DNA of 64,000 nucleotides, taken from the NCBI GenBank assembly GCA_020073665.1, contig JAIQEU010000013.1, forward strand, positions 1-64,000. Reading direction: 5' to 3'. Source of the stretch: Terriglobia bacterium. GTDB lineage: Bacteria; Acidobacteriota; Terriglobia; Terriglobales; Acidobacteriaceae. Positions 1-64,000 of this stretch are shown one piece after another (positions within the stretch are counted from its first letter, which is position 1; each line of letters starts with the position of its first letter). Both the position numbers and the translations under genes were made by a program. Below the pieces are notes generated by a model. It did no database searches and was not told where the DNA came from. It was given only the letters and a program-made list of their open reading frames with translations.

Positions 1-1355
1 TCCCGGATGCGCTCGAAGATCAGAACGTTTGAGTCTACGCCCATGCCGACGGTCAGGATCACTCCCGCGATCCCCGGCAAAGTCAGCGTCGCCTCGAAGT
101 AGCCCAGGAACCCGAGCAAGATGATCAGATTGAGAATCAGCGCGATGTCCGCATTGATGCCCGCGCCACGGTAATAGACCAGCATGAAGATCAGCACCGC
201 GAGCATGCCGATGATCGCGGCCTGGACGCCGGCGCGGATCGAATCCGCTCCCAGCGAGGGCCCGACCGTGCGCTCTTCCAGGTACTTGATTCCAGCCGGC
301 AACGCACCTGAGCGCAGGATCATGGCCAGGTCTTTGGTTTCTTGCTCTTTAAAGCGCCCGTTAATGACGCCGCGATCGTGGATCTGCTCCTTGATCACCG
401 CGACTTCCTGGACCTTGTTGTCCAGAACGACGGCCAGGTTGTCGCCGACGTGGCTGCCGGTAAAGGAGGCGAAGCGCCGCCCGCCTTCTCCGGTCAAGGT
501 AAACGACACCGCCGGCTGGCCGTTCTCATCGCGAGTGGGATCGGCGGTGCGCAGGTCGCGGCCGGTGACGGCCGAGGCGCGCGAAATCAGATACCAGGTC
601 TGTCCCTCTTCACCCGCAGCAGTGCCGATACTGCGGCCGGGCATGAGCACCGCGTCTTGCGGCAGTACCCCGCCGTGTTCCTGCAGCGCCTGCTCCTGGC
701 TGGAATAGGGCCCACCGAGCGACTGGCGGATCTCCAGCATGGCGGTGGACTGCATGATCTGCTTGACCCGGGCCGGGTCATCCACACCCGGCAACTGCAC
801 CAAAATTTGATACTGGCCCAGGCCGTGTTCCTGGATGACGGGCTCGCTCACCCCCAGCTGGTCAATGCGGTTGCGGATGGTCTCGATGGCCTGCTGCACC
901 GCCCGCGTTTTCAACTCGGCCAGCGACTGCGGTTTCATCGAAACCGTCCAGGCATTCTCGGCGCCTGAGATCAAGTCGTATTCCGGAAGCCGGTCGCTCA
1001 CGATGGAGCGTAAATCGGCGCTGGACTCGGGCGGCACGCCTTTGATCAGGAGTTTGTCGGGCTGGTTCACCGGATCAGGCTGGGAGATTTCCACGTAATT
1101 GATCTTCCGCGCCCGCATGTCCTCTTTCAGGCGCGCCAGCGCATTGTCGGCGTCCACCTTGACCGCGTCATTGACCTGCACCTGCAGGATGAGGTGGGTC
1201 CCGCCCTTGAGGTCCAGCCCCAGATGAATGCGCTCCTGCATTGACTCCAACAAGGCCTGGCCAGACCAGCCCTTCGGGACTCCGAAGATGCCGAACAGGA
1301 AAACCAGCAGGGTTCCGATAATGAGTGCCAGCTTGACGCCCAGATTCTTATTCAT
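1..1355 (-). CDS. secD: Protein translocase subunit SecD (C-terminus cut by window edge)
   Basis: SecD works with SecF and YajC at the SecYEG channel, using the proton gradient to help pull proteins across the inner membrane. About 451 residues are visible from an ATG at 1355. An N-terminal membrane helix is followed by a conserved 'GLDLKGGTHL' motif near residue 47, a large periplasmic region, and then the C-terminal membrane block with 'GMGVDSNVLIFERIRE' at the window edge. The remaining helices lie beyond position 1. It is downstream of yajC in the usual tgt-yajC-secD order and is probably co-transcribed; secF would be expected next, outside the window. No frameshift is seen. Confidence 0.97.
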   Translation of the reverse strand, partial: MNKNLGVKLALIIGTLLVFLFGIFGVPKGWSGQALLESMQERIHLGLDLKGGTHLILQVQVNDAVKVDADNALARLKEDMRARKINYVEISQPDPVNQPDKLLIKGVPPESSADLRSIVSDRLPEYDLISGAENAWTVSMKPQSLAELKTRAVQQAIETIRNRIDQLGVSEPVIQEHGLGQYQILVQLPGVDDPARVKQIMQSTAMLEIRQSLGGPYSSQEQALQEHGGVLPQDAVLMPGRSIGTAAGEEGQTWYLISRASAVTGRDLRTADPTRDENGQPAVSFTLTGEGGRRFASFTGSHVGDNLAVVLDNKVQEVAVIKEQIHDRGVINGRFKEQETKDLAMILRSGALPAGIKYLEERTVGPSLGADSIRAGVQAAIIGMLAVLIFMLVYYRGAGINADIALILNLIILLGFLGYFEATLTLPGIAGVILTVGMGVDSNVLIFERIR

Positions 1356-1367
1356 GACTTAAAAATC

Positions 1368-1440
1368 GGTTTCGAGTTTCCAGTTTCAGGTTTCGAGAAG
1401 CCCAGCAAGCCCGAAACTTGAAACTCCAAACTTGAAACTA
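1368..1440. repeat. Heptad array, GAAACTT/GAAACTC family, as an inverted pair
   Basis: Two arrays of a degenerate 7-bp unit (GTTTCGA/GTTTCCA on the left, GAAACTC/AAACTTG on the right) face each other across a short spacer and could fold into a hairpin. They fill most of the yajC-secD gap. The right arm contains the TAG that terminates yajC. A related array forms the start of pmbA near 42993-43031. Confidence 0.8.
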
Positions 1441-1752
1441 TTTTCCTTCCTCCGCCGTGGTCACCGTCAAGACCGAGCCGCGGCTGACTTCGATCCGCAA
1501 ATTGTCCGGCGGCACCCGCAGGTGCACGTAATCGTCCTTGAGGGCCACGATGGTCCCACGCAACCCGCCGCTGGTGACCACCTTGTCGCCGGTCTTCAAC
1601 TCCGACAGCATCTGCTGCCACTTCTTCTGCCGCCGCTGCTGCGGCATGATCAGCAAAAAGTAAAAGATGGCAAAAATGAAGATGAGCGGGGCGAAGCCCA
1701 GCCATCCCATGGACCCACTGGTCTGTGCTGCCAAAAGGTATTGAGTGCTCAT
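1438..1752 (-). CDS. yajC: Sec translocon accessory protein YajC
   Basis: YajC is a small single-pass inner-membrane partner of SecDF. The 104-residue product has a short N-terminal tail, one strong membrane helix ('GFAPLIFIFAIFYFLLI') ending in the family motif 'MPQQRRQKKWQQM', and a small basic C-terminal domain with 'GDKVVTSGGLRGTI'. I chose the ATG at 1752; a TTG three codons upstream is also open, and neither has a strong ribosome site. The gene lies between tgt and secD on the same strand. Its stop codon TAG lies at the edge of a heptad repeat array. Confidence 0.95.
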   Translation of the reverse strand: MSTQYLLAAQTSGSMGWLGFAPLIFIFAIFYFLLIMPQQRRQKKWQQMLSELKTGDKVVTSGGLRGTIVALKDDYVHLRVPPDNLRIEVSRGSVLTVTTAEEGK

Positions 1753-1891
1753 GAAGATCAACAGACCCGTCTACGGCTCATAACCGGGCCCAGCTTTCCG
1801 GCAATGTGGCCCTGTGCATTTCCCGCGGGAGTTCTAGTGTTGCCAGGTCGGACAATTCCTTAAGCTACAGGCACGAACAGGAGGTGCCCAG

Positions 1892-3061
1892 CTATGGTTT
1901 CAGTCGAGACCACACGTCAGCAAGCAACCGGGGAGTTTCCCCGAGTCCAATAGAATGACGCACCGACCGCATGGTGTCAAGGTAGAAGCTAAGGTTGTGA
2001 ACGGTATTCAGGACCTGGGCCAAGACCTCGTTGGAGGCATACAAGTGGCGCAGGTAAGCCCGGGAGTAGCGCGCACACGTCCGGCAGCGGCAGGTAGGGT
2101 CGAGCGGGGCTTCGTCACCCGCGTACTTGGCCTGTTTGATGGAGACTTTGCCCTCTGAGGTAAACAGCAGTCCGTGGCGGGCGGCGCGGGTGGGCAGCAC
2201 GCAATCCATCATGTCCACGCCCAGGCTGGCGTACTCGACAATCTCCTCGGGCGTGCCCACCCCCATGAGGTAGCGAGGCTGGTCTTTGGGCAAGTGCTCA
2301 AGCGTGGACTCGACGATCTCGCGGGTAAGGCCCCTCGGCTCGCCTACGCTCAGCCCGCCAATCGCATACCCAGGGAAGCCGATGTCGATCGTGCGCTCGG
2401 CGGATTCCTTTCGCAACAGACGATCCATGCCACCCTGAACAATCCCGAACAGCGCCTGGGTGGCGCCTGCCTGATTTTCTCGGTACTCGGTACCAGGTGC
2501 TCGGTACTCCCAAGGCACTTCGTGCTTGTGCGCTTCAAAGTACTCCTTGCTGCGCTTCGCCCAGCGCAGAGTCAACTCCATGGAAGAGCGCACCCGCTCC
2601 GGCTCGGCGGGATGCTCGGTGCACTCATCGAATGCCATGATGATGTCGGCCCCCAGCCCGATCTGCGCCTCCATGGCGCTTTCAGGGCTGAAGAAGTGGG
2701 AGGAGCCATCCAGGTGCGAACGGAACGTGACGCCCTCTTCCGTCACTTTGCGCAGTTCGTTCAGGCTGAAGACCTGGAATCCGCCCGAGTCGGTGAGGAT
2801 GGCGCGCGGCCATGCCATGAACCGATGCAGGCCGCCCAAGCGCCGCACCTGTTCGACTCCCGGCCGCAAGTAGAGGTGATAGGTATTTCCGAGCAGGATC
2901 TCGACGCCCAGTTCTTCGAGCACATCCTGGGACACGCCTTTGACCGAAGCCAGCGTCCCGACGGGCATGAAGACGGGAGTTTCGACGACGCCATGCGGCG
3001 TGAGCAGCTTGCCCCGGCGCGCCCGGCCGGCGGTGGCCTCGATCTGATACTGCAGGGACAT
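1892..3061 (-). CDS. tgt: Queuine tRNA-ribosyltransferase
   Basis: Tgt exchanges guanine-34 of GUN-anticodon tRNAs for preQ1, the committed tRNA step in queuosine formation. The 389 residues show the TIM-barrel enzyme with 'ILTDSGGFQVFSL' (nucleophile region), 'AFDECTEHPA', 'FGIVQGG', 'YAIGGLSVGEP', and a C-terminal zinc site 'CRCRTC' followed by a downstream His. A short stretch around residues 185-196, between the helix ending 'KEYFEAHKH' and 'FGIVQGG', is encoded by a 7-bp repeat array and looks like an in-frame insertion. It leads tgt-yajC-secD. The 67 bp to the divergent gene at 3130 must hold both promoters. Confidence 0.97.
   Translation of the reverse strand: MSLQYQIEATAGRARRGKLLTPHGVVETPVFMPVGTLASVKGVSQDVLEELGVEILLGNTYHLYLRPGVEQVRRLGGLHRFMAWPRAILTDSGGFQVFSLNELRKVTEEGVTFRSHLDGSSHFFSPESAMEAQIGLGADIIMAFDECTEHPAEPERVRSSMELTLRWAKRSKEYFEAHKHEVPWEYRAPGTEYRENQAGATQALFGIVQGGMDRLLRKESAERTIDIGFPGYAIGGLSVGEPRGLTREIVESTLEHLPKDQPRYLMGVGTPEEIVEYASLGVDMMDCVLPTRAARHGLLFTSEGKVSIKQAKYAGDEAPLDPTCRCRTCARYSRAYLRHLYASNEVLAQVLNTVHNLSFYLDTMRSVRHSIGLGETPRLLADVWSRLKP
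2475..2510. repeat. Heptad array (CGGTACT unit) inside tgt
   Basis: Four consecutive degenerate 7-mers (CGGTACT, CGGTACC, AGGTGCT, CGGTACT) sit inside tgt without breaking its frame. A 34-bp stretch matches the array in folC (9955-9990) at all but two positions. Other members lie at 17943-17963, 18007-18030, 45078-45101 and 55767-55797. Confidence 0.85.
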
Positions 3062-3129
3062 CGCCCAGTGATTGTAAAGGACGCGTGAGAATCGTCGTGA
3101 AAGGGTTCGCTAGCCGCGATAATAGAAGC

Positions 3130-4107
3130 ATGGTTCGAAGCCGACGACGCCTTGGCTACCTCTTGCTGGTTTGCACGGTGGTGTTGCAGCTGGGTATGAA
3201 GGCAAGGTTTGGCAACGGCCCCGCCCGGCCCGTGCCCGCGATTCCGGCCCTGGTGCGGGCCTTCGATAAGTACCCCGTGGTCGCGCTGGGTGAAGATCAC
3301 TGGTCGCGGCAGGCCGGCGAGTTTTATCTCACGCTGGTGCGCACTCCCGGCTTTGCGGACCAGGCAAACGCGGTCGTCCTGGAATGCGGCAATTCGCTCT
3401 ACCAGCCGGTTCTGGACCGCTACATGAATGGCGAAGAAGTTGCCCCGCAGGGACTCAGCCAGGTCTGGCGGAATACCACCAAAGTCGCAAGCTGGGAGTC
3501 TCCGATCTACGAGAACCTGATCCGCGAGTTGCGCGAGGTAAACCTGAAGCTGCCTGCCTCGCACCGGATTCGCGTGCTGGCAGGAGACGCGCCAATTGAC
3601 TGGAGCCGGGTCAAGAACCATTCAGACTGGGAGTCGGCGCTGCAAGGCGAGGAATTCTTTGCTTCCCTCGTCGAGCGTGAGGTCCTGGCCAAGCATCACA
3701 AAGCCCTGCTGATCATGGGTGTCAACCATGTGACCCATGGAGGCAACTGGTTTGGGCGAGCTGACGTCACCAGTTTGCTGGAGAAGCACAAACATCCGGT
3801 CTACGTGGCGCTGCTGTGGGGCATACCGGGGAACACCGATCCCGCGGTAAAAGCAGGACCAGTGCCTTCCCTGAGCGACTTGGACGGAACCAGGCTGGGC
3901 AGCGCGAGAATTTCCGGCCGCCAGGCTGACGACTTAGCCGACGCCTACATCTACCTGGGCCGCTCGGAGCAAATCGCACTTCCAGACTGGGCTGCCTTAC
4001 AGGGCGATAAAGCGTACTGGGCCGAGTTGCAACGCCGGCACCAGATCCAGTTTGGTTGCGCGTTGGACATCAATCGCTGGAACCATCGCGAGAAACCTTG
4101 CCCGTAA
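3130..4107 (+). CDS. Exported or membrane-anchored protein of the Tiki/ChaN/EreA-like type
   Basis: The 325-residue product starts at the ATG at 3130, giving a basic leader and hydrophobic segment ('RRLGYLLLVCTVVLQLGM') that looks like a signal anchor; an upstream frame-open start would bury it. The body has 'VALGEDHWSRQ' near the mature N-terminus, a following 'VLECGNSLYQ', and a later 'LLIMGVNHVTHGG'. This G-E-x-H plus later His arrangement resembles the ChaN/Tiki/erythromycin-esterase superfamily, but the assignment is by pattern only and no substrate can be named. It is divergent from tgt, and its 3' end overlaps the opposing phosphoesterase gene by 38 bp. Confidence 0.7.
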   Translation: MVRSRRRLGYLLLVCTVVLQLGMKARFGNGPARPVPAIPALVRAFDKYPVVALGEDHWSRQAGEFYLTLVRTPGFADQANAVVLECGNSLYQPVLDRYMNGEEVAPQGLSQVWRNTTKVASWESPIYENLIRELREVNLKLPASHRIRVLAGDAPIDWSRVKNHSDWESALQGEEFFASLVEREVLAKHHKALLIMGVNHVTHGGNWFGRADVTSLLEKHKHPVYVALLWGIPGNTDPAVKAGPVPSLSDLDGTRLGSARISGRQADDLADAYIYLGRSEQIALPDWAALQGDKAYWAELQRRHQIQFGCALDINRWNHREKPCP

Positions 4108-4558
4108 TCAATTCCACGATCTCTGCCCGGATTTTTGAACCCCGGATGTGCAGCTTGCCTACGCTGACCGGCAGCCGGAGCCGGCGCGGTCCTGCGCTGC
4201 CCGGGTTGAAATAGAGCACGCCTTTTTTCATTTCCTGGTGCGGCTGGTGACTGTGACCGTAAATCACTGCCGCAAATCCGGCGGCTTCGGGCTTCAGATC
4301 CAGCTCCGGCAGAATGTGCAGAACGTAAATCGCAACACCGCCGGCTTCCAGCACGTTGGTGGTGGGAATGTTCCTGGTCCGGGGACCGCGATCTACATTG
4401 CCGCGCACCGCGGTGACAGGTGCAATCGCAGCCAACTGGTCGAGTATTTCCGAGTCACCGATGTCTCCGGCATGGATGATGTGGTCAGACCCGCGCAGCG
4501 CCGCCATGGCCTCCGGGCGCAGCAGGCCGTGGGTGTCGGAGATGACGCCGATGCGCAT
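4070..4558 (-). CDS. YfcE/MJ0936-type metallophosphoesterase
   Basis: The 162-residue protein has the complete small calcineurin-like phosphoesterase signature: 'GVISDTHG' at the N-terminus, 'IIHAGDIGD', 'VRGNVDRG' and 'VIYGHSHQPH', ending with 'YFNPGSAGPRR'. These residues bind two metal ions. Family members hydrolyse phosphodiesters in vitro, and the natural substrate is usually unknown. The last codons overlap the convergent gene ending at 4107, so both ends share 38 bp. It lies 39 bp downstream of thrS on the same strand and may be read through from it. Confidence 0.92.
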   Translation of the reverse strand: MRIGVISDTHGLLRPEAMAALRGSDHIIHAGDIGDSEILDQLAAIAPVTAVRGNVDRGPRTRNIPTTNVLEAGGVAIYVLHILPELDLKPEAAGFAAVIYGHSHQPHQEMKKGVLYFNPGSAGPRRLRLPVSVGKLHIRGSKIRAEIVELITGKVSRDGSSD

Positions 4559-4597
4559 AATTCCAGCGGAGGTAAATCGCAGGCGAGGCGCGGCCGC

Positions 4598-6544
4598 CTA
4601 CAGCCCCGGGCTCTTCTCGGCGATCAGCTTCCTGATCTTCTCCACGAACTCGGCTGCGGCCATGTCGTCGGTCTTCTCTTTGCCGCGGGTGCGGACGTTG
4701 ACCTTGCCGGCCTCGGCTTCCTTGTCGCCCACCACCAGCAGGAAGGGGACCTTCTGCATGGCGTGCTCGCGGATCTTGGCGTTCATCTTTTCGTTGCGGG
4801 CGTCGACGTGGACGCGAACTCCAATCGCCTTCAGCTGGTCCGCGACTTTATTCGCGTAGTCCGCATGGCGCTCGCTGATCGGAATCATCGCCACCTGCAC
4901 CGGCGACAGCCACACCGGGAAGGCGCCGGCGTAGTGCTCAATTAATACGCCAAAGAAGCGTTCGACCGAGCCGTAGAGCGCGCGGTGCACCATCAACGGC
5001 TGTTTGCGCGAGCCGTCTTCGGCCACATACTCGAGGTCGAAGCGCTTGGGCAGGTTGAAGTCGAACTGCACGGTCGAGAGCTGCCATAGGCGGCCGATGG
5101 CGTCCACCAGCTTGATGTCGATCTTGGGACCGTAGAACGCGGCTTCGCCGGGGATGGTTTTGTATTCGATGTTCCGGCGCTTGAGTACGTTCACGAGCGA
5201 CTGGGTCGCCATGTTCCACTGATCTTCGCTACCGACGAAATTCTGCTTGTCGGCAGGGTTCCAGGTAGAAAGCTCGGTCTGGAACTTGTCGAAGCCAAAA
5301 TCCTTCAGCACATCCAAAGCAAAATCCAGGCAGCCGGCGACTTCGTCTTCAATCTGCTCCGGGGTGCAAAAGATGTGGGCGTCGTCCTGGGTGAAGCCGC
5401 GCACTCGCAGCAGGCCGTGCATCACGCCGGAGCGTTCGTAGCGGTAGACCGTTCCCAGTTCGCCCAGCCGCACCGGCAAGTCGCGATAGGACTTCAGCGA
5501 ATCTTTGTAGATGAGGATGTGGAAGGGGCAGTTCATGGGCTTCATGCGGTATTCCGCGTCGTCGAGCTCCATGACGTCGAACATGTTCTGCACGTAGTAG
5601 CCCTCGTGGCCCGAAGTCTGCCACAACTGGCGCCGCGCCACGTGCGGGGTGTAGACCAGCGCATAGCCGCGCTTGATGTACTCCGAGCGCATCCAGTCTT
5701 CCATCTCCTTGCGGATGATGCCGCCCTTGGGATGCCAGAAGATCAGCCCCGGCCCGGCCAGCTCCTGGATGGAGAACAGATCGAGTTGCTGTCCCAGCAC
5801 GCGGTGGTCGCGCTTCTTGGCCTCTTCGATGCTGTTCAGGTAAGCGTCGAGATCTTTCTTTGAGTAGAACGACGTTCCGTAAATGCGCTGCAGCTGGGGA
5901 TTCTTCTCGTCGCCCAGCCAGTAGGCGCCTGCGATGTTCAGCAGCTTGAAAGCTTTTATTTTCCCGGTCGAAGGCACGTGCGGCCCGCGACAGAAGTCGG
6001 TGAACTTGCCGGTGCGGTAAATCGAAATCTTTTCATCGGGCTTGGTGAACTGCTCGATGAAATGGCACTTCATGAAATCGCCTTCTTTTTTGAACTCCTC
6101 GAGGCCCTGGTCGCGAGGCAGAAACTCGCGCGCGTAGGGGATGTTCTGCTGTACCAGTTCCTGCATTTTCTTTTCGATCTTCTCCAGATCCTCGGGAGTG
6201 AACGGGGTCGGACGGTAGAAATCGTAAAAGAATCCGCTTTCGGTGGCCGGGCCGTGGCCCAGCTTGGTCTCGGGAAACAGCTCGAGCACCGCCGCGGCCA
6301 GCAGGTGGGCGGACGAATGCCGGAAAACCTCCAGCACCTCGGGATCTTTTTCGGTGAGGATGCGAAGGTCGCTGTCTTTCTCCAGCGGCCTGGTCAGGTC
6401 GATGAGGTCGCCGTTGGTTTTGGCGGCAAGCGCAGCGTCGGCCAGGCGTTGACCGATGGATTTGGCGATATCGAGCGCGGTGGTGCCCTTGGGAACTTCC
6501 TTCACGCTCCCGTCGGGGAGCTTTACATGAATGCTGTCTGCCAT
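4598..6544 (-). CDS. thrS: Threonine-tRNA ligase
   Basis: ThrRS charges tRNA-Thr and edits mischarged serine. The 648 residues cover the full architecture: TGS domain (about 1-62), the second additional (editing) domain starting with 'HSSAH' at residues 76-80, the class II catalytic core with 'MKPMNCPFHILIY', 'RYERSGVMHGLLRVRGFTQDDAHIFC' split across motif 2, 'HRALYGSVERFFGVLIEH' as motif 3, and the C-terminal anticodon domain. Length and motifs are normal. No T-box-like leader was recognised in the short upstream gap. Confidence 0.98.
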   Translation of the reverse strand: MADSIHVKLPDGSVKEVPKGTTALDIAKSIGQRLADAALAAKTNGDLIDLTRPLEKDSDLRILTEKDPEVLEVFRHSSAHLLAAAVLELFPETKLGHGPATESGFFYDFYRPTPFTPEDLEKIEKKMQELVQQNIPYAREFLPRDQGLEEFKKEGDFMKCHFIEQFTKPDEKISIYRTGKFTDFCRGPHVPSTGKIKAFKLLNIAGAYWLGDEKNPQLQRIYGTSFYSKKDLDAYLNSIEEAKKRDHRVLGQQLDLFSIQELAGPGLIFWHPKGGIIRKEMEDWMRSEYIKRGYALVYTPHVARRQLWQTSGHEGYYVQNMFDVMELDDAEYRMKPMNCPFHILIYKDSLKSYRDLPVRLGELGTVYRYERSGVMHGLLRVRGFTQDDAHIFCTPEQIEDEVAGCLDFALDVLKDFGFDKFQTELSTWNPADKQNFVGSEDQWNMATQSLVNVLKRRNIEYKTIPGEAAFYGPKIDIKLVDAIGRLWQLSTVQFDFNLPKRFDLEYVAEDGSRKQPLMVHRALYGSVERFFGVLIEHYAGAFPVWLSPVQVAMIPISERHADYANKVADQLKAIGVRVHVDARNEKMNAKIREHAMQKVPFLLVVGDKEAEAGKVNVRTRGKEKTDDMAAAEFVEKIRKLIAEKSPGL

Positions 6545-6594
6545 AGGAATACTCGTACGCTGCTGAATCTTTTAAGTTTACAACAATGGTTGCA

Positions 6595-6617
6595 GGCCCG
6601 GACGATGCGTCCGGGCC
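6595..6617. other. GC-rich hairpin between the M2 peptidase and thrS
   Basis: A perfect 9-bp stem (GGCCCGGAC/GTCCGGGCC) with a 5-base loop lies just downstream of the M2 peptidase stop. It lacks a T-run. With its flanking CACGTGTG it resembles the hairpin elements near 33365 and 54800 rather than a classical terminator. Confidence 0.6.
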
Positions 6618-6627
6618 CACGTGTGTC

Positions 6628-8415
6628 TTACCAACCTACCTTCTGCCCCTTGTTCTGCTCGTCCAGCCACTGCTTCAGCGGAGCAAAATACTCCAGCAGC
6701 GCGCCAGCATCGATCTGGCGTTCGCCAGTGAGGGCTTCAAGGGCGTCGGGCCAGGGTTTGCTTTGGCCCATCTCCAGCATCTTGTTGAATTTTGCGCCCG
6801 CCGCTTTTGAGCCGTAGAAAGTACAGCGATTCAACGGGCCTTTGTATCCGGACTCGCGACAAAGCGCGCGATAAAACTGGAATTCCAGAATGCCGGCCAG
6901 GAAGTAGCGAGTGTAGGGGACGTTGGCGGCGACGTGGTACTTGGCGGCGGGGTCGAAATCGGCTTCGCTGCGCTTGACCGGCGGCGCAATGCCTTCGTAC
7001 TTCAATCGCATGTCCCACCAAGCCTGGTTGTAGTTGGCGGGCGTGATTTCGCCAGAGAACACCTTCCATCGCCACTGGTCAATCAGCAGGCCGAACGGGA
7101 GGAACGCCACCCGGTCGAGCGCCTGCTTCAGCAATTCGGGAACGTCGTTGCTCCCCGCGGGTACTTTTTCGAGCAGCCCCACCTTGTTCAAATACTCCGG
7201 GGTGATGGCCAGCGCGATGGCGTCGCCAATGGCCTCGTGGAAGCCGTCGTTGGCGCCGCTCTCAAAGAGCGGGGGCTCGTTCTTGTAGGCGCGCTGGTAG
7301 AAGTTGTGCCCCAGTTCATGGTGAATGGTCACGAAATCTTCGCCGCGGACCTGGATACACATTTTGATCCGCAGGTCGTCCTGGTTATCGATGTCCCAGG
7401 CGCTGGCGTGGCAGACCACGTCGCGGTCGGCAGGCTTGGTAAATAGCGAACGCTCCCAGAAGGTACCAGGCAGCGGCTCGAATCCCAGCGACGTGAAGAA
7501 TCCCTCACCGTACTTCACCATGCCCTTGGCATCCACGTTCTTGGCCTTCAGTAGCGCGCTGAGGTCGTAGTCCTGGTTGCTTTGCGGCAGCCCGAGCAGC
7601 GGGAAGATGTTGCCCCACTCCTGCGCCCAGGGGTTGCCCAACAGATCGGCCCGGATCGGCCCATCCGGAGAAACCACGTTCGGCCCGTATTTCTGCACCA
7701 GTCGCGCACGAACGTAGGTGTGTAGCGACAGGTACAACGGCCGCACTTGCTGCCACAAGCGCTCCAGATCAGCGCTGAACTCTTCGGGACTCATGTCGTA
7801 GTTCGAGCGCCACATGGCACCGACGTCCTTGAAACCCATTTCCCGCGCGCCCTGGTTGGAAAGCGCGACGAAACGAGCATAGCGCTGGCGCATGGGAGGA
7901 GCGATGGCGTGCCATCCCACCCAAAGGTCCTTCAGTTCGTCCGGATTGCGACTCTCGCTCATGATTCGTTCGATGGCGGTGATGTCGAGGCAATCATTCG
8001 GGGTGCGGCAATACTTGCCCCGGCCGTAGTCGCCTTCGAGCGAGGTCCCGATCTGCGTCATCTCGCGACGCAGGGCGGGATCCTTGGGTGCAGGCGCAGT
8101 GAGCGTCAGGCGCAGCAGCTTGAATTTTCGCGCCAGGTCGGGCGGCATCTGCAACCCATCGAAGCGCCTGGACTGCTCCGCCAGTTCGGTGGTGGCGGCG
8201 GTGGCTTCATCAATGGCGTCGGCCGCCAACGCCTCCGTATCCACGGTGATGAAATTGGATTGCACCCAGGTGGCCTGGCTGCCTTTCACCGCCAAGTCGT
8301 TGAGGCGGGTTTCGGCCTGCTTCATGAACTGCTCGGCTTCGGCAACGGTGGGTTTGGTCTGGGCTTGCAGGCTTAAGGCAAAAAGAAGAAAGAGGGCGAG
8401 AATTACGGCTTTCAT
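6628..8415 (-). CDS. Secreted M2 family peptidyl-dipeptidase (ACE-like)
   Basis: The 595-residue product begins with a signal peptide ('MKAVILALFLLFALSLQAQ'). It contains the M2 zinc site: 'HHELGHNFY' supplies the HExxH pair, and the third ligand comes from 'GFHEAIGDAIAL' downstream. Length and the long helical N-terminal half match bacterial angiotensin-converting-enzyme homologues, which remove C-terminal dipeptides from peptides outside the cytoplasm. With the DPP IV (30261) and M28 (63317) enzymes it suggests exported peptide scavenging. It is upstream of thrS on the same strand, separated by a strong hairpin, so it is probably its own unit. Confidence 0.95.
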   Translation of the reverse strand: MKAVILALFLLFALSLQAQTKPTVAEAEQFMKQAETRLNDLAVKGSQATWVQSNFITVDTEALAADAIDEATAATTELAEQSRRFDGLQMPPDLARKFKLLRLTLTAPAPKDPALRREMTQIGTSLEGDYGRGKYCRTPNDCLDITAIERIMSESRNPDELKDLWVGWHAIAPPMRQRYARFVALSNQGAREMGFKDVGAMWRSNYDMSPEEFSADLERLWQQVRPLYLSLHTYVRARLVQKYGPNVVSPDGPIRADLLGNPWAQEWGNIFPLLGLPQSNQDYDLSALLKAKNVDAKGMVKYGEGFFTSLGFEPLPGTFWERSLFTKPADRDVVCHASAWDIDNQDDLRIKMCIQVRGEDFVTIHHELGHNFYQRAYKNEPPLFESGANDGFHEAIGDAIALAITPEYLNKVGLLEKVPAGSNDVPELLKQALDRVAFLPFGLLIDQWRWKVFSGEITPANYNQAWWDMRLKYEGIAPPVKRSEADFDPAAKYHVAANVPYTRYFLAGILEFQFYRALCRESGYKGPLNRCTFYGSKAAGAKFNKMLEMGQSKPWPDALEALTGERQIDAGALLEYFAPLKQWLDEQNKGQKVGW

Positions 8416-8491
8416 GAAACCTCCAGAATTAGGGAACTGGAGATTATGGACGAGAGGACGGCCTGTTGTCAGTGGCAGGCGGCACTAGGAC

Positions 8492-9331
8492 TCAGGGAGT
8501 TGGCGCCGAATCCCGGCCAGTATAGTACAGCTCCTCCATTGCTTTCTGCACCTTGGCGGCCAATGCGGACATGTCGTGCCCGTGGAGTCCCGCAGTCGAG
8601 ATCGGTTTGCCCACCCGCATCTCCAGCGGCCGGCACTTGATGTGGTAGGTGTTCATGGGCAGCAGTTCGTAGGTGCCCACCAAGGCGACCGGAACAATGT
8701 CCACCTGGGCCTTGATGGCCAGGAAAAATGCTCCTGCCATAAACGGCTTGATGTTGCCGTCGGGAGTGCGGCCGCCTTCGGGAAAAATAACCAGCGGCAT
8801 GCCGCGCTTCAGGCTCTTCAGCGCCGAGCGAATCTGGCCCACCGAACGCGTTGGCTCCTGCTGGTTGATGCAGACCTGCCCGGAGCGCGTGAGGTGCCAA
8901 CCGATGATCGGGTAAGACAACAACTCGCTCTTGAAGAGAATGCGGAACTGGAAGGGAAGATTGACGTACAGCACCGGAATATCCAGCGCCGAGGCATGGT
9001 TGACGGCATAGACGTGCGGCTTCGAGGTGTCGATCTTCTCCAGGCCGGTCACCGTGACCGGCGAGAGGATCGTCTTCATGATGAGCTGCGACCACAACCG
9101 CGCAAGCTTGTGCAGGATGCGCTGGGTGTTGCCCAGCAAAGAAACCAGGAGGGAAATCAGCCCCAGCACCACCGTGTACGCCCAGATCAGCGGGTTCAGG
9201 ATGAAGTACGAACGCAGGCGGCTGAAAATACCGTACCTCGCGGGGCCAGGCCTTTGCTCCACCCGGGGCGGGCGGAGTTCGACCACCGCTGATCCGGTTT
9301 GCACGTCCGCAGATGTTTTCAGATCCTGCAC
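8492..9331 (-). CDS. plsC: 1-acyl-sn-glycerol-3-phosphate acyltransferase
   Basis: PlsC acylates lysophosphatidic acid to phosphatidic acid at the inner membrane. The 279-residue protein has a hydrophobic N-terminal region, the acyltransferase box 'NHASALDIPVL' (NHxxxxD), the phosphate-binding 'FPEGGRTPDG', and 'VPVALVGTYELLP'. The chosen start is a GTG at 9331, six bases after the folC stop, which implies coupling to folC in an accD-folC-plsC run. The first 35 or so residues, before the membrane segment, are poorly conserved-looking and the start could be slightly later. Confidence 0.92.
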   Translation of the reverse strand: MQDLKTSADVQTGSAVVELRPPRVEQRPGPARYGIFSRLRSYFILNPLIWAYTVVLGLISLLVSLLGNTQRILHKLARLWSQLIMKTILSPVTVTGLEKIDTSKPHVYAVNHASALDIPVLYVNLPFQFRILFKSELLSYPIIGWHLTRSGQVCINQQEPTRSVGQIRSALKSLKRGMPLVIFPEGGRTPDGNIKPFMAGAFFLAIKAQVDIVPVALVGTYELLPMNTYHIKCRPLEMRVGKPISTAGLHGHDMSALAAKVQKAMEELYYTGRDSAPTP

Positions 9332-9337
9332 CTTTTC

Positions 9338-10723
9338 TTAGATGCGCACGCTGAGCCGGCGCATCGCCTCTCCCACAATGTGAATCGAACCCGTAATCAC
9401 TACCACGCCTTTCGCGCCCGCCAGTGTCTGGGCCCGCTCCAGGGCCGAGGCTGCGTCCGGCGCCTCTTCGATCTCGGTTGCGGTGCGCGCGGCCGCGTTT
9501 CGGATCTCCTCGGGTGTGGCCGAGCGGGGATTGTCGGCGCAGGTGGCGATCACCCGGTCGGCAAGGGGAAAAAGAATCTCGGCAATCTCGCCAATGGCCT
9601 TGTCGCGCATCGCACCGAAAACGAATGTCAGCGGCCGGTCTTCATAGGCGATCGACAGCGTGGACCGCAGCGCCCAGGCCCCGGCCGGGTTGTGGGCCAC
9701 GTCGAAGACAAGCTCGGGCGTGCGGCTGGTGGCGGGCACAACCTGGAACCGTCCCGGCCAGCGGGTCTGGCGAAGGCCGCGCTCAATCGCTTGTGGCGTA
9801 ATGGCGAAACCTTGCTTGCTAAGTTCTTCGGCCGCCGCGATGGCCAGGGCAATGTTTCGCAGCTGATGCCGTCCGACCAGCGGAGTTTCCACCAGAATCT
9901 CTTGCCCCATAACCTGCAAGGGATAGCGCGCAACCGGGCTGGTAGTCGAGGTTTCTTTCTCGGTACTCGGTACCAGGTACTCGGCACTCGCCGGCGAAAC
10001 CGGCGGCATGTAAGGCACCGCGCTCACCCCACGCGCTCCCAGATCGAGAATCGTGTTCCCGATCACGTCATTGGCTTGCGGTTGCTGGGGCAGGGTCACC
10101 ACCACTCCGCCGGGCCGGATGATTCCGGCTTTTTCGCGCGCGATTTCCGTGACTGTGTGGCCTAGAAATTTTTCGTGGTCGAGGGAGATGTCGGTAATCA
10201 CGCTGAGCCGCGGTTCGATGACATTGGTGGCATCCAGACGCCCACCCATGCCCACCTCCAGCACCGCGATCTCGACCTTAGCCTGGGCGAAATACTCAAA
10301 CGCGATCGCGGTCAGCATCTCAAAGAAGCTGGGGTGCCAGGGCAACTCGCCCTCGCTGACCAGGCGCTCAGCGGTCCGGTCGACCACGTCGTGCAGCCCG
10401 GCGAAATCATCATCGCTGATCTGCTGGCCATTGATCTGAATTCGCTCGTTGATCCGCACCAGGTGCGGCGAAGTGTAAAGCCCGGTCCGCAAGCCCGAGG
10501 CCTGGAGAATGGCGGCCAGAGTTGCCGCGGTCGAACCCTTGCCGTTGGTCCCGGCAATCAGCACCCCGGGAAACCGCTGCTGCGGATGATTCAACGCAGC
10601 CAGCAGCGCTCGCATGTGCGCCAAGTCGAACTTGTGCGACGGCGTCTGCGCCAGCTCGTGGCCCAGCGCGTACATGCGGGTGATGGCGGTTTCGTAAGAC
10701 ATGGGAAATCGGGCCTTGGACAT
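9338..10723 (-). CDS. folC: Dihydrofolate/folylpolyglutamate synthase
   Basis: FolC makes dihydrofolate and adds glutamates to folates. The 461 residues contain the Mur-ligase-like core: 'GTNGKGSTAATLAAI' (P-loop), 'SPHLVRINERIQING', 'LEVGMGGRLDATN', 'ITDISLDHEKFLG' and 'FDVAHNPAGA'. Residues about 245-257 are encoded by a 7-bp repeat array nearly identical to the one in tgt and interrupt the domain junction as an in-frame insertion. Translation may start at the second Met (position 10702). It lies between accD and plsC, and shares the folate theme with the CADD-like gene at 56331. Confidence 0.96.
   Translation of the reverse strand: MSKARFPMSYETAITRMYALGHELAQTPSHKFDLAHMRALLAALNHPQQRFPGVLIAGTNGKGSTAATLAAILQASGLRTGLYTSPHLVRINERIQINGQQISDDDFAGLHDVVDRTAERLVSEGELPWHPSFFEMLTAIAFEYFAQAKVEIAVLEVGMGGRLDATNVIEPRLSVITDISLDHEKFLGHTVTEIAREKAGIIRPGGVVVTLPQQPQANDVIGNTILDLGARGVSAVPYMPPVSPASAEYLVPSTEKETSTTSPVARYPLQVMGQEILVETPLVGRHQLRNIALAIAAAEELSKQGFAITPQAIERGLRQTRWPGRFQVVPATSRTPELVFDVAHNPAGAWALRSTLSIAYEDRPLTFVFGAMRDKAIGEIAEILFPLADRVIATCADNPRSATPEEIRNAAARTATEIEEAPDAASALERAQTLAGAKGVVVITGSIHIVGEAMRRLSVRI
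9955..9990. repeat. Heptad array (CGGTACT unit) inside folC
   Basis: Units CGGTACT, CGGTACC, AGGTACT and CGGCACT follow in tandem. The array keeps the folC frame open, but is read in a different phase from the near-identical array in tgt, so the two inserts encode different peptides. That argues that DNA-level spread, not protein homology, explains the similarity. Confidence 0.85.
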
Positions 10724-10727
10724 CGGA

Positions 10728-10892
10728 CCTCAGACCTCAGCCCAAGCGCGTACGTTTCAGATTATCAATTTGGGCCCGCGGATTCGAGTTCTGCGCAGCG
10801 GAGCGTTGCGCCGGCGGGTTGAAAGGCTGAAGTCTGAAGTCCGACGCCGGGTTTAGGCTGACGACTGACGGCGGACGACGGACGACTGGTCC
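10728..10892. repeat. Repeat cluster in the accD-folC gap and the accD 3' end
   Basis: Short tandem CCTCAGA/CCTCAG units (about 10730-10742), CTGAAGT units (10828-10842) and an ACTGACG/ACGGACG heptad array (10857-10892) occupy the ends of the 127-bp gap. The last array runs into accD and encodes its final residues. Confidence 0.7.
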
Positions 10893-11725
10893 ATGAACTC
10901 CAGGGCTCGCGCAATATAGGCCTTCATCTGCCGGCGGTGGACTACCGCGTCCAGCATGCCGTGCTCCAGCAGGAACTCGCTGCGCTGGAAGCCTTGCGGC
11001 AGCTTTTGGCGGATGGTCTGCTCGATGACCCGGGGGCCGGCGAATCCGATCAGCGCGCCCGGTTCGGCGATGTTCAGGTCCCCCAGCATGGCGAAAGACG
11101 CGGTCACGCCGCCGGTGGTGGGATCGGTGAGCACCGAAATGTAGGGGACATTAGCTTCGTCCAGCCGCGCCAGTGCGGCCGAGATCTTTGCCAACTGCAT
11201 GAGGCTGATAGCGCCTTCCATCATGCGCGCTCCGCCCGAAGCGGAGACGATAATGATGGGCGCTTTGCTGTCGGTGGCATGCTCGATGGCCCGGGTAATG
11301 ACTTCTCCGACGACCGCGCCCATGCTGCCGCCGATGAATGCATATTCCATCGCGCTGATCACCACGGGACGGCCATTCAGCTTGCCGCGGGCATTGATGA
11401 CCGCGTCTTTCAGTCCGGTATCCGCCTGCGCCTGCTTCAGGCGCGACGAGTAGGCCTTCAAGTCCACAAATTTCAGCGGGTCGGTGGAAACCAGGTCGGC
11501 GTCGAACACCTCGTATTGATTGTCGTCCAGAAGATTGGCCAGGCGGGTGCGGGCATCAATGCGGAAGTGTTTGTCGCACTTGGGACAAACATTTAGATTT
11601 TCTTCCAGGTCTTTTTTCCAGATGATCTGTCGGCAACTCTCACACTTCACCCACAGCCCTTCGGTGCGGACTTTCTTTTCACCCGAGGTATCCAGCTCGC
11701 CGGATTGGCGTTTGAACCAAGTCAT
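10853..11725 (-). CDS. accD: Acetyl-CoA carboxylase carboxyltransferase subunit beta
   Basis: AccD with AccA transfers the carboxyl group from biotin to acetyl-CoA, the first step of fatty acid synthesis. The N-terminal zinc ribbon uses Cys28, Cys31, Cys47 and Cys50. The crotonase-fold body includes 'EYAFIGGSMGAVVGE', 'SASGGARMMEG' and 'DPTTGGVTASFA'. The 290-residue length is normal. The final residues ('QSSVVRRQSSA') and the adjacent stop are encoded by a heptad repeat; a nearly identical peptide, 'QSSVVRRRQ', is encoded by a similar array inside tilS. First gene of accD-folC-plsC. Confidence 0.97.
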   Translation of the reverse strand: MTWFKRQSGELDTSGEKKVRTEGLWVKCESCRQIIWKKDLEENLNVCPKCDKHFRIDARTRLANLLDDNQYEVFDADLVSTDPLKFVDLKAYSSRLKQAQADTGLKDAVINARGKLNGRPVVISAMEYAFIGGSMGAVVGEVITRAIEHATDSKAPIIIVSASGGARMMEGAISLMQLAKISAALARLDEANVPYISVLTDPTTGGVTASFAMLGDLNIAEPGALIGFAGPRVIEQTIRQKLPQGFQRSEFLLEHGMLDAVVHRRQMKAYIARALEFMDQSSVVRRQSSA

Positions 11726-11728
11726 AGG

Positions 11729-11793
11729 AAACAGTAGTCAGTAGCGAGTAGTCGGCTTGCTAACTCCTGACTTCTTACTCCTCAATACTCAAT
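11729..11793. repeat. Heptad array between accD and cobO, extending into cobO
   Basis: Nine or so 7-bp units (AGTAGTC, AGTAGCG, AGTAGTC, then TAACTCC, TGACTTC, TTACTCC, TCAATAC) fill the whole gap. Read on the minus strand, the end of the array encodes the last residues of CobO ('IEY') and its TGA stop. Confidence 0.8.
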
Positions 11794-12318
11794 GCCCCTT
11801 TGCGCCATGACTCCTTTTTCGTAAGCGTGTTTCACCTGGCGCATCTCTGTGACCGTGTCGGCAAGTTCGACAATTGTCGGATGGGCGTTGCGGCCCGTCA
11901 AGATGACGTGGACCATTTCCGGCCTTTTCTTCAGGCTTTCGGCGACCTTGCCTGGGTCGAGCATGCCATAGCTGATGGCGTAATTGATTTCGTCCAGAAC
12001 CACCAGGTCCCACTCGCCGGAGTGGATTGCACGTTCGCCCTCGGCCCAAGCTTCTTCTACCATGCGAACATCTTCGGGATCGGGCTTCTCGGTTCCCACC
12101 TTCACGAAGCCGCGCCCCATCTGCTTCATCAGGAACTGGTCGCCGAATACCTTTACCGCGTCGAGTTCGCCATAGTGCCAGGAGCCTTTCAGGAACTGCA
12201 GCATGAGCACGCGCATGCCTTGGCCCACCGCGCGCAGAGCGGTACCCATGGCGGCCGTGGTCTTGCCCTTGCCCGGACCGGTATTCACGATAATTAGGCC
12301 ACGGCGGATATCTTCCAT
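11782..12318 (-). CDS. cobO: Cob(I)yrinic acid a,c-diamide adenosyltransferase (BtuR/CobO type)
   Basis: This enzyme adenosylates corrinoids from ATP. The 178-residue protein begins with the diagnostic inverted-orientation P-loop region 'VNTGPGKGKTTAAMG', followed by 'VLMLQFLKG', 'LVVLDEINYAISYG' and 'VILTGRNAHP', all typical of the BtuR/CobO family. No other corrin-synthesis gene is adjacent, so it may serve salvage. A corrinoid-dependent methyltransferase pair lies at 28046-30166. I saw no cobalamin riboswitch signature upstream. The C-terminus and stop come from a heptad repeat. Confidence 0.95.
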   Translation of the reverse strand: MEDIRRGLIIVNTGPGKGKTTAAMGTALRAVGQGMRVLMLQFLKGSWHYGELDAVKVFGDQFLMKQMGRGFVKVGTEKPDPEDVRMVEEAWAEGERAIHSGEWDLVVLDEINYAISYGMLDPGKVAESLKKRPEMVHVILTGRNAHPTIVELADTVTEMRQVKHAYEKGVMAQRGIEY

Positions 12319-12487
12319 ACGGGTGAGTGTCTGATTGTACCTGTTTCGATCGGTTGGCGGGGGCGTCGACGGTCAAGTCTGCGGGTGACAGACCGCAAGC
12401 ACGGAAACGCAGTACGCGCACCGATTGGTGGGTGCAGTGGAAGTCAGAACTGAGATCCGCGCAGGGGGCAACTCGTCCCCGGCGGGA

Positions 12488-12652
12488 CTAGGGCATTTCT
12501 ACCAACTGGTGCAGGTCTTGCTTGTCTTCGTTGTTGCCGTTACGGCCTTCGTCGCCAAGCAAGCGGGCGGCAATGCGCAGGGCCTCGATCTCTTTCTTGA
12601 CCCGGAGAACTTCCTGTTCCTTACTGCGAAGAACTTCCATGGGATTTTTCAT
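12488..12652 (-). CDS. Small coiled-coil protein, 54 residues, unknown function
   Basis: An ATG at 12652 opens a 54-codon frame ending in TAG at 12488. The first 33 residues are heptad-like and highly charged ('MEVLRSKEQEVLRVKKEIEA') and predict a short coiled coil; the tail is polar (Gly, Asn, Glu, Asp). It follows rlmH on the same strand after 111 bp. I do not recognise a family. The ordered Leu/Val/Ile spacing and lack of a competing frame favour a real gene, but no ribosome site is strong and the start could be Met5. Confidence 0.55.
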   Translation of the reverse strand: MKNPMEVLRSKEQEVLRVKKEIEALRIAARLLGDEGRNGNNEDKQDLHQLVEMP

Positions 12653-12763
12653 GATTTACACCCTTATGAACTTGTGACTTCTGTCCCCAACATCCCCGAC
12701 TCTAAACCCTATGATACCCCGGCAGAACATCACGAAGGTACAGGGCTTATTTCGGCAACGCGC

Positions 12764-13210
12764 TCAGTGCCCGACATGATAGGGATGTCCCTTAAGAATG
12801 GTAAACGCGCGATAGAGTTGCTCGAGCAGGACCACGCGCGCCAACTCGTGGGGCAGCGTCATCTTGCCGAGGGAGAGCAGCAGGTCCGCGGCTTTGCGGG
12901 TCGAGTCGCTGAATCCGTTGGCCGGGCCTATGGCGAAGCACAAAGGCAGCGGGTTGCGGTCCTGATGGTTGCCTACAAACTTCGCCAGTTCTTCGGAGGA
13001 AAGCTGCTGGCCACATCCATCCAGCAAGACCAACGTGATGCGTGTGGCTCCACGGACATCTCGCCCGCACGACTTGAGCAAGGCCGCTTCATCCTTGAGC
13101 GCAGCGCCGTCTACTTCCGCATGATGGGAAAGCCTCTTTAGATATTCATCGGTCAACGAGGTGATGGCAGGTTCTTTCGTCTTGCCGATCCAGGCAACCT
13201 TAAGCTTCAC
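12764..13210 (-). CDS. rlmH: 23S rRNA (pseudouridine1915-N3)-methyltransferase
   Basis: RlmH methylates pseudouridine 1915 in helix 69 of 23S rRNA on the assembled ribosome. The 148-residue SPOUT protein has 'VLLDGCGQQLSSEELA', 'CFAIGPANGFSDSTR' (the knotted SAM site, where many homologues read 'FVIGGADG'), 'LSLGKMTLPHELARVVLLEQLYRAFTI' split over the C-terminal helix, and the conserved end 'GHPYHVGH'. It closes the nadD-rsfS-(methyltransferase)-rlmH cluster, a common ribosome-linked neighbourhood. Confidence 0.95.
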   Translation of the reverse strand: MKLKVAWIGKTKEPAITSLTDEYLKRLSHHAEVDGAALKDEAALLKSCGRDVRGATRITLVLLDGCGQQLSSEELAKFVGNHQDRNPLPLCFAIGPANGFSDSTRKAADLLLSLGKMTLPHELARVVLLEQLYRAFTILKGHPYHVGH

Positions 13211-13277
13211 GAAGACGATTTAACCACAGAGGATGGGGAGGAGGCGGATGATTCCCTGACTTCCTCGGCGTCTGTGG

Positions 13278-14126
13278 TCAATTCTTTGTGCCGGATGCAA
13301 GCACCACGACGGCTCCGAACTTCACGCTGTCTTCTTTAACATATTGCCGGATTGTGGCATGCACGTCGGCATTGATTCTGTCCCAATGATCCGCCGGAAC
13401 CCGCTCCAGCAAGGGACGAAACGGGGTAGACACGGACTGCGCGTACTCCCAGACTTCTTCCACCGTGCCCGGCCAGGTCCACGGCAGCGTTCTTGTTTCC
13501 TCCTCGACAGTCTTAAATCCGGCACCACGGAGCGCAGCCGACAGGCTTCCGGGCTCAGCGAACTTGAAGGGATCCTGTGCGCCCGGCACGATCGCCGGCC
13601 CGTTCACGTGTTTCACCAGAACGCCCATCGTGCTCGACCAGTAAGGTTGATCGAACGGTCCCCATGCCAGAAAGCAGGCGCGGCCGCCGGGCTTCAGCAC
13701 CCGATTCAGTTCGGCGAGGGCGCGCTTTGTATCCGCAAAAAACATTACCCCGAAGCGGCAGGTGACCAGGTCAAAACTCTGGTCGGGAAGGGGCAGATGG
13801 TGCACATCGGCCTGACGAGTAGAGAAGTTGGTGAATGCCCGCTGCCGCGCTCGCTCGTCGGCGATTTGCAGCAAGTCCGCACTCAGATCCAGGGCAGTGA
13901 CGTGGCCTGTGGGTCCAACCTTCGAGGCCAGGCTGATCGCCGGCTCTCCGGTGCCGCTGGCCACATCCAGCACTATCATCCCCGGCTGCGGGCGGGCATA
14001 TTCGACCAGCGTCTCGGTCACGGAGCGACCCATGGCAGCGGACTTCGCCTTCCACTTTTCGGCGGCAATCAGCCGGTACGAAGCGCCCCACTGCGATTTG
14101 GTGTGGTCTGCTTTCACTGACGTCAA
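13278..14126 (-). CDS. Class I SAM-dependent methyltransferase (UbiE/COQ5-like)
   Basis: A Rossmann-fold methyltransferase of up to 282 residues. The SAM site is 'VLDVASGTGEPAISLA', followed by 'VTALDLSADLL', 'ADVHHLPLPDQSFDLVTCRFG' split over motifs II-III, and 'NRVLKPGGRACFLAWG'. The sequence resembles UbiE-type enzymes but the substrate cannot be deduced. It sits between rsfS and rlmH on the same strand, an unusual guest in that cluster. The start is uncertain: TTG at 14126 or GTG at 14117, neither with a clear ribosome site. An 8-bp 'CACAGAG' repeat element lies just upstream. Confidence 0.88.
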   Translation of the reverse strand: MTSVKADHTKSQWGASYRLIAAEKWKAKSAAMGRSVTETLVEYARPQPGMIVLDVASGTGEPAISLASKVGPTGHVTALDLSADLLQIADERARQRAFTNFSTRQADVHHLPLPDQSFDLVTCRFGVMFFADTKRALAELNRVLKPGGRACFLAWGPFDQPYWSSTMGVLVKHVNGPAIVPGAQDPFKFAEPGSLSAALRGAGFKTVEEETRTLPWTWPGTVEEVWEYAQSVSTPFRPLLERVPADHWDRINADVHATIRQYVKEDSVKFGAVVVLASGTKN

Positions 14127-14160
14127 GAACTTTCACCACAGAGTCACAGAGAACAAAATT

Positions 14161-14583
14161 CTAGGCCGGCTTCTTGCGCGCGCTCGCCGCCCGTTTGCTG
14201 GGAGTCTTCTGGAGCTCTGCCGGTTCCAGGCGCTTGGCCGCCTTCCACAGCCGTTCGAGGTCGTAATACTTGCGCGCTTTTTCGGAAAAGATGTGCACTA
14301 CGAAATCCACGTAGTCGAGCAGCACCCACTCCGCCTGCCTGTATCCCTCGATGTGGGCAGCACGCATCCCGGTCTGCTCCAGGCGCTGTTCCACTTCGTC
14401 GGAGATAGCCTGGATTTGCCGCGGATTGGTCCCACTACATACCACGAAGTAGTCGGTAAACGCGCCCGATCCCTGTTCCAGTTCGAGGATAGCGATTTCT
14501 TCTGCCTGCTTTTCCTGGCAGGCACTGATGGCTTGGGAGACTTGCTTTCTTAGATCGTTCTTTTTCTTACTGTCTTTAGTCAT
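14161..14583 (-). CDS. rsfS: Ribosomal silencing factor RsfS
   Basis: RsfS binds uL14 and blocks subunit joining under low nutrients. The 140-residue protein has the DUF143 core: 'ILELEQGSGAFTDYFVVCSG', 'NPRQIQAISDEVEQRL', and 'GYRQAEWVLLDYVDFVVHIFSEKARKYYDLERLW' across the C-terminal half, plus a lysine-rich tail. The gene follows nadD, as in many bacteria. An ATG at 14583 is preceded by heptad repeats that fill the nadD-rsfS gap. Confidence 0.95.
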   Translation of the reverse strand: MTKDSKKKNDLRKQVSQAISACQEKQAEEIAILELEQGSGAFTDYFVVCSGTNPRQIQAISDEVEQRLEQTGMRAAHIEGYRQAEWVLLDYVDFVVHIFSEKARKYYDLERLWKAAKRLEPAELQKTPSKRAASARKKPA

Positions 14584-14591
14584 TGATGAAT

Positions 14592-14734
14592 AGTCGTTGG
14601 TCCTTCGTCGTTGGTCGTGGGTCCCTAGTTGTCGCCCTCATCAATTGTATTCGAGACTAGGAAAGGGTTCTTCAGAGAAGGATCGATTTTGTTGGTTTTG
14701 CTAACGACCAGCAACCAATGATCAGCGACTAGCG
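14592..14734. repeat. Two heptad arrays in the nadD-rsfS gap
   Basis: An array of TGGTCGT-like units (14592-14629) and one of ACCAGCA/ACCAATG units (14700-14734) face each other. The second overlaps the nadD 3' end and contains its TAG stop codon. Confidence 0.75.
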
Positions 14735-15439
14735 TGCCCCGTACAGCCCCATTTTCTTGATGTAGTCCGCCACCGCCGGATCCAGGAATCTGCCCAAGGG
14801 CCGCTTCGCGGCCACGGCTTCGCGGATGGCGGTCGCGGAAACGGGTTGATTGACGTTTTCCAGCAGGTGCACCGTAGCGCCGGTCAGCACCAGGTCTCCC
14901 TTGGCGGGCTGCTTGGCGAACGGCTTGGTTACCGCGGTGGGCGGGCGCAGGCGCTCTGGCAACGCATTCGCCACATCCGCCAGCGAATACCCGGGACGGC
15001 TGGCGACGATGAATTCACATTCCCGGAACAGCGCTTCGGCTTCGCGCCACTTGGCAATCTCAGAAAAGGCATCGATGCCGATCAGGAAGAAGAGCCGATC
15101 GTTTTTCTTCAGCGTCGGCTTGAGCCGCCGTACCGTGTCGATGCTGTAACTCGGTTCCGCCACTGCTTGCCCAGCCTGCCCTTTGCCACTCTTGAGCGGC
15201 AGTTCCGCCGGCGCCTCCAGCAACGAGGGCACAAACGTCTTCTCGCCCATGGTCGCCAGCACCACCATGGCGTAACGATGGAGGTAAGGAGTCGCCGGCG
15301 CCCGCAGCTTGTGCGGCGAAACATTGGCGGGCACGAAAAGAATGCAGCCGAGGTCGTAGCGCTCGCGCGCGGCCGTGGCCAGGGCCAGGTGTCCACGATG
15401 GACAGGGTCGAAGGTTCCGCCAAAAAGGCCGATATTCAT
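14729..15439 (-). CDS. nadD: Nicotinate-nucleotide adenylyltransferase
   Basis: NadD adenylylates nicotinic acid mononucleotide in NAD synthesis. The 236-residue protein carries 'GLFGGTFDPVHRGHLALA' (nucleotidyltransferase HxGH motif), 'FVPANVSPHK', 'FLIGIDAFSEIAKW' and a C-terminal 'PVSATAIREAV'. An insertion around residues 97-107 ('LKSGKGQAGQAVAEP') is longer than in most homologues. The gene begins the nadD-rsfS-rlmH cluster. Its TAG stop lies in a heptad repeat. Confidence 0.95.
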   Translation of the reverse strand: MNIGLFGGTFDPVHRGHLALATAARERYDLGCILFVPANVSPHKLRAPATPYLHRYAMVVLATMGEKTFVPSLLEAPAELPLKSGKGQAGQAVAEPSYSIDTVRRLKPTLKKNDRLFFLIGIDAFSEIAKWREAEALFRECEFIVASRPGYSLADVANALPERLRPPTAVTKPFAKQPAKGDLVLTGATVHLLENVNQPVSATAIREAVAAKRPLGRFLDPAVADYIKKMGLYGAR

Positions 15440-15679
15440 ATGGCTTCCCGAATCGCCTCCAGTCTCCGGTTTTCACCCGCGCGATGCAAGGTTTCACCCG
15501 TTACCGCCCGAGATTCTAGATGGCAACCGGTAATTCCACCCCCAATGCGGTATTGGCGTAGTGGGCGTCGGAAAGGGTTGCCTCCTGGCCTCGAACCCAC
15601 GGCCAGCGGCATTTGGGCAGCGCTAAAATGAACTCCCGTAACTCGCGCATATCCCATTCCGGGACTAGGCTTTGGCTGT

Positions 15680-17941
15680 ATGCGAGTGAAGCTCCCCCTT
15701 CTCCGCACCCGCTACGTTCCCGCTGGTCGGGCCCCGATCCTGCGCTACGGCGTCGCTGTCCTCAGCATCACTCTCGCCCTGATTCCGGCGTTGCTGCTTT
15801 CCGATGTGGTCGAAAGCCGGCTGGTGGTATTCGCGGTCGCCATCATGGTAAGCGCGTGGTATGGCGGCTGGAAACCGGGCCTAGTGGCAACCTCGTTTGC
15901 GCTGACGGTGAGTACGTACTTCTCGCTCGAGGGCGCGCAGTCCAATGCCGACTACCGGAAAGCCATCATACATCTCACCCTGTTTGCGGTAGTGGCTTTG
16001 CTGATCTGCTGGTTCAACGCGGCCTTGCGTTCGGCGCAGGAGGGACTGCTGCGTTCGGAAATCAATTTCCGTTCGCTGGTCACCAACGCGCCTTACGGCA
16101 TTTGCCGCTGCGATTCCACCGGCATTGTGCTGGGCGTGAACCCGGCCTTTGTCACCGAGTTGGGCTATGAATCGGCCTCAGAACTGGTGGGACACAACCT
16201 GGCGAACCTGTACGCCGATTCCCAGCAGTGGTTCCACCTGGCCGACTATTTCCGCTCCTTGCTGCCGTTTCAAGGGCTCACGGCGGAGTGGGTGCGTAAA
16301 GATGGCAGCCCCACCGCGGTGCGCCTTTCCGGGCGCGCCATCCGCGGGGAAGGCAATGCGATTTTCTTCGAACTGTTCAGCGAAGACGTAAGCGAGCGCC
16401 GCACCCTGGAACAGCAGCTTCGCCAGGCCCAGAAGATGGAAGCCATCGGGCGGCTCGCGGGTGGCATTGCGCACGACTTCAACAACCTGCTGATGGTGAT
16501 CTCCGGCTATTGCGAATTTCTGCTGGACCGCATTGGCTCGAACCCGGAACTGCGCGGGCCGGCGCAGGAGATTGCCAACGCGGCCGAGCGGGCCACGTCG
16601 CTCACTCGCCAGCTGCTGGCCTTCAGCCGCAAGCAAATGCTCGCACCCAAAGTCCTCGACCTGAATGCCGTGGTCACCGAGAACCTGAAGATGCTGACCC
16701 GGCTGATTGGCGAGGACATCGACCTGGTCATGGTGCCGGGAACCGACATCGGGGCGGTCAAAGCCGATCCCGGGCAGGTCGAGCAGGTCATTATGAACCT
16801 GGCGGTGAATGCCCGCGATGCCATGCCCCATGGTGGCAAGCTCACCATCGAAACCGCCAACGTCGAGCTCGATGAAAACTACGCTCGGCTGCACGCCCCG
16901 GCAGTGCCCGGAGAGTACGTCATGCTGGCCATCAGCGATACCGGCACCGGCATGGATACCGACACCCAAAGCCACATTTTCGAACCGTTCTTCAGCACCA
17001 AGGGAGCGAAGGGCACCGGGCTAGGACTCTCCATGGTGTACGGCATCGTCAAGCAAAGTGGAGGCTATGTCTGGGTGTACAGCGAGCCCGGCAAAGGCAG
17101 CACCTTCAAGATCTACCTGCCTCGGGTGGATGCCGCTGGCGAGGCAATGGTAGCCCTAGCTCCCGCGGCCAGCGTATCCGCCGTGCAAGGGCATGAAACC
17201 ATTTTGCTGGTCGAGGACGAAGCCAACCTGCGCCAGCTGGCGCAACACTACCTCGAGAACCAGGGATACACGGTGCTCGCGGCCAGCGACGCGGCTGCGG
17301 CCATCCAACTTTCCAACCACCAGTCCGGGCCCATTCACCTGCTGCTGACCGACGTCATCATGCCGGGAATGAACGGGCGCGAACTGGCGCAACGCATCGC
17401 TTCGGTGCGCCCCGACACCAAGGTGCTCTACATGTCGGGCTACACCGAGAATGCCATCGGCCACAACGGGACCCTGGATGCCGGCATCATCCTGCTCCAG
17501 AAGCCCTTTACCCTCCCCGCCCTGCGGACCAAGGTGCGGGAGGTGCTCGACACGCCCCTTCCCCAGGAGGTTCCCATGTCCGCTCGTCAGGCTGTACCCG
17601 CGCAAGCCCGGAGGGAAAAACTTTCTCCGTTCCGCGCCCAACGCTTCAACCTTCACCTGCCTCTGAAGTACCGCCTGCTCGGAGAAAGCGACTGGCGGAA
17701 AGGCGAAACCGAAAACATCAGCCGCTCGGGAATGCTGTTCCGGGCGGAGGAAATGATCCCCGCCAACGCGCAGCTCGAAATCAACCTGGTGCTACCGGCG
17801 GAAATCGCTGGACTCTCGGCCGCCGAGGTGGTGTGCCGCGGCGAAATCGTCCGGGCCACGGCGCCGGACCAGCTCACCGCGCACCCGGCCCTGGCCGCCA
17901 AGATTCTGCAATACCACTTTCAGCATGGTGCGCACGCGTAA
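15680..17941 (+). CDS. Membrane hybrid histidine kinase with PAS, receiver and C-terminal PilZ domain
   Basis: A 753-residue signalling protein. Residues about 22-115 hold four membrane helices of DUF4118 type, then a PAS domain (about 125-245), a HisKA dimerisation helix with the phospho-acceptor His265 in '[11 protein letters not shown]', an ATPase domain ('[11 protein letters not shown]', 'DTGTGMD', '[18 protein letters not shown]'), and a receiver domain with phospho-acceptor Asp558 in '[10 protein letters not shown]'. Residues about 650-745 look like a PilZ domain: '[11 protein letters not shown]' and 'NISRSGMLF' (N-x-S-x-x-G), the cyclic-di-GMP pattern. The target is unknown. It is transcribed alone and ends at a bidirectional terminator. 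Confidence 0.92.
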
Positions 17942-17942
17942 A

Positions 17943-18031
17943 CGAGTACCGAGTACCCAGTGAACACCAACACCAAAGGCGGCCATCGGCCGCCTTTGAT
18001 TTTCTTACTCGGTACTGGGTACTCAGTACTA
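17943..18031. repeat. Inverted heptad arrays flanking a terminator
   Basis: GAGTACC/GAGTACC units on the left and TACTCGG/TACTGGG/TACTCAG units on the right are in opposite orientation around the terminator hairpin at 17975-17997, so the whole segment can fold as one extended stem. The right array supplies the TAG stop of rsmI. Confidence 0.75.
17975..17997. terminator. Bidirectional Rho-independent terminator
   Basis: A 10-bp stem AAAGGCGGCC/GGCCGCCTTT with loop ATC, followed by GATTTTCTT on the plus strand. It lies between the convergent histidine kinase and rsmI genes and can serve both. Confidence 0.85.
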
Positions 18032-18919
18032 CTTGTTTCTCTGCAGTTCCCGGTACGCCTCGCTCTTGGAAACTCCCATCTCCTTGGCGATTTTCTTCAA
18101 AGCGGCTTTCTCATCCAGTTTCTCTTCGGCCATGACCTGGGCCAGCCGCTCGCGAACGCTTACCCGGGACGGCGCCGGCCGGGCGGTTTCTTCGGCTTTG
18201 CCGATCAGCAGCGTGATTTCTCCCTTGATGGCGTCTCGCGCCTGCAGGTTTTCAAGCACCTCTCCAGCCCGCCCGCGAAGGAACTCTTCGTGGATCTTGG
18301 TGACTTCGCGTGCCACCACCACCGGCCGGTCGGCACCCAGGATTTCCACGATGTCTTCCACGGCATCCATCACACGGTGGGGCGCTTCGTAGAAGACTTG
18401 GGTGCGCGGTGACGCCTTGATGCCTTCCAGCACCTGCCGCCTCTCGCCGCGTTTGGCGGGCAGGAATCCGCTGAAGCGAAACGAATCGGTGCCCAGCCCA
18501 CTAGCCACCAGCGCCGCCAGGAATGCCGACGCACCTGGGATCGGCACCACCGGCACATGATGCCGGATGGCGAGCGAAATCAGGCGAAAACCGGGATCGG
18601 AGATGCCGGGCATGCCCGCGTCCGTCACCAAGGCAATGCGGGCGCCACGTTCCAGTTCCAGGACCAGCTCCGGGGCTCGCGTCATCTCATTGTGTTCGTG
18701 ATAACTGATGGTACGGGTGGTGATGCCGTAATGGTTAAGCAACTTTTGCGTCTGCCGCGTGTCCTCGCATGCAATCAGGTCGGCTTCCTTCAACACGCGC
18801 ACCGCCCGCAGCGTGATGTCTTCCAGGTTGCCGATAGGCGTGGCCACCAGGTAGAGCGTGGGGCCGGGCGCCAGACGGTGGCTCATATCCCCGGCAGCGG
18901 CGTTTTCACCCGGCTTCAT
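18029..18919 (-). CDS. rsmI: 16S rRNA (cytidine1402-2'-O)-methyltransferase
   Basis: RsmI methylates the ribose of C1402 in the 30S decoding centre. The 296-residue protein has 'LYLVATPIGNLEDITLRAV', 'LIACEDTRQTQKLLNHYGI', 'VTDAGMPGISDPGF', 'PIPGASAFLAAL', 'FYEAPHRV' and the C-terminal helical segment 'KKIAKEMGVSKSEAYRELQ'. This is the full tetrapyrrole-methylase fold with the family's C-terminal tail. The stop codon is TAG inside a TACTCAG heptad array. It stands alone between a terminator and a divergent gene. Confidence 0.97.
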   Translation of the reverse strand: MKPGENAAAGDMSHRLAPGPTLYLVATPIGNLEDITLRAVRVLKEADLIACEDTRQTQKLLNHYGITTRTISYHEHNEMTRAPELVLELERGARIALVTDAGMPGISDPGFRLISLAIRHHVPVVPIPGASAFLAALVASGLGTDSFRFSGFLPAKRGERRQVLEGIKASPRTQVFYEAPHRVMDAVEDIVEILGADRPVVVAREVTKIHEEFLRGRAGEVLENLQARDAIKGEITLLIGKAEETARPAPSRVSVRERLAQVMAEEKLDEKAALKKIAKEMGVSKSEAYRELQRNK

Positions 18920-19124
18920 GCCGCGAGTCTAACATCGTGGGACAGCCAGAGCGCCGGCGCCCCGCCGGCAACCTCTGTGTCTCTGATAGTTAATTGGCCT
19001 TGAAATCTGCGTGCATCTGCGTTGATCCGCGGAGAAGAAGTTGCCGTTCGCGAAATTGACGTGAACAGAGGCAAACCCTAGAATCGAATACCAAGCAATC
19101 GCTTTAGCCCGACTTCAAATATCC

Positions 19125-19451
19125 ATGCCCCTTTACGAGTACGAGTGCAAGAAGTGCCATCATCGCTTCGAGCGAATCCAGAAGTTCTCCGATCCCCATG
19201 TCAAGAAATGCCCGGAGTGCGGCGGCCCCATCGAGCAGGTGATTTCCGCGCCTGCGGTGCAGTTCAAGGGTTCCGGGTGGTACGTAACCGACTACGGAAA
19301 GAACACCTCGCACACCCCCATGGCTAAGGAATCTAAAGAAGGGGACGCTTCCTCAGTCAAGAAGGACGAGAAGCCCAAGGGTGAAGAGAAATCCAGGAGC
19401 GAAGAAAAGAACAAGCCCGAAGCATCCAAGAAGAAGAGCGAAAAGAAGTAG
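19125..19451 (+). CDS. FmdB-family zinc ribbon protein
   Basis: A 108-residue protein with the FmdB zinc ribbon at its N-terminus: 'MPLYEYECKKCHHRFE', then 'KKCPECGGPIEQVIS' (two CxxC pairs) and 'FKGSGWYVTDYGK'. The last 45 residues are almost entirely Lys, Glu and Ser and should be disordered. The molecular role is unknown; the ribbon suggests protein or nucleic acid binding. The 205 bp upstream carry 8-bp 'CTCTGTGT'-type and ATCTGCGT repeats. Confidence 0.9.
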   Translation: MPLYEYECKKCHHRFERIQKFSDPHVKKCPECGGPIEQVISAPAVQFKGSGWYVTDYGKNTSHTPMAKESKEGDASSVKKDEKPKGEEKSRSEEKNKPEASKKKSEKK

Positions 19452-19545
19452 CTGTAGTCTCGCCTCATCCCAAACCCAACCTGAATCGTTTCGTACCCGT
19501 TCGCATCTAAGCTTGGGAATAGTCGTTATAACGAGGATTTACCCT

Positions 19546-20244
19546 ATGATCAACATTCGACGCAGCGACGAACGCGGTGGCGGCGACTTTGGCTGGCTCA
19601 ATACCCGCCACACTTTTTCGTTTGACCAGTACTACGATCCGCGCTTCATGGGATTCCGCTCCCTGCGCGTGATCAACGAGGATCACGTGCAGCCGGGCGC
19701 GGGCTTCCCCACGCATCCTCACCGGGACATGGAGATCATCACCTACGTCCTGGCCGGCGCACTCGAGCACAAAGACAGCCTGGGGACCGGCTCGGTGATT
19801 CGGCCCGGCGATGGCCAGCGCATGAGCGCCGGACGGGGCATCCGCCATAGCGAGATGAATGCATCCAAGACCGACCCGGTGCACCTGCTGCAGATATGGA
19901 TCATGCCCGACCGGCCGGGGCACGAGCCCAGCTACGAGCAGAAGGCTTTTCCCGAGAGCGAGAAGCGCGGCCACCTTCGCCTGATCGCGGGGCCAGACGG
20001 CAAGGACGGCTCGGTCACCATCCACCAGGATGCGCGGCTCTACGTGAGCTTGCTGGCGCCGGGACAGGAAGTGGCGCATGAGTTGGCCAAAGGCCGGCAC
20101 GCGTGGCTGCAGGTGGCCAAAGGCAAGGTGGAGTTGAATGGCAAGGCGCTCAGCCAGGGCGACGGCGCCGCGGTGAGTGACGAGCCGAAGCTGACAATCA
20201 AGGGCACCGAGGACGCCGAGATTCTGTTGTTCGATCTGGCGTAA
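19546..20244 (+). CDS. Pirin family protein (YhhW-like)
   Basis: A 232-residue bicupin from the ATG at 19546. The N-terminal pirin signature is intact: 'WLNTRHTFSFDQYYDPRFMG', 'GAGFPTHPHRDMEIITYVLAG' over the metal site (His-x-His and downstream Glu/His), 'GDGQRMSAGRGIRHSEMN', and 'LLQIWIMPD'. YhhW-like pirins can oxidise quercetin, but the physiological role is generally unknown. The frame is open far upstream into fmdB, but homology starts here. A hairpin repeat lies right after the stop. Confidence 0.93.
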   Translation: MINIRRSDERGGGDFGWLNTRHTFSFDQYYDPRFMGFRSLRVINEDHVQPGAGFPTHPHRDMEIITYVLAGALEHKDSLGTGSVIRPGDGQRMSAGRGIRHSEMNASKTDPVHLLQIWIMPDRPGHEPSYEQKAFPESEKRGHLRLIAGPDGKDGSVTIHQDARLYVSLLAPGQEVAHELAKGRHAWLQVAKGKVELNGKALSQGDGAAVSDEPKLTIKGTEDAEILLFDLA

Positions 20245-20246
20245 TC

Positions 20247-20300
20247 ACGTAGGGACAGCCGCCCTCAGCTGTCCAGACCGAGCGAAGCTCGGCAAGCTCC
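20247..20300. repeat. Hairpin repeat, GGACAGCCG...CTGTCC family
   Basis: ACGTAGGGACAGCCG, a short loop and AGCTGTCC are followed by GAGCGAAGCTCG. The same two-part element recurs at 21413-21462, 26698-26748 and 33395-33497, and a degraded copy lies near 21974-22008. Confidence 0.8.
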
Positions 20301-20343
20301 GCGCCCGGCCTGGAATAAGATTAATCGCCCGGCGGAGGTTCAT

Positions 20344-20955
20344 ATGACAGATGAAAACAAGGGCATCAAGATCGTCGTCATCAACGGCAGCGTGCGTCCG
20401 GGAAACTACACCAGCATGGCTTCCGCTCTGGTGGTGGACGAGCTAAAGAAAAACCCCAAGGTGACGGTGCAGCTCATCAACCCCGGAGAGCTCAATCTGC
20501 CCTTTCCCGGAGTCAATCCTCACGCCGAGGGCACGCGAAAGCTGCAGGACGCGGTGAAGTCGGCCACGGCGGTTGTTCTGGCCACGCCGGAATATCACGG
20601 CAGCATAAGCAGCGTAATGAAGCTGGTGATCGAGAACCTGGGCTTCCCCTCCGTGCTGGCGGGAAAGCCGGTAGCGTTGCTGGGCGTGGCCGCAGGATCG
20701 ATTGGCGCCATCAAAACCTTGGAGCAGCTGCGCAGCATCGCTTCGCACATCGGCGCAATCGTGCTGCCCTTGCCGGTTTCGGTGGCCAATGTGCAGAAGG
20801 TGTTCGACGCCTCCGGCAAAGTGCTCGATCCCGCAATCGAGAAACTGGTCCGCAGCGTCGCAACCAACCTGATGGGATACATTCACCAGAATCTTTGCCC
20901 GGCAGTTACGCTGGAAAGACTGCTACGGCAGGGGACAGCGGCGGTCGCGGGGTGA
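20344..20955 (+). CDS. NADPH-dependent FMN reductase family protein
   Basis: A 203-residue flavodoxin-fold reductase. 'VVINGSVRPGNYTSMAS' is the FMN phosphate loop, 'ATPEYHGSISSVMKLVIENL' the conserved P-E-Y-x-G-S region contacting the flavin, and 'KPVALLGVAAGSIGA' follows. Members reduce FMN, quinones, azo dyes or metals with NAD(P)H. A good ribosome site (GGCGGAGG) precedes the ATG. It lies between the pirin gene and a small membrane protein, all on the plus strand. Confidence 0.93.
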   Translation: MTDENKGIKIVVINGSVRPGNYTSMASALVVDELKKNPKVTVQLINPGELNLPFPGVNPHAEGTRKLQDAVKSATAVVLATPEYHGSISSVMKLVIENLGFPSVLAGKPVALLGVAAGSIGAIKTLEQLRSIASHIGAIVLPLPVSVANVQKVFDASGKVLDPAIEKLVRSVATNLMGYIHQNLCPAVTLERLLRQGTAAVAG

Positions 20956-20996
20956 GGGGAGCCGTCTACAAACCTCTGCTGTAACATCCCATCAAC

Positions 20997-21419
20997 ATGG
21001 AACGCCCCAGCGGAGTCACCGCGATTTCAATCCTCTTCTTCCTGGTCGCTGCATACCTCGCCGGTGTGGGGTTCGTCATGCTAGTCAGCCCAGGCATGGT
21101 CTCTATGGCCATGGGTGCGCCCCTGCTGGGCGGACTAGAGCTCGCCGGGCCATACATGTTCCTGCTGGTGGCGGCATTCGCGGCGCTGGTCGGCTGGGGA
21201 TTGCTGCGACTCAACAACTGGGCGCGGCGGGCGGCAATCCTTGCGGCCTTTGCCGGCTTCGTGATGCTGATTCCCTCTGTGTCCGATGCAGCCGCCGGGA
21301 TCCACATGGGCGAGCTTATCTGGAGCGGGCTGGGAATCATCGTGCGGATGGTGGTGATCTGGTACCTGTGGCAGACGCCGGTGGCAGAGCAATTCTCGAA
21401 ACCAGCAAAGTCCACGTAG
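20997..21419 (+). CDS. Small four-helix membrane protein, unknown function
   Basis: The 140-residue product is almost wholly hydrophobic, with about four membrane helices (near residues 8-30, 42-65, 70-95 and 105-125) and short loops. I recognise no family motif. It begins 41 bp after the FMN reductase stop and is probably co-transcribed. The stop codon TAG belongs to the 'ACGTAGGGACAGCCG' hairpin repeat, so the last two residues (Ser-Thr) are probably repeat-encoded. Confidence 0.75.
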   Translation: MERPSGVTAISILFFLVAAYLAGVGFVMLVSPGMVSMAMGAPLLGGLELAGPYMFLLVAAFAALVGWGLLRLNNWARRAAILAAFAGFVMLIPSVSDAAAGIHMGELIWSGLGIIVRMVVIWYLWQTPVAEQFSKPAKST

Positions 21420-21462
21420 GGACAGCCGCCTCGGCTGTCCAATCGAGCGAAGTTCGAAAGGT
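21413..21462. repeat. Hairpin repeat overlapping a gene end
   Basis: ACGTAGGGACAGCCG/CGGCTGTCC followed by GAGCGAAGTTCG. It overlaps the last codons of the membrane protein gene and ends two bases before the stop of the convergent FtsH-like gene. Confidence 0.8.
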
Positions 21463-21463
21463 T

Positions 21464-21883
21464 TTACGGCTGGTTCATCGAATTCGGAGATTGCCTCTGT
21501 TTCATCTGCCGAATCATGAAGAACCAAAGCGCTGCCAGAAGGATTAGAGGCGCGAGATTCAGCAACCATGAGGGCCAGCCTTGCTCAGCCGTCTCCTTAA
21601 ACCAAATCTCCACGTTCTTCTGACGAAGGGCTTGTAGCATTCCTTCTTGGCTGGTTGGAGCGGTTACGCTGAAAGAACTGTTGTCTCGGTACGACCCGAC
21701 AATGTGGTTCCTCGAAACCGTGACCTTCACGACGTTCCCGGCATCAACCTGAGACAGGAAAGCGGAATAGCTGATCTCGGGCGTCTTCGGTTGATCCGGA
21801 TTGGCCTTGACAACCTGCCACAAGAGAAATGCCGACAGGACGATCACCAGCCAAAAAACGACTGTCTTTACCGTCTGGTCCAA
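21464..21883 (-). CDS. Standalone FtsH N-terminal (two-helix plus periplasmic) domain
   Basis: A 139-residue protein equal to the first fifth of FtsH and nothing more: helix 1, a periplasmic domain of about 75 residues, helix 2 and a short polar tail; no ATPase or protease follows. Compared with the full FtsH at 50554, both membrane segments are identical over 24 and 25 residues, whereas the periplasmic domain has clearly diverged. In DNA the shared helices differ at many synonymous sites. I chose a TTG at 21883 because it aligns with the FtsH start and has AAGGGAG seven bases upstream; an ATG at 21949 is also open. It lies downstream of clpB on the same strand. Confidence 0.82.
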   Translation of the reverse strand: MDQTVKTVVFWLVIVLSAFLLWQVVKANPDQPKTPEISYSAFLSQVDAGNVVKVTVSRNHIVGSYRDNSSFSVTAPTSQEGMLQALRQKNVEIWFKETAEQGWPSWLLNLAPLILLAALWFFMIRQMKQRQSPNSMNQP

Positions 21884-22012
21884 AACAATGCTCCCTTGAC
21901 CGGGCAGAGTAGTCCCAGGCAAGCCGTAGGTCAAGCAGAGTGCAGCCAAAAAGAAAGGCCGCGCCTGGTCGGTTCGGCTGGGCAGCCGAGGGCGGCTACC
22001 CCTGCGTGTGTG

Positions 22013-24667
<2,655 letters not shown>

Positions 24668-24681
24668 AAGAACTCCGTTTG

Positions 24682-24831
24682 TAGTTTCGTAATCTCGTAA
24701 TCAGGCAATTTGAAGAGCGGTCACCGCCAAATTACCAAATAACCCGATTACCAAATTGCAAAATGAACGGGAGGCCGCACCGCGGCCTCCCGCATCGACT
24801 GACAACCGGCCACTGACGACTGACAGCTACT
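24682..24831. repeat. Repeat arrays in the hsp20-clpB gap
   Basis: Loose 7- to 8-bp arrays of GTAATCTC and AATTACCA type (24682-24766) lie upstream of clpB. A GACTGAC-type heptad array (24797-24828) adjoins the hsp20 stop. The terminator hairpin lies between them. Confidence 0.7.
24768..24792 (-). terminator. Terminator-like hairpin after hsp20
   Basis: An 11-bp perfect stem CGGGAGGCCGC/GCGGCCTCCCG with a 3-base loop. On the minus strand it is followed by TTCATTTTG, a weak T-run. It may attenuate rather than fully stop transcription into clpB. Confidence 0.7.
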
Positions 24832-25317
24832 TTACGCCGCTTTGCTCGGGCCTTTGCCTTCCAGTTGCTTGCCGACATTGACCTTGATCTGCTTGGGCTT
24901 GGCTTCGGCCTTCTTGGCCAGAGCGATCTTCAGCACGCCCTTGTCGTAGTCGGCGTTCACCTTTTCGTGGTCCACGGTGTTCGGCAGGGTGAAGGTCCGG
25001 GTAAAGCTGCCGTATTGCCGTTCCACGCGGCGGAAGTTCTCTTCTTTCTCTTCCTTCTCGAATTTACGCTCGCCGTGTACGGTCAGGGTGTTGTTCTCGA
25101 TGCGGACATCAATGTCTTTCTCTTCGATGCCCGGCACTTCGATCTTCAGCGTGATGCTGTGCTCGTCTTCGTAGACATCCACCGGCGGAGCAAAGCCAGT
25201 GGTGGTCAAGGCTTCCTCGCGGCCCTCGGGCCAGAACGATTCGCGGAACAAGCGATTCATGCGGTCCTGCAGGGTGGTGAACTCACGCGTGGGATCCCAA
25301 CGGGTCAAAATGGTCAT
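24832..25317 (-). CDS. Small heat-shock protein (Hsp20/alpha-crystallin)
   Basis: A 161-residue holdase chaperone. The alpha-crystallin domain runs from 'PPVDVYEDEHSITLKIEVPG' to 'GVLKIALAKK', preceded by a short N-terminal arm with 'RLFRESFW' and followed by a Lys-rich tail. The ATG at 25317 is preceded by GGAGGATTTACC; a longer open frame upstream is not used by the homology. A good promoter with a HAIR-like inverted repeat lies upstream, and clpB is downstream, consistent with a shared heat-shock unit. Confidence 0.96.
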   Translation of the reverse strand: MTILTRWDPTREFTTLQDRMNRLFRESFWPEGREEALTTTGFAPPVDVYEDEHSITLKIEVPGIEEKDIDVRIENNTLTVHGERKFEKEEKEENFRRVERQYGSFTRTFTLPNTVDHEKVNADYDKGVLKIALAKKAEAKPKQIKVNVGKQLEGKGPSKAA

Positions 25318-25389
25318 GACGGTAAATCCTCCTTCAAGATTCTGGTTAACGCTCCATCGTAAGTTTGGATGCGGATTAAGTCTTAAAAA

Positions 25390-25419
25390 AGCATAAAATA
25401 TGAGTGTATTATTGTCAAG
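25390..25419 (-). promoter_or_regulatory. hsp20 promoter with HAIR-like operator
   Basis: On the minus strand, TTGACA (25418-25413) and TATGCT (25395-25390) are 17 bp apart in a markedly AT-rich patch. Overlapping them, 25399-25419 reads TATGAGT-N7-TGTCAAG on the plus strand, matching 10 of 14 bases of the HspR operator CTTGAGT-N7-ACTCAAG at exact spacing. HspR control is inferred from this resemblance only. Confidence 0.6.
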
Positions 25420-25439
25420 TATGAAATATACGCTTATTA

Positions 25440-26633
25440 TCAATTGTTTACGTAGGCAATTAAGCATTTCAGATAGCTGGTTTCCGGCACAGTCAGCAGC
25501 ACCGGGTGGTCTTTTGCCTGACCGCGTTTTTCCAGGATGCGCACCGATTTGTGGGTGTCGCGGGCCGCCGAGGCGAGGATCTCTACGAACTCCGTCTCGC
25601 TGACATGGTACGAACATGAACACGTCACCAGGATTCCGCCGTGCCGCAGCATCTTTAGCGCGCGCAGGTTAAGTTCCTTGTAGCCGCGAATCGCAGTTTC
25701 CAGCGTCTTCTTGCTCTTGGCGAAGGCAGGCGGGTCGAGCACGATGGTGTCGTACTGGCGTCCTGCACTGGAGTAATCCTTGAGCAGGTCGAAGGCGTTG
25801 GCTTCGATCCACTCGATATCGCGCCCGTTCAAACCGGCGTTCTGCTCGGCCATTTCGAGCGCGGGCATGGAGCTGTCCACGCCCGTGACTTTCGAGCAAT
25901 TCTTGGCTAGATGAAGAGAAAAACCTCCCTGATAGCAGAAGACGTCGAGGGCTTCGCCATGGGCGTGCTGCGCGGCGGCAGCGTAGTTCTCGCGCTGATC
26001 GAGGAACGCTCCGGTCTTCTGCCCTTCGAGGGCCTGGTACTGAAAACGTACCTCGTTCATGGTGAAGACGGTGCTGCTCTTGTCGCCATGGATGAGACCA
26101 GAGTTTTTCTGCGGAAGCTGCTCCAGCTCACGAACTCGGGGGTCCACACGTTCGACAATCGCAGCCGGCTTAAGGCGGTCGCTCAGCTCTGACACCGCGG
26201 CTTGCCTAACTGGCTCGGCATCCATCGCCTGGGTCAGGACCTGAAGGGACAGCAAATCGTTGTAGCGGTCCACGATCAGCCCGGGCAGAAAGTCGGCTTC
26301 GCTGAAGACCACGCGGTAAGCGTCGGTGTCTCGCACCACACGCTCGCGGTAGGCAATCGCCGCCTGGATGCGCTCTCGCACCAGGCCGGGTAAGTTTTCC
26401 ACCACCTGGGATGAAAGCATGCGAATGGCGATCTGCGAGGAGCTGCTATACAGCGCCGTGCCCAGGATTTTTCCGCGCTGGTCGGCAACCGCCACCAGTG
26501 CTCCGGGAGCGGCTGCGTCCCCGGCAACGTCCGAGCGGTAGACCCAGACATGGCCTTGCTTGAGGCGGTCAGCTCCGCGGGGGGAGACTTTCACCGTGGG
26601 AAGCAGGGAAACAGACGCAGGTTTCGGGGGCAT
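25440..26633 (-). CDS. rlmI: 23S rRNA (cytosine1962-C5)-methyltransferase, RlmI family
   Basis: A 397-residue protein with an N-terminal PUA domain ('VKVSPRGADRLKQGHVWVYRSDV'), an intermediate RlmI domain ('VDRYNDLLSLQVLTQAMD') and a class I methyltransferase ('ALDVFCYQGGFSLHLAK', 'VTGVDSSMPAL', 'YDTIVLDPPAFAKSKK', 'LVTCSCSYHV'). The two cysteines in the 'CSC' segment are typical. RlmI methylates C1962 in 23S rRNA; the exact target base is inferred from the family. It is upstream of hsp20 on the same strand, but hsp20 has its own promoter. Confidence 0.93.
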   Translation of the reverse strand: MPPKPASVSLLPTVKVSPRGADRLKQGHVWVYRSDVAGDAAAPGALVAVADQRGKILGTALYSSSSQIAIRMLSSQVVENLPGLVRERIQAAIAYRERVVRDTDAYRVVFSEADFLPGLIVDRYNDLLSLQVLTQAMDAEPVRQAAVSELSDRLKPAAIVERVDPRVRELEQLPQKNSGLIHGDKSSTVFTMNEVRFQYQALEGQKTGAFLDQRENYAAAAQHAHGEALDVFCYQGGFSLHLAKNCSKVTGVDSSMPALEMAEQNAGLNGRDIEWIEANAFDLLKDYSSAGRQYDTIVLDPPAFAKSKKTLETAIRGYKELNLRALKMLRHGGILVTCSCSYHVSETEFVEILASAARDTHKSVRILEKRGQAKDHPVLLTVPETSYLKCLIAYVNN

Positions 26634-26697
26634 GAATTGATCTTACAACGCCAATGAGGACCGTAAGCCTCGGGCGGTTGCGTGGCGCAGAGAGAGT

Positions 26698-26790
26698 TTT
26701 CGAGCTTTGCTCGAAATGGATAGCCGAGGGCGGCTGTCCTTACGTGTTTCTTGGCTGACGACGGACGACCGATGACTGACGACTAACTTG
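26698..26790. repeat. Hairpin repeat plus heptad array after the zinc-ribbon gene
   Basis: TTCGAGCTTTGCTCGAA and TAGCCGAGGGCGGCTGTCCTTACGTG (26698-26748) are followed by a GGCTGAC/GACGGAC/GACCGAT heptad array (26753-26790). The array extends into the zinc-ribbon gene and includes its TAG stop. Confidence 0.75.
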
Positions 26791-27922
26791 CGGCGGGATG
26801 TTCAGTCGGTACCGTGGCCGGGTGTTCGTGCTTGGTAGAGTGTTCCTTGCGGCGGTCGGAGCGGGCGGCTTCCAGGTCGAAGTGCAGGAAATCCAGTGCC
26901 GTCATGGGCATTTCCGTGCCCCAGGCGTCCAACTCTTCCTCGTCCCAGCTGCCGTTCAGGCGGACGGTGCTGTCGGTAAAGTCCTCGGGAAATCCAAGGC
27001 GGTAGCTGCCTTCGCGATTGAGCACGTCGCCAATCATGCGGCCAGTATTGAAATCATAGATGCGGCGGCTGGCGTTCCCTGATGTATTGGTGAAGCCGAG
27101 CAGCACCTCTCCATGTTCCGGGTAATCGGGGCGATAGAACCAGGCTTGCGGAGCGTCGGACTTGGGCCGGGGGCGCTTGCGCTGGTGCGCGTTGGCAGCA
27201 GCCTCCACCGCGACTTCGTCGTTTGCCGGATTGAAATACAGGATTCTCTGGCAGGATTCGCAGATCACCATTTCGCCGTTGCGCACGTCGTTGTAGGTCT
27301 GGGGACGCAGCATGACCTGGCAGCCCATACACTTTTGGGCGCGAACCTCGGCCAGCCCGGTACCGCGGAATTTCACCACCCGGTCGTAGTGGCGCACCAA
27401 GTCGGGATTGACTCCGGTGCGCGCCTTGTCCCGCTTGGCATTCCACTCGGCGAGCTGCTTTTCGTCTTCGGCAGTACGTTGGCGGGCGTCGGCTTTCTCC
27501 TTCTCGATCTCCGCCATTTCGGCTCTGAGTTCCGCCTCAGCCGCCTTCACGCTCTTTTCCCGAGCCTCGGCGTTGACCATCAATTCGAGAATCTTGTCTT
27601 CGTTGCCGCGGATGTCCTGCTCGGCAAACTGGATCTCGTGCAACAGCGCTTTGTACTGGTCGTTGGTCTTCACCGCGAGCGATTGGTCACGGTATTTGGA
27701 GATTTTTCCCTGCAGATCGAGGATGGCGGTTTCGTACTTGCGGCGGGCGGCTTCGTCGGCTTTGACCGCCAATTTGGCGTTTTCCAGGACAGCCCGGGTC
27801 CCAGCCAGCTTTTCCTCAATGGCGGCTACCCGCCGGGGCAGGGCAGCCACTTCTTCCTGCAGCCGACGAATTTCCTTGTCGGCCCCCTGCACCTCGATCA
27901 GGTTTTGCACGTCTGGAAGCAT
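26783..27922 (-). CDS. Coiled-coil C4 zinc-ribbon protein with C-terminal extension
   Basis: From the ATG at 27922 the 379-residue product has a long antiparallel-looking coiled coil (about 10-170), then a C4 zinc ribbon 'CMGCQVMLRP...ICESCQRILYF', the arrangement of the CdsZ/DUF164-type family (often called zf-RING_7 proteins). About 130 extra residues follow, with an apparent globular segment ('QAWFYRPDYPEHGEVLLGF' to 'EMPMTALDFLHFDLEA') and a His/Pro-rich tail; I cannot assign them. Function is unknown; a nucleic-acid or translation-related role is often suggested for the core. The stop is within a heptad repeat. Confidence 0.85.
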   Translation of the reverse strand: MLPDVQNLIEVQGADKEIRRLQEEVAALPRRVAAIEEKLAGTRAVLENAKLAVKADEAARRKYETAILDLQGKISKYRDQSLAVKTNDQYKALLHEIQFAEQDIRGNEDKILELMVNAEAREKSVKAAEAELRAEMAEIEKEKADARQRTAEDEKQLAEWNAKRDKARTGVNPDLVRHYDRVVKFRGTGLAEVRAQKCMGCQVMLRPQTYNDVRNGEMVICESCQRILYFNPANDEVAVEAAANAHQRKRPRPKSDAPQAWFYRPDYPEHGEVLLGFTNTSGNASRRIYDFNTGRMIGDVLNREGSYRLGFPEDFTDSTVRLNGSWDEEELDAWGTEMPMTALDFLHFDLEAARSDRRKEHSTKHEHPATVPTEHPAAS

Positions 27923-28045
27923 CTTCAGAAGGAACTGTGTTGATTCTAGCACGTGAAAGCACCGGGCCCGCCTGACTCCCGGTCGTGATGTGGGTCACAG
28001 ACACAGGTGTGCCCGGCCCGGTGAAATCGAGTGGAGGTGTGCGCT

Positions 28046-28693
28046 ATGCAGGCAGAGATTTTCGCCGCCATGCGGCAAAGCATCCTCGACGGCACCGCCG
28101 ACCAAGCCGGAGACCTGGCCCGGAAGGCTCTGGAGCAGGGAATCGCTCCACTCGATGCCATCGACCAGGGCTTCGTTCCAGGCATGAACCAGGTGGGAGA
28201 GATGTACGCGCAGCACAAGATGTTCCTGCCCGACATGCTGGCCTCCGCCGAGGCCATGAAAGCCGCCATGATTGTGCTGGAACCGGAACTCAAGCGCCAA
28301 GGTGGAGAGCGCCCGACCGCCGGGACCGTGGTGCTGGGCACCGCCAAGGGTGACATCCATGAAATCGGCAAGACCCTGGTAGGCACCCTGCTGACCGCCC
28401 ACGGCTTCCAGGTGCATGACCTGGGAGTAGACGTCACTGGCGAGCGTTTCGCCGCTAAGGCGCGCGAAGTCGGCGCCGATATCGTCGGCGTCTCCGCCCT
28501 GCTGACCACTACCATGGGCGGACAAAGGTCGGTGATCGAGGTCTTGAGCCGGGAGGGGCTCCGGCCCAAAGTGAAAGTGATCGTGGGCGGCGCCCCGGTC
28601 ACGCGCCGCTGGGCGGAGGAGATCGGCGCCGATGGTTACGGCAAAGATGCGCTCAGCGCCGTGACCTTGGTGAAAAGCCTGGTCCAAAAGTAA
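28046..28693 (+). CDS. Corrinoid protein of a methyltransferase system (MttC/MtgC-like)
   Basis: The 215-residue protein carries a methyl group on a cobalt corrinoid between a substrate methyltransferase and an acceptor. The N-terminal helical cap (about 1-85) precedes the cobalamin domain with 'GTAKGDIHEIGKTLVG' (D-x-H-x-x-G, base-off His ligand), 'GVSALLTTTM' and 'VIVGGAPVT'. The ATG at 28046 has GGAGG upstream. It is nine bases before the MttB-family gene, so the two form a methyl-transfer pair. The corrinoid:folate methyltransferase and a RamA-like activator are not in the window. Confidence 0.94.
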   Translation: MQAEIFAAMRQSILDGTADQAGDLARKALEQGIAPLDAIDQGFVPGMNQVGEMYAQHKMFLPDMLASAEAMKAAMIVLEPELKRQGGERPTAGTVVLGTAKGDIHEIGKTLVGTLLTAHGFQVHDLGVDVTGERFAAKAREVGADIVGVSALLTTTMGGQRSVIEVLSREGLRPKVKVIVGGAPVTRRWAEEIGADGYGKDALSAVTLVKSLVQK

Positions 28694-28702
28694 GGGGAAC
28701 GC

Positions 28703-30166
28703 ATGCGACCCAAACTCGAACTACTCGACCGCAGCCTGGTAGATCGCATCCTGGGCGAAGCCTTTGAGTTGCTGAATTCTCCTGGCATCAAGGTGGGTAC
28801 ACCCGCCGTGCTGGAGATGCTGGCCGCGGCCGGTTCGCGGATCAACGATGGCGTCGCCCATATTCCGGAGAGCCTCGTCCGGCGCGCGCTCGAGTCAGTG
28901 CCGCGCGAGTTCTTCCTCTACGACCGCGGCGGAAAGCCTGCGGTTCACTACGGTGGCGACGACGTCCATTTCGACCCGGGCTCCTCTTGCCTGAACATTC
29001 TTGATCCGGAAACCCAGCAGCCGCGGCCCGCCCTGTCCGCCGACCTGGTTCGGATGGTGCAAGTCACTGAGATGCTGCCGCAGTACGCGGCGCAATCCAC
29101 GGCGATGGTTTGCAACGACGTGCCCGCCGGGATGGGAGACTGGTACCGCCTTTTACTGATCCTCTGGTACTCGGATAAGCCGATGGTAACGGGTGCATTC
29201 GGTGTCGGCACGCTCCGGACCATGCTGGAACTGCTGGCTGCCGACAGTGGCGGCTACGAGGCGCTCCGAGCCAAACCCCGGGCGGTGTTCGACGTTTGCC
29301 CCTCTCCACCGCTGAACTGGTCGGGATTCGCTTCCCAGAACATGGTGGAGCTGGCGCGGGCCGGGGTCCCCGCGGAAATCATCTCCATGCCGCTGGCGGG
29401 TGCGACCGCACCCGTCACTCTGGCGGGCTCCATCGTGCAGCATGCCGCGGAAAGTCTGGGCGGCATCGTTATCCATCAACTGGCAAAACCTGGCGCGCCT
29501 GTGGTTTGGGGAGGAGCGCCTGCCATATTCGACATGAGCTCGGGAAATACACCCATGGGGGCGATGGAAACCGCCATGCTCGATGCTGGATGCGCGCAAG
29601 TCGGCAAGTCCCTGGGACTGCCCACCCACGCCTACCTGGTGGCTAGCGACGCCCGCCGGATTGACGCGCAAGCCGGCCTGGAAAGCGCCAGCTCGGCCGT
29701 TCTGGGTGCACTGGTCGGGATCAACATGATCTCGGGCGCAGGCATGCTCGACTTCCTCGCCTGCCACAGCATTGAAAAGCTGGTCATTGATGCGGAAGCG
29801 ATCGCGGGGGCACAGCGCCTGCTGGCCGGCGTCGAGCCTCGCACCGAGAAGCTGGCGGTCGCAATGTTTGCGCAGACCGGCTTCAGCGGTGAGTTCCTGA
29901 AGCTGAAGGAAACCCGCGCCCTGTTTCGCAAGGAGCAGCACTTCCCCTCGGCCGTGATCGATCGCAGCGGAGATCCCAATGCGCCGGACCTGTTCACCCG
30001 GACTCGCCAGTTAGTGAGTGATTTACTGGCGCGCTACCAGCGTCCGCCCATCCCGCAAGAAATCGAAAAAGCCCTGCTCGCCATCGCACGGCGAGAAGCC
30101 ACGGCTGCGGGGCTCGACCACCTGCCGGGCCTGGTGCTGCAAGGTTCTGAAGTGCCGGTGTCCTGA
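28703..30166 (+). CDS. MttB-superfamily (non-pyrrolysine) amine methyltransferase
   Basis: A 487-residue TIM-barrel protein of the trimethylamine methyltransferase superfamily ('YDRGGKPAVHYGGDDVHFDPG', 'PLAGATAPVTLAGSIVQHAAE', 'SSAVLGALVGINMISGAGMLDF' regions). It has no in-frame amber codon, so it is a non-pyrrolysine member. Characterised relatives demethylate quaternary amines such as glycine betaine, proline betaine or carnitine; the substrate here cannot be read from sequence. AAGGGGA precedes the ATG, and it is translationally close to the corrinoid protein. It ends in TGA. Confidence 0.93.
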   Translation: MRPKLELLDRSLVDRILGEAFELLNSPGIKVGTPAVLEMLAAAGSRINDGVAHIPESLVRRALESVPREFFLYDRGGKPAVHYGGDDVHFDPGSSCLNILDPETQQPRPALSADLVRMVQVTEMLPQYAAQSTAMVCNDVPAGMGDWYRLLLILWYSDKPMVTGAFGVGTLRTMLELLAADSGGYEALRAKPRAVFDVCPSPPLNWSGFASQNMVELARAGVPAEIISMPLAGATAPVTLAGSIVQHAAESLGGIVIHQLAKPGAPVVWGGAPAIFDMSSGNTPMGAMETAMLDAGCAQVGKSLGLPTHAYLVASDARRIDAQAGLESASSAVLGALVGINMISGAGMLDFLACHSIEKLVIDAEAIAGAQRLLAGVEPRTEKLAVAMFAQTGFSGEFLKLKETRALFRKEQHFPSAVIDRSGDPNAPDLFTRTRQLVSDLLARYQRPPIPQEIEKALLAIARREATAAGLDHLPGLVLQGSEVPVS

Positions 30167-30260
30167 CCAGGATCGGAGCCAGCCCCCTGCATCAATCGAC
30201 CCTGCCGGTGTACACTTTTCAGCCTGCTGATGGGGCAATTTTTCTACCCGGAGTTATCTT

Positions 30261-32495
30261 GTGAATCGACTTGCCCGGCTGCTGCTTGTCTCCTGGTTTC
30301 TGGTTACCTGCTCGTTGGCGCAGTCCACGACTCCTGCCAACACCGACCGGAAGGCGCTTACCATCGAAGCCATCTTCGCCGAAGGCGGCATCACCGGCCG
30401 CGCTCCGGAGACCCTGCAGTGGAGTCCCGACAACAGCAAGGTTGCCTTTGTGCAGCGCGACGACTCCGGCGAGCATGGCGAACTCTGGGTCGTGGACGCC
30501 ACCACCGGAGAGAAGAAGCTCCTGGTAAGCGAAAGCAAGCTGGCTTCGCTTTCGCCGCCGGCCAGCAGCATCAAGGACGAGCGCGAAAAAGAACGCGTCA
30601 CCCGTTACCACGTCGCCGCGTATCTCTGGGCGCCTGATTCCAAGCACCTGCTGTTCGACTCGCAGGGCCAGCTCTGGCTTTATAGCCTGGACAGCAGTGT
30701 TGCGATCCAATTCACCTCCGGCCCGGAACCCAGCCTCGATCCCAAGTTCTCGCCCGACGGAAGCCACCTCGCCTACGTCCGCAAGCACAATCTGAATGTG
30801 CGAGCGATTGCCGGCGAGGATGAAAAGCAGTTGACCAAGGACAAGGACGAAAACCTGCTCAATGGCGAAGTGGATTGGGTGTACGCGGAAGAACTGGGCG
30901 TGCGCAGCAATTATTTCTGGTCGCCCGACGGCAAAGACATCGTTTTCCTGCAGATGGATGAAGGCCCGGTGCCAACTTATCCCATCACCGACTGGCTGCT
31001 CACCCATCCCACGGCGGAAGAGCAGAAATATCCCAAGGCGGGCGATCGCAATCCCTCCGTACGTCTGGGCGTGATCAGCGCATCCGGCGGCAAGCCGAAG
31101 TGGATTTCACTCACCGACAACCCAGACACTTATGTTCCCCGCTTCGGCTGGGTCCGCGACGGGCTGGTCTGGGCAGAGGTACTGAACCGCGCCCAGGACA
31201 CGCTGGATCTCTACTTGGTCGACGCTCACTCTGGAAAGTCCCGCAAGGTGCTCAGCGAGAACAGCCCCGAAGCCTGGGTCAATGTGAATGACGATGTCAA
31301 GTTTCTGAAGTCCACCAATCGCTTTACTTGGTCAAGTTGGCGAGATGGAAACACCCATCTGTACCTGTACAGCTTCGACGCGCAGAACCCGCTTGCCGCG
31401 GACGCGAAACTCGAGCGGCAGCTTACCCAGGGTGACTTCGAAGTTCTTGGCTTGCAGGCGGTCGATGAGTCCGCGGGCGTGGCGTATTTCATCTGCAACA
31501 AGGACGACCCGCGCCAGCAGCAGTTCTACTCCGTCAAACTCGATGGCTCCGACTTCAAGCGGGTCTCGGCAACCGGTGGAGCCCACACCGTCACTTTTTC
31601 TGCAGATGCCAAACACTACGTCGATGATTTCTCGGCGCCTCTGACGCCGCCCGCAATGGCGGTGTGCAGCCCGGACGGAGCGTGCCAGAAGTTCTGGGAA
31701 TCACGCAGCGTCAGCGATTTCGGGCTGGCTGCGCCCAAGTTTCTTGAATTCAAAGCGGACGATGGTACGACGCTGTATGGCCAGATCCTGCTGCCGCCGG
31801 AGACTGCAAATACCGGCAAGATTCCTGTGATCGTGAACGTGTACGGCGGACCTGCTGCCCAACTCGTGCTTAACGAGTGGGGCGGCACCACCGGGCTCTT
31901 TCACCAGATGCTGGCCAGGCAAGGCTACGCCATCTTCTCGGTGGATAACCGCGGCACGCCGGCGCGAGATCGAAAATTCCAGGCTGCGATCCGTCACCAG
32001 TCCGGCGCGCTTGAATTGAAAGACCAGTTGGCCGCACTCGACCAGCTTTTCGCGCAATATCCGCAGTTGGATCGCAGCCGTGTGGCCATCTGGGGATGGA
32101 GCAATGGCGGCTTCATGACCCTCTACGCCATGGAACATTCTGATGTCTTCAAGGCCGGAGTTTCCGTTGCTCCGGTCACCGACTGGCACAATTACGACTC
32201 GATTTACACCGAGCGTTACATGGGCCTGCCCAAGGACAACGCCCGCGGCTACGAAGAGTCCTCCCTGCCCAAGGCCGCCGACAAACTGCACGGGGCGCTG
32301 CTGCTGGTCCACGGCAGCAGTGACGACAACGTGCATTTTCAGAACAGCATTCAGATGATCGAGGGACTCATCAAAGCCGGCAAGCAATTTCGTTTTATGA
32401 CGTATCCCAACAAGACACACAGCATCAGCGGCCCCACCGACCGCGATCACCTGTTTCACATGATCCAGGATTTTTTCGAGAAAGAACTGAAGTAG
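30261..32495 (+). CDS. Secreted dipeptidyl-peptidase IV type S9 peptidase
   Basis: A 744-residue enzyme with a GTG start (GGAG nine bases upstream) and a signal peptide ending near 'LVTCSLAQS'. The N-terminal beta-propeller contains 'DWVYAEELGVRSNYFWSPDGK' split around the DPP IV double-Glu motif that binds the substrate amino terminus. The alpha/beta-hydrolase domain has the nucleophile in 'WGWSNGGFMTLYAM', the acid in 'HGSSDDNVHFQNS' and the His in 'KTHSISG'. It should release X-Pro or X-Ala dipeptides outside the cytoplasm. A separate unit from the methyltransferase pair. Confidence 0.95.
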   Translation: MNRLARLLLVSWFLVTCSLAQSTTPANTDRKALTIEAIFAEGGITGRAPETLQWSPDNSKVAFVQRDDSGEHGELWVVDATTGEKKLLVSESKLASLSPPASSIKDEREKERVTRYHVAAYLWAPDSKHLLFDSQGQLWLYSLDSSVAIQFTSGPEPSLDPKFSPDGSHLAYVRKHNLNVRAIAGEDEKQLTKDKDENLLNGEVDWVYAEELGVRSNYFWSPDGKDIVFLQMDEGPVPTYPITDWLLTHPTAEEQKYPKAGDRNPSVRLGVISASGGKPKWISLTDNPDTYVPRFGWVRDGLVWAEVLNRAQDTLDLYLVDAHSGKSRKVLSENSPEAWVNVNDDVKFLKSTNRFTWSSWRDGNTHLYLYSFDAQNPLAADAKLERQLTQGDFEVLGLQAVDESAGVAYFICNKDDPRQQQFYSVKLDGSDFKRVSATGGAHTVTFSADAKHYVDDFSAPLTPPAMAVCSPDGACQKFWESRSVSDFGLAAPKFLEFKADDGTTLYGQILLPPETANTGKIPVIVNVYGGPAAQLVLNEWGGTTGLFHQMLARQGYAIFSVDNRGTPARDRKFQAAIRHQSGALELKDQLAALDQLFAQYPQLDRSRVAIWGWSNGGFMTLYAMEHSDVFKAGVSVAPVTDWHNYDSIYTERYMGLPKDNARGYEESSLPKAADKLHGALLLVHGSSDDNVHFQNSIQMIEGLIKAGKQFRFMTYPNKTHSISGPTDRDHLFHMIQDFFEKELK

Positions 32496-32513
32496 GTTGA
32501 CTGAGGACCGACC

Positions 32514-33350
32514 ATGCACCGCCTGACCCTTGGCGATTTCGAACTCACCGCTGTTTCCGACGGCATCTACCAGCTGGATGGCGGGGCATTCTTCGGCGTG
32601 GTTCCGAAGATAATGTGGCAGCGCAAGGTCCAGCCGGATGAGAAGAACATGGTCCCCACGGGGCTGAACTCAGTGGTGGTGCGCACCGGGCATCACACCG
32701 TACTGATCGAGACCGGCATCGGCAACAAGCTCCCTGAGAGAATGGTGAAGATTTACGGCCAGCCCGCCCAGTTGCTCGCGAATCTTGCCGCCGCCGGCAT
32801 CGCGCCGGAAGACATTGATGTCGTCATCAATAGCCATCTTCATTTCGACCACTGCGGCTGGAACACCGTCCGCAAGCGCGACCGGATGGTGGCCACGTTT
32901 CCGAAAGCGCAGTACTACGCGCAAGAGGGCGAGTGGCAACACGGACGCCGCCAGCACGAGCGCGACGCCATCAGCTACATCAGCGACAACTACGACCCCC
33001 TGATCTCCAGCGGCCAGATGCATCTGCTGCACGGCGACCAGGAAATCGTCCCCGGCGTGTTCGTCAAGATCTTCCCCGGCCATACCCAGAACATGCAGGC
33101 GATCATCCTCAAGAGCGGTGGCAGGACTGCCTGCTACGTTTCCGACCTGATTCCGACCAGCTGGCACCTCGACCTGACCTGGGTAATGTCATTTGACTTG
33201 TTCCCGCTGCAGACCATCGAGAGCCGCAAGCGCTACTACGCCCAGGCAATTCCTGAGAAATGGCTGACCATGTTCACTCACGATCCCAATATGCCGTGGG
33301 GATATGTGGAAGTAGGAGAGATGGGGCGGATGGTGGCACGACCGACGTGA
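32514..33350 (+). CDS. MBL-fold metallo-hydrolase
   Basis: A 278-residue metallo-beta-lactamase-fold protein with 'VVINSHLHFDHCGWN' (HxHxDH), 'IFPGHTQNMQAI' and 'ACYVSDLIPTSWH' as metal motifs and no signal peptide. N-acyl homoserine lactonases and other cytoplasmic hydrolases share this layout, but the substrate is unknown. It starts 18 bp after the peptidase stop and is probably co-transcribed. The 140 bp that follow are packed with hairpin repeats. Confidence 0.92.
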   Translation: MHRLTLGDFELTAVSDGIYQLDGGAFFGVVPKIMWQRKVQPDEKNMVPTGLNSVVVRTGHHTVLIETGIGNKLPERMVKIYGQPAQLLANLAAAGIAPEDIDVVINSHLHFDHCGWNTVRKRDRMVATFPKAQYYAQEGEWQHGRRQHERDAISYISDNYDPLISSGQMHLLHGDQEIVPGVFVKIFPGHTQNMQAIILKSGGRTACYVSDLIPTSWHLDLTWVMSFDLFPLQTIESRKRYYAQAIPEKWLTMFTHDPNMPWGYVEVGEMGRMVARPT

Positions 33351-33364
33351 GAACCGCCACAAGA

Positions 33365-33500
33365 AGTGTGGGGACGGGCGCCTCGCCCGTCCAGGTCGAG
33401 CGAAAGCTCGACAGCCCTTTCCCCAGAGTGGAGCCTCGCTGCCTGCAGCTGCCGAGCTTCGCTCGGCTGGACAGCCGATGTCGGCTGTCCTTACGTGGTC
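33365..33500. repeat. Cluster of hairpin repeats between the MBL gene and dusB
   Basis: Three elements in a row: GTGTGGGGACGGGCGCCTCG...CCCGTCC (33367-33391), GGTCGAGCGAAAGCTCGAC (33392-33410), and GAGCTTCGCTCGGCTGGACAGCCGA...CGGCTGTCCTTACGT (33459-33497). The last overlaps the dusB 3' end and includes its TAA stop. The first two recur inside selD. Confidence 0.85.
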
Positions 33501-34606
33501 CTTGCCACTTCCGGCTGCAGTCGAGCTTCGAAGAACTCTTCCACCCGCCCGAGAATTTCCGGCGCTGACTTCGACTCGTAAATCGCTTTCCGCAGTCCCG
33601 CTCCACCGGGTACGCCATGGGTGAACCACGACGCGAACTGCTTCATCTTGCCTTGGGCGTCGGGGAGTTCTTCTTCGATCAACATCGCGAAATAAGTCCG
33701 AATCATCTGGTAGCGGTCGGCCTCTTCGGGCTCGTCGTAGTTGGCCGAACCTTGCCCGACTGGAGCCGGAACGCCCGCCACTCCGTCGTGCCCGCAGTAC
33801 TGCGCAATCTGCCGGAAGATCCATGGGTTCGAAGGTGCCGTGCGCCCGATCATTACCGCGTCGCAACCGGTTTGGGCCACCATGGCGCAAGCGTCTTCCG
33901 GGGTACGGATGTCACCGTTGCCGATGACGGGGATCTTGACCGCCTGCTTCACCGCGCCGATCCAATCCCAGCGGGCCTCTCCGCTGTATCCCTGCTCACG
34001 GGTACGAGCATGCAGCGCCACCGCACACAGGCCGCACGCTTCCGCCATTTTGGCCAGTTCCACACAGACAATTTCCTGATCGTTCCAGCCGGCTCTGAAC
34101 TTCACCGTGAACGGAATCTTGACCGCGGCGCGCACCGCCTCGAAAATGCGCCCGATGGCCGGCAAGTCTCGCAACAGTCCCGACCCGCCATTGCACTTCA
34201 CCACCTTCTTCGCCGGACATCCCAGGTTTAAGTCCACCAGGTCGAAGCCCAGGCCTTCGACCATCTTCGCGGCTTCGGCCATGACCTGGGGATTGCTGCC
34301 AAACAGCTGCGCCGAAATGGGATGCTCGTCTTCGTAAAAGTGCAGGTAGCGTTGTGCCTTCTTGTCTTTGGCGCGCAGGATGCCGTCCGCCGAGGTGAAC
34401 TCGGTCATGATCAGGCCGCAGCCGCCCAGGTTGCGTATGAAGCGGCGGAACACGGTATCGGTGACTCCCGCCATGGGGGCCAGCACCGTGGCCGGGGCGA
34501 TCTCGACGCTGCCCAGCCGCACCGACGCAGGCACGGGCCGCAAGGCCTGTGTGGCGCGGACTCCCTCGCCCGCGGAGTTTACCGGGTTTTCAAAGTGCTT
34601 GCGCAC
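33491..34606 (-). CDS. dusB: tRNA-dihydrouridine synthase
   Basis: DusB reduces uridines in tRNA with FMN and NADPH. The core has 'VLAPMAGVTDTVFRR', 'SAQLFGSNPQVMAEAA', 'VDLNLGCPAKKVVKCNGGSGLL', 'VTVKFRAGW'-like 'FTVKFRAGWNDQ', 'ALHARTREQGY' and 'VIGNGDIRTPEDA', with the catalytic Cys in the 'GCPAKKV' loop. The first 30 residues before 'VRLGSVEIAP' include a hairpin-repeat-encoded segment ('SAGEGVRAT'), and the stop also comes from a repeat. The GTG at 34606 is the only start I can see that is open; a GTG at codon 31 would remove the repeat-derived leader. Confidence 0.94.
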   Translation of the reverse strand: MRKHFENPVNSAGEGVRATQALRPVPASVRLGSVEIAPATVLAPMAGVTDTVFRRFIRNLGGCGLIMTEFTSADGILRAKDKKAQRYLHFYEDEHPISAQLFGSNPQVMAEAAKMVEGLGFDLVDLNLGCPAKKVVKCNGGSGLLRDLPAIGRIFEAVRAAVKIPFTVKFRAGWNDQEIVCVELAKMAEACGLCAVALHARTREQGYSGEARWDWIGAVKQAVKIPVIGNGDIRTPEDACAMVAQTGCDAVMIGRTAPSNPWIFRQIAQYCGHDGVAGVPAPVGQGSANYDEPEEADRYQMIRTYFAMLIEEELPDAQGKMKQFASWFTHGVPGGAGLRKAIYESKSAPEILGRVEEFFEARLQPEVARTT

Positions 34607-34675
34607 AGAGGCTATTTTACTGCCTTTCCCGCCATTGGCGGCTGTGTAACAATCTTCCTAAAGGCAGGAAAAGCT

Positions 34676-35377
34676 ATGGATGAAGCCGGCAAATCGTTCT
34701 GGTCCGACCGCGCGGACGCCCGCAAGTGGATCGGCCGCATCGTGATGGCGGTCATTCTGGGAGAAGCCATCTGGCACCTGATCGTCTCGGTCATGGATTA
34801 CGTGGTCGTCCCCTGGCTGGGCGACGTGATGGGACAATCCTCGGGATTGCCAACTTCGTTCACCCAGCGGCCCTACGACTATCCTGACTTGTTCGTGTCC
34901 GTGCTGGAGTTCTGCATTGCGGGGATAGTGGCTGTTTCGATCAACTGGTTCTTCCAGCGACCGGGCAAGCCAGTACGCGTGCAGGCGAGGACCACCAGTG
35001 CGGTCGTTCCGCAAGCCACCGTGCCAGCGCCTGCGGCCCCTCAACCCGCTGTAACTCCGCAACCGGTTGCACCCAAACCACCGATCGCGCCGCCGCCAGC
35101 GCCAGTTGCGGTGCCCGTTGCCCAGGTAACCGCGGCTGCGCCCGCTGCCCCAAAACCAGCGGTAGCTGCTGCGCCCATTCCGCCGACGCCGCCAATTGCG
35201 CCTCGGCCAGCGCCAGTTCCAGCACCCGTGGCCCAGGTTACACCGCCCGTGCCAGCTGCTGCTAAACCAGCGCCGACTCCTCCGCCCCAGCCGCAGCCAC
35301 CGAAGCCTCAGCCCGCAAAGAAAAAAGAGGTGTACTACAACATTGTGGGAGAGCCCGTATCGGATGACGACGACTAG
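34676..35377 (+). CDS. Membrane protein with long Pro/Ala-rich tail, unknown function
   Basis: From the ATG at 34676 (GGCAGGAAAAG upstream) the 233-residue product has two membrane helices (about residues 18-45 and 80-100) separated by a polar loop, then about 115 residues dominated by Pro, Ala, Val and Gln in near-repeats such as 'APVPVAQVT'-like units, ending in an acidic 'YYNIVGEPVSDDDD'. The tail may span cell wall or periplasm, or mediate protein contacts; this is inference. The first part looks like a DUF948-free, two-helix anchor of no known family. It is divergent from dusB. Confidence 0.7.
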   Translation: MDEAGKSFWSDRADARKWIGRIVMAVILGEAIWHLIVSVMDYVVVPWLGDVMGQSSGLPTSFTQRPYDYPDLFVSVLEFCIAGIVAVSINWFFQRPGKPVRVQARTTSAVVPQATVPAPAAPQPAVTPQPVAPKPPIAPPPAPVAVPVAQVTAAAPAAPKPAVAAAPIPPTPPIAPRPAPVPAPVAQVTPPVPAAAKPAPTPPPQPQPPKPQPAKKKEVYYNIVGEPVSDDDD

Positions 35378-35399
35378 TCCGCCGTCCTCCGGCCCGCGA

Positions 35400-35972
35400 T
35401 CATCTCGGCCATCCCGGCACTAGCGCTGGAACCTGCTCAGCATACTTCTCATAAGCGGGGCCGAAATGCCCGCGTAGGGCCGATTCCTCCCGGCCAAGCT
35501 TGATCATGACCGCCACCAGCACCAACAGCAGCCCCAGGAAGCCCCGGACCTGTCCCACCACGATCGCTGTTCCCAGGATGCCGAACAGCAACCCGCTGTA
35601 GATGGGATGGCGAACCAGGCGGTAAGGACCCCGGATCACCAGTTCCTGGCTGGCGCCCACTGTGATCCGCCCGGCCCAGTTCCTTCCCAGCGTGTAGCGG
35701 GCCCATATGGCAAAGGCCAAACCTGCCGCCTGAACCGCCAGCCCGGCGCCCAACCACGCGGATTCCGAAGGCCACAGAGGGTGGTTGAGATAAGGAACCG
35801 GGGGATGCCAGAACAACATCGCCAGTCCCACAGCCATCATGCTGAGGTAGCCCACGCGGCCCGCCCATGGCTCGCGCTTGGCCGGAGAATCGCCGGTGTC
35901 CCGCACGCGGTGCCGCGCGGAGGCAATCCAGTAGAGGTACCAGACCGCCCACAGGCTCAGCGAAATATTCAT
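35400..35972 (-). CDS. Isoprenylcysteine carboxyl methyltransferase (ICMT/PEMT-like) family protein
   Basis: A 190-residue integral membrane methyltransferase with about five helices. The C-terminal SAM-binding signature is present: 'LVIRGPYRLVRHPIYSG', then 'KLGREESALRGHFGPAYEKYAEQV' with its conserved Glu residues. In bacteria these proteins methylate unknown lipids or small molecules, and the ICMT name is by homology only. It is convergent with the Pro/Ala-rich protein, 22 bp apart, and upstream of no obvious partner. Confidence 0.9.
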   Translation of the reverse strand: MNISLSLWAVWYLYWIASARHRVRDTGDSPAKREPWAGRVGYLSMMAVGLAMLFWHPPVPYLNHPLWPSESAWLGAGLAVQAAGLAFAIWARYTLGRNWAGRITVGASQELVIRGPYRLVRHPIYSGLLFGILGTAIVVGQVRGFLGLLLVLVAVMIKLGREESALRGHFGPAYEKYAEQVPALVPGWPR

Positions 35973-36048
35973 CTGCCCACCAACACGAAGCCCCCGCGTT
36001 AGCGAGGGCTGGGTAATCCATAGAATCTGCGCCTTTTCGCGGTGAAAG

Positions 36049-36267
36049 TTACTTCTTTGCCGTCTCCACCTTGGCGTACTTGCGGCGGAAGCGCTCCACC
36101 CGGCCGGCGGTATCCAGCAGTTTCTGCTTGCCGGTAAAGAACGGGTGGCAGTTGGAGCAGATTTCTACGTGGATGTCGCCCTTATGGGTCGAGCGGGTAG
36201 CAAAGTTGTTTCCGCACGCGCACATGACGCGCACTTCGTTGTAAGCGGGATGGATGGCTGCCTTCAT
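36049..36267 (-). CDS. rpmE: 50S ribosomal protein L31 (zinc-binding type)
   Basis: A 72-residue bL31. The zinc-ligand cysteines are present ('MCACGNNF' and '[19 protein letters not shown]'), so this is the C+ form that is exchanged for a C-minus paralogue under zinc starvation in some bacteria. The C-terminal '[14 protein letters not shown]' is typical. It is downstream of hupB but separated by a strong terminator, so it should have its own promoter in the 73 bp between. Confidence 0.97.
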
Positions 36268-36340
36268 GGGTCTAATATCCTCGATTCCGAATCTTAGATT
36301 CTACTGGATTCCGGCGGGATTCAGCAACCTCGCAGGTTGA

Positions 36341-36374
36341 ACAAAACAAAACGGCAGGGCCGACCCCCTGCCGT
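36341..36374 (-). terminator. Rho-independent terminator of the HU gene
   Basis: On the minus strand a 9-bp stem ACGGCAGGG/CCCTGCCGT with a 6-base loop is followed by TTTGTTTTGT. It lies 25 bp after the HU stop codon. Confidence 0.9.
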
Positions 36375-36398
36375 TCTTCACCGATCAAAATCTTGGCC

Positions 36399-36680
36399 CT
36401 ATTTGCTGCGGTTGACTGCTTTCTTGAGCTCGGCCCCAGCGGAGAATTTCGCCACCTTGCGAGCAGCGATCTTGATTGTGGCACCGGTTTGCGGGTTACG
36501 CCCGTTGCGGGCTTTTCTCTGCGAAACAGAGAAGGTGCCAAAACCAATCAACGCCACCCGATCTCCTTTTCTCAGGGCAGCAGTGATGCTGTCCACGGTT
36601 GTGTCGATTGCGCTGGATGCCTGGGTCTTGCTGATACGGCATCCGCTTGCGATGCGATCAATGAGATCGGCTTTGTTCAT
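36399..36680 (-). CDS. HU-family DNA-binding protein
   Basis: A 93-residue histone-like protein: 'MNKADLIDRIASG' start, 'GDRVALIGFGTFSVSQRKARNGRNPQTG' (DNA-binding arm with the intercalating NP motif) and 'FSAGAELKKAVN'. It compacts and bends DNA as a dimer. AGGAGA lies just upstream of the ATG. A perfect terminator follows, so it is monocistronic. A candidate promoter is at 36763-36792. Confidence 0.96.
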   Translation of the reverse strand: MNKADLIDRIASGCRISKTQASSAIDTTVDSITAALRKGDRVALIGFGTFSVSQRKARNGRNPQTGATIKIAARKVAKFSAGAELKKAVNRSK

Positions 36681-37027
36681 CTTCTCTCCTGGCAGGTCTC
36701 ATTTTTTTCCAGCGCGCACCGGGGAGGGAGAGCACCCGCTGACTCGGAAACCTGACGCGCCCTATTTAGCTCCCGCTGCCAAGCAAAGTCAACTGTGAAA
36801 ATCCGCGCTGGATGCCTGTTTTGAGGCCTGCCACTCGCCGGTGCCGCGATTTCGGCAGTCGGGACGCTAAATTACCTGCATAAGTCCTCATCTCCGCTGG
36901 CTTTTCCTCCACTCTCCACAGCCTCGCCCACATCTCCACAACATCTACACAGAGGCGCAGTCTTTTGCACTTGCGCGATCTTCCTTTCCGGGTGCAGAGT
37001 CAAAGCACAGGGAAGGCTACCCAGGTC
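36681..37027. other. 347-bp region between HU and a DnaC-like gene
   Basis: No ORF, tRNA or repeat array of the local families was recognised. The left part holds the candidate HU promoter and its leader. The right part (about 36897-36960) has several TCCACA/CTACACA pyrimidine-rich motifs near the DnaC-like gene, but no DnaA-box cluster that would support a replication origin. Confidence 0.6.
36763..36792 (-). promoter_or_regulatory. Candidate HU promoter
   Basis: On the minus strand TTGACT (36792-36787) and TAAATA (36768-36763) are separated by 18 bp, about 80 bp upstream of the HU start. The -35 is strong and the -10 weak. Confidence 0.4.
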
Positions 37028-37777
37028 ATGAAAGTTTCGGCAGAAGTTTGCCCGCAGTGTGAAGGCAGCGGCTGGAAATCGGTTGCAGTAGGATCCGAGC
37101 GGCGGGTGGTACGCTGCGATTGCCGCCAGCAGTCGCGCGCCCAGTCCCTGCTGGCTGCTGCCCGCATCCCCAAACGCTACGAGCACTGTGAGCTATCGAA
37201 TTTCGAGTTCGATGGCCCCCACCGCGCGCTGGCCCCGGCGCGCATGGCGGCCTGCAAGTTCGTGGAAGAGTACCCAATCGACAACACTGGCCTGCTTCTG
37301 ATCGGCTCGATTGGCGTGGGCAAGACCCACCTTGCCGTGGGTATTATCAAGGAACTCATCCTAAGCAAGGGCATCGCCTGCCTGTTTGCCGACTACCGCG
37401 AACTGCTGAAGGAAATCCAGAACTCCTACAACGACTCCGTCAAAGCCACAGAACTCGAAGTGCTGCGCCCGGTCTTCGAGACCGAGGTGCTGGTGCTCGA
37501 TGAACTGGGCGCGGTGAAACCCACCGAGTGGGTGTGGGACACGGTGAGCCTGGTCCTGAACACCCGCTACAACAACAACCGGACCACCATCATCACCACG
37601 AACTTTGACGACCGGCCCGCGGGCGCCGTGGCTGGACCGCGGGGCGCGGCCCGCGAAGAAACCCTGGGCGACCGCATCGGCGAACGTATGCGCTCCCGCC
37701 TGCATGAAATGTGCCGCATCGTCAAGATGGAAGGCGAAGACTTTCGACAGAAAATCAAGAGCGCCAGCTTCCGGTAA
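37028..37777 (+). CDS. DnaC/IstB-like ATPase with N-terminal zinc ribbon
   Basis: A 249-residue AAA+ protein resembling helicase loaders. It starts at the ATG at 37028 with a zinc ribbon ('CPQCEGSGW...VRCDC', about residues 8-35), then Walker A 'GSIGVGKTHLAVGI', Walker B 'VLVLDELGAV' and 'TTIITTNFD' (sensor 1), ending with an arginine-finger-like 'GERMRSRLHEMC'. A short Gly/Ala/Pro insert follows 'FDDRP'. Family members load DnaB at replication forks or help transposases; no transposase is adjacent, so a chromosomal role is more likely. Start chosen by homology; the frame is open upstream. Confidence 0.88.
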   Translation: MKVSAEVCPQCEGSGWKSVAVGSERRVVRCDCRQQSRAQSLLAAARIPKRYEHCELSNFEFDGPHRALAPARMAACKFVEEYPIDNTGLLLIGSIGVGKTHLAVGIIKELILSKGIACLFADYRELLKEIQNSYNDSVKATELEVLRPVFETEVLVLDELGAVKPTEWVWDTVSLVLNTRYNNNRTTIITTNFDDRPAGAVAGPRGAAREETLGDRIGERMRSRLHEMCRIVKMEGEDFRQKIKSASFR

Positions 37778-37780
37778 TTG

Positions 37781-37930
37781 CTCACCACAGAGGCGCAGCA
37801 GACTCACCAGTTTTCGCGCACTGAGAACCTGGAGCCGAGAACTGGTGGCATCTCCGTGGTAGTACCTTGCACCCTCACTGCAACAGCGTTCGCAAATTCT
37901 CCGCTCCTCCGTGTCTCCGTGGTGAATTCC
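37781..37930. repeat. 8-bp CACCACAGAG/CTCCGTGGT repeats between two genes
   Basis: A CACCACAGAGGCGCAG element on the left and TCTCCGTGGT and TCCGTGTCTCCGTGGTGAATTCC on the right are in inverted orientation and span most of the 168-bp gap. They match elements at 39708-39752, 44381-44500 and 54850-54895. Confidence 0.7.
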
Positions 37931-37945
37931 CACTAAAATGGCCAG

Positions 37946-39109
37946 GTGCTGACCACGCACCTGGAGTTCATCCCGGAGCATGACGCGGAGCTGTTCGCTG
38001 CCGTCCCGGCGGCTCCCGCCGTCTTCCTGCTGCGCGGCCAAGATGCCCAATCCGAGCCTTACGTCAGCAAAACTGCCAACCTGCGGCGGCGCTTGCAGCG
38101 TTTGCTCGGTGTTCCGACCGAACACAGCAAGAAACTGAACCTGCGCGACCGCGTCCGAACGGTCGAATACACCCCCACCGGCTCCGACTTCGAATCTGGA
38201 TTCCTGCTCTACCGGCTTCTGCGGACGGCTTTTCCCCAGACTTACGCCAACCGTTTGCGCTTCCGCTTCGCTCCCCTAGTCAAGATGCACATGGAGAACC
38301 AGTATCCGCGTGCGTCCATCACCACCCGGCTGGGCCGCCTGAACGGGCGCTCGCTTTACTACGGGCCGTTTGCCTCGCGCACGGCGGCGGAGAAGTTCGC
38401 CAACGACTCTCTCGACTTCTTCAAGATGCGGCGCTGCGTCGAAGACCTCAATCCCGACCCCAAGTTTCCCGGCTGCATTTATTCCGAAATGAAGATGTGC
38501 CTTGCGCCCTGCTTCAAGGGCTGCAGCGACGAGGAGTACGCCGGAGAAGTCGCCCGGGTGCAGGCCTATTTCGACAGCAACGGCGCCTCCCTGGTGCGCG
38601 AGATCGCAGCCGCGCGCGACGCCGCCTCGGCCAATCTCGAATTCGAGAACGCCGCCGCGCAGCACGCCCGCCTGGAGAAGCTCAAGCCCACACTCAGCCA
38701 ACTGCCGGAGATCGTCCACCGCATCGATCGCCTGGCGGCGGTTGCGGTCCAGCCCAGCCCCTTGTCTGGATGTGTCGCTTTCTTTCGCGTTGATAGGGGG
38801 CGAATTTCCGGTCCGGGACACTTTCCGATTCAGGCCGCGGAGCATACCAAATCGCAATCCATGGAATCGCGGGTGCAGGAAGCGCTCGCCGCCATCCCGG
38901 TGGCTGAGGGGTTGACCGCGATGGAGACCATGGAGCACCTGGCAATCCTGAGGCGCTGGTTCTATCGCGGCAGCCGCGTTGGCGAAATCTTTTTTGCCGA
39001 CGATAAGGGTGCGCTTCCCCTGCGCCGCCTGGTACGCGGCATTTCCCGCGTCTATCGCGGCGAGAAACCAGAGGCTACTACCGCGGAGCCTTCTCCGCAC
39101 CCGGCGTAG
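37946..39109 (+). CDS. Truncated UvrC homologue (GIY-YIG-like N-terminal half only)
   Basis: A 387-residue protein collinear with the N-terminal half of UvrC: a GIY-YIG-like region (about 20-100), then '[20 protein letters not shown]', '[22 protein letters not shown]' (the UvrC cysteine region) and a UvrBC-like helical stretch. The second, RNase H-like, nuclease half is absent. The GIY-YIG active site is degenerate: 'GVY/IYVGKA' positions read 'AVFLL' and '[13 protein letters not shown]', though the downstream Glu and Asn remain. It starts at GTG 37946. A regulatory or accessory role is possible; it is not a complete excinuclease. Confidence 0.8.
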
Positions 39110-39134
39110 CGATAAACTAATCTCGGAGATGGTT

Positions 39135-39620
39135 ATGAAAGCTGCCCCAGACCTCGCACTCCGCCAACACGTTCTCTACCTGCTCGACGGTGGCGGCGCT
39201 CACGCCACATTTGACCAAGTCGTCGCGGGCCTTCCCGCCAAGCTCCGCGGGCGCAAGCCGGGCGGCTACCCCCACACTCCCTGGATGCTGCTTGAGCACA
39301 TGCGCATCGCGCAATGGGACATCCTCGAGTTCAGCCGCAATCCGAAACACCAATCCCCAAATTGGCCGGCGGGCTACTGGCCGAAAGGCGAAGCTCCGCC
39401 CAGCTCTGCCGCGTGGAACAAGAGTATCCAGAGTTTTCGCAAGAACCTGAAAGCCATGCAGCAGCTGGTGAAAAACCCCAAGACCGACCTGTTCGCCCGA
39501 ATTCCCTGGGGTGATGGGCAAACGATATTGCGCGAGGCCCTATTGGTCGCCGACCACAACGCCTATCACCTGGGACAGTTGGTGGATGTTCGAAGGTTGC
39601 TGGGAGCGTGGCCTGGGTAA
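39135..39620 (+). CDS. DinB-fold protein
   Basis: A 161-residue four-helix DinB/YfiT-like protein with candidate metal ligands in '[17 protein letters not shown]' and in '[21 protein letters not shown]' (two His four residues apart). Some homologues are thiol S-transferases acting on bacillithiol or mycothiol; the reaction here is unknown. The ATG at 39135 has GGAG six bases upstream; ATG 39129 abuts the site. It follows the UvrC-like gene by 25 bp and is probably co-transcribed. Confidence 0.87.
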
Positions 39621-39705
39621 CTTCTTCCCCACCGACTTACGCGGATGACACGGATCAAGAAGAAAGAAGTTTCCAGTTTCGCAAAGCCGGAAGGCTCTGC
39701 TTTTG

Positions 39706-41265
39706 CTAAGCAGTTTTCTCTGTGTCTCTGTGTCTTTGTGGTGAAACATCGTGCGCCCGTTTACGAAATACTACCCGCACGCCCGCTCTCCAGCGCTCGT
39801 CAATACCCAGCAGCGCCCACTCGATTTCCGGCGAAATGTAGCGCAACAAGGTGTCGGTCGCGGGATGCACATGCAGGGCCGGTGCCACCAGGAATAGCAG
39901 CGGGTCTGCGCTCGACAACTCGCGTCCGGGAAAATAGCCGAACCGCTGGAACTCGCCCCGGGCATGGTGCCACGCCACCCGCGACCAGTAGTCCAGACCC
40001 TGCAGCGGCAGGTGAATATCCTCGTCAGCCTTGAGTTCCACAACCGCCAGCCGGCCGCCGCGCGTGACCGACAACACGTCGATCATGGCGCGATCAGACG
40101 CCGAGAACGCCGGTACCTGGGAATACTGGCAATCCGGGCAAAGGCGTTCGTCCATCGCCGCCAGGTCGGTGATCACCAACGACTCCAGCCAGCGTTCGGG
40201 ATGCAAACGCCACAACGGATGATCGCGCGGTCCCTCCGGATGCCGCACTTCGCCTACACTGCGGACCAACTGCTGAAATGCAGCGGCGTTTTCCGCACAA
40301 AGCACTCTCTCCTCGGCGCCCACGCCAAACACGATTTCCGGCACGCTGTGAAATGATCCCGGCTCCTGCGCCAGCCGCGCCCGTGCGAACTCCAGCCCAT
40401 GACATCGAAACGCCAACTCCCCCGGGGACAGCACTGCAACTTCTGCCTCTGGCATCAACTCACGGATGCGCATGATGGGCGCGGCAAAGCGCTCCCGCGT
40501 GGCCGACTCGTCAGCCGAGTGCACCAGCCGCGTGGCGATGTTTCCGCGATCTGTAATATCCAGTTCTTTCAACTCGTCTGCACGCTCGTCGAATTCGTAC
40601 AACTGCCACTTGGCAGCAGCGCGATTCAGGTGGGCCATGCGCTCGCGCGCCAGCGCCGAACTTGCCGCGGGGAGAAATAACTTCAGTCCCTCTACCACCA
40701 ACTTTCCAGCCTGCGCCAGCCGGCAATTGTCGAGCCACAGGATGCCGAAAGTCAGCGCGGCGTCAATTGAGGCTTGCGTCTCCTGGCAGTTCACACCCAG
40801 CACCGCGAACCCGGTCTGCCCCAGCCGCAGCAGTCCTCGGGTATAAATCGGCCCAAACGACCGCTCCAGGTCGACTGCAGTGCTGAGCCGCGCCACGGTG
40901 AAGCCAGGGAAGCGGCGCTGCAGCACGCGTTGCAGCATTCTTTGATAGGCCGCTCGCGCTGCTCGCCGGGCCGTCGGCGTTCGCCGGTCGCGCTCGCGGC
41001 AGATTTCGAGCTTGGTGGGTCTGCTCTGGCCCAGCCGCTGGACTGCGAGCCGGAGCACATCGTACTTGACGTCCGCCTCCACCACTCGCCGCACCACGTT
41101 CCGCTCCGCCGACCAAAGGTGAAGCAGGCATTTGTTGTGTTCTCCCAGGATGGCGTACTTCGCCTGCGCCAGATCGAACGCTACCGCGCCGTCTTCCACC
41201 ACCACCGCATCCCGCGATCCCGCGAGGAAGTCTTCCACGGTGTATACGAGCGTTTCGGGAGTCAC
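39706..41265 (-). CDS. Unknown 519-residue protein with PD-(D/E)XK nuclease-like motif
   Basis: I do not recognise the family. The first 390 residues look like an alpha/beta protein without signal peptide or membrane helices. Around residue 393-425 the sequence 'AMIDVLSVTRGGRLAVVELKADED' and 'IHLPLQGLDYW' gives Asp396, Glu410-x-Lys412 and Gln422, the spacing of a restriction-endonuclease-like core. A lone CxxC ('LCPDCQ') precedes it. The last 14 residues ('DVSPQRHRDTEKTA') are encoded by an 8-bp repeat array that also supplies the stop. It is divergent from tldD and has no adjacent methylase or defence gene. Confidence 0.75.
   Translation of the reverse strand: MTPETLVYTVEDFLAGSRDAVVVEDGAVAFDLAQAKYAILGEHNKCLLHLWSAERNVVRRVVEADVKYDVLRLAVQRLGQSRPTKLEICRERDRRTPTARRAARAAYQRMLQRVLQRRFPGFTVARLSTAVDLERSFGPIYTRGLLRLGQTGFAVLGVNCQETQASIDAALTFGILWLDNCRLAQAGKLVVEGLKLFLPAASSALARERMAHLNRAAAKWQLYEFDERADELKELDITDRGNIATRLVHSADESATRERFAAPIMRIRELMPEAEVAVLSPGELAFRCHGLEFARARLAQEPGSFHSVPEIVFGVGAEERVLCAENAAAFQQLVRSVGEVRHPEGPRDHPLWRLHPERWLESLVITDLAAMDERLCPDCQYSQVPAFSASDRAMIDVLSVTRGGRLAVVELKADEDIHLPLQGLDYWSRVAWHHARGEFQRFGYFPGRELSSADPLLFLVAPALHVHPATDTLLRYISPEIEWALLGIDERWRAGVRVVFRKRAHDVSPQRHRDTEKTA
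39708..39752. repeat. 8-bp array TCTCTGTG at the 3' end of the nuclease-like gene
   Basis: TCTCTGTG, TCTCTGTG, TCTTTGTG and GTGAAAC in tandem. On the minus strand it is translated as the C-terminus of the nuclease-like protein. Confidence 0.85.
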
Positions 41266-41443
41266 GCAGGAATTGTTTCAAGCGCCTCAGCGCACGTCTG
41301 TGACGGGTGACCGCCGCGGCCGTAGTGCCGGCAGCCTGAACTGAGCGGAGTCGAGGAGTCTCACCGGCCACGATGCATCCGCCCGTGTGGGATAATGAAT
41401 TACCCCCTGGAGCCTTTTCCCTCCCTGGGGTCATCTAACCAAC

Positions 41444-42895
41444 GTGGATAAAAACAAGTTCTTCTTTCAGCATTACGGCCTGACCGAGCGCGATCTCGAT
41501 CGCTACCTGGCAGCAGCTCTCTCGGCAGGTGGAGACTACGCTGATCTTTATTTCGAGTATCTGTCGTCCACCTCGCTCATGGTGGATGAGTCGATGGTGA
41601 AATCGGCGTCGCAGGGCATCTCGGCGGGCTGCGGCGTGCGCGTGATCTCCGGCGAACGCACGGGATACGCCTACACCGACGATCTTTCTCCACAACGCAT
41701 TCTGCACGCGGCACGCACCGCAGCTTTGATCGCCAGTGGCCCGGCTAAAACTCCGGTGGCCGGCTTCCAGGAAAAACCGGCTCGCAGTTTGTATCCGGTA
41801 ACGCTCCCCTCGGTGGACGCCGAGATCACGGCGAAAGTCGAACTGGTGATGCGCGCCGACCAGGCTGCCCGCGCTTACGATCCCCGCATCAAGGAAGTTC
41901 GTGCCAGCTACGCCGACGAACTGCGCAACATCCTGGTGGTCGGCTCGGACGGCACCTTTGCCGAGGACACACAACCACTGGCCCGCCTGAACGTTGGCTG
42001 CATTGCCAAAACCGACGGCAATTCCGCTCGCGGCAGTTCCGGCGGCGGTGGCCGGGTCGCCCTTGATTTCTTTTTCGGCGAGAAGACTCCGGAGTTTTTC
42101 GCCAAGGAATCCGCTCGCCAGGCCATCTTGCAACTCGACGCCCGCGAAGCTCCGGCGGGCGATATGGAAGTCGTGCTCGGACCCGGCTGGCCCGGCGTGC
42201 TGCTGCACGAAGCTGTTGGTCATGGCCTGGAAGCCGACTTCAACCGCAAGCAGACTTCCGCTTTTGCTGGCCTGATTGGCAAGCGCGTGGCCAGCGAGAG
42301 GTGCACGGTAGTCGACAACGGCACCATGCCGTGGCGCCGGGGCTCGCTGAATGTGGACGACGAAGGCCAGCCCACACAGAACACGGTGCTCATCGAAAAG
42401 GGCATCCTTAAGGGATACCTGAGCGACAAGCTCTCATCGCGCCTGATGGGAGTCGCCGATACCGGCAACGGCCGCCGCGAGAGCTACGAGCACATCCCCA
42501 TGCCGCGCATGACCAACACCTACATGCTGGCTGGAGAAGACGCTCCTGAAGACATCATCCGCTCGGTCAAGCACGGCGTGTATGCGGTGAATTTTGGTGG
42601 AGGCCAGGTCGATATTACCAACGGCAAGTTCGTCTTCTCGGCGTCCGAGGCGTACCTGATTGAAGACGGCCAAATCACTGCGCCGATCAAAGGCGCGACC
42701 CTGATCGGCAACGGGCCCGACGTGCTGACCCGCGTGTCGATGGTCGGAAACGACTTGAAGCTCGATGAAGGCGTGGGCACCTGCGGCAAAGATGGCCAAG
42801 CCGTGCCGGTGGGCGTGGGCATACCAACCATCAAAGTGGATCGCCTGACCGTAGGCGGCACCGCCAAGAAGGATGTTGGCGGGTTCATGCAGTAA
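41444..42895 (+). CDS. tldD: Metalloprotease TldD
   Basis: TldD forms a heterodimer with TldE (PmbA) that degrades unfolded peptides and matures some modified peptides such as microcins. The 483-residue protein carries the zinc motif 'LLHEAVGHGLEADFNRK' (HExxxH), 'GTMPWRRGSLNVDDEGQPTQNT' and 'ESYEHIPMPRMTNTYM'. It starts at GTG 41444. A partner gene of the right type begins 88 bp downstream, so the heterodimer is encoded here. The gap upstream carries a degenerate CTGAGCGGAGTCGAGGAG element. Confidence 0.97.
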   Translation: MDKNKFFFQHYGLTERDLDRYLAAALSAGGDYADLYFEYLSSTSLMVDESMVKSASQGISAGCGVRVISGERTGYAYTDDLSPQRILHAARTAALIASGPAKTPVAGFQEKPARSLYPVTLPSVDAEITAKVELVMRADQAARAYDPRIKEVRASYADELRNILVVGSDGTFAEDTQPLARLNVGCIAKTDGNSARGSSGGGGRVALDFFFGEKTPEFFAKESARQAILQLDAREAPAGDMEVVLGPGWPGVLLHEAVGHGLEADFNRKQTSAFAGLIGKRVASERCTVVDNGTMPWRRGSLNVDDEGQPTQNTVLIEKGILKGYLSDKLSSRLMGVADTGNGRRESYEHIPMPRMTNTYMLAGEDAPEDIIRSVKHGVYAVNFGGGQVDITNGKFVFSASEAYLIEDGQITAPIKGATLIGNGPDVLTRVSMVGNDLKLDEGVGTCGKDGQAVPVGVGIPTIKVDRLTVGGTAKKDVGGFMQ

Positions 42896-42924
42896 GCGTG
42901 GCCCTACAAGCGGGCCTCAAGAAA

Positions 42925-43032
42925 ACTTGTCATCCTGAGCGAAGCGAAGGACCTGCGGTTCAATCGGCAATCGAAAATTGAAAATGCCTGAGACCCAACT
43001 GGAAACTGGAAACCCGAAACTGGAAACTGACC
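42925..43032. repeat. CATCCTGAGCGAAGCGAAGGACC element and heptad arrays before and inside pmbA
   Basis: From left to right: CATCCTGAGCGAAGCGAAGG (42931-42950), CAATCGG/CAATCGA/AAATTGA/AAATGCC heptads (42961-42988) and CTGGAAA/CTGGAAA/CCCGAAA/CTGGAAA heptads (42998-43028). The second array contains the only plausible pmbA ATG, and the third encodes residues of its N-terminus. Confidence 0.8.
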
Positions 43033-44372
43033 TGAGGGACCTTGCCCAGGACCTTGTCCGCCGCGCCATGGCGGGCGGGGCCACGGCGGCGGAGTGCGTG
43101 GTCCGCGAGGGCGATGAATTCTCCACTGTCGTACGCCTGGGACAGGTCGAGACACTAAAAGAATCCGGCTCCAAGGCAGTTGGCGTGCGTGTGTTTCACG
43201 GCCAGCGCGCGGCCAGCACTTACTCCAGCGACTTCTCGCGCGAAGGGCTCGATCGTATGCTGAAGTCCGCGCTGGAGCTGGCCAAGATCACCTCCGAAGA
43301 CCCTTTCTCCGGCATTCCTGAGCCTGCTCAGCTGGGCTCGATCTCTGGCGACCTCGATCTCTACTACACCGACGTCTATTCGCTGCCCGGCGAAGAGCGC
43401 ATCAGCTACGCGCGCCGGGCCGAAAAGGCCGCGCTCGATTACGATCCGCGCATAAAGAACTCCGAGGGCGGTTCCTTCGACGCCGCCACCGGCCACAAGG
43501 TGTTGGCGAACTCGCATGGATTTGTGGGCGAGTACCGCCGGTCGTATTGTTCGGTCGCCGCCGTTCCCATCGCGCAGACCGAAGCCGGTGCCATGCAGCG
43601 CGATTACTGGTTCTCGGTAGCGCGTAGCCTGGGGCGTCTGGAGTCTCCCGAACACGTGGGCACAGTGGCCGCACAGCGCACCTTGCGCCGCCTGGGTGCC
43701 CGCAAGGTGAAAACCGCGCGCGTGCCCGTGGTGCTCGACCCCATGGTCGCCAGCTCCATGCTCGAACATATCTTCGAAGGAGTGAATGGCGACTCCGTCT
43801 ACCGGGGCGCGTCATTCCTCGCTGGCAAGCTGGGCGAGAAAATCGCCGGCGACCAGGTCACCGTCATCGACGACGGCACCATGTCCGGCGGCTTCGGTAC
43901 CAGCCCGTTTGACGGCGAAGGCGTGCCGACACAGCGCACGGTCGTGATCGAAAATGGTGTCCTCAAGTCGTATCTGTTGAACACCTACACCGCGAAGAAG
44001 CTTGGCCTGCAGACTACGGCCAACGCGTCACGCGGACTGGCCGGCACTCCGGGGATCGGGCCGGGCAACTACTTCTTGCAGCCGGGAACAAAGACTCCGA
44101 AAGAAATCATTAGCGGGATTTCCGAAGGCCTGTACCTGACTGAGTTCCTCGGCCACGGTGCCAACCTGGTGACTGGCGACTACTCCCGCGGCGCTTCCGG
44201 CCTCTGGATTTCCGGCGGAGAGCTGGCTTACCCAGTCGAGGAAATTACCGTCGCCGGAAATTTGAAGGAGATTTTCTTCAACATTTCCGAGATCGGCAAC
44301 GACCTGGAATTCCGCGGCGCCGTGGCCTGCCCAACCATTCGCATCGACGGCCTCATCGTGGGCGGCGAGTAG
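42984..44372 (+). CDS. pmbA: Metalloprotease partner TldE (PmbA)
   Basis: The non-zinc subunit partner of TldD. The 462-residue protein has the PmbA layout: 'ECVVREGDEFSTVVRLGQVETLKESG' in the N-terminal domain, 'GVRVFHGQRAASTYSSDFS', 'PVVLDPMVASSML', 'FDGEGVPTQRTVVIENGVL' and 'TGDYSRGASGLWISGGELAYPVEEITVAGNL' across the C-terminal core; there is no HExxxH. The only start upstream of the homology is an ATG (or TTG two codons earlier) within repeat DNA, so residues about 4-14 are repeat-encoded. It follows tldD on the same strand. Confidence 0.94.
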   Translation: MPETQLETGNPKLETDLRDLAQDLVRRAMAGGATAAECVVREGDEFSTVVRLGQVETLKESGSKAVGVRVFHGQRAASTYSSDFSREGLDRMLKSALELAKITSEDPFSGIPEPAQLGSISGDLDLYYTDVYSLPGEERISYARRAEKAALDYDPRIKNSEGGSFDAATGHKVLANSHGFVGEYRRSYCSVAAVPIAQTEAGAMQRDYWFSVARSLGRLESPEHVGTVAAQRTLRRLGARKVKTARVPVVLDPMVASSMLEHIFEGVNGDSVYRGASFLAGKLGEKIAGDQVTVIDDGTMSGGFGTSPFDGEGVPTQRTVVIENGVLKSYLLNTYTAKKLGLQTTANASRGLAGTPGIGPGNYFLQPGTKTPKEIISGISEGLYLTEFLGHGANLVTGDYSRGASGLWISGGELAYPVEEITVAGNLKEIFFNISEIGNDLEFRGAVACPTIRIDGLIVGGE

Positions 44373-44380
44373 AGGCTTTT

Positions 44381-44500
44381 TCACCACACCGACACAGAAA
44401 AACGTCACAAAACGTAAACGCAGATTTTCCAGGGCCGGTCAGCGTGGATCGGTGGCAAGGACTTTATTCTCTGTGTCTCTGCGCCTCTGCGGTGAATTCC
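44381..44500. repeat. 8-bp repeat elements after pmbA
   Basis: TCACCACACCGACACAG at the left and TCTGTGTC/TCTGCGCC/TCTGCGGT at the right form an inverted pair around a CGCAGATTTTCC...GTGGATCGGTGG stretch. The 162-bp gap otherwise shows nothing. Confidence 0.7.
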
Positions 44501-44534
44501 TTCTGGCCCATCCACGAGTAGTACAATCCCATCC

Positions 44535-45035
44535 ATGGACGGCTTAATCCAGCCATCTCCTGCACAGGAATCCGAGTCCAACTGGCGTCCCATTCTGCTG
44601 GGTGTCGGGCTGGTGGTAGTAGTGGTGGCGGTGATCGCCGTGCTGTTGCGCGAGCAACCCAAAGGCCCTGCCAACCCGCATCCCTACGCGGTCAACATTA
44701 AGTTGTCAGATCTGAAAATGAGTGCGGCACAGAACTTTGTCGGCGCCAGCGTGACCTACCTCGACGGCACTGTAACCAACGCCGGCGACAAGACCGTGAC
44801 CCAAGCCACGGTGCACCTCACCTTCAAGGACTCCATGGGACAGGTCGCCCAGCTCGAAGACGTCCCCCTGCGCGTGCTGCAGACCAGCGGCCCCTACCCC
44901 GATACCCAGAACCTGACGGCCTCGCCGCTGGCCCCCGGCCAGAGCAAACCCTTCCGCCTGACTCTAGAGCACGTCTCCGCCGACTGGAACCGCGAGTACC
45001 CCCTAATGCAGGTGATGGACGTGACCGTAAAGTAG
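44535..45035 (+). CDS. Membrane-anchored protein with extracytoplasmic beta domain, unknown function
   Basis: A 166-residue protein: a 20-residue cytoplasmic N-terminus, one strong membrane helix ('RPILLGVGLVVVVVAVIAVLL'-like, about 19-40), then a 120-residue domain of alternating beta-type sequence ('GASVTYLDGTVTNAGDKTVTQ', 'ATVHLTFKDSMGQVA') resembling FxLYD/DUF2393-type domains found outside the membrane. No catalytic motif is seen. It lies between pmbA and selD without tight coupling to either. Confidence 0.75.
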   Translation: MDGLIQPSPAQESESNWRPILLGVGLVVVVVAVIAVLLREQPKGPANPHPYAVNIKLSDLKMSAAQNFVGASVTYLDGTVTNAGDKTVTQATVHLTFKDSMGQVAQLEDVPLRVLQTSGPYPDTQNLTASPLAPGQSKPFRLTLEHVSADWNREYPLMQVMDVTVK

Positions 45036-45077
45036 CGCCGGCTCTCGCGATTGCGTTGCTGCTTGTCTTTGCCTTCC

Positions 45078-45101
45078 TCGGTACTCAGTACTCGGTACTC
45101 C
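45078..45101. repeat. Heptad array (TACTCGG unit) upstream of selD
   Basis: TACTCAG, TACTCGG and TACTCCT units end seven bases before the selD ATG and so occupy the position of a ribosome-binding site; no Shine-Dalgarno sequence is visible. Confidence 0.8.
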
Positions 45102-45107
45102 TTTACA

Positions 45108-46244
45108 ATGTCGTTCGTGGCTGAGAACAAACCATTCCGCCTCACGGAGTCGGTGAAAGCTGCGGGTTGAGCGTCCAAGCTGAGTCCGGCGGTGCTGGAC
45201 ACGGTGCTTGGGAAATTAGCCCGGCAACATGACCCGAACGTACTAGTCGGCTTCGATCACGCCGACGACGCCGGAGTGTATCAACTCACGCCTGCGACCG
45301 CGCTGGTGCAAACCGTAGACTTCTTCACACCCATCGTTGATGACCCGTACACTTTCGGGCAGATCGCCGCTACCAACGCTCTGAGCGACGTGTACGCCAT
45401 GGGCGGACGGCCACTTACTTCACTCGCCCTGGTCTGCTTCCCGGAGAAAGGCGACTTGGAAATTCTTGAGCGGATTCTCGCGGGTGGCCTGTCCAAGATG
45501 ATGGAGGCCAACTGCACCGTGGTTGGCGGCCACAGCATCCGAGATGACGAGACTAAGTTCGGATACTCGGTCACGGGGTTGATCGATCCCGGCAAAGTCC
45601 TCGCCAACCAAGGCGCACAGCCCGGTGACCACCTGCTATTCACCAAAGCGCTAGGCACGGGAGTGATCTCGACCGCCATAAAGAAGGGAACCGCCAGGCA
45701 GGAGTGGATCGATGCCGCAGTGAAGTCAATGACGACGCTGAACAAAGCTGCTGCCGAAGTGATCACCACCGGCCGTGTGGGGACGGGCGTCTCGCCCGTC
45801 CAAGCGGAGCGCAGCTCCGCCACTGACGACCGACGACTGACGACTGACGACTCCTTTTCCGTCCACGCCCTCACCGACATCACCGGCTTCGGCCTGATCG
45901 GACACGCCCGTGAGATGGCGCTGGCCTCCAATGTCAGCCTGGTCTTCTACTCCGGCAGAATCTCGGTTCTCGAAGGCGCCCTGGAGTGCGTTCGCGCCGG
46001 AAACATCCCAGGCGGCCTCAAAGCCAACCGTGAATTCGCCGAGTGCCTGGTCGGATACGAGGGTGCAATCAGCGATGATCTGAAAACTCTTCTCTTCGAC
46101 CCCCAAACGGCTGGTGGTCTGCTGATCTCGGTAGCCCCCGAAGACGCCGCCGAACTCACCCGCGCTCTCAACGCTGCTGGTGTCCCTGCCGTCGAAATCG
46201 GCGAAGTCCTGCCGCCCGCCAAACCCCTCATTACGATCCGATAG
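45108..46244 (+). CDS. selD: Selenide, water dikinase with in-frame UGA (probable selenoprotein)
   Basis: SelD makes selenophosphate from selenide and ATP. The frame runs from the ATG at 45108 through TGA at codon 21 (45168-45170) to 46244. The TGA is in 'KAAG-U-ASKLSP', exactly where SelD has its catalytic Cys or Sec ('GAGC/U' before 'K-x-SP'). Only translation through UGA restores both the active site and the Lys that follows. A candidate SECIS hairpin starts two bases after it. 'DDAGVYQL', 'TDFFTPIVDDPYTFG'-type 'VDFFTPIVDDPYTFGQIAA' and 'VGGHSIRDDE' follow. Residues about 223-249 are a repeat-encoded insertion. An annotation starting at 45192 would lose the active site. Confidence 0.93.
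45173..45200 (+). promoter_or_regulatory. Candidate bacterial SECIS element in selD
   Basis: GTCC-A-AGC pairs with GCT-GGAC (seven pairs, one bulged A), beginning two bases after the UGA. Within the 13-base loop, CC/GG can close an apical loop GGC whose first base is 17 bases past the UGA. A G near the start of a small apical loop at this distance fits the known SelB-binding pattern. The folding is manual. Confidence 0.65.
45774..45853. repeat. Composite repeat inserted in selD
   Basis: GTGTGGGGACGGGCGTCTCG...CCCGTCC and GAGCGCAGCTC (as at 33365-33410) are followed directly by five heptads of CCACTGA/CGACCGA/CGACTGA type. Together they add about 27 codons without a stop. Confidence 0.85.
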
Positions 46245-46248
46245 GTAT

Positions 46249-46746
46249 TCACTTCGGTTGCCGGGGAGGCAACAGCCCGAGTTGCCGCAGCAATCCCAGC
46301 ATGTCGTATTCGTTCCACTCTTCCACAATCTTGCCGCCGACAATGTGGAAGACCGTGATCCCGGTTGCCTCAATGTGCTTGCCGGTGGCGGGCAATCCGT
46401 TACCCTCGCCGGTGTTGGTGCCGCGCCCCGTCCAGCGCACCATGACCATGTCGCCCTCGGCGATCATCTGATCGATCGTGTACTGCCCATCGGGAAACGC
46501 CTGCCGCCAGCCTTTGGCAGATTGCAAATCCTCCGCCAGCCCGGCGGATCGGTTTCCGGCATGGGCGATGAAGTCTTTACTGTGAATCTGGTTGTACACA
46601 TCCCAGTTGTCCTGGTTGAGGGCCACCTCGAACAGCTTCCGCGCGACCGCCCTGTTGGCCTCGATCGGATTGGTTTTGGCGGCCGAGGAGACCGAAAGCA
46701 GCAGGATGAATCCCAAAACGACAGCCAATCTACGACTCTTGCGCAT
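46249..46746 (-). CDS. Exported SnoaL-like protein
   Basis: A 165-residue protein with a signal peptide ('LAVVLGFILLLSVSSAAK') and a SnoaL/ester-cyclase domain: 'NRAVARKLFEVALNQDNWDVYNQI', 'FIAHAGNRSAG', 'GWRQAFPDGQYTIDQMIAEGDMVMVRWTGRGTN' and 'IEATGITVFHIVGGKIVEEWNEYDMLGLLRQLG'. This fold covers cyclases, hydrolases and binding proteins, and the substrate is not inferable. It converges on selD, whose stop is five bases away. Confidence 0.88.
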   Translation of the reverse strand: MRKSRRLAVVLGFILLLSVSSAAKTNPIEANRAVARKLFEVALNQDNWDVYNQIHSKDFIAHAGNRSAGLAEDLQSAKGWRQAFPDGQYTIDQMIAEGDMVMVRWTGRGTNTGEGNGLPATGKHIEATGITVFHIVGGKIVEEWNEYDMLGLLRQLGLLPPRQPK

Positions 46747-46938
46747 GATTGCCTCCCGGAGCGGCGCAGTGCGCCTTACTCATCCCTAGTGTCGGGTCTA
46801 TACCTTGCTATAGGGTCAAGAGGAATCTGCGGGCTGGAAGGCTGCAACACTCTCAGGCTATCGAGCGTTATTGCTGAAATTGACGACTTATCAACAGTCA
46901 CGATTGGGCTAAAACAATTTGGATGCGCCCGCACGCAG

Positions 46939-48783
46939 TTACATTCGTGATTTCAACAATCGCCTCGTCGCTTCGCAGTCGTTGTTCGGTTTCAGATCGT
47001 CGCTGCTCAGTGATTCGTAGCACTGCGGAAAATCGTCGTCCTTGTCGTTCCGGGGAGGACGCGCATATTGAAGGGCGGTTTTCCCGCTCTTATCACGCGC
47101 ATTGACGTTTGCACCCTTGTCCAGCAGGAGCCTGACTTTGGAGACATGCCCCTTCTCTGCGGCGGCCATCAATGCCGTCTGTCCGTCCTCATCGGCGGCA
47201 TTTACGTCGGCACCAGCATCGATCAATTCCTGAAGGAACGACGCGTCGTCATGGTTCGGTTGACCAGCAGCCACGATCAGAGGTGTTGTCCCTGTCTTTG
47301 AGCGTGCGTTCGGAGCTGCACCCCGAGCGAGTAGCTCTTTCGTTATAACGTGCGAGGAGACGCCCCAAGGCTCCCTATAGATGAAGCCTTCAGCGGAGAT
47401 CAACGGAGTCCGGCCATCCGAATTTGCCAAGTTCGGGTTCGCACCCGACTCGAGTAGAAGTTTCGTTATCTGCGCGCCTTCGGGAAAGCCCCGCCCCGCC
47501 GCCATTATGAGGGGGCTATTCCCGCGCTCGGTGATGCTGGCGTGCTTTGAAAGGAGCAGCTTCACGACCTCGACGTTGTCCTTGTCAATCGCTTCCAAGA
47601 GCGGTGTCCGACCCACTTGATCGGTCGCCTCAATGTCAGCACCAGCTGCCAAGAGCATGTTCACTAACTCAGCATCGGCAGTTCGAGCGGCGGCGATAAG
47701 GGGAGTAACGCCCTGCCAGTCAGCAATATTGACCTGTGCTTTCTTGTCCAGAAGGAACTGGATCATCTCGCGGCGGGATTGCCAGTTAGGTCGAAGGACG
47801 ATGTGGGCAACGGCGTTAAAGAGCGCAGTCGAACCGTCGGATGACACCGCATTCGGATTCGCCCCCGCAGCAACGAGCGCGGTAGCGATCTTCGACCTTC
47901 CCATAGCACATGCGTCCATCAACGCCGTTGTGGCCTCTTCGTCTGGTACATCCGGCTTCGCACCGTGATCCAATAAGTATTGCACCATCTCTGTGCGTCC
48001 CATCACGACAGCGATCCGAAGAGCGGACGTGTGATCCGCATCCGTACCGTTTACATCCGCACCTGCTTGGACGAGTTTGGCCGCCGTTTCTTCGTCGTTC
48101 TTCAGCACGGCTTCGATCAGCGGTGTCCGGCCGCGTTGAATGGACTGCGCAAAAGCATCGTCCTTTAACGCCTTCACCTTCCGTAGCTTTTCATCGAACA
48201 CGTGTGCGGTGGAGTCATCGCTCTCAGAGTTGTGCTGTTTCCCGTACCCCCGATGAACGTCAGCCGCGTTGCGATAGGCGGACATGAGAATGTATCGCAA
48301 GGCCCCGGGTCGCCATTGCTCCAAGCCAATCGGCAGCGCGGCTGCCGCCTCTGCTTCCCTTACAGCTTGATCCGCAGCGAGGCGTCGATCCTCTTCGTTC
48401 GAGAATCGCTCAAGGCCGAAAGCCTCGCACCCGATTATGTCTAGGCCTTGGCCGAGGAGGCGTTGTGCCCGCTCAAAGTGGTACTGTCCCGGACGCACTT
48501 GATGAAGGTACGCCTCTGTAGCACGACAGTCGAACGGCACAACGTGCTCAGGCAAGTCCCTCGGAACCAAGGTCGGCCCTTGATGCTGATCGTCAAGAAA
48601 GACCGGAGGGGCAGCCAGCTTGTCCTTAATGGATTTGTCAGTGTCCGAAGAAGCCGCCTGCCCGAACGACAACGATGACACCATGAACAATAACGCGAGA
48701 AGAGCAAAACCCCTCGCTAAGAGGTGATGTTCGGTTCTGCATGTTGTGTCGGTCTCACCTGAAGCAATAACGCAATGTTTCAC
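46939..48783 (-). CDS. Exported ankyrin-repeat protein
   Basis: The 614-residue product (GTG start) has a hydrophobic segment near residues 25-40 ('ARGFALLALLFMVSSLSFGQA') consistent with a signal peptide after a long leader, a helical region of about 150 residues, then ten or so ankyrin repeats (about 215-580) with repeated 'G-x-TPL-x-x-A' cores. Ankyrin arrays bind proteins; the target is unknown. Base composition is visibly less GC-rich than neighbouring genes, hinting at separate ancestry. Positions 46747-46938 upstream of selD's neighbour contain no recognisable feature. Confidence 0.85.
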   Translation of the reverse strand: MKHCVIASGETDTTCRTEHHLLARGFALLALLFMVSSLSFGQAASSDTDKSIKDKLAAPPVFLDDQHQGPTLVPRDLPEHVVPFDCRATEAYLHQVRPGQYHFERAQRLLGQGLDIIGCEAFGLERFSNEEDRRLAADQAVREAEAAAALPIGLEQWRPGALRYILMSAYRNAADVHRGYGKQHNSESDDSTAHVFDEKLRKVKALKDDAFAQSIQRGRTPLIEAVLKNDEETAAKLVQAGADVNGTDADHTSALRIAVVMGRTEMVQYLLDHGAKPDVPDEEATTALMDACAMGRSKIATALVAAGANPNAVSSDGSTALFNAVAHIVLRPNWQSRREMIQFLLDKKAQVNIADWQGVTPLIAAARTADAELVNMLLAAGADIEATDQVGRTPLLEAIDKDNVEVVKLLLSKHASITERGNSPLIMAAGRGFPEGAQITKLLLESGANPNLANSDGRTPLISAEGFIYREPWGVSSHVITKELLARGAAPNARSKTGTTPLIVAAGQPNHDDASFLQELIDAGADVNAADEDGQTALMAAAEKGHVSKVRLLLDKGANVNARDKSGKTALQYARPPRNDKDDDFPQCYESLSSDDLKPNNDCEATRRLLKSRM

Positions 48784-48887
48784 ACCTGCAATTTACGCCG
48801 AAGGAGCGGCCAATTCCAGACAACTCTCAATATCAGGCGTTTACACCAACTCTCCCGAGCGGCCCTTGACGAGGTAGCTTGCGGTGC

Positions 48888-49331
48888 CTAGCTGGCCTTG
48901 ACCTTCAGAGCCTGTTTGGGGGCCGCCCGTTTGCGGGAGGGACGCATTCTCGTCTGGATCTCCCGCAGCGCCTTCTCCAGTTCATCCCGGATTTCGACCA
49001 GCGAGCGAATCTGCTCATTCATCGCGGTCAATTTTTGCACCCCGAGTTGCGCGACTTCCCGGAGGCACTCGTGGGAGCCGCGAGGGTAAGGAGAACGCCC
49101 CGTGCCGTCGCTGGGGAGAGCATAGAGTTCGAGCACCCGGCGCGTCTCTCGCAGGGTGAAGCCGAACCGCTGCAGGCGTTTGATCGTCTGGACGATTTCC
49201 AGATCACTCTCTTGGTACTGGCGATACCCCGCAGCCGTCCTGCGCGGCACGGGCAGCAGGTGGCGTCGCTCGTAATAACGCACCGTTTGCACACTTACAC
49301 CCGCCTGCTTTGCCAGTTCACCGATTCTCAT
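48888..49331 (-). CDS. MerR-family transcriptional regulator
   Basis: A 147-residue regulator: 'MRIGELAKQAGVSVQTVRYYERRHLLP' is the MerR helix-turn-helix and wing, followed by 'RTAAGYRQYQESDLEIVQTIKRLQRFGFTLRETRRVL' and a long dimerisation coil. The effector region has one Cys ('SHECLREV') rather than the paired cysteines of metal sensors. It is divergent from the aldo-keto reductase, with 166 bp between, and may control it. Confidence 0.92.
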   Translation of the reverse strand: MRIGELAKQAGVSVQTVRYYERRHLLPVPRRTAAGYRQYQESDLEIVQTIKRLQRFGFTLRETRRVLELYALPSDGTGRSPYPRGSHECLREVAQLGVQKLTAMNEQIRSLVEIRDELEKALREIQTRMRPSRKRAAPKQALKVKAS

Positions 49332-49497
49332 GCCTGAATTCTATGGCCGCCACCCTGCAAAACCCAGCGAAAATCAGGTCCCACAAACTTCAACCCCGCG
49401 TTGTTTTCCGCATCTATATAGCTGTTCGCCTTAACCGTCTTCTCATTCACTGGTGCACGCACCCTAACCCAGGACCATGTTTCTGAGAGGATCATCC

Positions 49498-50487
49498 ATG
49501 GAATCACGCACACTCGGCCGCTCCGGCCTTACTGTCTCCGCCCTTGGCCTCGGCTGTATGGGCATGTCGGAATTTTACGGTGGACGCGACGACAACGAAT
49601 CCGTCGCCACCATCCACCGTGCTCTGGAACTGGGAATCAGCTTCCTCGACACCGCCGACGTCTACGGACCGAACAAGAACGAAGAACTAGTGGGGAAGGC
49701 AATCAAAGAAAAACGTGACCAGATTGTTCTCGCTACGAAGTTTGGCATCGTCCGCGACCCGAACAATCCCCAGGTGCGCGGTGTAAACGGCAAACCCGAG
49801 TATGTGCGCTCGGCCTGCGAAGCCAGCTTGCGTCGCCTGGGAACCGACCACATCGATCTCTACTACCAGCACCGTGTCGACCCCAATACTCCGATTGAAG
49901 AAACTGTCGGGGCGATGGCGGAGCTGGTCAAGTCAGGCAAAGTCCGCTACCTCGGACTTTCCGAAGCCAGCGCAAAGACCCTGCGGCGCGCAGCCAAGGT
50001 CCATCCCATCGCCGCCCTGCAAACCGAATACTCGCTCTGGACGCGTGATCCGGAAGATGAAATCCTGGCGACCTGCCGGGAACTGGGCATCGGCTTCGTG
50101 GCCTATAGCCCGCTCGGCCGCGGCTTCCTGACGGGCCGGTTCAGAAAGTTGGAGGATCTTCCCGCCGACGATTACCGCCGTATGTCGCCGCGCTTCCAGG
50201 GAGAGAACTTCCAGAAGAACCTCGACCTGGTGAAGAAGGTGGAAGAGATAGCCAGTGAAAAAGGCTGTAAGCCGTCGCAACTGGCGCTGGCCTGGGTGCT
50301 GGCTCAGGGCAAAGACATCGTCCCCATCCCGGGAACCAAGCGCCGCAAGTATCTCGAGGAGAACGCCGGCTCGCTCGACGTTCACTTGTCGCCTCAAGAC
50401 CTGAAGCGCATCGACCAGGTTTCGCCCCGCGGCGTCACTGCCGGGGAGCGCTACCCCGAACACATGATGCAACTCGTAAACCAATGA
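49498..50487 (+). CDS. Aldo/keto reductase
   Basis: A 329-residue TIM-barrel oxidoreductase from the ATG at 49498 (GAGAGGA upstream). '[25 protein letters not shown]', '[13 protein letters not shown]' (catalytic Asp, Tyr), 'VLATKFGI' (Lys) and '[22 protein letters not shown]' (His) match the family that reduces aldehydes with NADPH. It resembles the AKR13/YakC type found next to MerR regulators. It ends at a bidirectional terminator. Confidence 0.94.
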
Positions 50488-50507
50488 CCAGCGGAAGCAA
50501 ATTAAAA

Positions 50508-50527
50508 GGGCGGCCCGAAGGCCGCCC
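50508..50527. terminator. Bidirectional terminator between the aldo-keto reductase and ftsH
   Basis: An 8-bp stem GGGCGGCC/GGCCGCCC with loop CGAA. The minus strand continues TTTTAATTT; the plus strand TGATTTCC. It serves two convergent genes. Confidence 0.88.
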
Positions 50528-50553
50528 TGATTTCCTAGCCACTAGCTATGCTC

Positions 50554-52455
<1,902 letters not shown>

Positions 52456-52716
52456 CAAAAACTCCTGTAGGCCCTGCTTGCTAACACCGAAGCTACTTAT
52501 CCACTCGTTATAGATGCTCTGCGGCGCACAATGGCGCTGTTTTCTTGCGGCGTGCAGGACGCGCTGGACGGATGGCTGGGCCCAGTTTGGCACAAAGTGC
52601 CGCGCCAGCCAGCGGATACCGAGACCGACAACACTAATCCCCGGGCCCCTGCGTCTCCCATTTTACCTGTTTCTGGAGCCTTCCCCCGGTCAAAATTGTG
52701 ATCGCCCAGGGGTAAC

Positions 52717-53274
52717 TTAAGTGACCGGGAGGGGACGGTTTGCGGCCGCAATATGAGGCAGGTTCCGCCCCGTTTGCTCGACCGACCCCAAGCCATAGCC
52801 AACCAGGAACGCCTCGTCCACCAGGAACCCGAAATAATCAGGCTGCAACTGCACCCGGCGCGCCGACTGTCGGTCCAGCAGCGTTGCCAGCTTTACCGAG
52901 GCGGCTCCGCGCCCGCGCAAGTCGCTCATCAGGAACTCGGTGGTCACTCCTGAATGCACCACCCCCTCCACCAGCAACACATGCTGGCCGCTGATATCGG
53001 GCTCATGGCTGAAAAAGATCTCCAACACATCCCCTGGACCATTCCCCGGCTGCTTGCGGTATTTGGGCTTGATGAACTGGCAGATGACCGGGACTTCCAA
53101 GGCGCGAACCAAGTCGGCCATGAAGATGAAGCCATTTTCCAGCAGCGCCAGGGCGTGGATGGTCTGCCCGCGATAATCATCGGAAATCTGCCGGGCGATC
53201 TCCCGAACGCGCTTCTGGATCTGCTCTGCCGGGATGACGATGCGTAACTTCTCCGCTTCGGAAGTCGGGTTCAT
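52717..53274 (-). CDS. hpt: Hypoxanthine phosphoribosyltransferase (divergent PRPP motif)
   Basis: A 185-residue PRTase of the HPRT type: 'IPAEQIQKRVREIARQI', 'ALLENGFIFMADLVRAL' and the C-terminal 'PDYFGFLVDEAFLVGYGL' are characteristic. The PRPP-binding motif, usually 'VEDI-x-DTG-x-T', reads 'LVEGVVHSGVT': the second and fifth acidic positions are Gly and His. Activity may be altered. The ATG at 53274 fits homologue length; a GTG at 53310 begins three bases after the tilS stop and is also possible, implying tight coupling. Purine salvage is the inferred role. Confidence 0.88.
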   Translation of the reverse strand: MNPTSEAEKLRIVIPAEQIQKRVREIARQISDDYRGQTIHALALLENGFIFMADLVRALEVPVICQFIKPKYRKQPGNGPGDVLEIFFSHEPDISGQHVLLVEGVVHSGVTTEFLMSDLRGRGAASVKLATLLDRQSARRVQLQPDYFGFLVDEAFLVGYGLGSVEQTGRNLPHIAAANRPLPVT

Positions 53275-53313
53275 TGCGTGGCGCGCCTCCCTTTTCCGCT
53301 TGCTGCTCACACG

Positions 53314-54795
53314 CTAGAGCGTGGTCTCACCAATCGCTAATACTGCTTTCGCCCCATCCTTCGGCCGGAACCGATCTGGCGCCGCAAAACCGCGTACCCA
53401 CACCACTTCGGCTCCGCTCACCATCACCGGCCAGGACTTCCGCTCCGGACCACGCACGTGCCGCTCCTGCAATAGCTCCTTGATCTTCTTGGGAGCCTTG
53501 CTGTGCGCCGGCCAGAAACGATCCCCAGCACGCCAGTTCCGGACCAGGAGCGTGCTGGCCAGCAGCGCTCCGTCGAACAAGTGCTCGGGATTATACCCCG
53601 CGCCCCCGCCCGGCGGGACGACCACCGCCTCAAAGCGACTCCCGGTTTCGTCAACCTCGACGTGTCCGGGGATGGGCAGACGGTATTCGTAGTTGGGATT
53701 CGCTTCCGCGGCAGGGGGGGCAAGTTCAAAACGAAGCTCGCCCTGGCCACGCGTCACGATCCAACCGTCGGGCAGGACCGCTGATTTAGCGCCTCCCGGC
53801 TGGGCTGAACCCAATTGCAGGATTTCCTCCACATGCCGGAATTCCAGGTGCAGTCCGAGCGCGACCCCGGCCGCTCGAACCACCCGCCGTTGCAGAGCCA
53901 AAGGCAGCTTAGCCAGTCCAGACAGGTTCACTGTAGCGCCGGCGTCCCGTCGGCTGTCGGGGCGGCGACCCGCCGCCCCACTCCACACTTCCGGCAAAAC
54001 CCGGGCAACCTCACCATCCCAATATTCTTCTTCGACCCGCGCAATCTCTGCTGCCTCAGCCAGGGCTTCCCGCACCGCCGGGTTCAAATGCCGCTCCAGG
54101 CGCGGCAAAATTCCATGCCGCACCCGGTTGCGAGTATGACGCAAGTCCCGATTGCTCGAATCCTCGCGCCAACCCTGACCCAGTGCGAGAAGATAGGTTT
54201 CAAGGTCAGTGCGCCGAGTCCCGAGCAGCGGGCGAATAATGCAGGCACCTTCCAATGCTGGTTCTTGCCGACGACGGACGACCGACGACTGATGACTGGC
54301 AGGCAACTGCGGATAAATTCCCGCCAACCCGCGAGTGCCCGCCCCCCGAACCAATCGCATCAGCACCGTTTCTGCCTGGTCATCAAGAGTGTGGGCGGTG
54401 GCGATGCGGTTCAACCCGCCTTGTTGCAACAGACCCTTGAAGTATCGGTAGCGCAGCGATCGAGCGGCCGCCTCCACACTCAAATGCTTCTCCGCAGCGC
54501 GCGCTTTCACATCGCCAGATCCACAGTGACACTCCAGCTTGTGCCGCCGCGCCAACTCTTTCACAAACTGCTCATCCCCATCGGCCTCGGCCCCACGCAA
54601 CTGGTGATTGAAGTGAACCACCGATAAGACGATGCCAAGTTCGCCGCTCAGCTCCAGCAGGAGCCGCAGCAACGCGACCGAGTCTGCTCCGCCGGAAACG
54701 GCCACTCCGACCCGGTTCCCCGGCTTCACCAGTTGCTGCCGGCGGACAGATTCCAGGACTTTCTGGGCCAGTTCGTGCACGCGTCCATGGTACAT
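53314..54795 (-). CDS. tilS: tRNA(Ile)-lysidine synthase
   Basis: TilS converts C34 of tRNA-Ile(CAU) to lysidine so that it reads AUA. The 493-residue protein from the ATG at 54795 has the PP-loop 'VGVAVSGGADSVALLRLLL', 'VVHFNHQLRG' and 'TAHTLDDQAETVLMRL'. Two stretches interrupt it: residues about 166-176 ('QSSVVRRRQ') from a heptad array and about 269-286 from a hairpin repeat. An upstream open frame of 59 codons also contains repeat sequence ('TAGEGARATR') and would overlap the neighbouring gene, so I treat it as untranslated. First gene of tilS-hpt-ftsH. Confidence 0.95.
   Translation of the reverse strand: MYHGRVHELAQKVLESVRRQQLVKPGNRVGVAVSGGADSVALLRLLLELSGELGIVLSVVHFNHQLRGAEADGDEQFVKELARRHKLECHCGSGDVKARAAEKHLSVEAAARSLRYRYFKGLLQQGGLNRIATAHTLDDQAETVLMRLVRGAGTRGLAGIYPQLPASHQSSVVRRRQEPALEGACIIRPLLGTRRTDLETYLLALGQGWREDSSNRDLRHTRNRVRHGILPRLERHLNPAVREALAEAAEIARVEEEYWDGEVARVLPEVWSGAAGRRPDSRRDAGATVNLSGLAKLPLALQRRVVRAAGVALGLHLEFRHVEEILQLGSAQPGGAKSAVLPDGWIVTRGQGELRFELAPPAAEANPNYEYRLPIPGHVEVDETGSRFEAVVVPPGGGAGYNPEHLFDGALLASTLLVRNWRAGDRFWPAHSKAPKKIKELLQERHVRGPERKSWPVMVSGAEVVWVRGFAAPDRFRPKDGAKAVLAIGETTL
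53938..53990. repeat. Hairpin repeat inside tilS
   Basis: GGCGTCCCGTCGGCTGTCGG and GGCGGCGACCCGCCGCCCC...CCACAC form the GTGTGG-hairpin type joined to a GACAGCCGAC half. It keeps the tilS frame. Confidence 0.75.
54268..54299. repeat. Heptad array (CGACTGA unit) inside tilS
   Basis: CGACGGA, CGACCGA, CGACTGA and TGACTGG in tandem. On the minus strand it encodes nearly the same peptide as the array at the accD 3' end, in the same phase. Confidence 0.85.
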
Positions 54796-54910
54796 CTGGG
54801 TCCGTGTGGCGCGGGCGCCCTCGCCCGCGGTCCCGGGGAAGGAGCGAGGGTATCGTAGCCTCTGCGTCCTCTGTGCCCTCTGTGGGCAAAGATTTTCTTT
54901 TGGGCGGTTT

Positions 54911-55753
54911 TCAGGATTTTCCCAGCATCCGATTGACTTCCGCATGAGAAGGCGCGCCTTCCAACGCGACATACGTCCCCGATGCCCTTAGTTCGGCGGC
55001 CATTTTGCGCACCAGCCCCAGGGTCGCGCGCATGGGCGCCGAGCCCAGGCTCACTCGGGCCACGCCCAGCTTTTCCAGTTCGGCCACCGAAGGAAATCCC
55101 GGCCCTGCCAGGATGTTCAGCGGGCACTGCACGTCCGCCGCCAGCCGCCGGATGGTCTCCGCATCCCTCAATCCCGGGGCAAACACGCATTCCGCGCCGG
55201 CATCGCGGAACGCCAGCAGCCGCCGCAGAGTCTCCTCATAACGTTTCTCGTCCGTCCCCACCTGCGACAAATAGACATCGGTACGCGCGTTCACCACCAG
55301 CAGCACGCCGCATTTCACCGCCATCTCGCGTACGGCGTGAATCTTCTCCAACTGTAAGGTCAGATCGGCCAGAGGGTGCGCTGGATCGTCAGTGCCATCC
55401 TCCAGATTCATACCCACGGCGCCGGCCTCAATCACACCCCTCGCCGTCTGCACCGCGTCTTCTGGTCGTGGTCCGTATCCCGCCTCCACGTCAGCCGTGA
55501 CCGGCACCTTCACCGCCCGCGCAATCCTTCCCACTCGCGCCAGCATTTCGTCGCGTGAGATTTTCTCGCCATCCGGATACCCCAGCGTAAACGCTACCCC
55601 CGCGCTGGTGGTGGCAATCGCGCCAAATCCGGCCTCTTCAAAAACCCGCGCACTCGCCACATCCCAAGCATTCGGCAGCAGCAGTATGCCGGGGCCGCGA
55701 TGCATCGCCCGGAACGCAATGGCCTTGGCTTTTTGATCGAGAGCTTGCGTCAT
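54911..55753 (-). CDS. Isocitrate lyase/PEP mutase family protein
   Basis: A 280-residue TIM-barrel protein of the PEP mutase/oxaloacetate-decarboxylase-like type: 'LLLPNAWDVASARVFEEAGF', 'ATTSAGVAFTLGYPDGE', 'PVTADVEAGYGPRPEDA' (metal-binding Asp, Glu), 'GMNLEDGT' and 'VVNARTDVYL'. It lacks the isocitrate lyase 'KKCGH' motif. Members cleave or form C-C or C-P bonds next to carboxylates; the substrate is not inferable. It lies upstream of tilS on the same strand, with repeat elements between them. Confidence 0.93.
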   Translation of the reverse strand: MTQALDQKAKAIAFRAMHRGPGILLLPNAWDVASARVFEEAGFGAIATTSAGVAFTLGYPDGEKISRDEMLARVGRIARAVKVPVTADVEAGYGPRPEDAVQTARGVIEAGAVGMNLEDGTDDPAHPLADLTLQLEKIHAVREMAVKCGVLLVVNARTDVYLSQVGTDEKRYEETLRRLLAFRDAGAECVFAPGLRDAETIRRLAADVQCPLNILAGPGFPSVAELEKLGVARVSLGSAPMRATLGLVRKMAAELRASGTYVALEGAPSHAEVNRMLGKS

Positions 55754-55776
55754 TGGTTTTTCCTGCTCGGTACTCG

Positions 55777-56178
55777 TTACCGGCTATTCGGCACTTTCTT
55801 CTTCATTTTTTCCAAAAACTTCCCCACCCTCACGACAGCGCGGGTCACCGTACCCCGACCGATCTCCTGCACATCATCGCGCGCGCTGACCAGCAGCACA
55901 TAGAACTTGCCGTCAAACGACTCCAGCACCGCCTCCGCCTGGACCCGCGCCCCAATCCCGCTGGCGGCACGATGCTCAATGTTGATCGCGGTCCCCACGG
56001 TAATCTCGTCGCCTTCGCAATAGGGTTGCAGCGCATGAAATGCTGCGGTCTCCATCAGCCGAATCATGTCGGGTGTGGAATACACCGGCGGCAACTCGGG
56101 ATGATGCGCCGTCAGGGTGTGCTCGAACGCCACCGTTTCCTCAGCCAAGCTGCGGGCGCCATTGGGTACGGGTTTCAC
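55777..56178 (-). CDS. Hotdog-fold thioesterase (FlK-like)
   Basis: A 133-residue hotdog protein resembling fluoroacetyl-CoA thioesterase FlK and relatives: 'VYSTPDMIRLMETAAFHALQPY', 'GTAINIEHRAASGIGARVQAEAVLESFDG' and 'GRGTVTRAVVRVGKFLEKM' match the family's central helix and strands. Acyl-CoA hydrolysis is inferred. The last residues ('VPNSR') and the TAA come from a heptad array. It is upstream of the PEP mutase-like gene. Confidence 0.88.
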   Translation of the reverse strand: MKPVPNGARSLAEETVAFEHTLTAHHPELPPVYSTPDMIRLMETAAFHALQPYCEGDEITVGTAINIEHRAASGIGARVQAEAVLESFDGKFYVLLVSARDDVQEIGRGTVTRAVVRVGKFLEKMKKKVPNSR

Positions 56179-56245
56179 TCTTAAGGGCCTCCCCTTACAA
56201 AGAACAATTGCATGATTCTATCGAACCTAGGCGTGCGGCTGGGCA

Positions 56246-56280
56246 CAAACAAAAGAGCCACCAACATGCGTTAGTGGCTC
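56246..56280 (-). terminator. Rho-independent terminator of the CADD-like gene
   Basis: On the minus strand an 11-bp stem GAGCCACTAAC/GTTGGTGGCTC (one G-T pair), loop GCAT, followed by TTTTGTTTG. It lies 50 bp after the gene's stop codon; a CAATCTG/AAATCTA heptad array (56296-56328) lies between. Confidence 0.92.
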
Positions 56281-56330
56281 CCGTAACCCGGTCAATTCTG
56301 CAATCTGAAATCTACAATCTGCAATTCCCT

Positions 56331-57032
56331 CTACGCCGCTCGCGCCATCCGCTGCTGCTCGATGCCGTCGAGCGCCTGCCACAGCGTCTTGGCTGCAGCC
56401 TCACCCGACTCCAGCGCCTTCTCCGCCGCCAGCGGATTCGATTCCAGCCGCTTGCCCAGCTGCTGCCGCCACACGCGCGAGTGGTACACATCCGCGGTCA
56501 TGTGCAGGGTGAAGTATCCCCGGGTCTTTTCGTCGGCCCCGTACATCTGTTCGAGCCCGCGCGCCTTCTCCTGCGCCACCCGCGGCACCTGCGACTCGTA
56601 GGCATAGAACGCGGCCAGCGCCTCTTCGGGCGCGCCTTGCTGGGCGACGCGGTGAAAGAACTTCAACAGCTGCTGGATAGCGGGCAGCGGCTTGTGCCCT
56701 CCCAAATTGCGGCTCGCGCCCATGCCCTCGGCAAAATCCAGCCACAACTCCGAGTGCGCCGGCGCCGGCTCCCCATACAGGTCTTCGCCGCCCTTCTCGT
56801 CGCTCATGTTGGCCAGCACCGCACGCCGCAGGTCGCCTTCTTCCAGGCGAATCCCCAGTTGTGCCAGGTAAGTCGGAAACGCTTCTACGTGATGATAGTA
56901 GTGCTGCGCGTATTCCTGCAGGTCCTGGCGCGTCAGCTCACCCGCGGCCCAGGCTTTATAAAAGGGATGACAAAGCAGATCGTACTTGGCGATGCGCGAG
57001 TCCAGTTGCTGGAAGAATTCCTTGGTGGTCAT
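56331..57032 (-). CDS. CADD-family protein (self-sacrificing pABA synthase type)
   Basis: A 233-residue helical-bundle protein of the TENA/PqqC-like fold that matches the chlamydial CADD family ('HPFYKAWAAGELTRQDLQEYAQHYYHHVEAFPTYLAQLG' split across the first helices). CADD makes p-aminobenzoate for folate from its own Tyr side chain at a metal centre. Known functional residues have counterparts here: Tyr25 (Tyr27 in CADD), Glu79, Glu146, Lys156, and His177-x3-Asp181-x2-His184; the last five keep CADD's spacing. A short insert precedes His93. The window also contains folC. Strong terminator after it. Confidence 0.85.
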   Translation of the reverse strand: MTTKEFFQQLDSRIAKYDLLCHPFYKAWAAGELTRQDLQEYAQHYYHHVEAFPTYLAQLGIRLEEGDLRRAVLANMSDEKGGEDLYGEPAPAHSELWLDFAEGMGASRNLGGHKPLPAIQQLLKFFHRVAQQGAPEEALAAFYAYESQVPRVAQEKARGLEQMYGADEKTRGYFTLHMTADVYHSRVWRQQLGKRLESNPLAAEKALESGEAAAKTLWQALDGIEQQRMARAA

Positions 57033-57204
57033 ATGAACTCCTGTGAGGGAAATGAAGCACTACTATAAGGGGACACGCAACCCCTGACAAGTAACTTGGC
57101 CATTGCGTCCAGCGCCCCCGTTCGCCCCGCCTCCGGCCCCAAGTTGCTAGAATGGAACACAGTGCGTACCGGCCTTCCGCCGGACGTGTGGGGCGCCGCA
57201 ATCC

Positions 57205-59289
<2,085 letters not shown>

Positions 59290-59372
59290 TTCTTCCCGGC
59301 GATCTCAGCGGCCTTTCTCTGCGGTTAAAGGTTTAAGGTTTTCTGCTTTCCCTGTGTTTAAATCTTCAAGCC

Positions 59373-60563
59373 ATGCTCAACGCCCGCCAACATTTCCCCG
59401 GCCTGCTCGACAAGGTGTTTCTCGATGCCGCCTGCGTCTCGCTCGCCCCGCGCCCGGCGGTAGACGCAATCCAGAAGTTTCTCGATCTCGCCATGGTCTG
59501 CCCGATGGAGTCCTCGACCGCGCACCACATCTTTATGGACGAGATGCGCGCCGCCGCCCGTCCCGCGGCGGCCCGCCTCATCAACGCTCACGACGACGAG
59601 ATTGCCCTGGTCGAGAGTACGAGTCATGGCCTCTCGCTCGCCGCCAACGCCATTCCGCTCGAAGCCGGCGACCGCGTTCTGCTCTCGGATCTCGAGTTCA
59701 TGGAAGTTGCCATTCCCTGGGTGCAGAGGAAGCAGGACGGCATTGAAATTGATGTTGTCCCCAATCGCGATGGCGAAGTCCGGGTCGAAGACATCGCCAG
59801 CCGCCTGACCCCGCGCACGCGCGTGGTGTGTGTCAGCACGGTGCAATGGACCAACGGCTACCGTCTCGACCTCGCCGCCCTGAGCCGGCTTTGCCGCGAG
59901 CGCGGAATCTGGCTGGTGGTCGACGCTATCCAGCAACTCGGCGCCATTCCGCTCGACGTGCGCGCCACCCCGGTGGACATCCTGGCCTGCGGCGGCCACA
60001 AGTGGCTCAACTCGCCCTTCGGCTGCGGCTTTCTCTACGTCAGTCGAGAGGCCTTGCCCAAACTGCGCCCGCCCCTGGCCGGCTACCTTTCTGTGGAAGA
60101 CCCGCCCGGAGGCTGGGGGGCATACTTTCAAACTCCCACCATCACGCCGGTGCAGGACTATCGCTATGTCCGCAGCACGCGACGGTTTGAAACCGGCGGC
60201 ACTGCCAACTATCCCGGCGCGATTGGGCTGGCCGCATCGCTCAAGCTCATCCAGGACCTTGGGCCGCAGAACATTGCCGCGCACATCTACTCCATCACCG
60301 ATCAACTCCTCGCCGGGCTCGACCAGCTTGGTGTGCAGGTTGTAACTCCGCGCGCCCGCGACAATCGCGCCGGGATCGTGTCTTTCTCCGTAGGCTCTGC
60401 GCAAGACAACATCAGCTTGATGAATCGCCTGCTGGAAAAAAGGATCCTGGTGTCGGTGCGATACACCTCCAACGTGGGCGGTGTTCGCATCTCCTGCCAT
60501 TTCTACAATTCGTCAGAAGACATCGAGACATTGCTGGCCGCTCTGAGGCAATTGGTAAAGTAG
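59373..60563 (+). CDS. Class V aminotransferase (cysteine desulfurase-like)
   Basis: A 396-residue PLP enzyme with the lysine in 'ACGGHKWLNSPFGCGFLYV', upstream 'HDDEIALVESTSHGLSLAANAI', 'VVCVSTVQWTNGYRLDLAAL' and the phosphate-binding Asp/Gln in 'VVDAIQQLGAIPLDV'. It belongs to the NifS/CsdB-like group, but no desulfurase active-site Cys loop is obvious and the substrate is open (isopenicillin epimerase-like proteins also look like this). It starts 83 bp after mnmG and is probably cotranscribed. Confidence 0.9.
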   Translation: MLNARQHFPGLLDKVFLDAACVSLAPRPAVDAIQKFLDLAMVCPMESSTAHHIFMDEMRAAARPAAARLINAHDDEIALVESTSHGLSLAANAIPLEAGDRVLLSDLEFMEVAIPWVQRKQDGIEIDVVPNRDGEVRVEDIASRLTPRTRVVCVSTVQWTNGYRLDLAALSRLCRERGIWLVVDAIQQLGAIPLDVRATPVDILACGGHKWLNSPFGCGFLYVSREALPKLRPPLAGYLSVEDPPGGWGAYFQTPTITPVQDYRYVRSTRRFETGGTANYPGAIGLAASLKLIQDLGPQNIAAHIYSITDQLLAGLDQLGVQVVTPRARDNRAGIVSFSVGSAQDNISLMNRLLEKRILVSVRYTSNVGGVRISCHFYNSSEDIETLLAALRQLVK

Positions 60564-60675
60564 CCTTTTCCTTTGTGTCCCTTCGTGTCCTTAGTGGTTA
60601 AGAACTACAGAGGGCATTCATGTCCGAAAATGGCCAGCCTTTTTCGGCTGCACGGTCTATCCTGTTTCAGTCGCC

Positions 60676-62199
60676 ATGCTGCTCGATGCCACCCTCTGTT
60701 CCCGGGCCCGCCGAACGCGCGATCCGCGTTTCGACGGCCGCTTCTTCATTGGAGTGATGACCACGCGTATTTACTGCCGCCCGGTTTGTCCGGCCCGTTC
60801 GCCCAAAGAGGAGAACATCCGCTACTTTCCGACGGCTGCGGCCGCGGCCGAAGCCGGACTCCGTCCTTGCCTGCGATGCCGCCCCGAGTGTTCGCCGGGA
60901 ACGCCGGGATGGCTGGGGACTTCAGCCACGGTGTCTCGCGCCTTGCGGCTGATCAGCGAGAGCGCTCTGGAGGACGGCGATGGCGGTATGGACGCGCTGG
61001 CCGAGCGCCTGGGCATTGGCTCACGCCATCTGCGGCGACTGTTCCTGCAGCATCTGGGCGCCAGCCCGATCACGGTGGCGCAAACCCGGCGCCTGCAGTT
61101 CGCCAAGAAACTGATTGACGAGAGCCACTTGCCTATGGGGGAAGTGGCGCTGGCCTCCGGGTTCGGCAGCGTCCGCCGCTTCAATGCTACGTTCCAGAAA
61201 ACCTACGGCCGCACCCCCACCCATCTCCGCAAGCTGGCCCGCAAATCCGAACCTTTGCCGGAGAACCAGTACCGCTTCCAGCTGCGTTTTCGGCCGCCGT
61301 TCAGTTGGGACGGCTTGCTTGACTTCCTGGCCCCGCGCGCGACTCCCGGCGTGGAAGTAGTGGAACAGGGCCGCTATCGCCGTATCATTTCCCTGCAGGA
61401 GCACATCGGCTGGATCGAAGCCGCGCTTGACCAAGCGGCCAATGCTGTCTCTCTGCGCATTCATTTTCCCGAGCCGCGCTGGTTGTTTCTCATTGTGGAG
61501 CAGGTGCGGCGCTTGTTCGATCTGTCGGCCGACCCGAACGAGATCGCGCGACACCTCGGCGAAGATCCCATGCTTGCCGATCGCGTGGCAGGACGCCCGG
61601 GCTTGCGCGTTCCCGGCTGCTGGGATGGATTCGAACTCGCTGTCCGCGCCATTCTCGGACAGCAAGTCACGGTTCGCGGAGCAACCACTCTGGCTGGACG
61701 CCTGGTACGCGCTTTCGGAACACCTGTAGTCGTGGGTCATGGGCTCACCCACCTGTTCCCAACGCCGCAAACGCTGGCTGACGCCGATTTGACTCGCATT
61801 GGATTACCCCGCGCCCGGGCACATTGCATCCGCTCCCTGGCGCGGGCAGTCTGTGATGGCAAGATCGCCTTTTCCGGAGTAGTCGCCGTGGAAGAATTTC
61901 TGACTAGCTTGCGGGAACTGCCGGGCATTGGCGATTGGACGGCGCAGTACGTCGCCATGCGCGCCCTCGGAGAGCCGGACGCATTTCCGTCCAGCGATCT
62001 CGGCCTGTTTCACGCGACTGGCATTCACCACGCCCGCAAACTGGAGGAGCGAGCCCAGGCTTGGCGTCCCTGGCGCGCCTACGCCGCCATGTATCTATGG
62101 CAAGGAGTTGTTAACCATGACCATGTCTTACACCCACATCGAAAGCCCGGTCGGGCCGCTGCTGCTGGCGGCGGACGAAAAGGGTTTGCGGCAGATTGA
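60676..62199 (+). CDS. Ada-type zinc domain/AraC regulator fused to AlkA DNA glycosylase
   Basis: A 507-residue three-part protein. Residues 1-80 form an Ada N-domain with its methyl-acceptor zinc cysteines ('YCRPVCPAR' and 'CLRCRPEC'); about 85-190 an AraC-type helix-turn-helix ('ALAERLGIGSRHLRRLF', 'ALASGFGSVRRFNATFQKTYGRTP'); and about 200-500 an AlkA module with its N-terminal domain and HhH-GPD ('LRELPGIGDWTAQYVAMRALGEPDAFPSSDLGL', catalytic Asp). It would sense methyl phosphotriesters, activate genes and excise alkylated bases. Its last 83 bp overlap ogt in another frame, and the C-terminal 25 residues after 'YLWQG' may be excess. Confidence 0.95.
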   Translation: MLLDATLCSRARRTRDPRFDGRFFIGVMTTRIYCRPVCPARSPKEENIRYFPTAAAAAEAGLRPCLRCRPECSPGTPGWLGTSATVSRALRLISESALEDGDGGMDALAERLGIGSRHLRRLFLQHLGASPITVAQTRRLQFAKKLIDESHLPMGEVALASGFGSVRRFNATFQKTYGRTPTHLRKLARKSEPLPENQYRFQLRFRPPFSWDGLLDFLAPRATPGVEVVEQGRYRRIISLQEHIGWIEAALDQAANAVSLRIHFPEPRWLFLIVEQVRRLFDLSADPNEIARHLGEDPMLADRVAGRPGLRVPGCWDGFELAVRAILGQQVTVRGATTLAGRLVRAFGTPVVVGHGLTHLFPTPQTLADADLTRIGLPRARAHCIRSLARAVCDGKIAFSGVVAVEEFLTSLRELPGIGDWTAQYVAMRALGEPDAFPSSDLGLFHATGIHHARKLEERAQAWRPWRAYAAMYLWQGVVNHDHVLHPHRKPGRAAAAGGGRKGFAAD

Positions 62200-62599
62200 G
62201 TTTGTGAAGGGCAAGACCCGTCCGGATTCCGCGTGGCGCGAGGATCGCGTACCACTCCGCGAAACCATTCGCCAGCTCCGCGCCTACTTCGCCGGGGAAC
62301 TAGAGAGCTTCGATCTTCCGCTCGTCCCGGAAGGCACGCCTTTTCAGCTGGGGGTCTGGAAGCGTCTGTGCGATATCCCATATGGCGCGACCATTTCCTA
62401 CGGCGAACTAGCTCGCCGCATCGGCAATCCCAACGCCTCGCGGGCCGTCGGCCTGGCCAACGGCTCCAACCCAATCCCCATCGTCATTCCCTGCCATCGG
62501 GTGATCGGCAGCAATGGCAAACTGACCGGCTACGGCGGAGGTCTGCCCATTAAAGAAAAGCTGCTGGCCCTGGAACGGCGCCAGCTGCGGCTGCTTTGA
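62117..62599 (+). CDS. ogt: Methylated-DNA-[protein]-cysteine S-methyltransferase
   Basis: The 160-residue suicide enzyme takes methyl groups from O6-methylguanine onto its Cys in 'PIVIPCHRVIGSNGKLTGYGGG'. 'GTPFQLGVWKRLCDIPYGATISYGELARRIGNPNASRAVG' is the helix-turn-helix-like binding region. The ATG at 62117, with AAGGAG eight bases upstream, lies inside the end of the Ada-AlkA gene, so the two are translationally coupled and together replace a classical Ada protein. Confidence 0.96.
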   Translation: MTMSYTHIESPVGPLLLAADEKGLRQIEFVKGKTRPDSAWREDRVPLRETIRQLRAYFAGELESFDLPLVPEGTPFQLGVWKRLCDIPYGATISYGELARRIGNPNASRAVGLANGSNPIPIVIPCHRVIGSNGKLTGYGGGLPIKEKLLALERRQLRLL

Positions 62600-62689
62600 A
62601 TCCCCGCCCCCCTGCGGTTTAAGGTTTAACCCCTTTCGGGTAACATAGACTGAGGGGTGATCGGCCCGAGTTCCCGCATCTAAATATCT

Positions 62690-63277
62690 ATGAAAAAACA
62701 CCTCGTCCTCGCGGCGCTGGTTGTCTTGCTAGTTGCAGCGCTGGCTCCAGCTCAAGAAACCAACCCGGCTCTCCGGCCTCCGAAGGGAGCCAAGGTCGCC
62801 ATCGTGGTCTTTGAGGATTTGCAGTGTCCCGATTGCCGCCGGGCGGCGCCCCTGGTGGCGCAGGCAGGAAAGACCTACAAGATTCCGGTGGTGCGTCACG
62901 ACTTCCCGCTGCCCATGCACAACTGGTCCTTCGACGCGGCGGTGATTGCGCGTTATTTCGACGCGCATTCCAAGCAAATGGGAGTTGATTTTCGCGATTA
63001 CATCTTTGAGCACCAGCCCGAAATCACGCCCGACAACCTGCGCGGTTTCGCCGAGAAGTTCGCCGCTGACCACAAGGTCGATCTGCCCTTCGTGGTCGAC
63101 CCCCAAGGCAAGCTGGCTGCCGAAGTCACCAAGGACAAGAACCTGGGCAACAGTGTCGGCATCGAGCATACCCCCACCATCTACGTGGTCAGCAATAAGA
63201 CCCAGGGGAAGCCGTTTGTCGAGGTGGTGGATCGCAGCCAGTTATTTCAGCTGATCGACGCGATGAAGCAGGAGTAG
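62690..63277 (+). CDS. Exported DsbA-like thiol oxidoreductase
   Basis: A 195-residue thioredoxin-fold protein with a signal peptide ('HLVLAALVVLLVAALAPAQ') and the redox pair in 'FEDLQCPDCRRAAPLV' (C-P-D-C). 'RHDFPLPMHNWSFDAAVIARYFD' and 'VGIEHTPTIYVVSN' (cis-Pro) follow in DsbA-like order, with a helical insert. It should oxidise or exchange disulfides outside the cytoplasm; partner DsbB/VKOR is not in the window. GCGGTTTAAGGTTTAA-type sequence, also found at 59321-59340, precedes it. Confidence 0.93.
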   Translation: MKKHLVLAALVVLLVAALAPAQETNPALRPPKGAKVAIVVFEDLQCPDCRRAAPLVAQAGKTYKIPVVRHDFPLPMHNWSFDAAVIARYFDAHSKQMGVDFRDYIFEHQPEITPDNLRGFAEKFAADHKVDLPFVVDPQGKLAAEVTKDKNLGNSVGIEHTPTIYVVSNKTQGKPFVEVVDRSQLFQLIDAMKQE

Positions 63278-63316
63278 TGGTTTTGAAAGCTTGCTCCACC
63301 TCGTGAACCGTGCAGG

Positions 63317-64000
63317 CTATTCTCCTGCCTGCGCATACCGCCGGAAGAAGCTGTCTGCCTTCCACTGTGGCCGCTGAGTGTCGTTCGCAACTGAAATCAT
63401 CAGTCCGCGAATCACTTCTTCATATTGAGCAGCCGCGGGAAGTTCTACCGGCTGGTTCAGATCATCCGAGGGCGCGTGATAACGCTGCGTCAGCCAGTCT
63501 TTGTACTTCTGTTTCTGTTCCGCCGACGCCGGATCGGGGCTAACCCCCATGGCCAGTGCGGGAATCCCGTGCCGGATGAAGTTGTACTGATCGCTGCGGA
63601 TGAACGCATTCCGCAGCGGCTGTGGATCCGCCTGCACCGCGACGCCGCGAGCTTGCGCCGCCTCTCGGGCCATGTCGCCCAGATCGGATTCCGCCAATCC
63701 ATACACGGTCAGCACTTTCAGCGGAACGATGGGCAGGAACATGTCGATATTGATATCGGCGACCATCGCATTTGCCTTCACCGTGGGCTTGGCCGTGAAG
63801 TATTTCGACCCGAGCAGCCCCTTCTCTTCTCCGGTAACAAACACAAACAGAATCGACCGTTTGAGCTTCTCCGGAGACTTCTTCAGCGACGCCGCCACAT
63901 CCAGCAGCACGGCCGTGCCGGAAGCGTTATCCATGGCCCCGTTGTAAATGCGGTCGCCATTAATGGGCTCGCCAATTCCGATGTGGTCCACGTGCGCCGA
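63317..64000 (-). CDS. M28 family peptidase (N-terminus cut by window edge)
   Basis: About 228 C-terminal residues of an M28 zinc aminopeptidase are visible. 'SAHVDHIG' at the edge holds the first metal His and Asp, 'IYNGAMDNASGTAVLLDVA' the bridging Asp, 'VFVTGEEKGLLGSKYF' the catalytic and metal Glu, 'DINIDMFLP' another ligand Asp and 'QRYHAPSDDLNQPV' the last His. The signal peptide and any PA domain would lie beyond position 64000. It converges on the DsbA-like gene and fits the set of exported peptidases in this window. Confidence 0.93.
   Translation of the reverse strand, partial: SAHVDHIGIGEPINGDRIYNGAMDNASGTAVLLDVAASLKKSPEKLKRSILFVFVTGEEKGLLGSKYFTAKPTVKANAMVADINIDMFLPIVPLKVLTVYGLAESDLGDMAREAAQARGVAVQADPQPLRNAFIRSDQYNFIRHGIPALAMGVSPDPASAEQKQKYKDWLTQRYHAPSDDLNQPVELPAAAQYEEVIRGLMISVANDTQRPQWKADSFFRRYAQAGE

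Follow-up and report, generated by a model that had tools for sequence, protein, structure and literature searches.

The DNA analysed here (the window; 64,000 nucleotides of a Terriglobia bacterium contig) carries on its minus strand a small gene, hereafter mini-FtsH, whose product reproduces the N-terminal region of the membrane protease FtsH: a first transmembrane helix (TM1), a periplasmic domain (PD), and a second transmembrane helix (TM2). The first-pass annotation had described a 139-residue protein of this architecture at 21464-21883; its coordinates and domains were correct, but not the strand (Table 1). The ORF begins with TTG at 21883-21881 and ends with a stop at 21466-21464 of the minus strand, whereas the plus strand of the same interval is interrupted by stops. 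Purine-rich sites comparable to the putative ribosome-binding site of the window (e.g., AAAGGAG or GGAGG) precede the aligned start in several homologues. In one of these (G048), the frame (L042:9746-10402) stays open for 88 residues 5′ of the aligned start, with hydrophobic stretches encoded; as a TTG with AAAGGAG is present at the aligned start, internal initiation is more likely than a fusion.

Table 1. Features at and around the mini-FtsH gene and at the ftsH locus of the window (residue numbers are those of mini-FtsH).
Feature	Position	Strand	Basis or remark
Shine-Dalgarno-like AAGGGAG	21897-21891	−	7 nt 5′ of TTG; from sequence
mini-FtsH gene	21464..21883	−	139 aa: TM1, periplasmic FtsH_ext, TM2, 9-residue tail; TTG start; 13 intact homologues
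Transmembrane helix 1 (residues 3-26)	21806..21877	−	Structure model and FtsH TM1 alignment
Periplasmic FtsH_ext domain with flanking loops (residues 27-104)	21572..21805	−	PF06480; model vs 4v0b
Transmembrane helix 2 (residues 105-130)	21494..21571	−	Alignments and model; segment closest to resident FtsH
Short divergent cytoplasmic tail, in place of FtsH linker/AAA+/protease	21467..21493	−	Alignments vs full FtsH
clpB	22013..24667	−	Directly 5′ of mini-FtsH and on its strand; adjacency unique to this genome, not conserved
Full-length FtsH, presumed partner	50554..52455	−	ORF and Pfam
hpt	52717..53310	−	Directly 5′ of ftsH; the hpt-ftsH site, probable ancestral home of mini-FtsH, is empty here
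tilS	53314..54972	−	5′ of hpt; order tilS-hpt-(mini)-ftsH conserved

The only Pfam domain of mini-FtsH is FtsH_ext (PF06480), recognized at 60.2 bits (cut-off 25.5). A Pfam search of the 139 residues gave no match to the AAA+ domain (PF00004), which the full-length FtsH does contain; the M41 protease domain with its HEXXH motif (PF01434) is absent, the chain ending 9 residues past TM2, and an SPFH/Band 7 domain is likewise absent, PF06480 alone having been found. Against the NCBIfam equivalog TIGR01241 (cut-off 600), full-length FtsH scored 865.2 bits, mini-FtsH only 34.2. By domain, mini-FtsH is an FtsH_ext protein, and by their defining tests it is neither FtsH nor a peptidase M41. An AlphaFold2 model built with 11 homologues (mean pLDDT 75) predicts the alpha/beta FtsH N-domain flanked by two helices. 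Its best matches in the PDB are FtsH structures, that of the E. coli FtsH N-domain (4v0b, the entry title of which specifies a hexameric N-domain) at 1.0 Å over 62 columns; 2muy was also matched. Y39, Q79, E92, and W94 are among the residues typical of the minis and not of FtsH.

Within the source genome (5.4 Mb, 62 contigs), mini-FtsH and the full-length FtsH are the only two FtsH_ext proteins. The compared TM1 and TM2 segments of the two are identical over 24 and 25 residues, as first reported, and their widely different PDs share ∼41% identity. Sixteen and 12 of the codons for these identical residues (28/49) differ, which bears out the earlier argument from synonymous differences that this is not a recent copy.

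Stand-alone copies were sought in 397 genomes of the order, by a scan of GTDB genomes, and in three genera. With that of the window, 14 were recovered, all with intact ORFs; the other 13, a recurrence far beyond chance, all come from Acidobacteriota relatives, and the carriers are some of the soil acidobacteria. They fall into group A (the window, G048, G045, and G145), group B (seven genomes of one genus), and group C (three genomes from the genus that includes L060, a record named Candidatus Sulfotelmatobacter). Across the genera searched, 7/24 (group B), 3/45 (group C), and 1/8 genomes carried the gene. A full-length ftsH accompanies it in 14 of 14 carriers, some of these partners being cut by contig ends. 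The gene is thus old but patchy, and its patchy distribution indicates that it is dispensable in many relatives. A family spanning the phylum was not found: in a survey of FtsH_ext matches in 197 genomes more than 90% complete, the window's genome was the only one with a clear short stand-alone ORF among the matches listed, which did not comprise every weak match. Short ORFs of G054, G072, and G136 were rejected as further minis because they lie at contig ends, and those of L052, L057, L071, L142, L169, and L174 because ftsH is split there by assembly frameshifts or N gaps. Phage or plasmid origin was dismissed as well, as viral contigs held no relative and plasmids one distant FtsH-like match.

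In a tree calculated from the PD only, the 14 minis formed one group apart from 32 full-length FtsHs (support 100/100); with the TM segments included, 12 minis were separated from 81 full-length FtsHs (100/99). Placement of all minis on one PD branch apart from the sampled FtsHs indicates that the duplication was single and old. For close pairs, dN/dS was 0.16-0.22 for the minis and 0.09-0.12 for the N-terminal region of FtsH. Together with the 14 intact ORFs, this shows that mini-FtsH is maintained by purifying selection, as had been proposed for the window's copy. Neither frameshifts nor a relaxed substitution pattern, both named beforehand as grounds for discarding that proposal, were seen; absence from close relatives, the remaining one, applies in part, the gene being patchy but present in 13 other genomes.

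All 10 minis of groups B and C occupy precisely the space between hpt and ftsH, the gene order being tilS-hpt-mini-ftsH with all four genes on one strand (in the window, hpt and tilS are putative names). The interval between hpt and ftsH measures 634-711 nt where the gene is present and 163-477 nt in loci lacking it; the latter, as far as examined, contained no mini-FtsH remnants there. Because two separate groups have the gene at the same place, the hpt-ftsH interval is the likely ancestral site, and this common location suggests that mini-FtsH arose by partial tandem duplication of ftsH. The four minis of group A, including that of the window, reside away from the ftsH locus in four different neighbourhoods. 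For this reason, proximity to clpB and hsp20 is not functional evidence, and the link to protein quality control drawn from it at first is not supported: the other unlinked copies adjoin unrelated genes. A heat-shock island was likewise rejected, as the neighbours are not conserved and no CIRCE site is present. The proposed survey for orthologues beside clpB recovered stand-alone homologues in Acidobacteriota, but adjacency to clpB in the window's genome only. A strong terminator-like hairpin (12 pairs; 24767-24793, minus strand) separates hsp20 from clpB in the window, while no such call was made between clpB and mini-FtsH; these last two may therefore be co-transcribed there. In G045, a ClpB-like ORF (L043:19847-20398) is located ∼9.4 kb from the mini gene on the opposite strand, probably by chance; no other synteny with the window was observed.

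The helices of the minis resemble those of the FtsH encoded in the same genome more than those of other FtsHs. For the 14 pairs, TM2 identity was 0.80 to the own FtsH and 0.707 to the FtsHs of other genomes (p = 2e-5 by free permutation, which is the floor of the test; p = 0.011 when permuted within groups). The PD showed a far smaller effect (0.312 own vs 0.297 foreign; p = 0.019, within groups 0.032), and in the full set TM1 and PD were both slightly nearer to the own FtsH than to foreign ones; an initial comparison of 12 copies had given p = 6e-5 (TM2) and p = 0.10 (PD). Group C minis and their own FtsHs share the TM2 form GTWAPL, with one extra residue, while the minis of groups A and B, likewise together with their own FtsHs, have the form NLAPL. 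Across the family, the helices are not "invariant," as they had been called: identical to the own FtsH in the source genome, where this identity is the highest within the family, they vary from one member to another. In a tree of the helices only, the minis were scattered among the FtsHs, following the resident FtsH, and an AU test on these columns rejected a single mini clade (p = 0.015). The rejection rests on the Sulfotelmatobacter clade (group C), without which it disappeared (p = 0.57), and matching within clades is modest, so that the number of independent events is small. Where TM2 residues are shared, the codon was identical in 0.427 of cases compared with the own FtsH and in 0.441 compared with foreign ones. 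As own codon identity is no higher than foreign, and given the differing codons in the window, a recent copy or recent gene conversion was rejected as the source of the matching helices. If the minis co-assemble with FtsH by way of their helices, this is what one would expect: helices that follow the resident FtsH, without excess codon identity.

In bacteria, the FtsH hexamer is usually regarded as a homo-oligomer under the control of proteins unrelated to it (HflK/C, CIII, and SpoVM). Of these, SpoVM is a small FtsH inhibitor not derived from FtsH. The same is true of the short restraining protein CIII of phage lambda, described as inhibitor as well as substrate of FtsH (PMC1838920), and both differ in this respect from mini-FtsH. 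HflK and HflC are modulators of FtsH in the inner membrane that face the periplasm, as proposed here for mini-FtsH, but are SPFH proteins without sequence relation to it. Canonical HflK (TIGR01933) exceeded the cut-off in only 1 of 20 genomes (G000 and 19 relatives), the rest having weaker matches or none; in most of these organisms, FtsH may therefore operate without a cage of the classical HflK/C type. FtsH itself (HflB), an AAA+ M41 zinc metalloprotease, has in its N-terminal region (PF06480) the same order of helix 1, PD, and helix 2, the same fold, and the same helix sequence; mini-FtsH differs from it in being a separate gene family with a diverged PD and without cytoplasmic linker, AAA+, and M41 parts. 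Mixed assemblies of FtsH-type proteins are known from chloroplasts, where protease-dead relatives (FtsHi) occur in Ycf2-FtsHi complexes (PMC8197885, PMC9020784). FtsHi structures were among the fold matches of the mini-FtsH model, but FtsHi proteins are large, with the AAA+ part kept and the zinc site lost, and mini-FtsH, having no ATPase, falls outside that definition. A search of the open literature found no published description of a stand-alone FtsH N-domain protein, which is no proof of novelty as most subscription papers lay outside its scope.

Helices held compatible with the resident FtsH by selection, alongside a PD that diverges, fit a subunit that has to be part of the membrane ring but presents another outer face. 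On these sequence comparisons, insertion into FtsH via the helices, as first suggested, is the best-supported reading, and we infer that mini-FtsH physically co-assembles with FtsH. That it is an AAA-less paralogue which packs with FtsH protomers through its helices, and most likely restrains or redirects FtsH, appears somewhat more probable than its negation. After a single origin, for which duplication of part of ftsH (its 5′ end) within the ftsH locus is the likeliest route, mini-FtsH would insert into the membrane in the manner of FtsH, pack its two helices against FtsH protomers, and thereby place its diverged PD within the six-fold ring that FtsH N-domains form. Without linker, ATPase, and protease, it would leave fewer active subunits or an unbalanced hexamer, and its PD would offer a different periplasmic surface to partners or substrates; the net effect would most likely be restraint or redirection. 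A protomer with helices and PD but lacking all three other parts is what one would naturally expect of a subunit that inhibits or tunes. In this context, the linker of ∼20 residues past TM2, which mini-FtsH lacks, is essential for FtsH proteolysis (PMC7949044), and the linker sets the activity of Pseudomonas FtsHs (PMC10850787). For the more specific picture, in which a copy of FtsH's own membrane-periplasmic module without ATPase enters the ring, in coevolution with the resident helices, and through its stoichiometry and different periplasmic face tunes or switches the hexamer, we see an even chance. Which way the effect goes (inhibition, redirection, or capacity control) and what triggers it physiologically are a matter of guesswork. 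If the reading is correct, an essential protease would have in this dedicated, motorless subunit a natural dominant modulator, through which one could learn how many active subunits FtsH requires and what role the periplasmic ring plays. Mini-FtsH may represent a device for FtsH control in lineages mostly lacking canonical HflK.

Co-encoding with ftsH and helices following those of FtsH suit docking as well as insertion. Mini-FtsH could thus be an adaptor beside the hexamer, with a PD that binds some partner in the periplasm or membrane and helices that dock outside those of FtsH to deliver substrates, comparable to HflK/C in its placement around FtsH; with canonical HflK so rare, another periplasmic partner is conceivable. 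We nevertheless regard an adaptor as unlikely, because mini-FtsH is itself an oligomerizing FtsH N-domain, for which exchange within the ring is simpler, and because HflK is equally missing from relatives without mini-FtsH. The mini-typical PD residues and the four copies away from the ftsH locus would also suit the other main rival reading, a homo-oligomeric PD ring with an unrelated job, the helices being under general membrane constraint alone. Such constraint, however, predicts neither specific likeness to the resident FtsH nor an insertion shared with it, and FtsH is present in all carriers, all of which renders an independent ring distinctly improbable.

The matching helices might also stem from conversion by the adjacent ftsH, without any function related to FtsH. 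Tandem neighbours at most ∼200 bp apart convert readily, and 10 of the 14 copies adjoin ftsH; one group C copy even has 13 of 21 TM2 codons in common with its own FtsH (p = 0.06), and in the Sulfotelmatobacter clade the tandem copies may have undergone conversion long ago, with synonymous sites saturated since. As a general explanation, conversion has little to recommend it: there is no overall excess of common codons, the PD would have to be spared, and in three of the four unlinked copies the TM2 core has no better match among the sampled FtsHs than the own one. Finally, patchy occurrence and a truncated gene could be signs of a duplicated ftsH in decay, but 14 ORFs intact over long branches, the low dN/dS, a conserved start region, and the lack of degraded remnants at the examined hpt-ftsH loci make this hardly credible, and the substitution pattern by itself already speaks decisively against it.

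Several genomes contain a second, divergent full-length FtsH that was matched weakly (G126:C63, G245:C121, G051:C444, and G019:C8). In the minis of genus g29 (L061, L062, L072, L045, L083, and L128), except that of L047, the C terminus carries a motif resembling PPQESKPRFGP, which is missing from the remaining minis and possibly serves as a binding tail.

Follow-up and report, generated by a model that had tools for sequence, protein, structure and literature searches.

A predicted self-sacrificing p-aminobenzoate synthase of the CADD/NePabS type in a free-living acidobacterium

Introduction

Whether a free-living soil acidobacterium can obtain p-aminobenzoate (pABA) from an enzyme that spends its own residues, in place of PabABC, is the question raised by a single open reading frame (ORF) of a Terriglobia bacterium. 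Of the two self-sacrificing pABA synthases characterised, one belongs to an intracellular pathogen and the other to an ammonia oxidiser. The ORF lies in the window, that is, the whole analysed stretch of 64,000 nucleotides, and a first-pass annotation made from the letters alone had read it as a CADD-type pABA synthase. This interpretation is supported by the present analysis and was right in substance. Enzymes of this type have been described before, in Chlamydia and Nitrosomonas, and the ORF adds another member; what deserves attention is the frequency of the route in the sampled family and the existence of genomes with neither CADD nor PabB, which pose a testable question. The PMC11965152 discussion names Wolbachia, Rickettsia, Chloroflexi, Sphingomonas, and Nitrosomonas. 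Among the open-licence papers listed, we found none joining CADD and pABA, or self-sacrificing enzymes, with Acidobacteria, although a statement that the link is unreported would be weakly founded.

The gene and its family

The ORF is real and is located on the minus strand, which the first-pass annotation had left unstated. Its features are as follows.

56331..57032, minus strand: predicted CADD-type pABA synthase gene, 233 amino acids with an ATG start (ORF calls, profiles, and structure model)
56958..56960, minus strand: codon of Tyr25, the predicted sacrificed residue (alignment; counted from the ORF start)
56565..56567, minus strand: codon of Lys156, the predicted amine donor (alignment; counted from the ORF start)
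56757..56795, minus strand: codons 80-92, encoding the extended loop that separates metal ligands Glu79 and His93 (alignment)
57062..57090, minus strand: promoter-like site TTGTCA-17-TATAGT, one found against 0.2 expected in shuffles
57038..57042, minus strand: AGGAG, likely ribosome-binding site (read from the sequence)
56253..56282, minus strand: terminator-like hairpin 49 bases 3' of the gene, one found against 1.1 expected in shuffles and thus weak alone

These signals suggest that the gene likely has a transcript of its own. It is the only CADD-type gene of the host genome and is under purifying selection, with dN of 0.12-0.21 and dS of 0.88-1.52 in comparison with four relatives.

The ORF matches the heme-oxygenase-like family PF14518 in Pfam (1e-30), and its best NCBIfam match, over the full length, is TIGR04305 (CADD family putative folate metabolism protein; E 2.1e-56). 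The score of 190.9 bits is just below the curated cut-off of 200, so that the protein is not filed under this model; full-length members in the host's family score from about 160 to 310 bits, and a match over the cut-off occurs in 62 of 300 genomes of that family. The best solved relatives are CADD/CT610 (1rcw, E 1.7e-35) and chain 9pj4, described as '4-aminobenzoate synthase' (E 3.8e-32). In a tree of 44 sequences, the protein falls inside a fully supported group of 29, all from the host's family; ten canonical-type CADDs from that family, and four from other families in the phylum, branch outside this group. The tree has an arbitrary root and a long reference branch, and separate origins are not claimed from it. 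Acidobacteria supply all of the best 80 of 514 named relatives; most of these are uncultured Acidobacteriaceae, Terriglobia, and Candidatus Sulfotelmatobacter, and the set also includes Candidatus Korobacter versatilis and Paracidobacterium acidisoli. No relatives on viral contigs were found by a search that reaches close relatives only. Collectively, it is well supported that the protein is part of a divergent clade, formed by acidobacterial sequences, within the CADD/NePabS self-sacrificing pABA synthases.

The structure model

An AlphaFold2 model built from 43 sequences (pLDDT 97.1, pTM 0.93) has the CADD fold. Its top Foldseek match is CADD 8va9, with a TM score of 0.84 by query length, and its top VIA-align match is CADD 1rcw (Z 30.1, 1.4 A over 212 residues, 37% identity); PqqC is the next family (Z 26.7). 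The heme-oxygenase-like fold is also shared with the other HDOs BesC, FlcD, and UndA. Superposition and alignment together predict that the ligands named below would converge on one metal site.

Key residues and the loop before His93

NePabS, an Fe/Fe enzyme, spends Tyr25 and Lys159 and requires Tyr41, and CADD of C. trachomatis, an Mn/Fe enzyme, spends Tyr27 and Lys152, as stated in the available excerpts of PMC11965152. The ORF protein carries Tyr25, Tyr41, and Lys156 at the equivalent positions of an alignment with CADD and 9pj4, together with six dimetal ligands (Glu79, His93, Glu146, His177, Asp181, and His184; three histidines and three carboxylates). With CADD it thus has in common both sacrificed residues, the six ligands, and Tyr at both metal-selecting positions; with NePabS of Nitrosomonas europaea it shares HPFY, Tyr25, Tyr41, Tyr45, the donor Lys, and the six ligands, whereas Phe148 and Phe177 of the latter are replaced by Tyr. 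The comparison with NePabS was made through chain 9pj4, which agrees with the peptides found in the accessible portion of PMC11965152 except for Lys in place of Gln before His22.

The Glu146-(9)-Lys156 pair and the His177-x3-Asp181-x2-His184 set, both reported earlier from the sequence, are present as described and occupy equivalent positions in CADD (1rcw) and 9pj4. The HPFY motif ending in Tyr25 is likewise present, but its designation as chlamydial does not hold, since CADD has HTFY and it is 9pj4 that has HPFY. An insertion before His93 had been proposed as a distinguishing mark. The insertion is real, with 13 residues between Glu79 and His93 compared to six in 9pj4, yet it is common in the clade and therefore not distinctive: among the best 80 of 514 named loci, the gap is 13 in 46, and the remainder span 6 to 14 except for two odd rows with values of 1 and 2, so that the loop is variable inside the clade. 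Relative to CADD, the stretch separating the second metal ligand in sequence from the third is seven residues longer (13 against 6), and the extra loop that NePabS has after about residue 62 is absent, the longer loop before His93 being found instead.

All 42 relatives from the phylum keep Tyr25, Tyr41, Tyr45, Trp97, Tyr145, Lys156, and the six ligands. They comprise the fetched loci above 100 bits by phmmer, 28 in the clade of the ORF and 14 nearer to canonical CADD; because loci were fetched best match first, members below 200 bits are few among them (L015 and L016). In contrast, Tyr25 and Lys156 are each kept in none of 17 other HDO-type hits of the phylum, and all six ligands in three, where six of the 17 lack most ligands, making their register unsure, and four end before Lys156 and show a gap in that column. 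Among the best 80 of 514 named loci, Tyr25 and Tyr41 are each kept in 80 and Lys156 in 79, although these loci were found by two motifs covering the Tyr25 and Tyr145/Glu146 stretches, where conservation is partly built in; less biased evidence comes from Tyr41, Lys156, Trp97, and the outlying ligands. As judged from the sequences, the residue match to CADD and NePabS is confirmed to be far above chance, because of the E-values to 1rcw and 9pj4, the difference in Tyr25 and Lys156 between the 42 relatives and the 17 other hits, and the dN/dS values.

Two deviations were seen within the same 80 loci. Asp181 is changed to Gly in one of the best 80 of 514, and at L145 (8001-8672) the donor Lys156 is replaced by Arg with the other checked key residues intact, which could be a natural variant or an assembly error.

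Folate and pABA genes of the host genome

The host is free-living, and its genome of 5.42 Mb is 100% complete with a contamination value of 1.87. Profile searches of this genome with Chorismate_bind and Aminotran_4 yielded no recognisable PabB or PabC. The one Chorismate_bind match is TrpE (TIGR00564, 561.9 bits against a cut-off of 517.7), and each of the two Aminotran_4 enzymes is identified as IlvE, exceeding the TIGR01122 cut-off and falling well short of the PabC cut-offs. One TrpG/PabA-type amidotransferase is over its cut-off; its gene shares a contig with trpE, at a distance of about 2 kb, and folP is also present. The genome check for pabA, pabB, and pabC that had been recommended earlier has been run, and its outcome does not refute the CADD interpretation. 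The window does contain folC, as had been noted (9338-10723, minus strand; TIGR01499, 374 bits against a cut-off of 162.65), but it lies about 46 kb from the CADD-type gene and adds nothing to the argument. The CADD-type gene adjoins no folate genes, unlike CT610, which clusters with them according to the accessible text of PMC1971073.

CADD versus PabB across genomes

Across 199 genomes of the phylum, TIGR04305 has a match at E 0.001 or better in 27 and over the cut-off in 10; 13 genomes exceed 170 bits, nine of them from the host's family. In 28 chosen genomes, PabB is over its cut-off in none of the 13 with strong CADD, in nine of the 12 picked for the absence of strong CADD, and in none of the three with weaker HDO matches, with the identity of TrpE checked in eight of the 13 strong-CADD genomes and that of PabB in three of the nine. 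A Pfam scan of a single case (L034) showed PabB joined to a PabC-type domain in a fusion.

The host's family was then represented by 300 genomes, in which CADD was called at 120 bits or more to TIGR04305 and PabB over the TIGR00553 cut-off. CADD is found in 135, PabB in 73, both in 5, and neither in 97 (Fisher p 8.6e-16). For the 207 good genomes (completeness of 90% or more, with values rounded, and contamination of 5% or less), the counts are 96 with CADD only, 56 with PabB only, 4 with both, and 51 with neither (Fisher p 6e-16); both p values are inflated by shared ancestry, species not being independent. The 120-bit rule retains three contig-edge fragments (G246, G287, and G347) and omits lower matches in G478, G402, G319, G348, G466, and G386, some of which are contig-edge pieces of probable CADD, so the 'neither' count in the 300 genomes is somewhat too high. 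PabB is in turn somewhat undercounted, since among 28 'neither' genomes examined G235 and G261 have two chorismate-binding matches and G434 has three.

The same pattern is seen within genera. In genus g4, CADD occurs in eight species and PabB in eleven, with both in none; in g7 the numbers are one and thirteen, and in g8 seven and one, again with no doubles. The doubles are confined to G231 (g153), G300 and G323 (g176), and G349 and G440 (g145). CADD and PabB are thus largely mutually exclusive in the host's family, as replacement of one by the other predicts. The CADD matches of g8 belong to the canonical group, and those of g4 and g7 to the divergent group where loci were fetched.

The CADD type is the commonest recognisable pABA source in this sampled soil family, in genomes of ordinary size. 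Moreover, species of one genus that differ in the enzyme provide a natural series in which to ask why an entire protein should be spent on each pABA.

Proposed function and metal cofactor

Taken together, the residues, the fold, and the exclusion of PabB make it very probable that the gene product is a self-sacrificing pABA synthase of CADD/NePabS type, active for a single turnover, that replaces PabABC. The activity, order of steps, metal, and single turnover are proposed from what is known of the two characterised enzymes. In this scheme, the dimetal site formed by the six ligands would, once reduced, react with O2, and the oxidising hole would pass over aromatic residues, for which Tyr145, Tyr173, Tyr45, and Trp97 are candidates, to Tyr25. 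The CA-CB bond of Tyr25 would then be cleaved, leaving Gly25, and the ring fragment would become a carboxylate by oxidation, taking its oxygen from O2 and its amine from Lys156. The yield would be at most one pABA per polypeptide, which FolP could subsequently consume. If so, folate pathways in such bacteria only seem incomplete, as the data suggest.

The metal step can be addressed on the basis of two residues near the metal site. In the available excerpts of PMC11965152, NePabS has Phe at both near-metal positions and performs best when iron is the only metal, CADD has Tyr at both and uses Mn/Fe, and a double Phe-to-Tyr change shifted NePabS to Mn/Fe. With Tyr145 and Tyr173, the ORF protein resembles CADD rather than NePabS at these positions, and an Mn/Fe cofactor is therefore predicted. 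Alternatively, the same enzyme could carry out the same reaction with an Fe/Fe cofactor as in NePabS, which is a possible but less favoured assignment. Fe/Fe is usual in HDOs, F148Y alone gave a cambialistic enzyme and cambialism is cited for CADD variants (PMC11965152, in part), and the Mn/Fe choice is apparently not structurally encoded, as far as the accessible part of PMC13108848 indicates. However, the two Tyr residues match those of CADD at just the positions whose double change moved NePabS to Mn/Fe, and they are present in 28 of 28 other clade members and in 79 and 80, respectively, of the best 80 of 514 named loci.

Genomes with neither enzyme

The 'neither' genomes bear on whether the CADD-type enzyme is the main supplier of pABA. 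A single chorismate-binding match is found in 25 of the 28 examined, in one of them as a contig-edge piece only, and folP is over its cut-off in 16 of 18, compared to 23 of 23 CADD and 11 of 11 PabB genomes. The host's family thus has folate pathways with no recognised pABA source; examples are G202, G225, G073, G171, and G252. Because such genomes mostly have folP where tested, absence of PabB alone is weak evidence for CADD.

From these observations and the 51 of 207 good genomes in which neither enzyme is called, it could be argued that pABA comes mainly from import or from moonlighting TrpE/TrpG and IlvE, and that CADD makes a supplement. We regard this as unlikely, since a general supply of this kind would not require the exclusion between CADD and PabB. 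AbgT is a known p-aminobenzoyl-glutamate transporter family. It was found in none of 47 genomes spanning all three states, compared to 4 of 14 control genomes, which also speaks against the supplement explanation, and AbgT salvage was rejected as the pABA supply of the 'neither' genomes. A further reading, which we put forward quite tentatively, is that the family has three interchangeable pABA sources, namely PabB, the CADD type as the most frequent, and a third, perhaps a pABA-making enzyme of a new kind, in no more than a quarter of the good genomes; the organism of the window would represent the CADD state.

PqqC, BesC, FlcD, and UndA are HDO-family enzymes with other substrates. It is highly improbable that the ORF protein is merely a CADD-like oxidase of this kind in a cell that obtains pABA otherwise: the fold is common to many HDOs (Z 20-27), the TIGR04305 model is not passed, and the folP-retaining 'neither' genomes imply another pABA source in the family, but the protein scores far below the PqqC and BesC cut-offs (TIGR02111, 37.6 against 240 bits; NF042919, 56.8 against 500 bits), only self-sacrifice calls for Tyr25 and Lys156, which separate the 42 relatives from the 17 other HDO-type hits, and the exclusion with PabB would be left unexplained.

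Gene neighbourhood

Within the fetched stretches of the best 80 of 514 named loci, mnmG is found in 51 and an FlK-type thioesterase gene in 45. In G202 (L183), the mnmG, thioesterase, and PEP-mutase genes stand in the order of the window without CADD, and the genome has no TIGR04305 match, so that CADD is the single gene absent from an order that is otherwise conserved. A functional tie between CADD and the thioesterase was rejected, because G202 keeps the order without CADD and inherited gene order explains the proximity better. Relatives of this type, with mnmG beside the thioesterase and no CADD between them, are the place to seek a possible third source; by-eye inspection of the ORFs of 13 loci gave no common candidate for a gene taking the place of an absent CADD upstream of mnmG.

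Two other observations in the window were made by eye. A short ORF at 21464-21949 on the minus strand resembles the N-terminal part of the FtsH encoded at 50554-52593, with which it shares a stretch of 24 residues, and it is without the AAA and protease parts. At 28031-30166 on the plus strand, an ORF that we take to be corrinoid-protein-like is followed by one presumably related to MttB-type methyltransferases.
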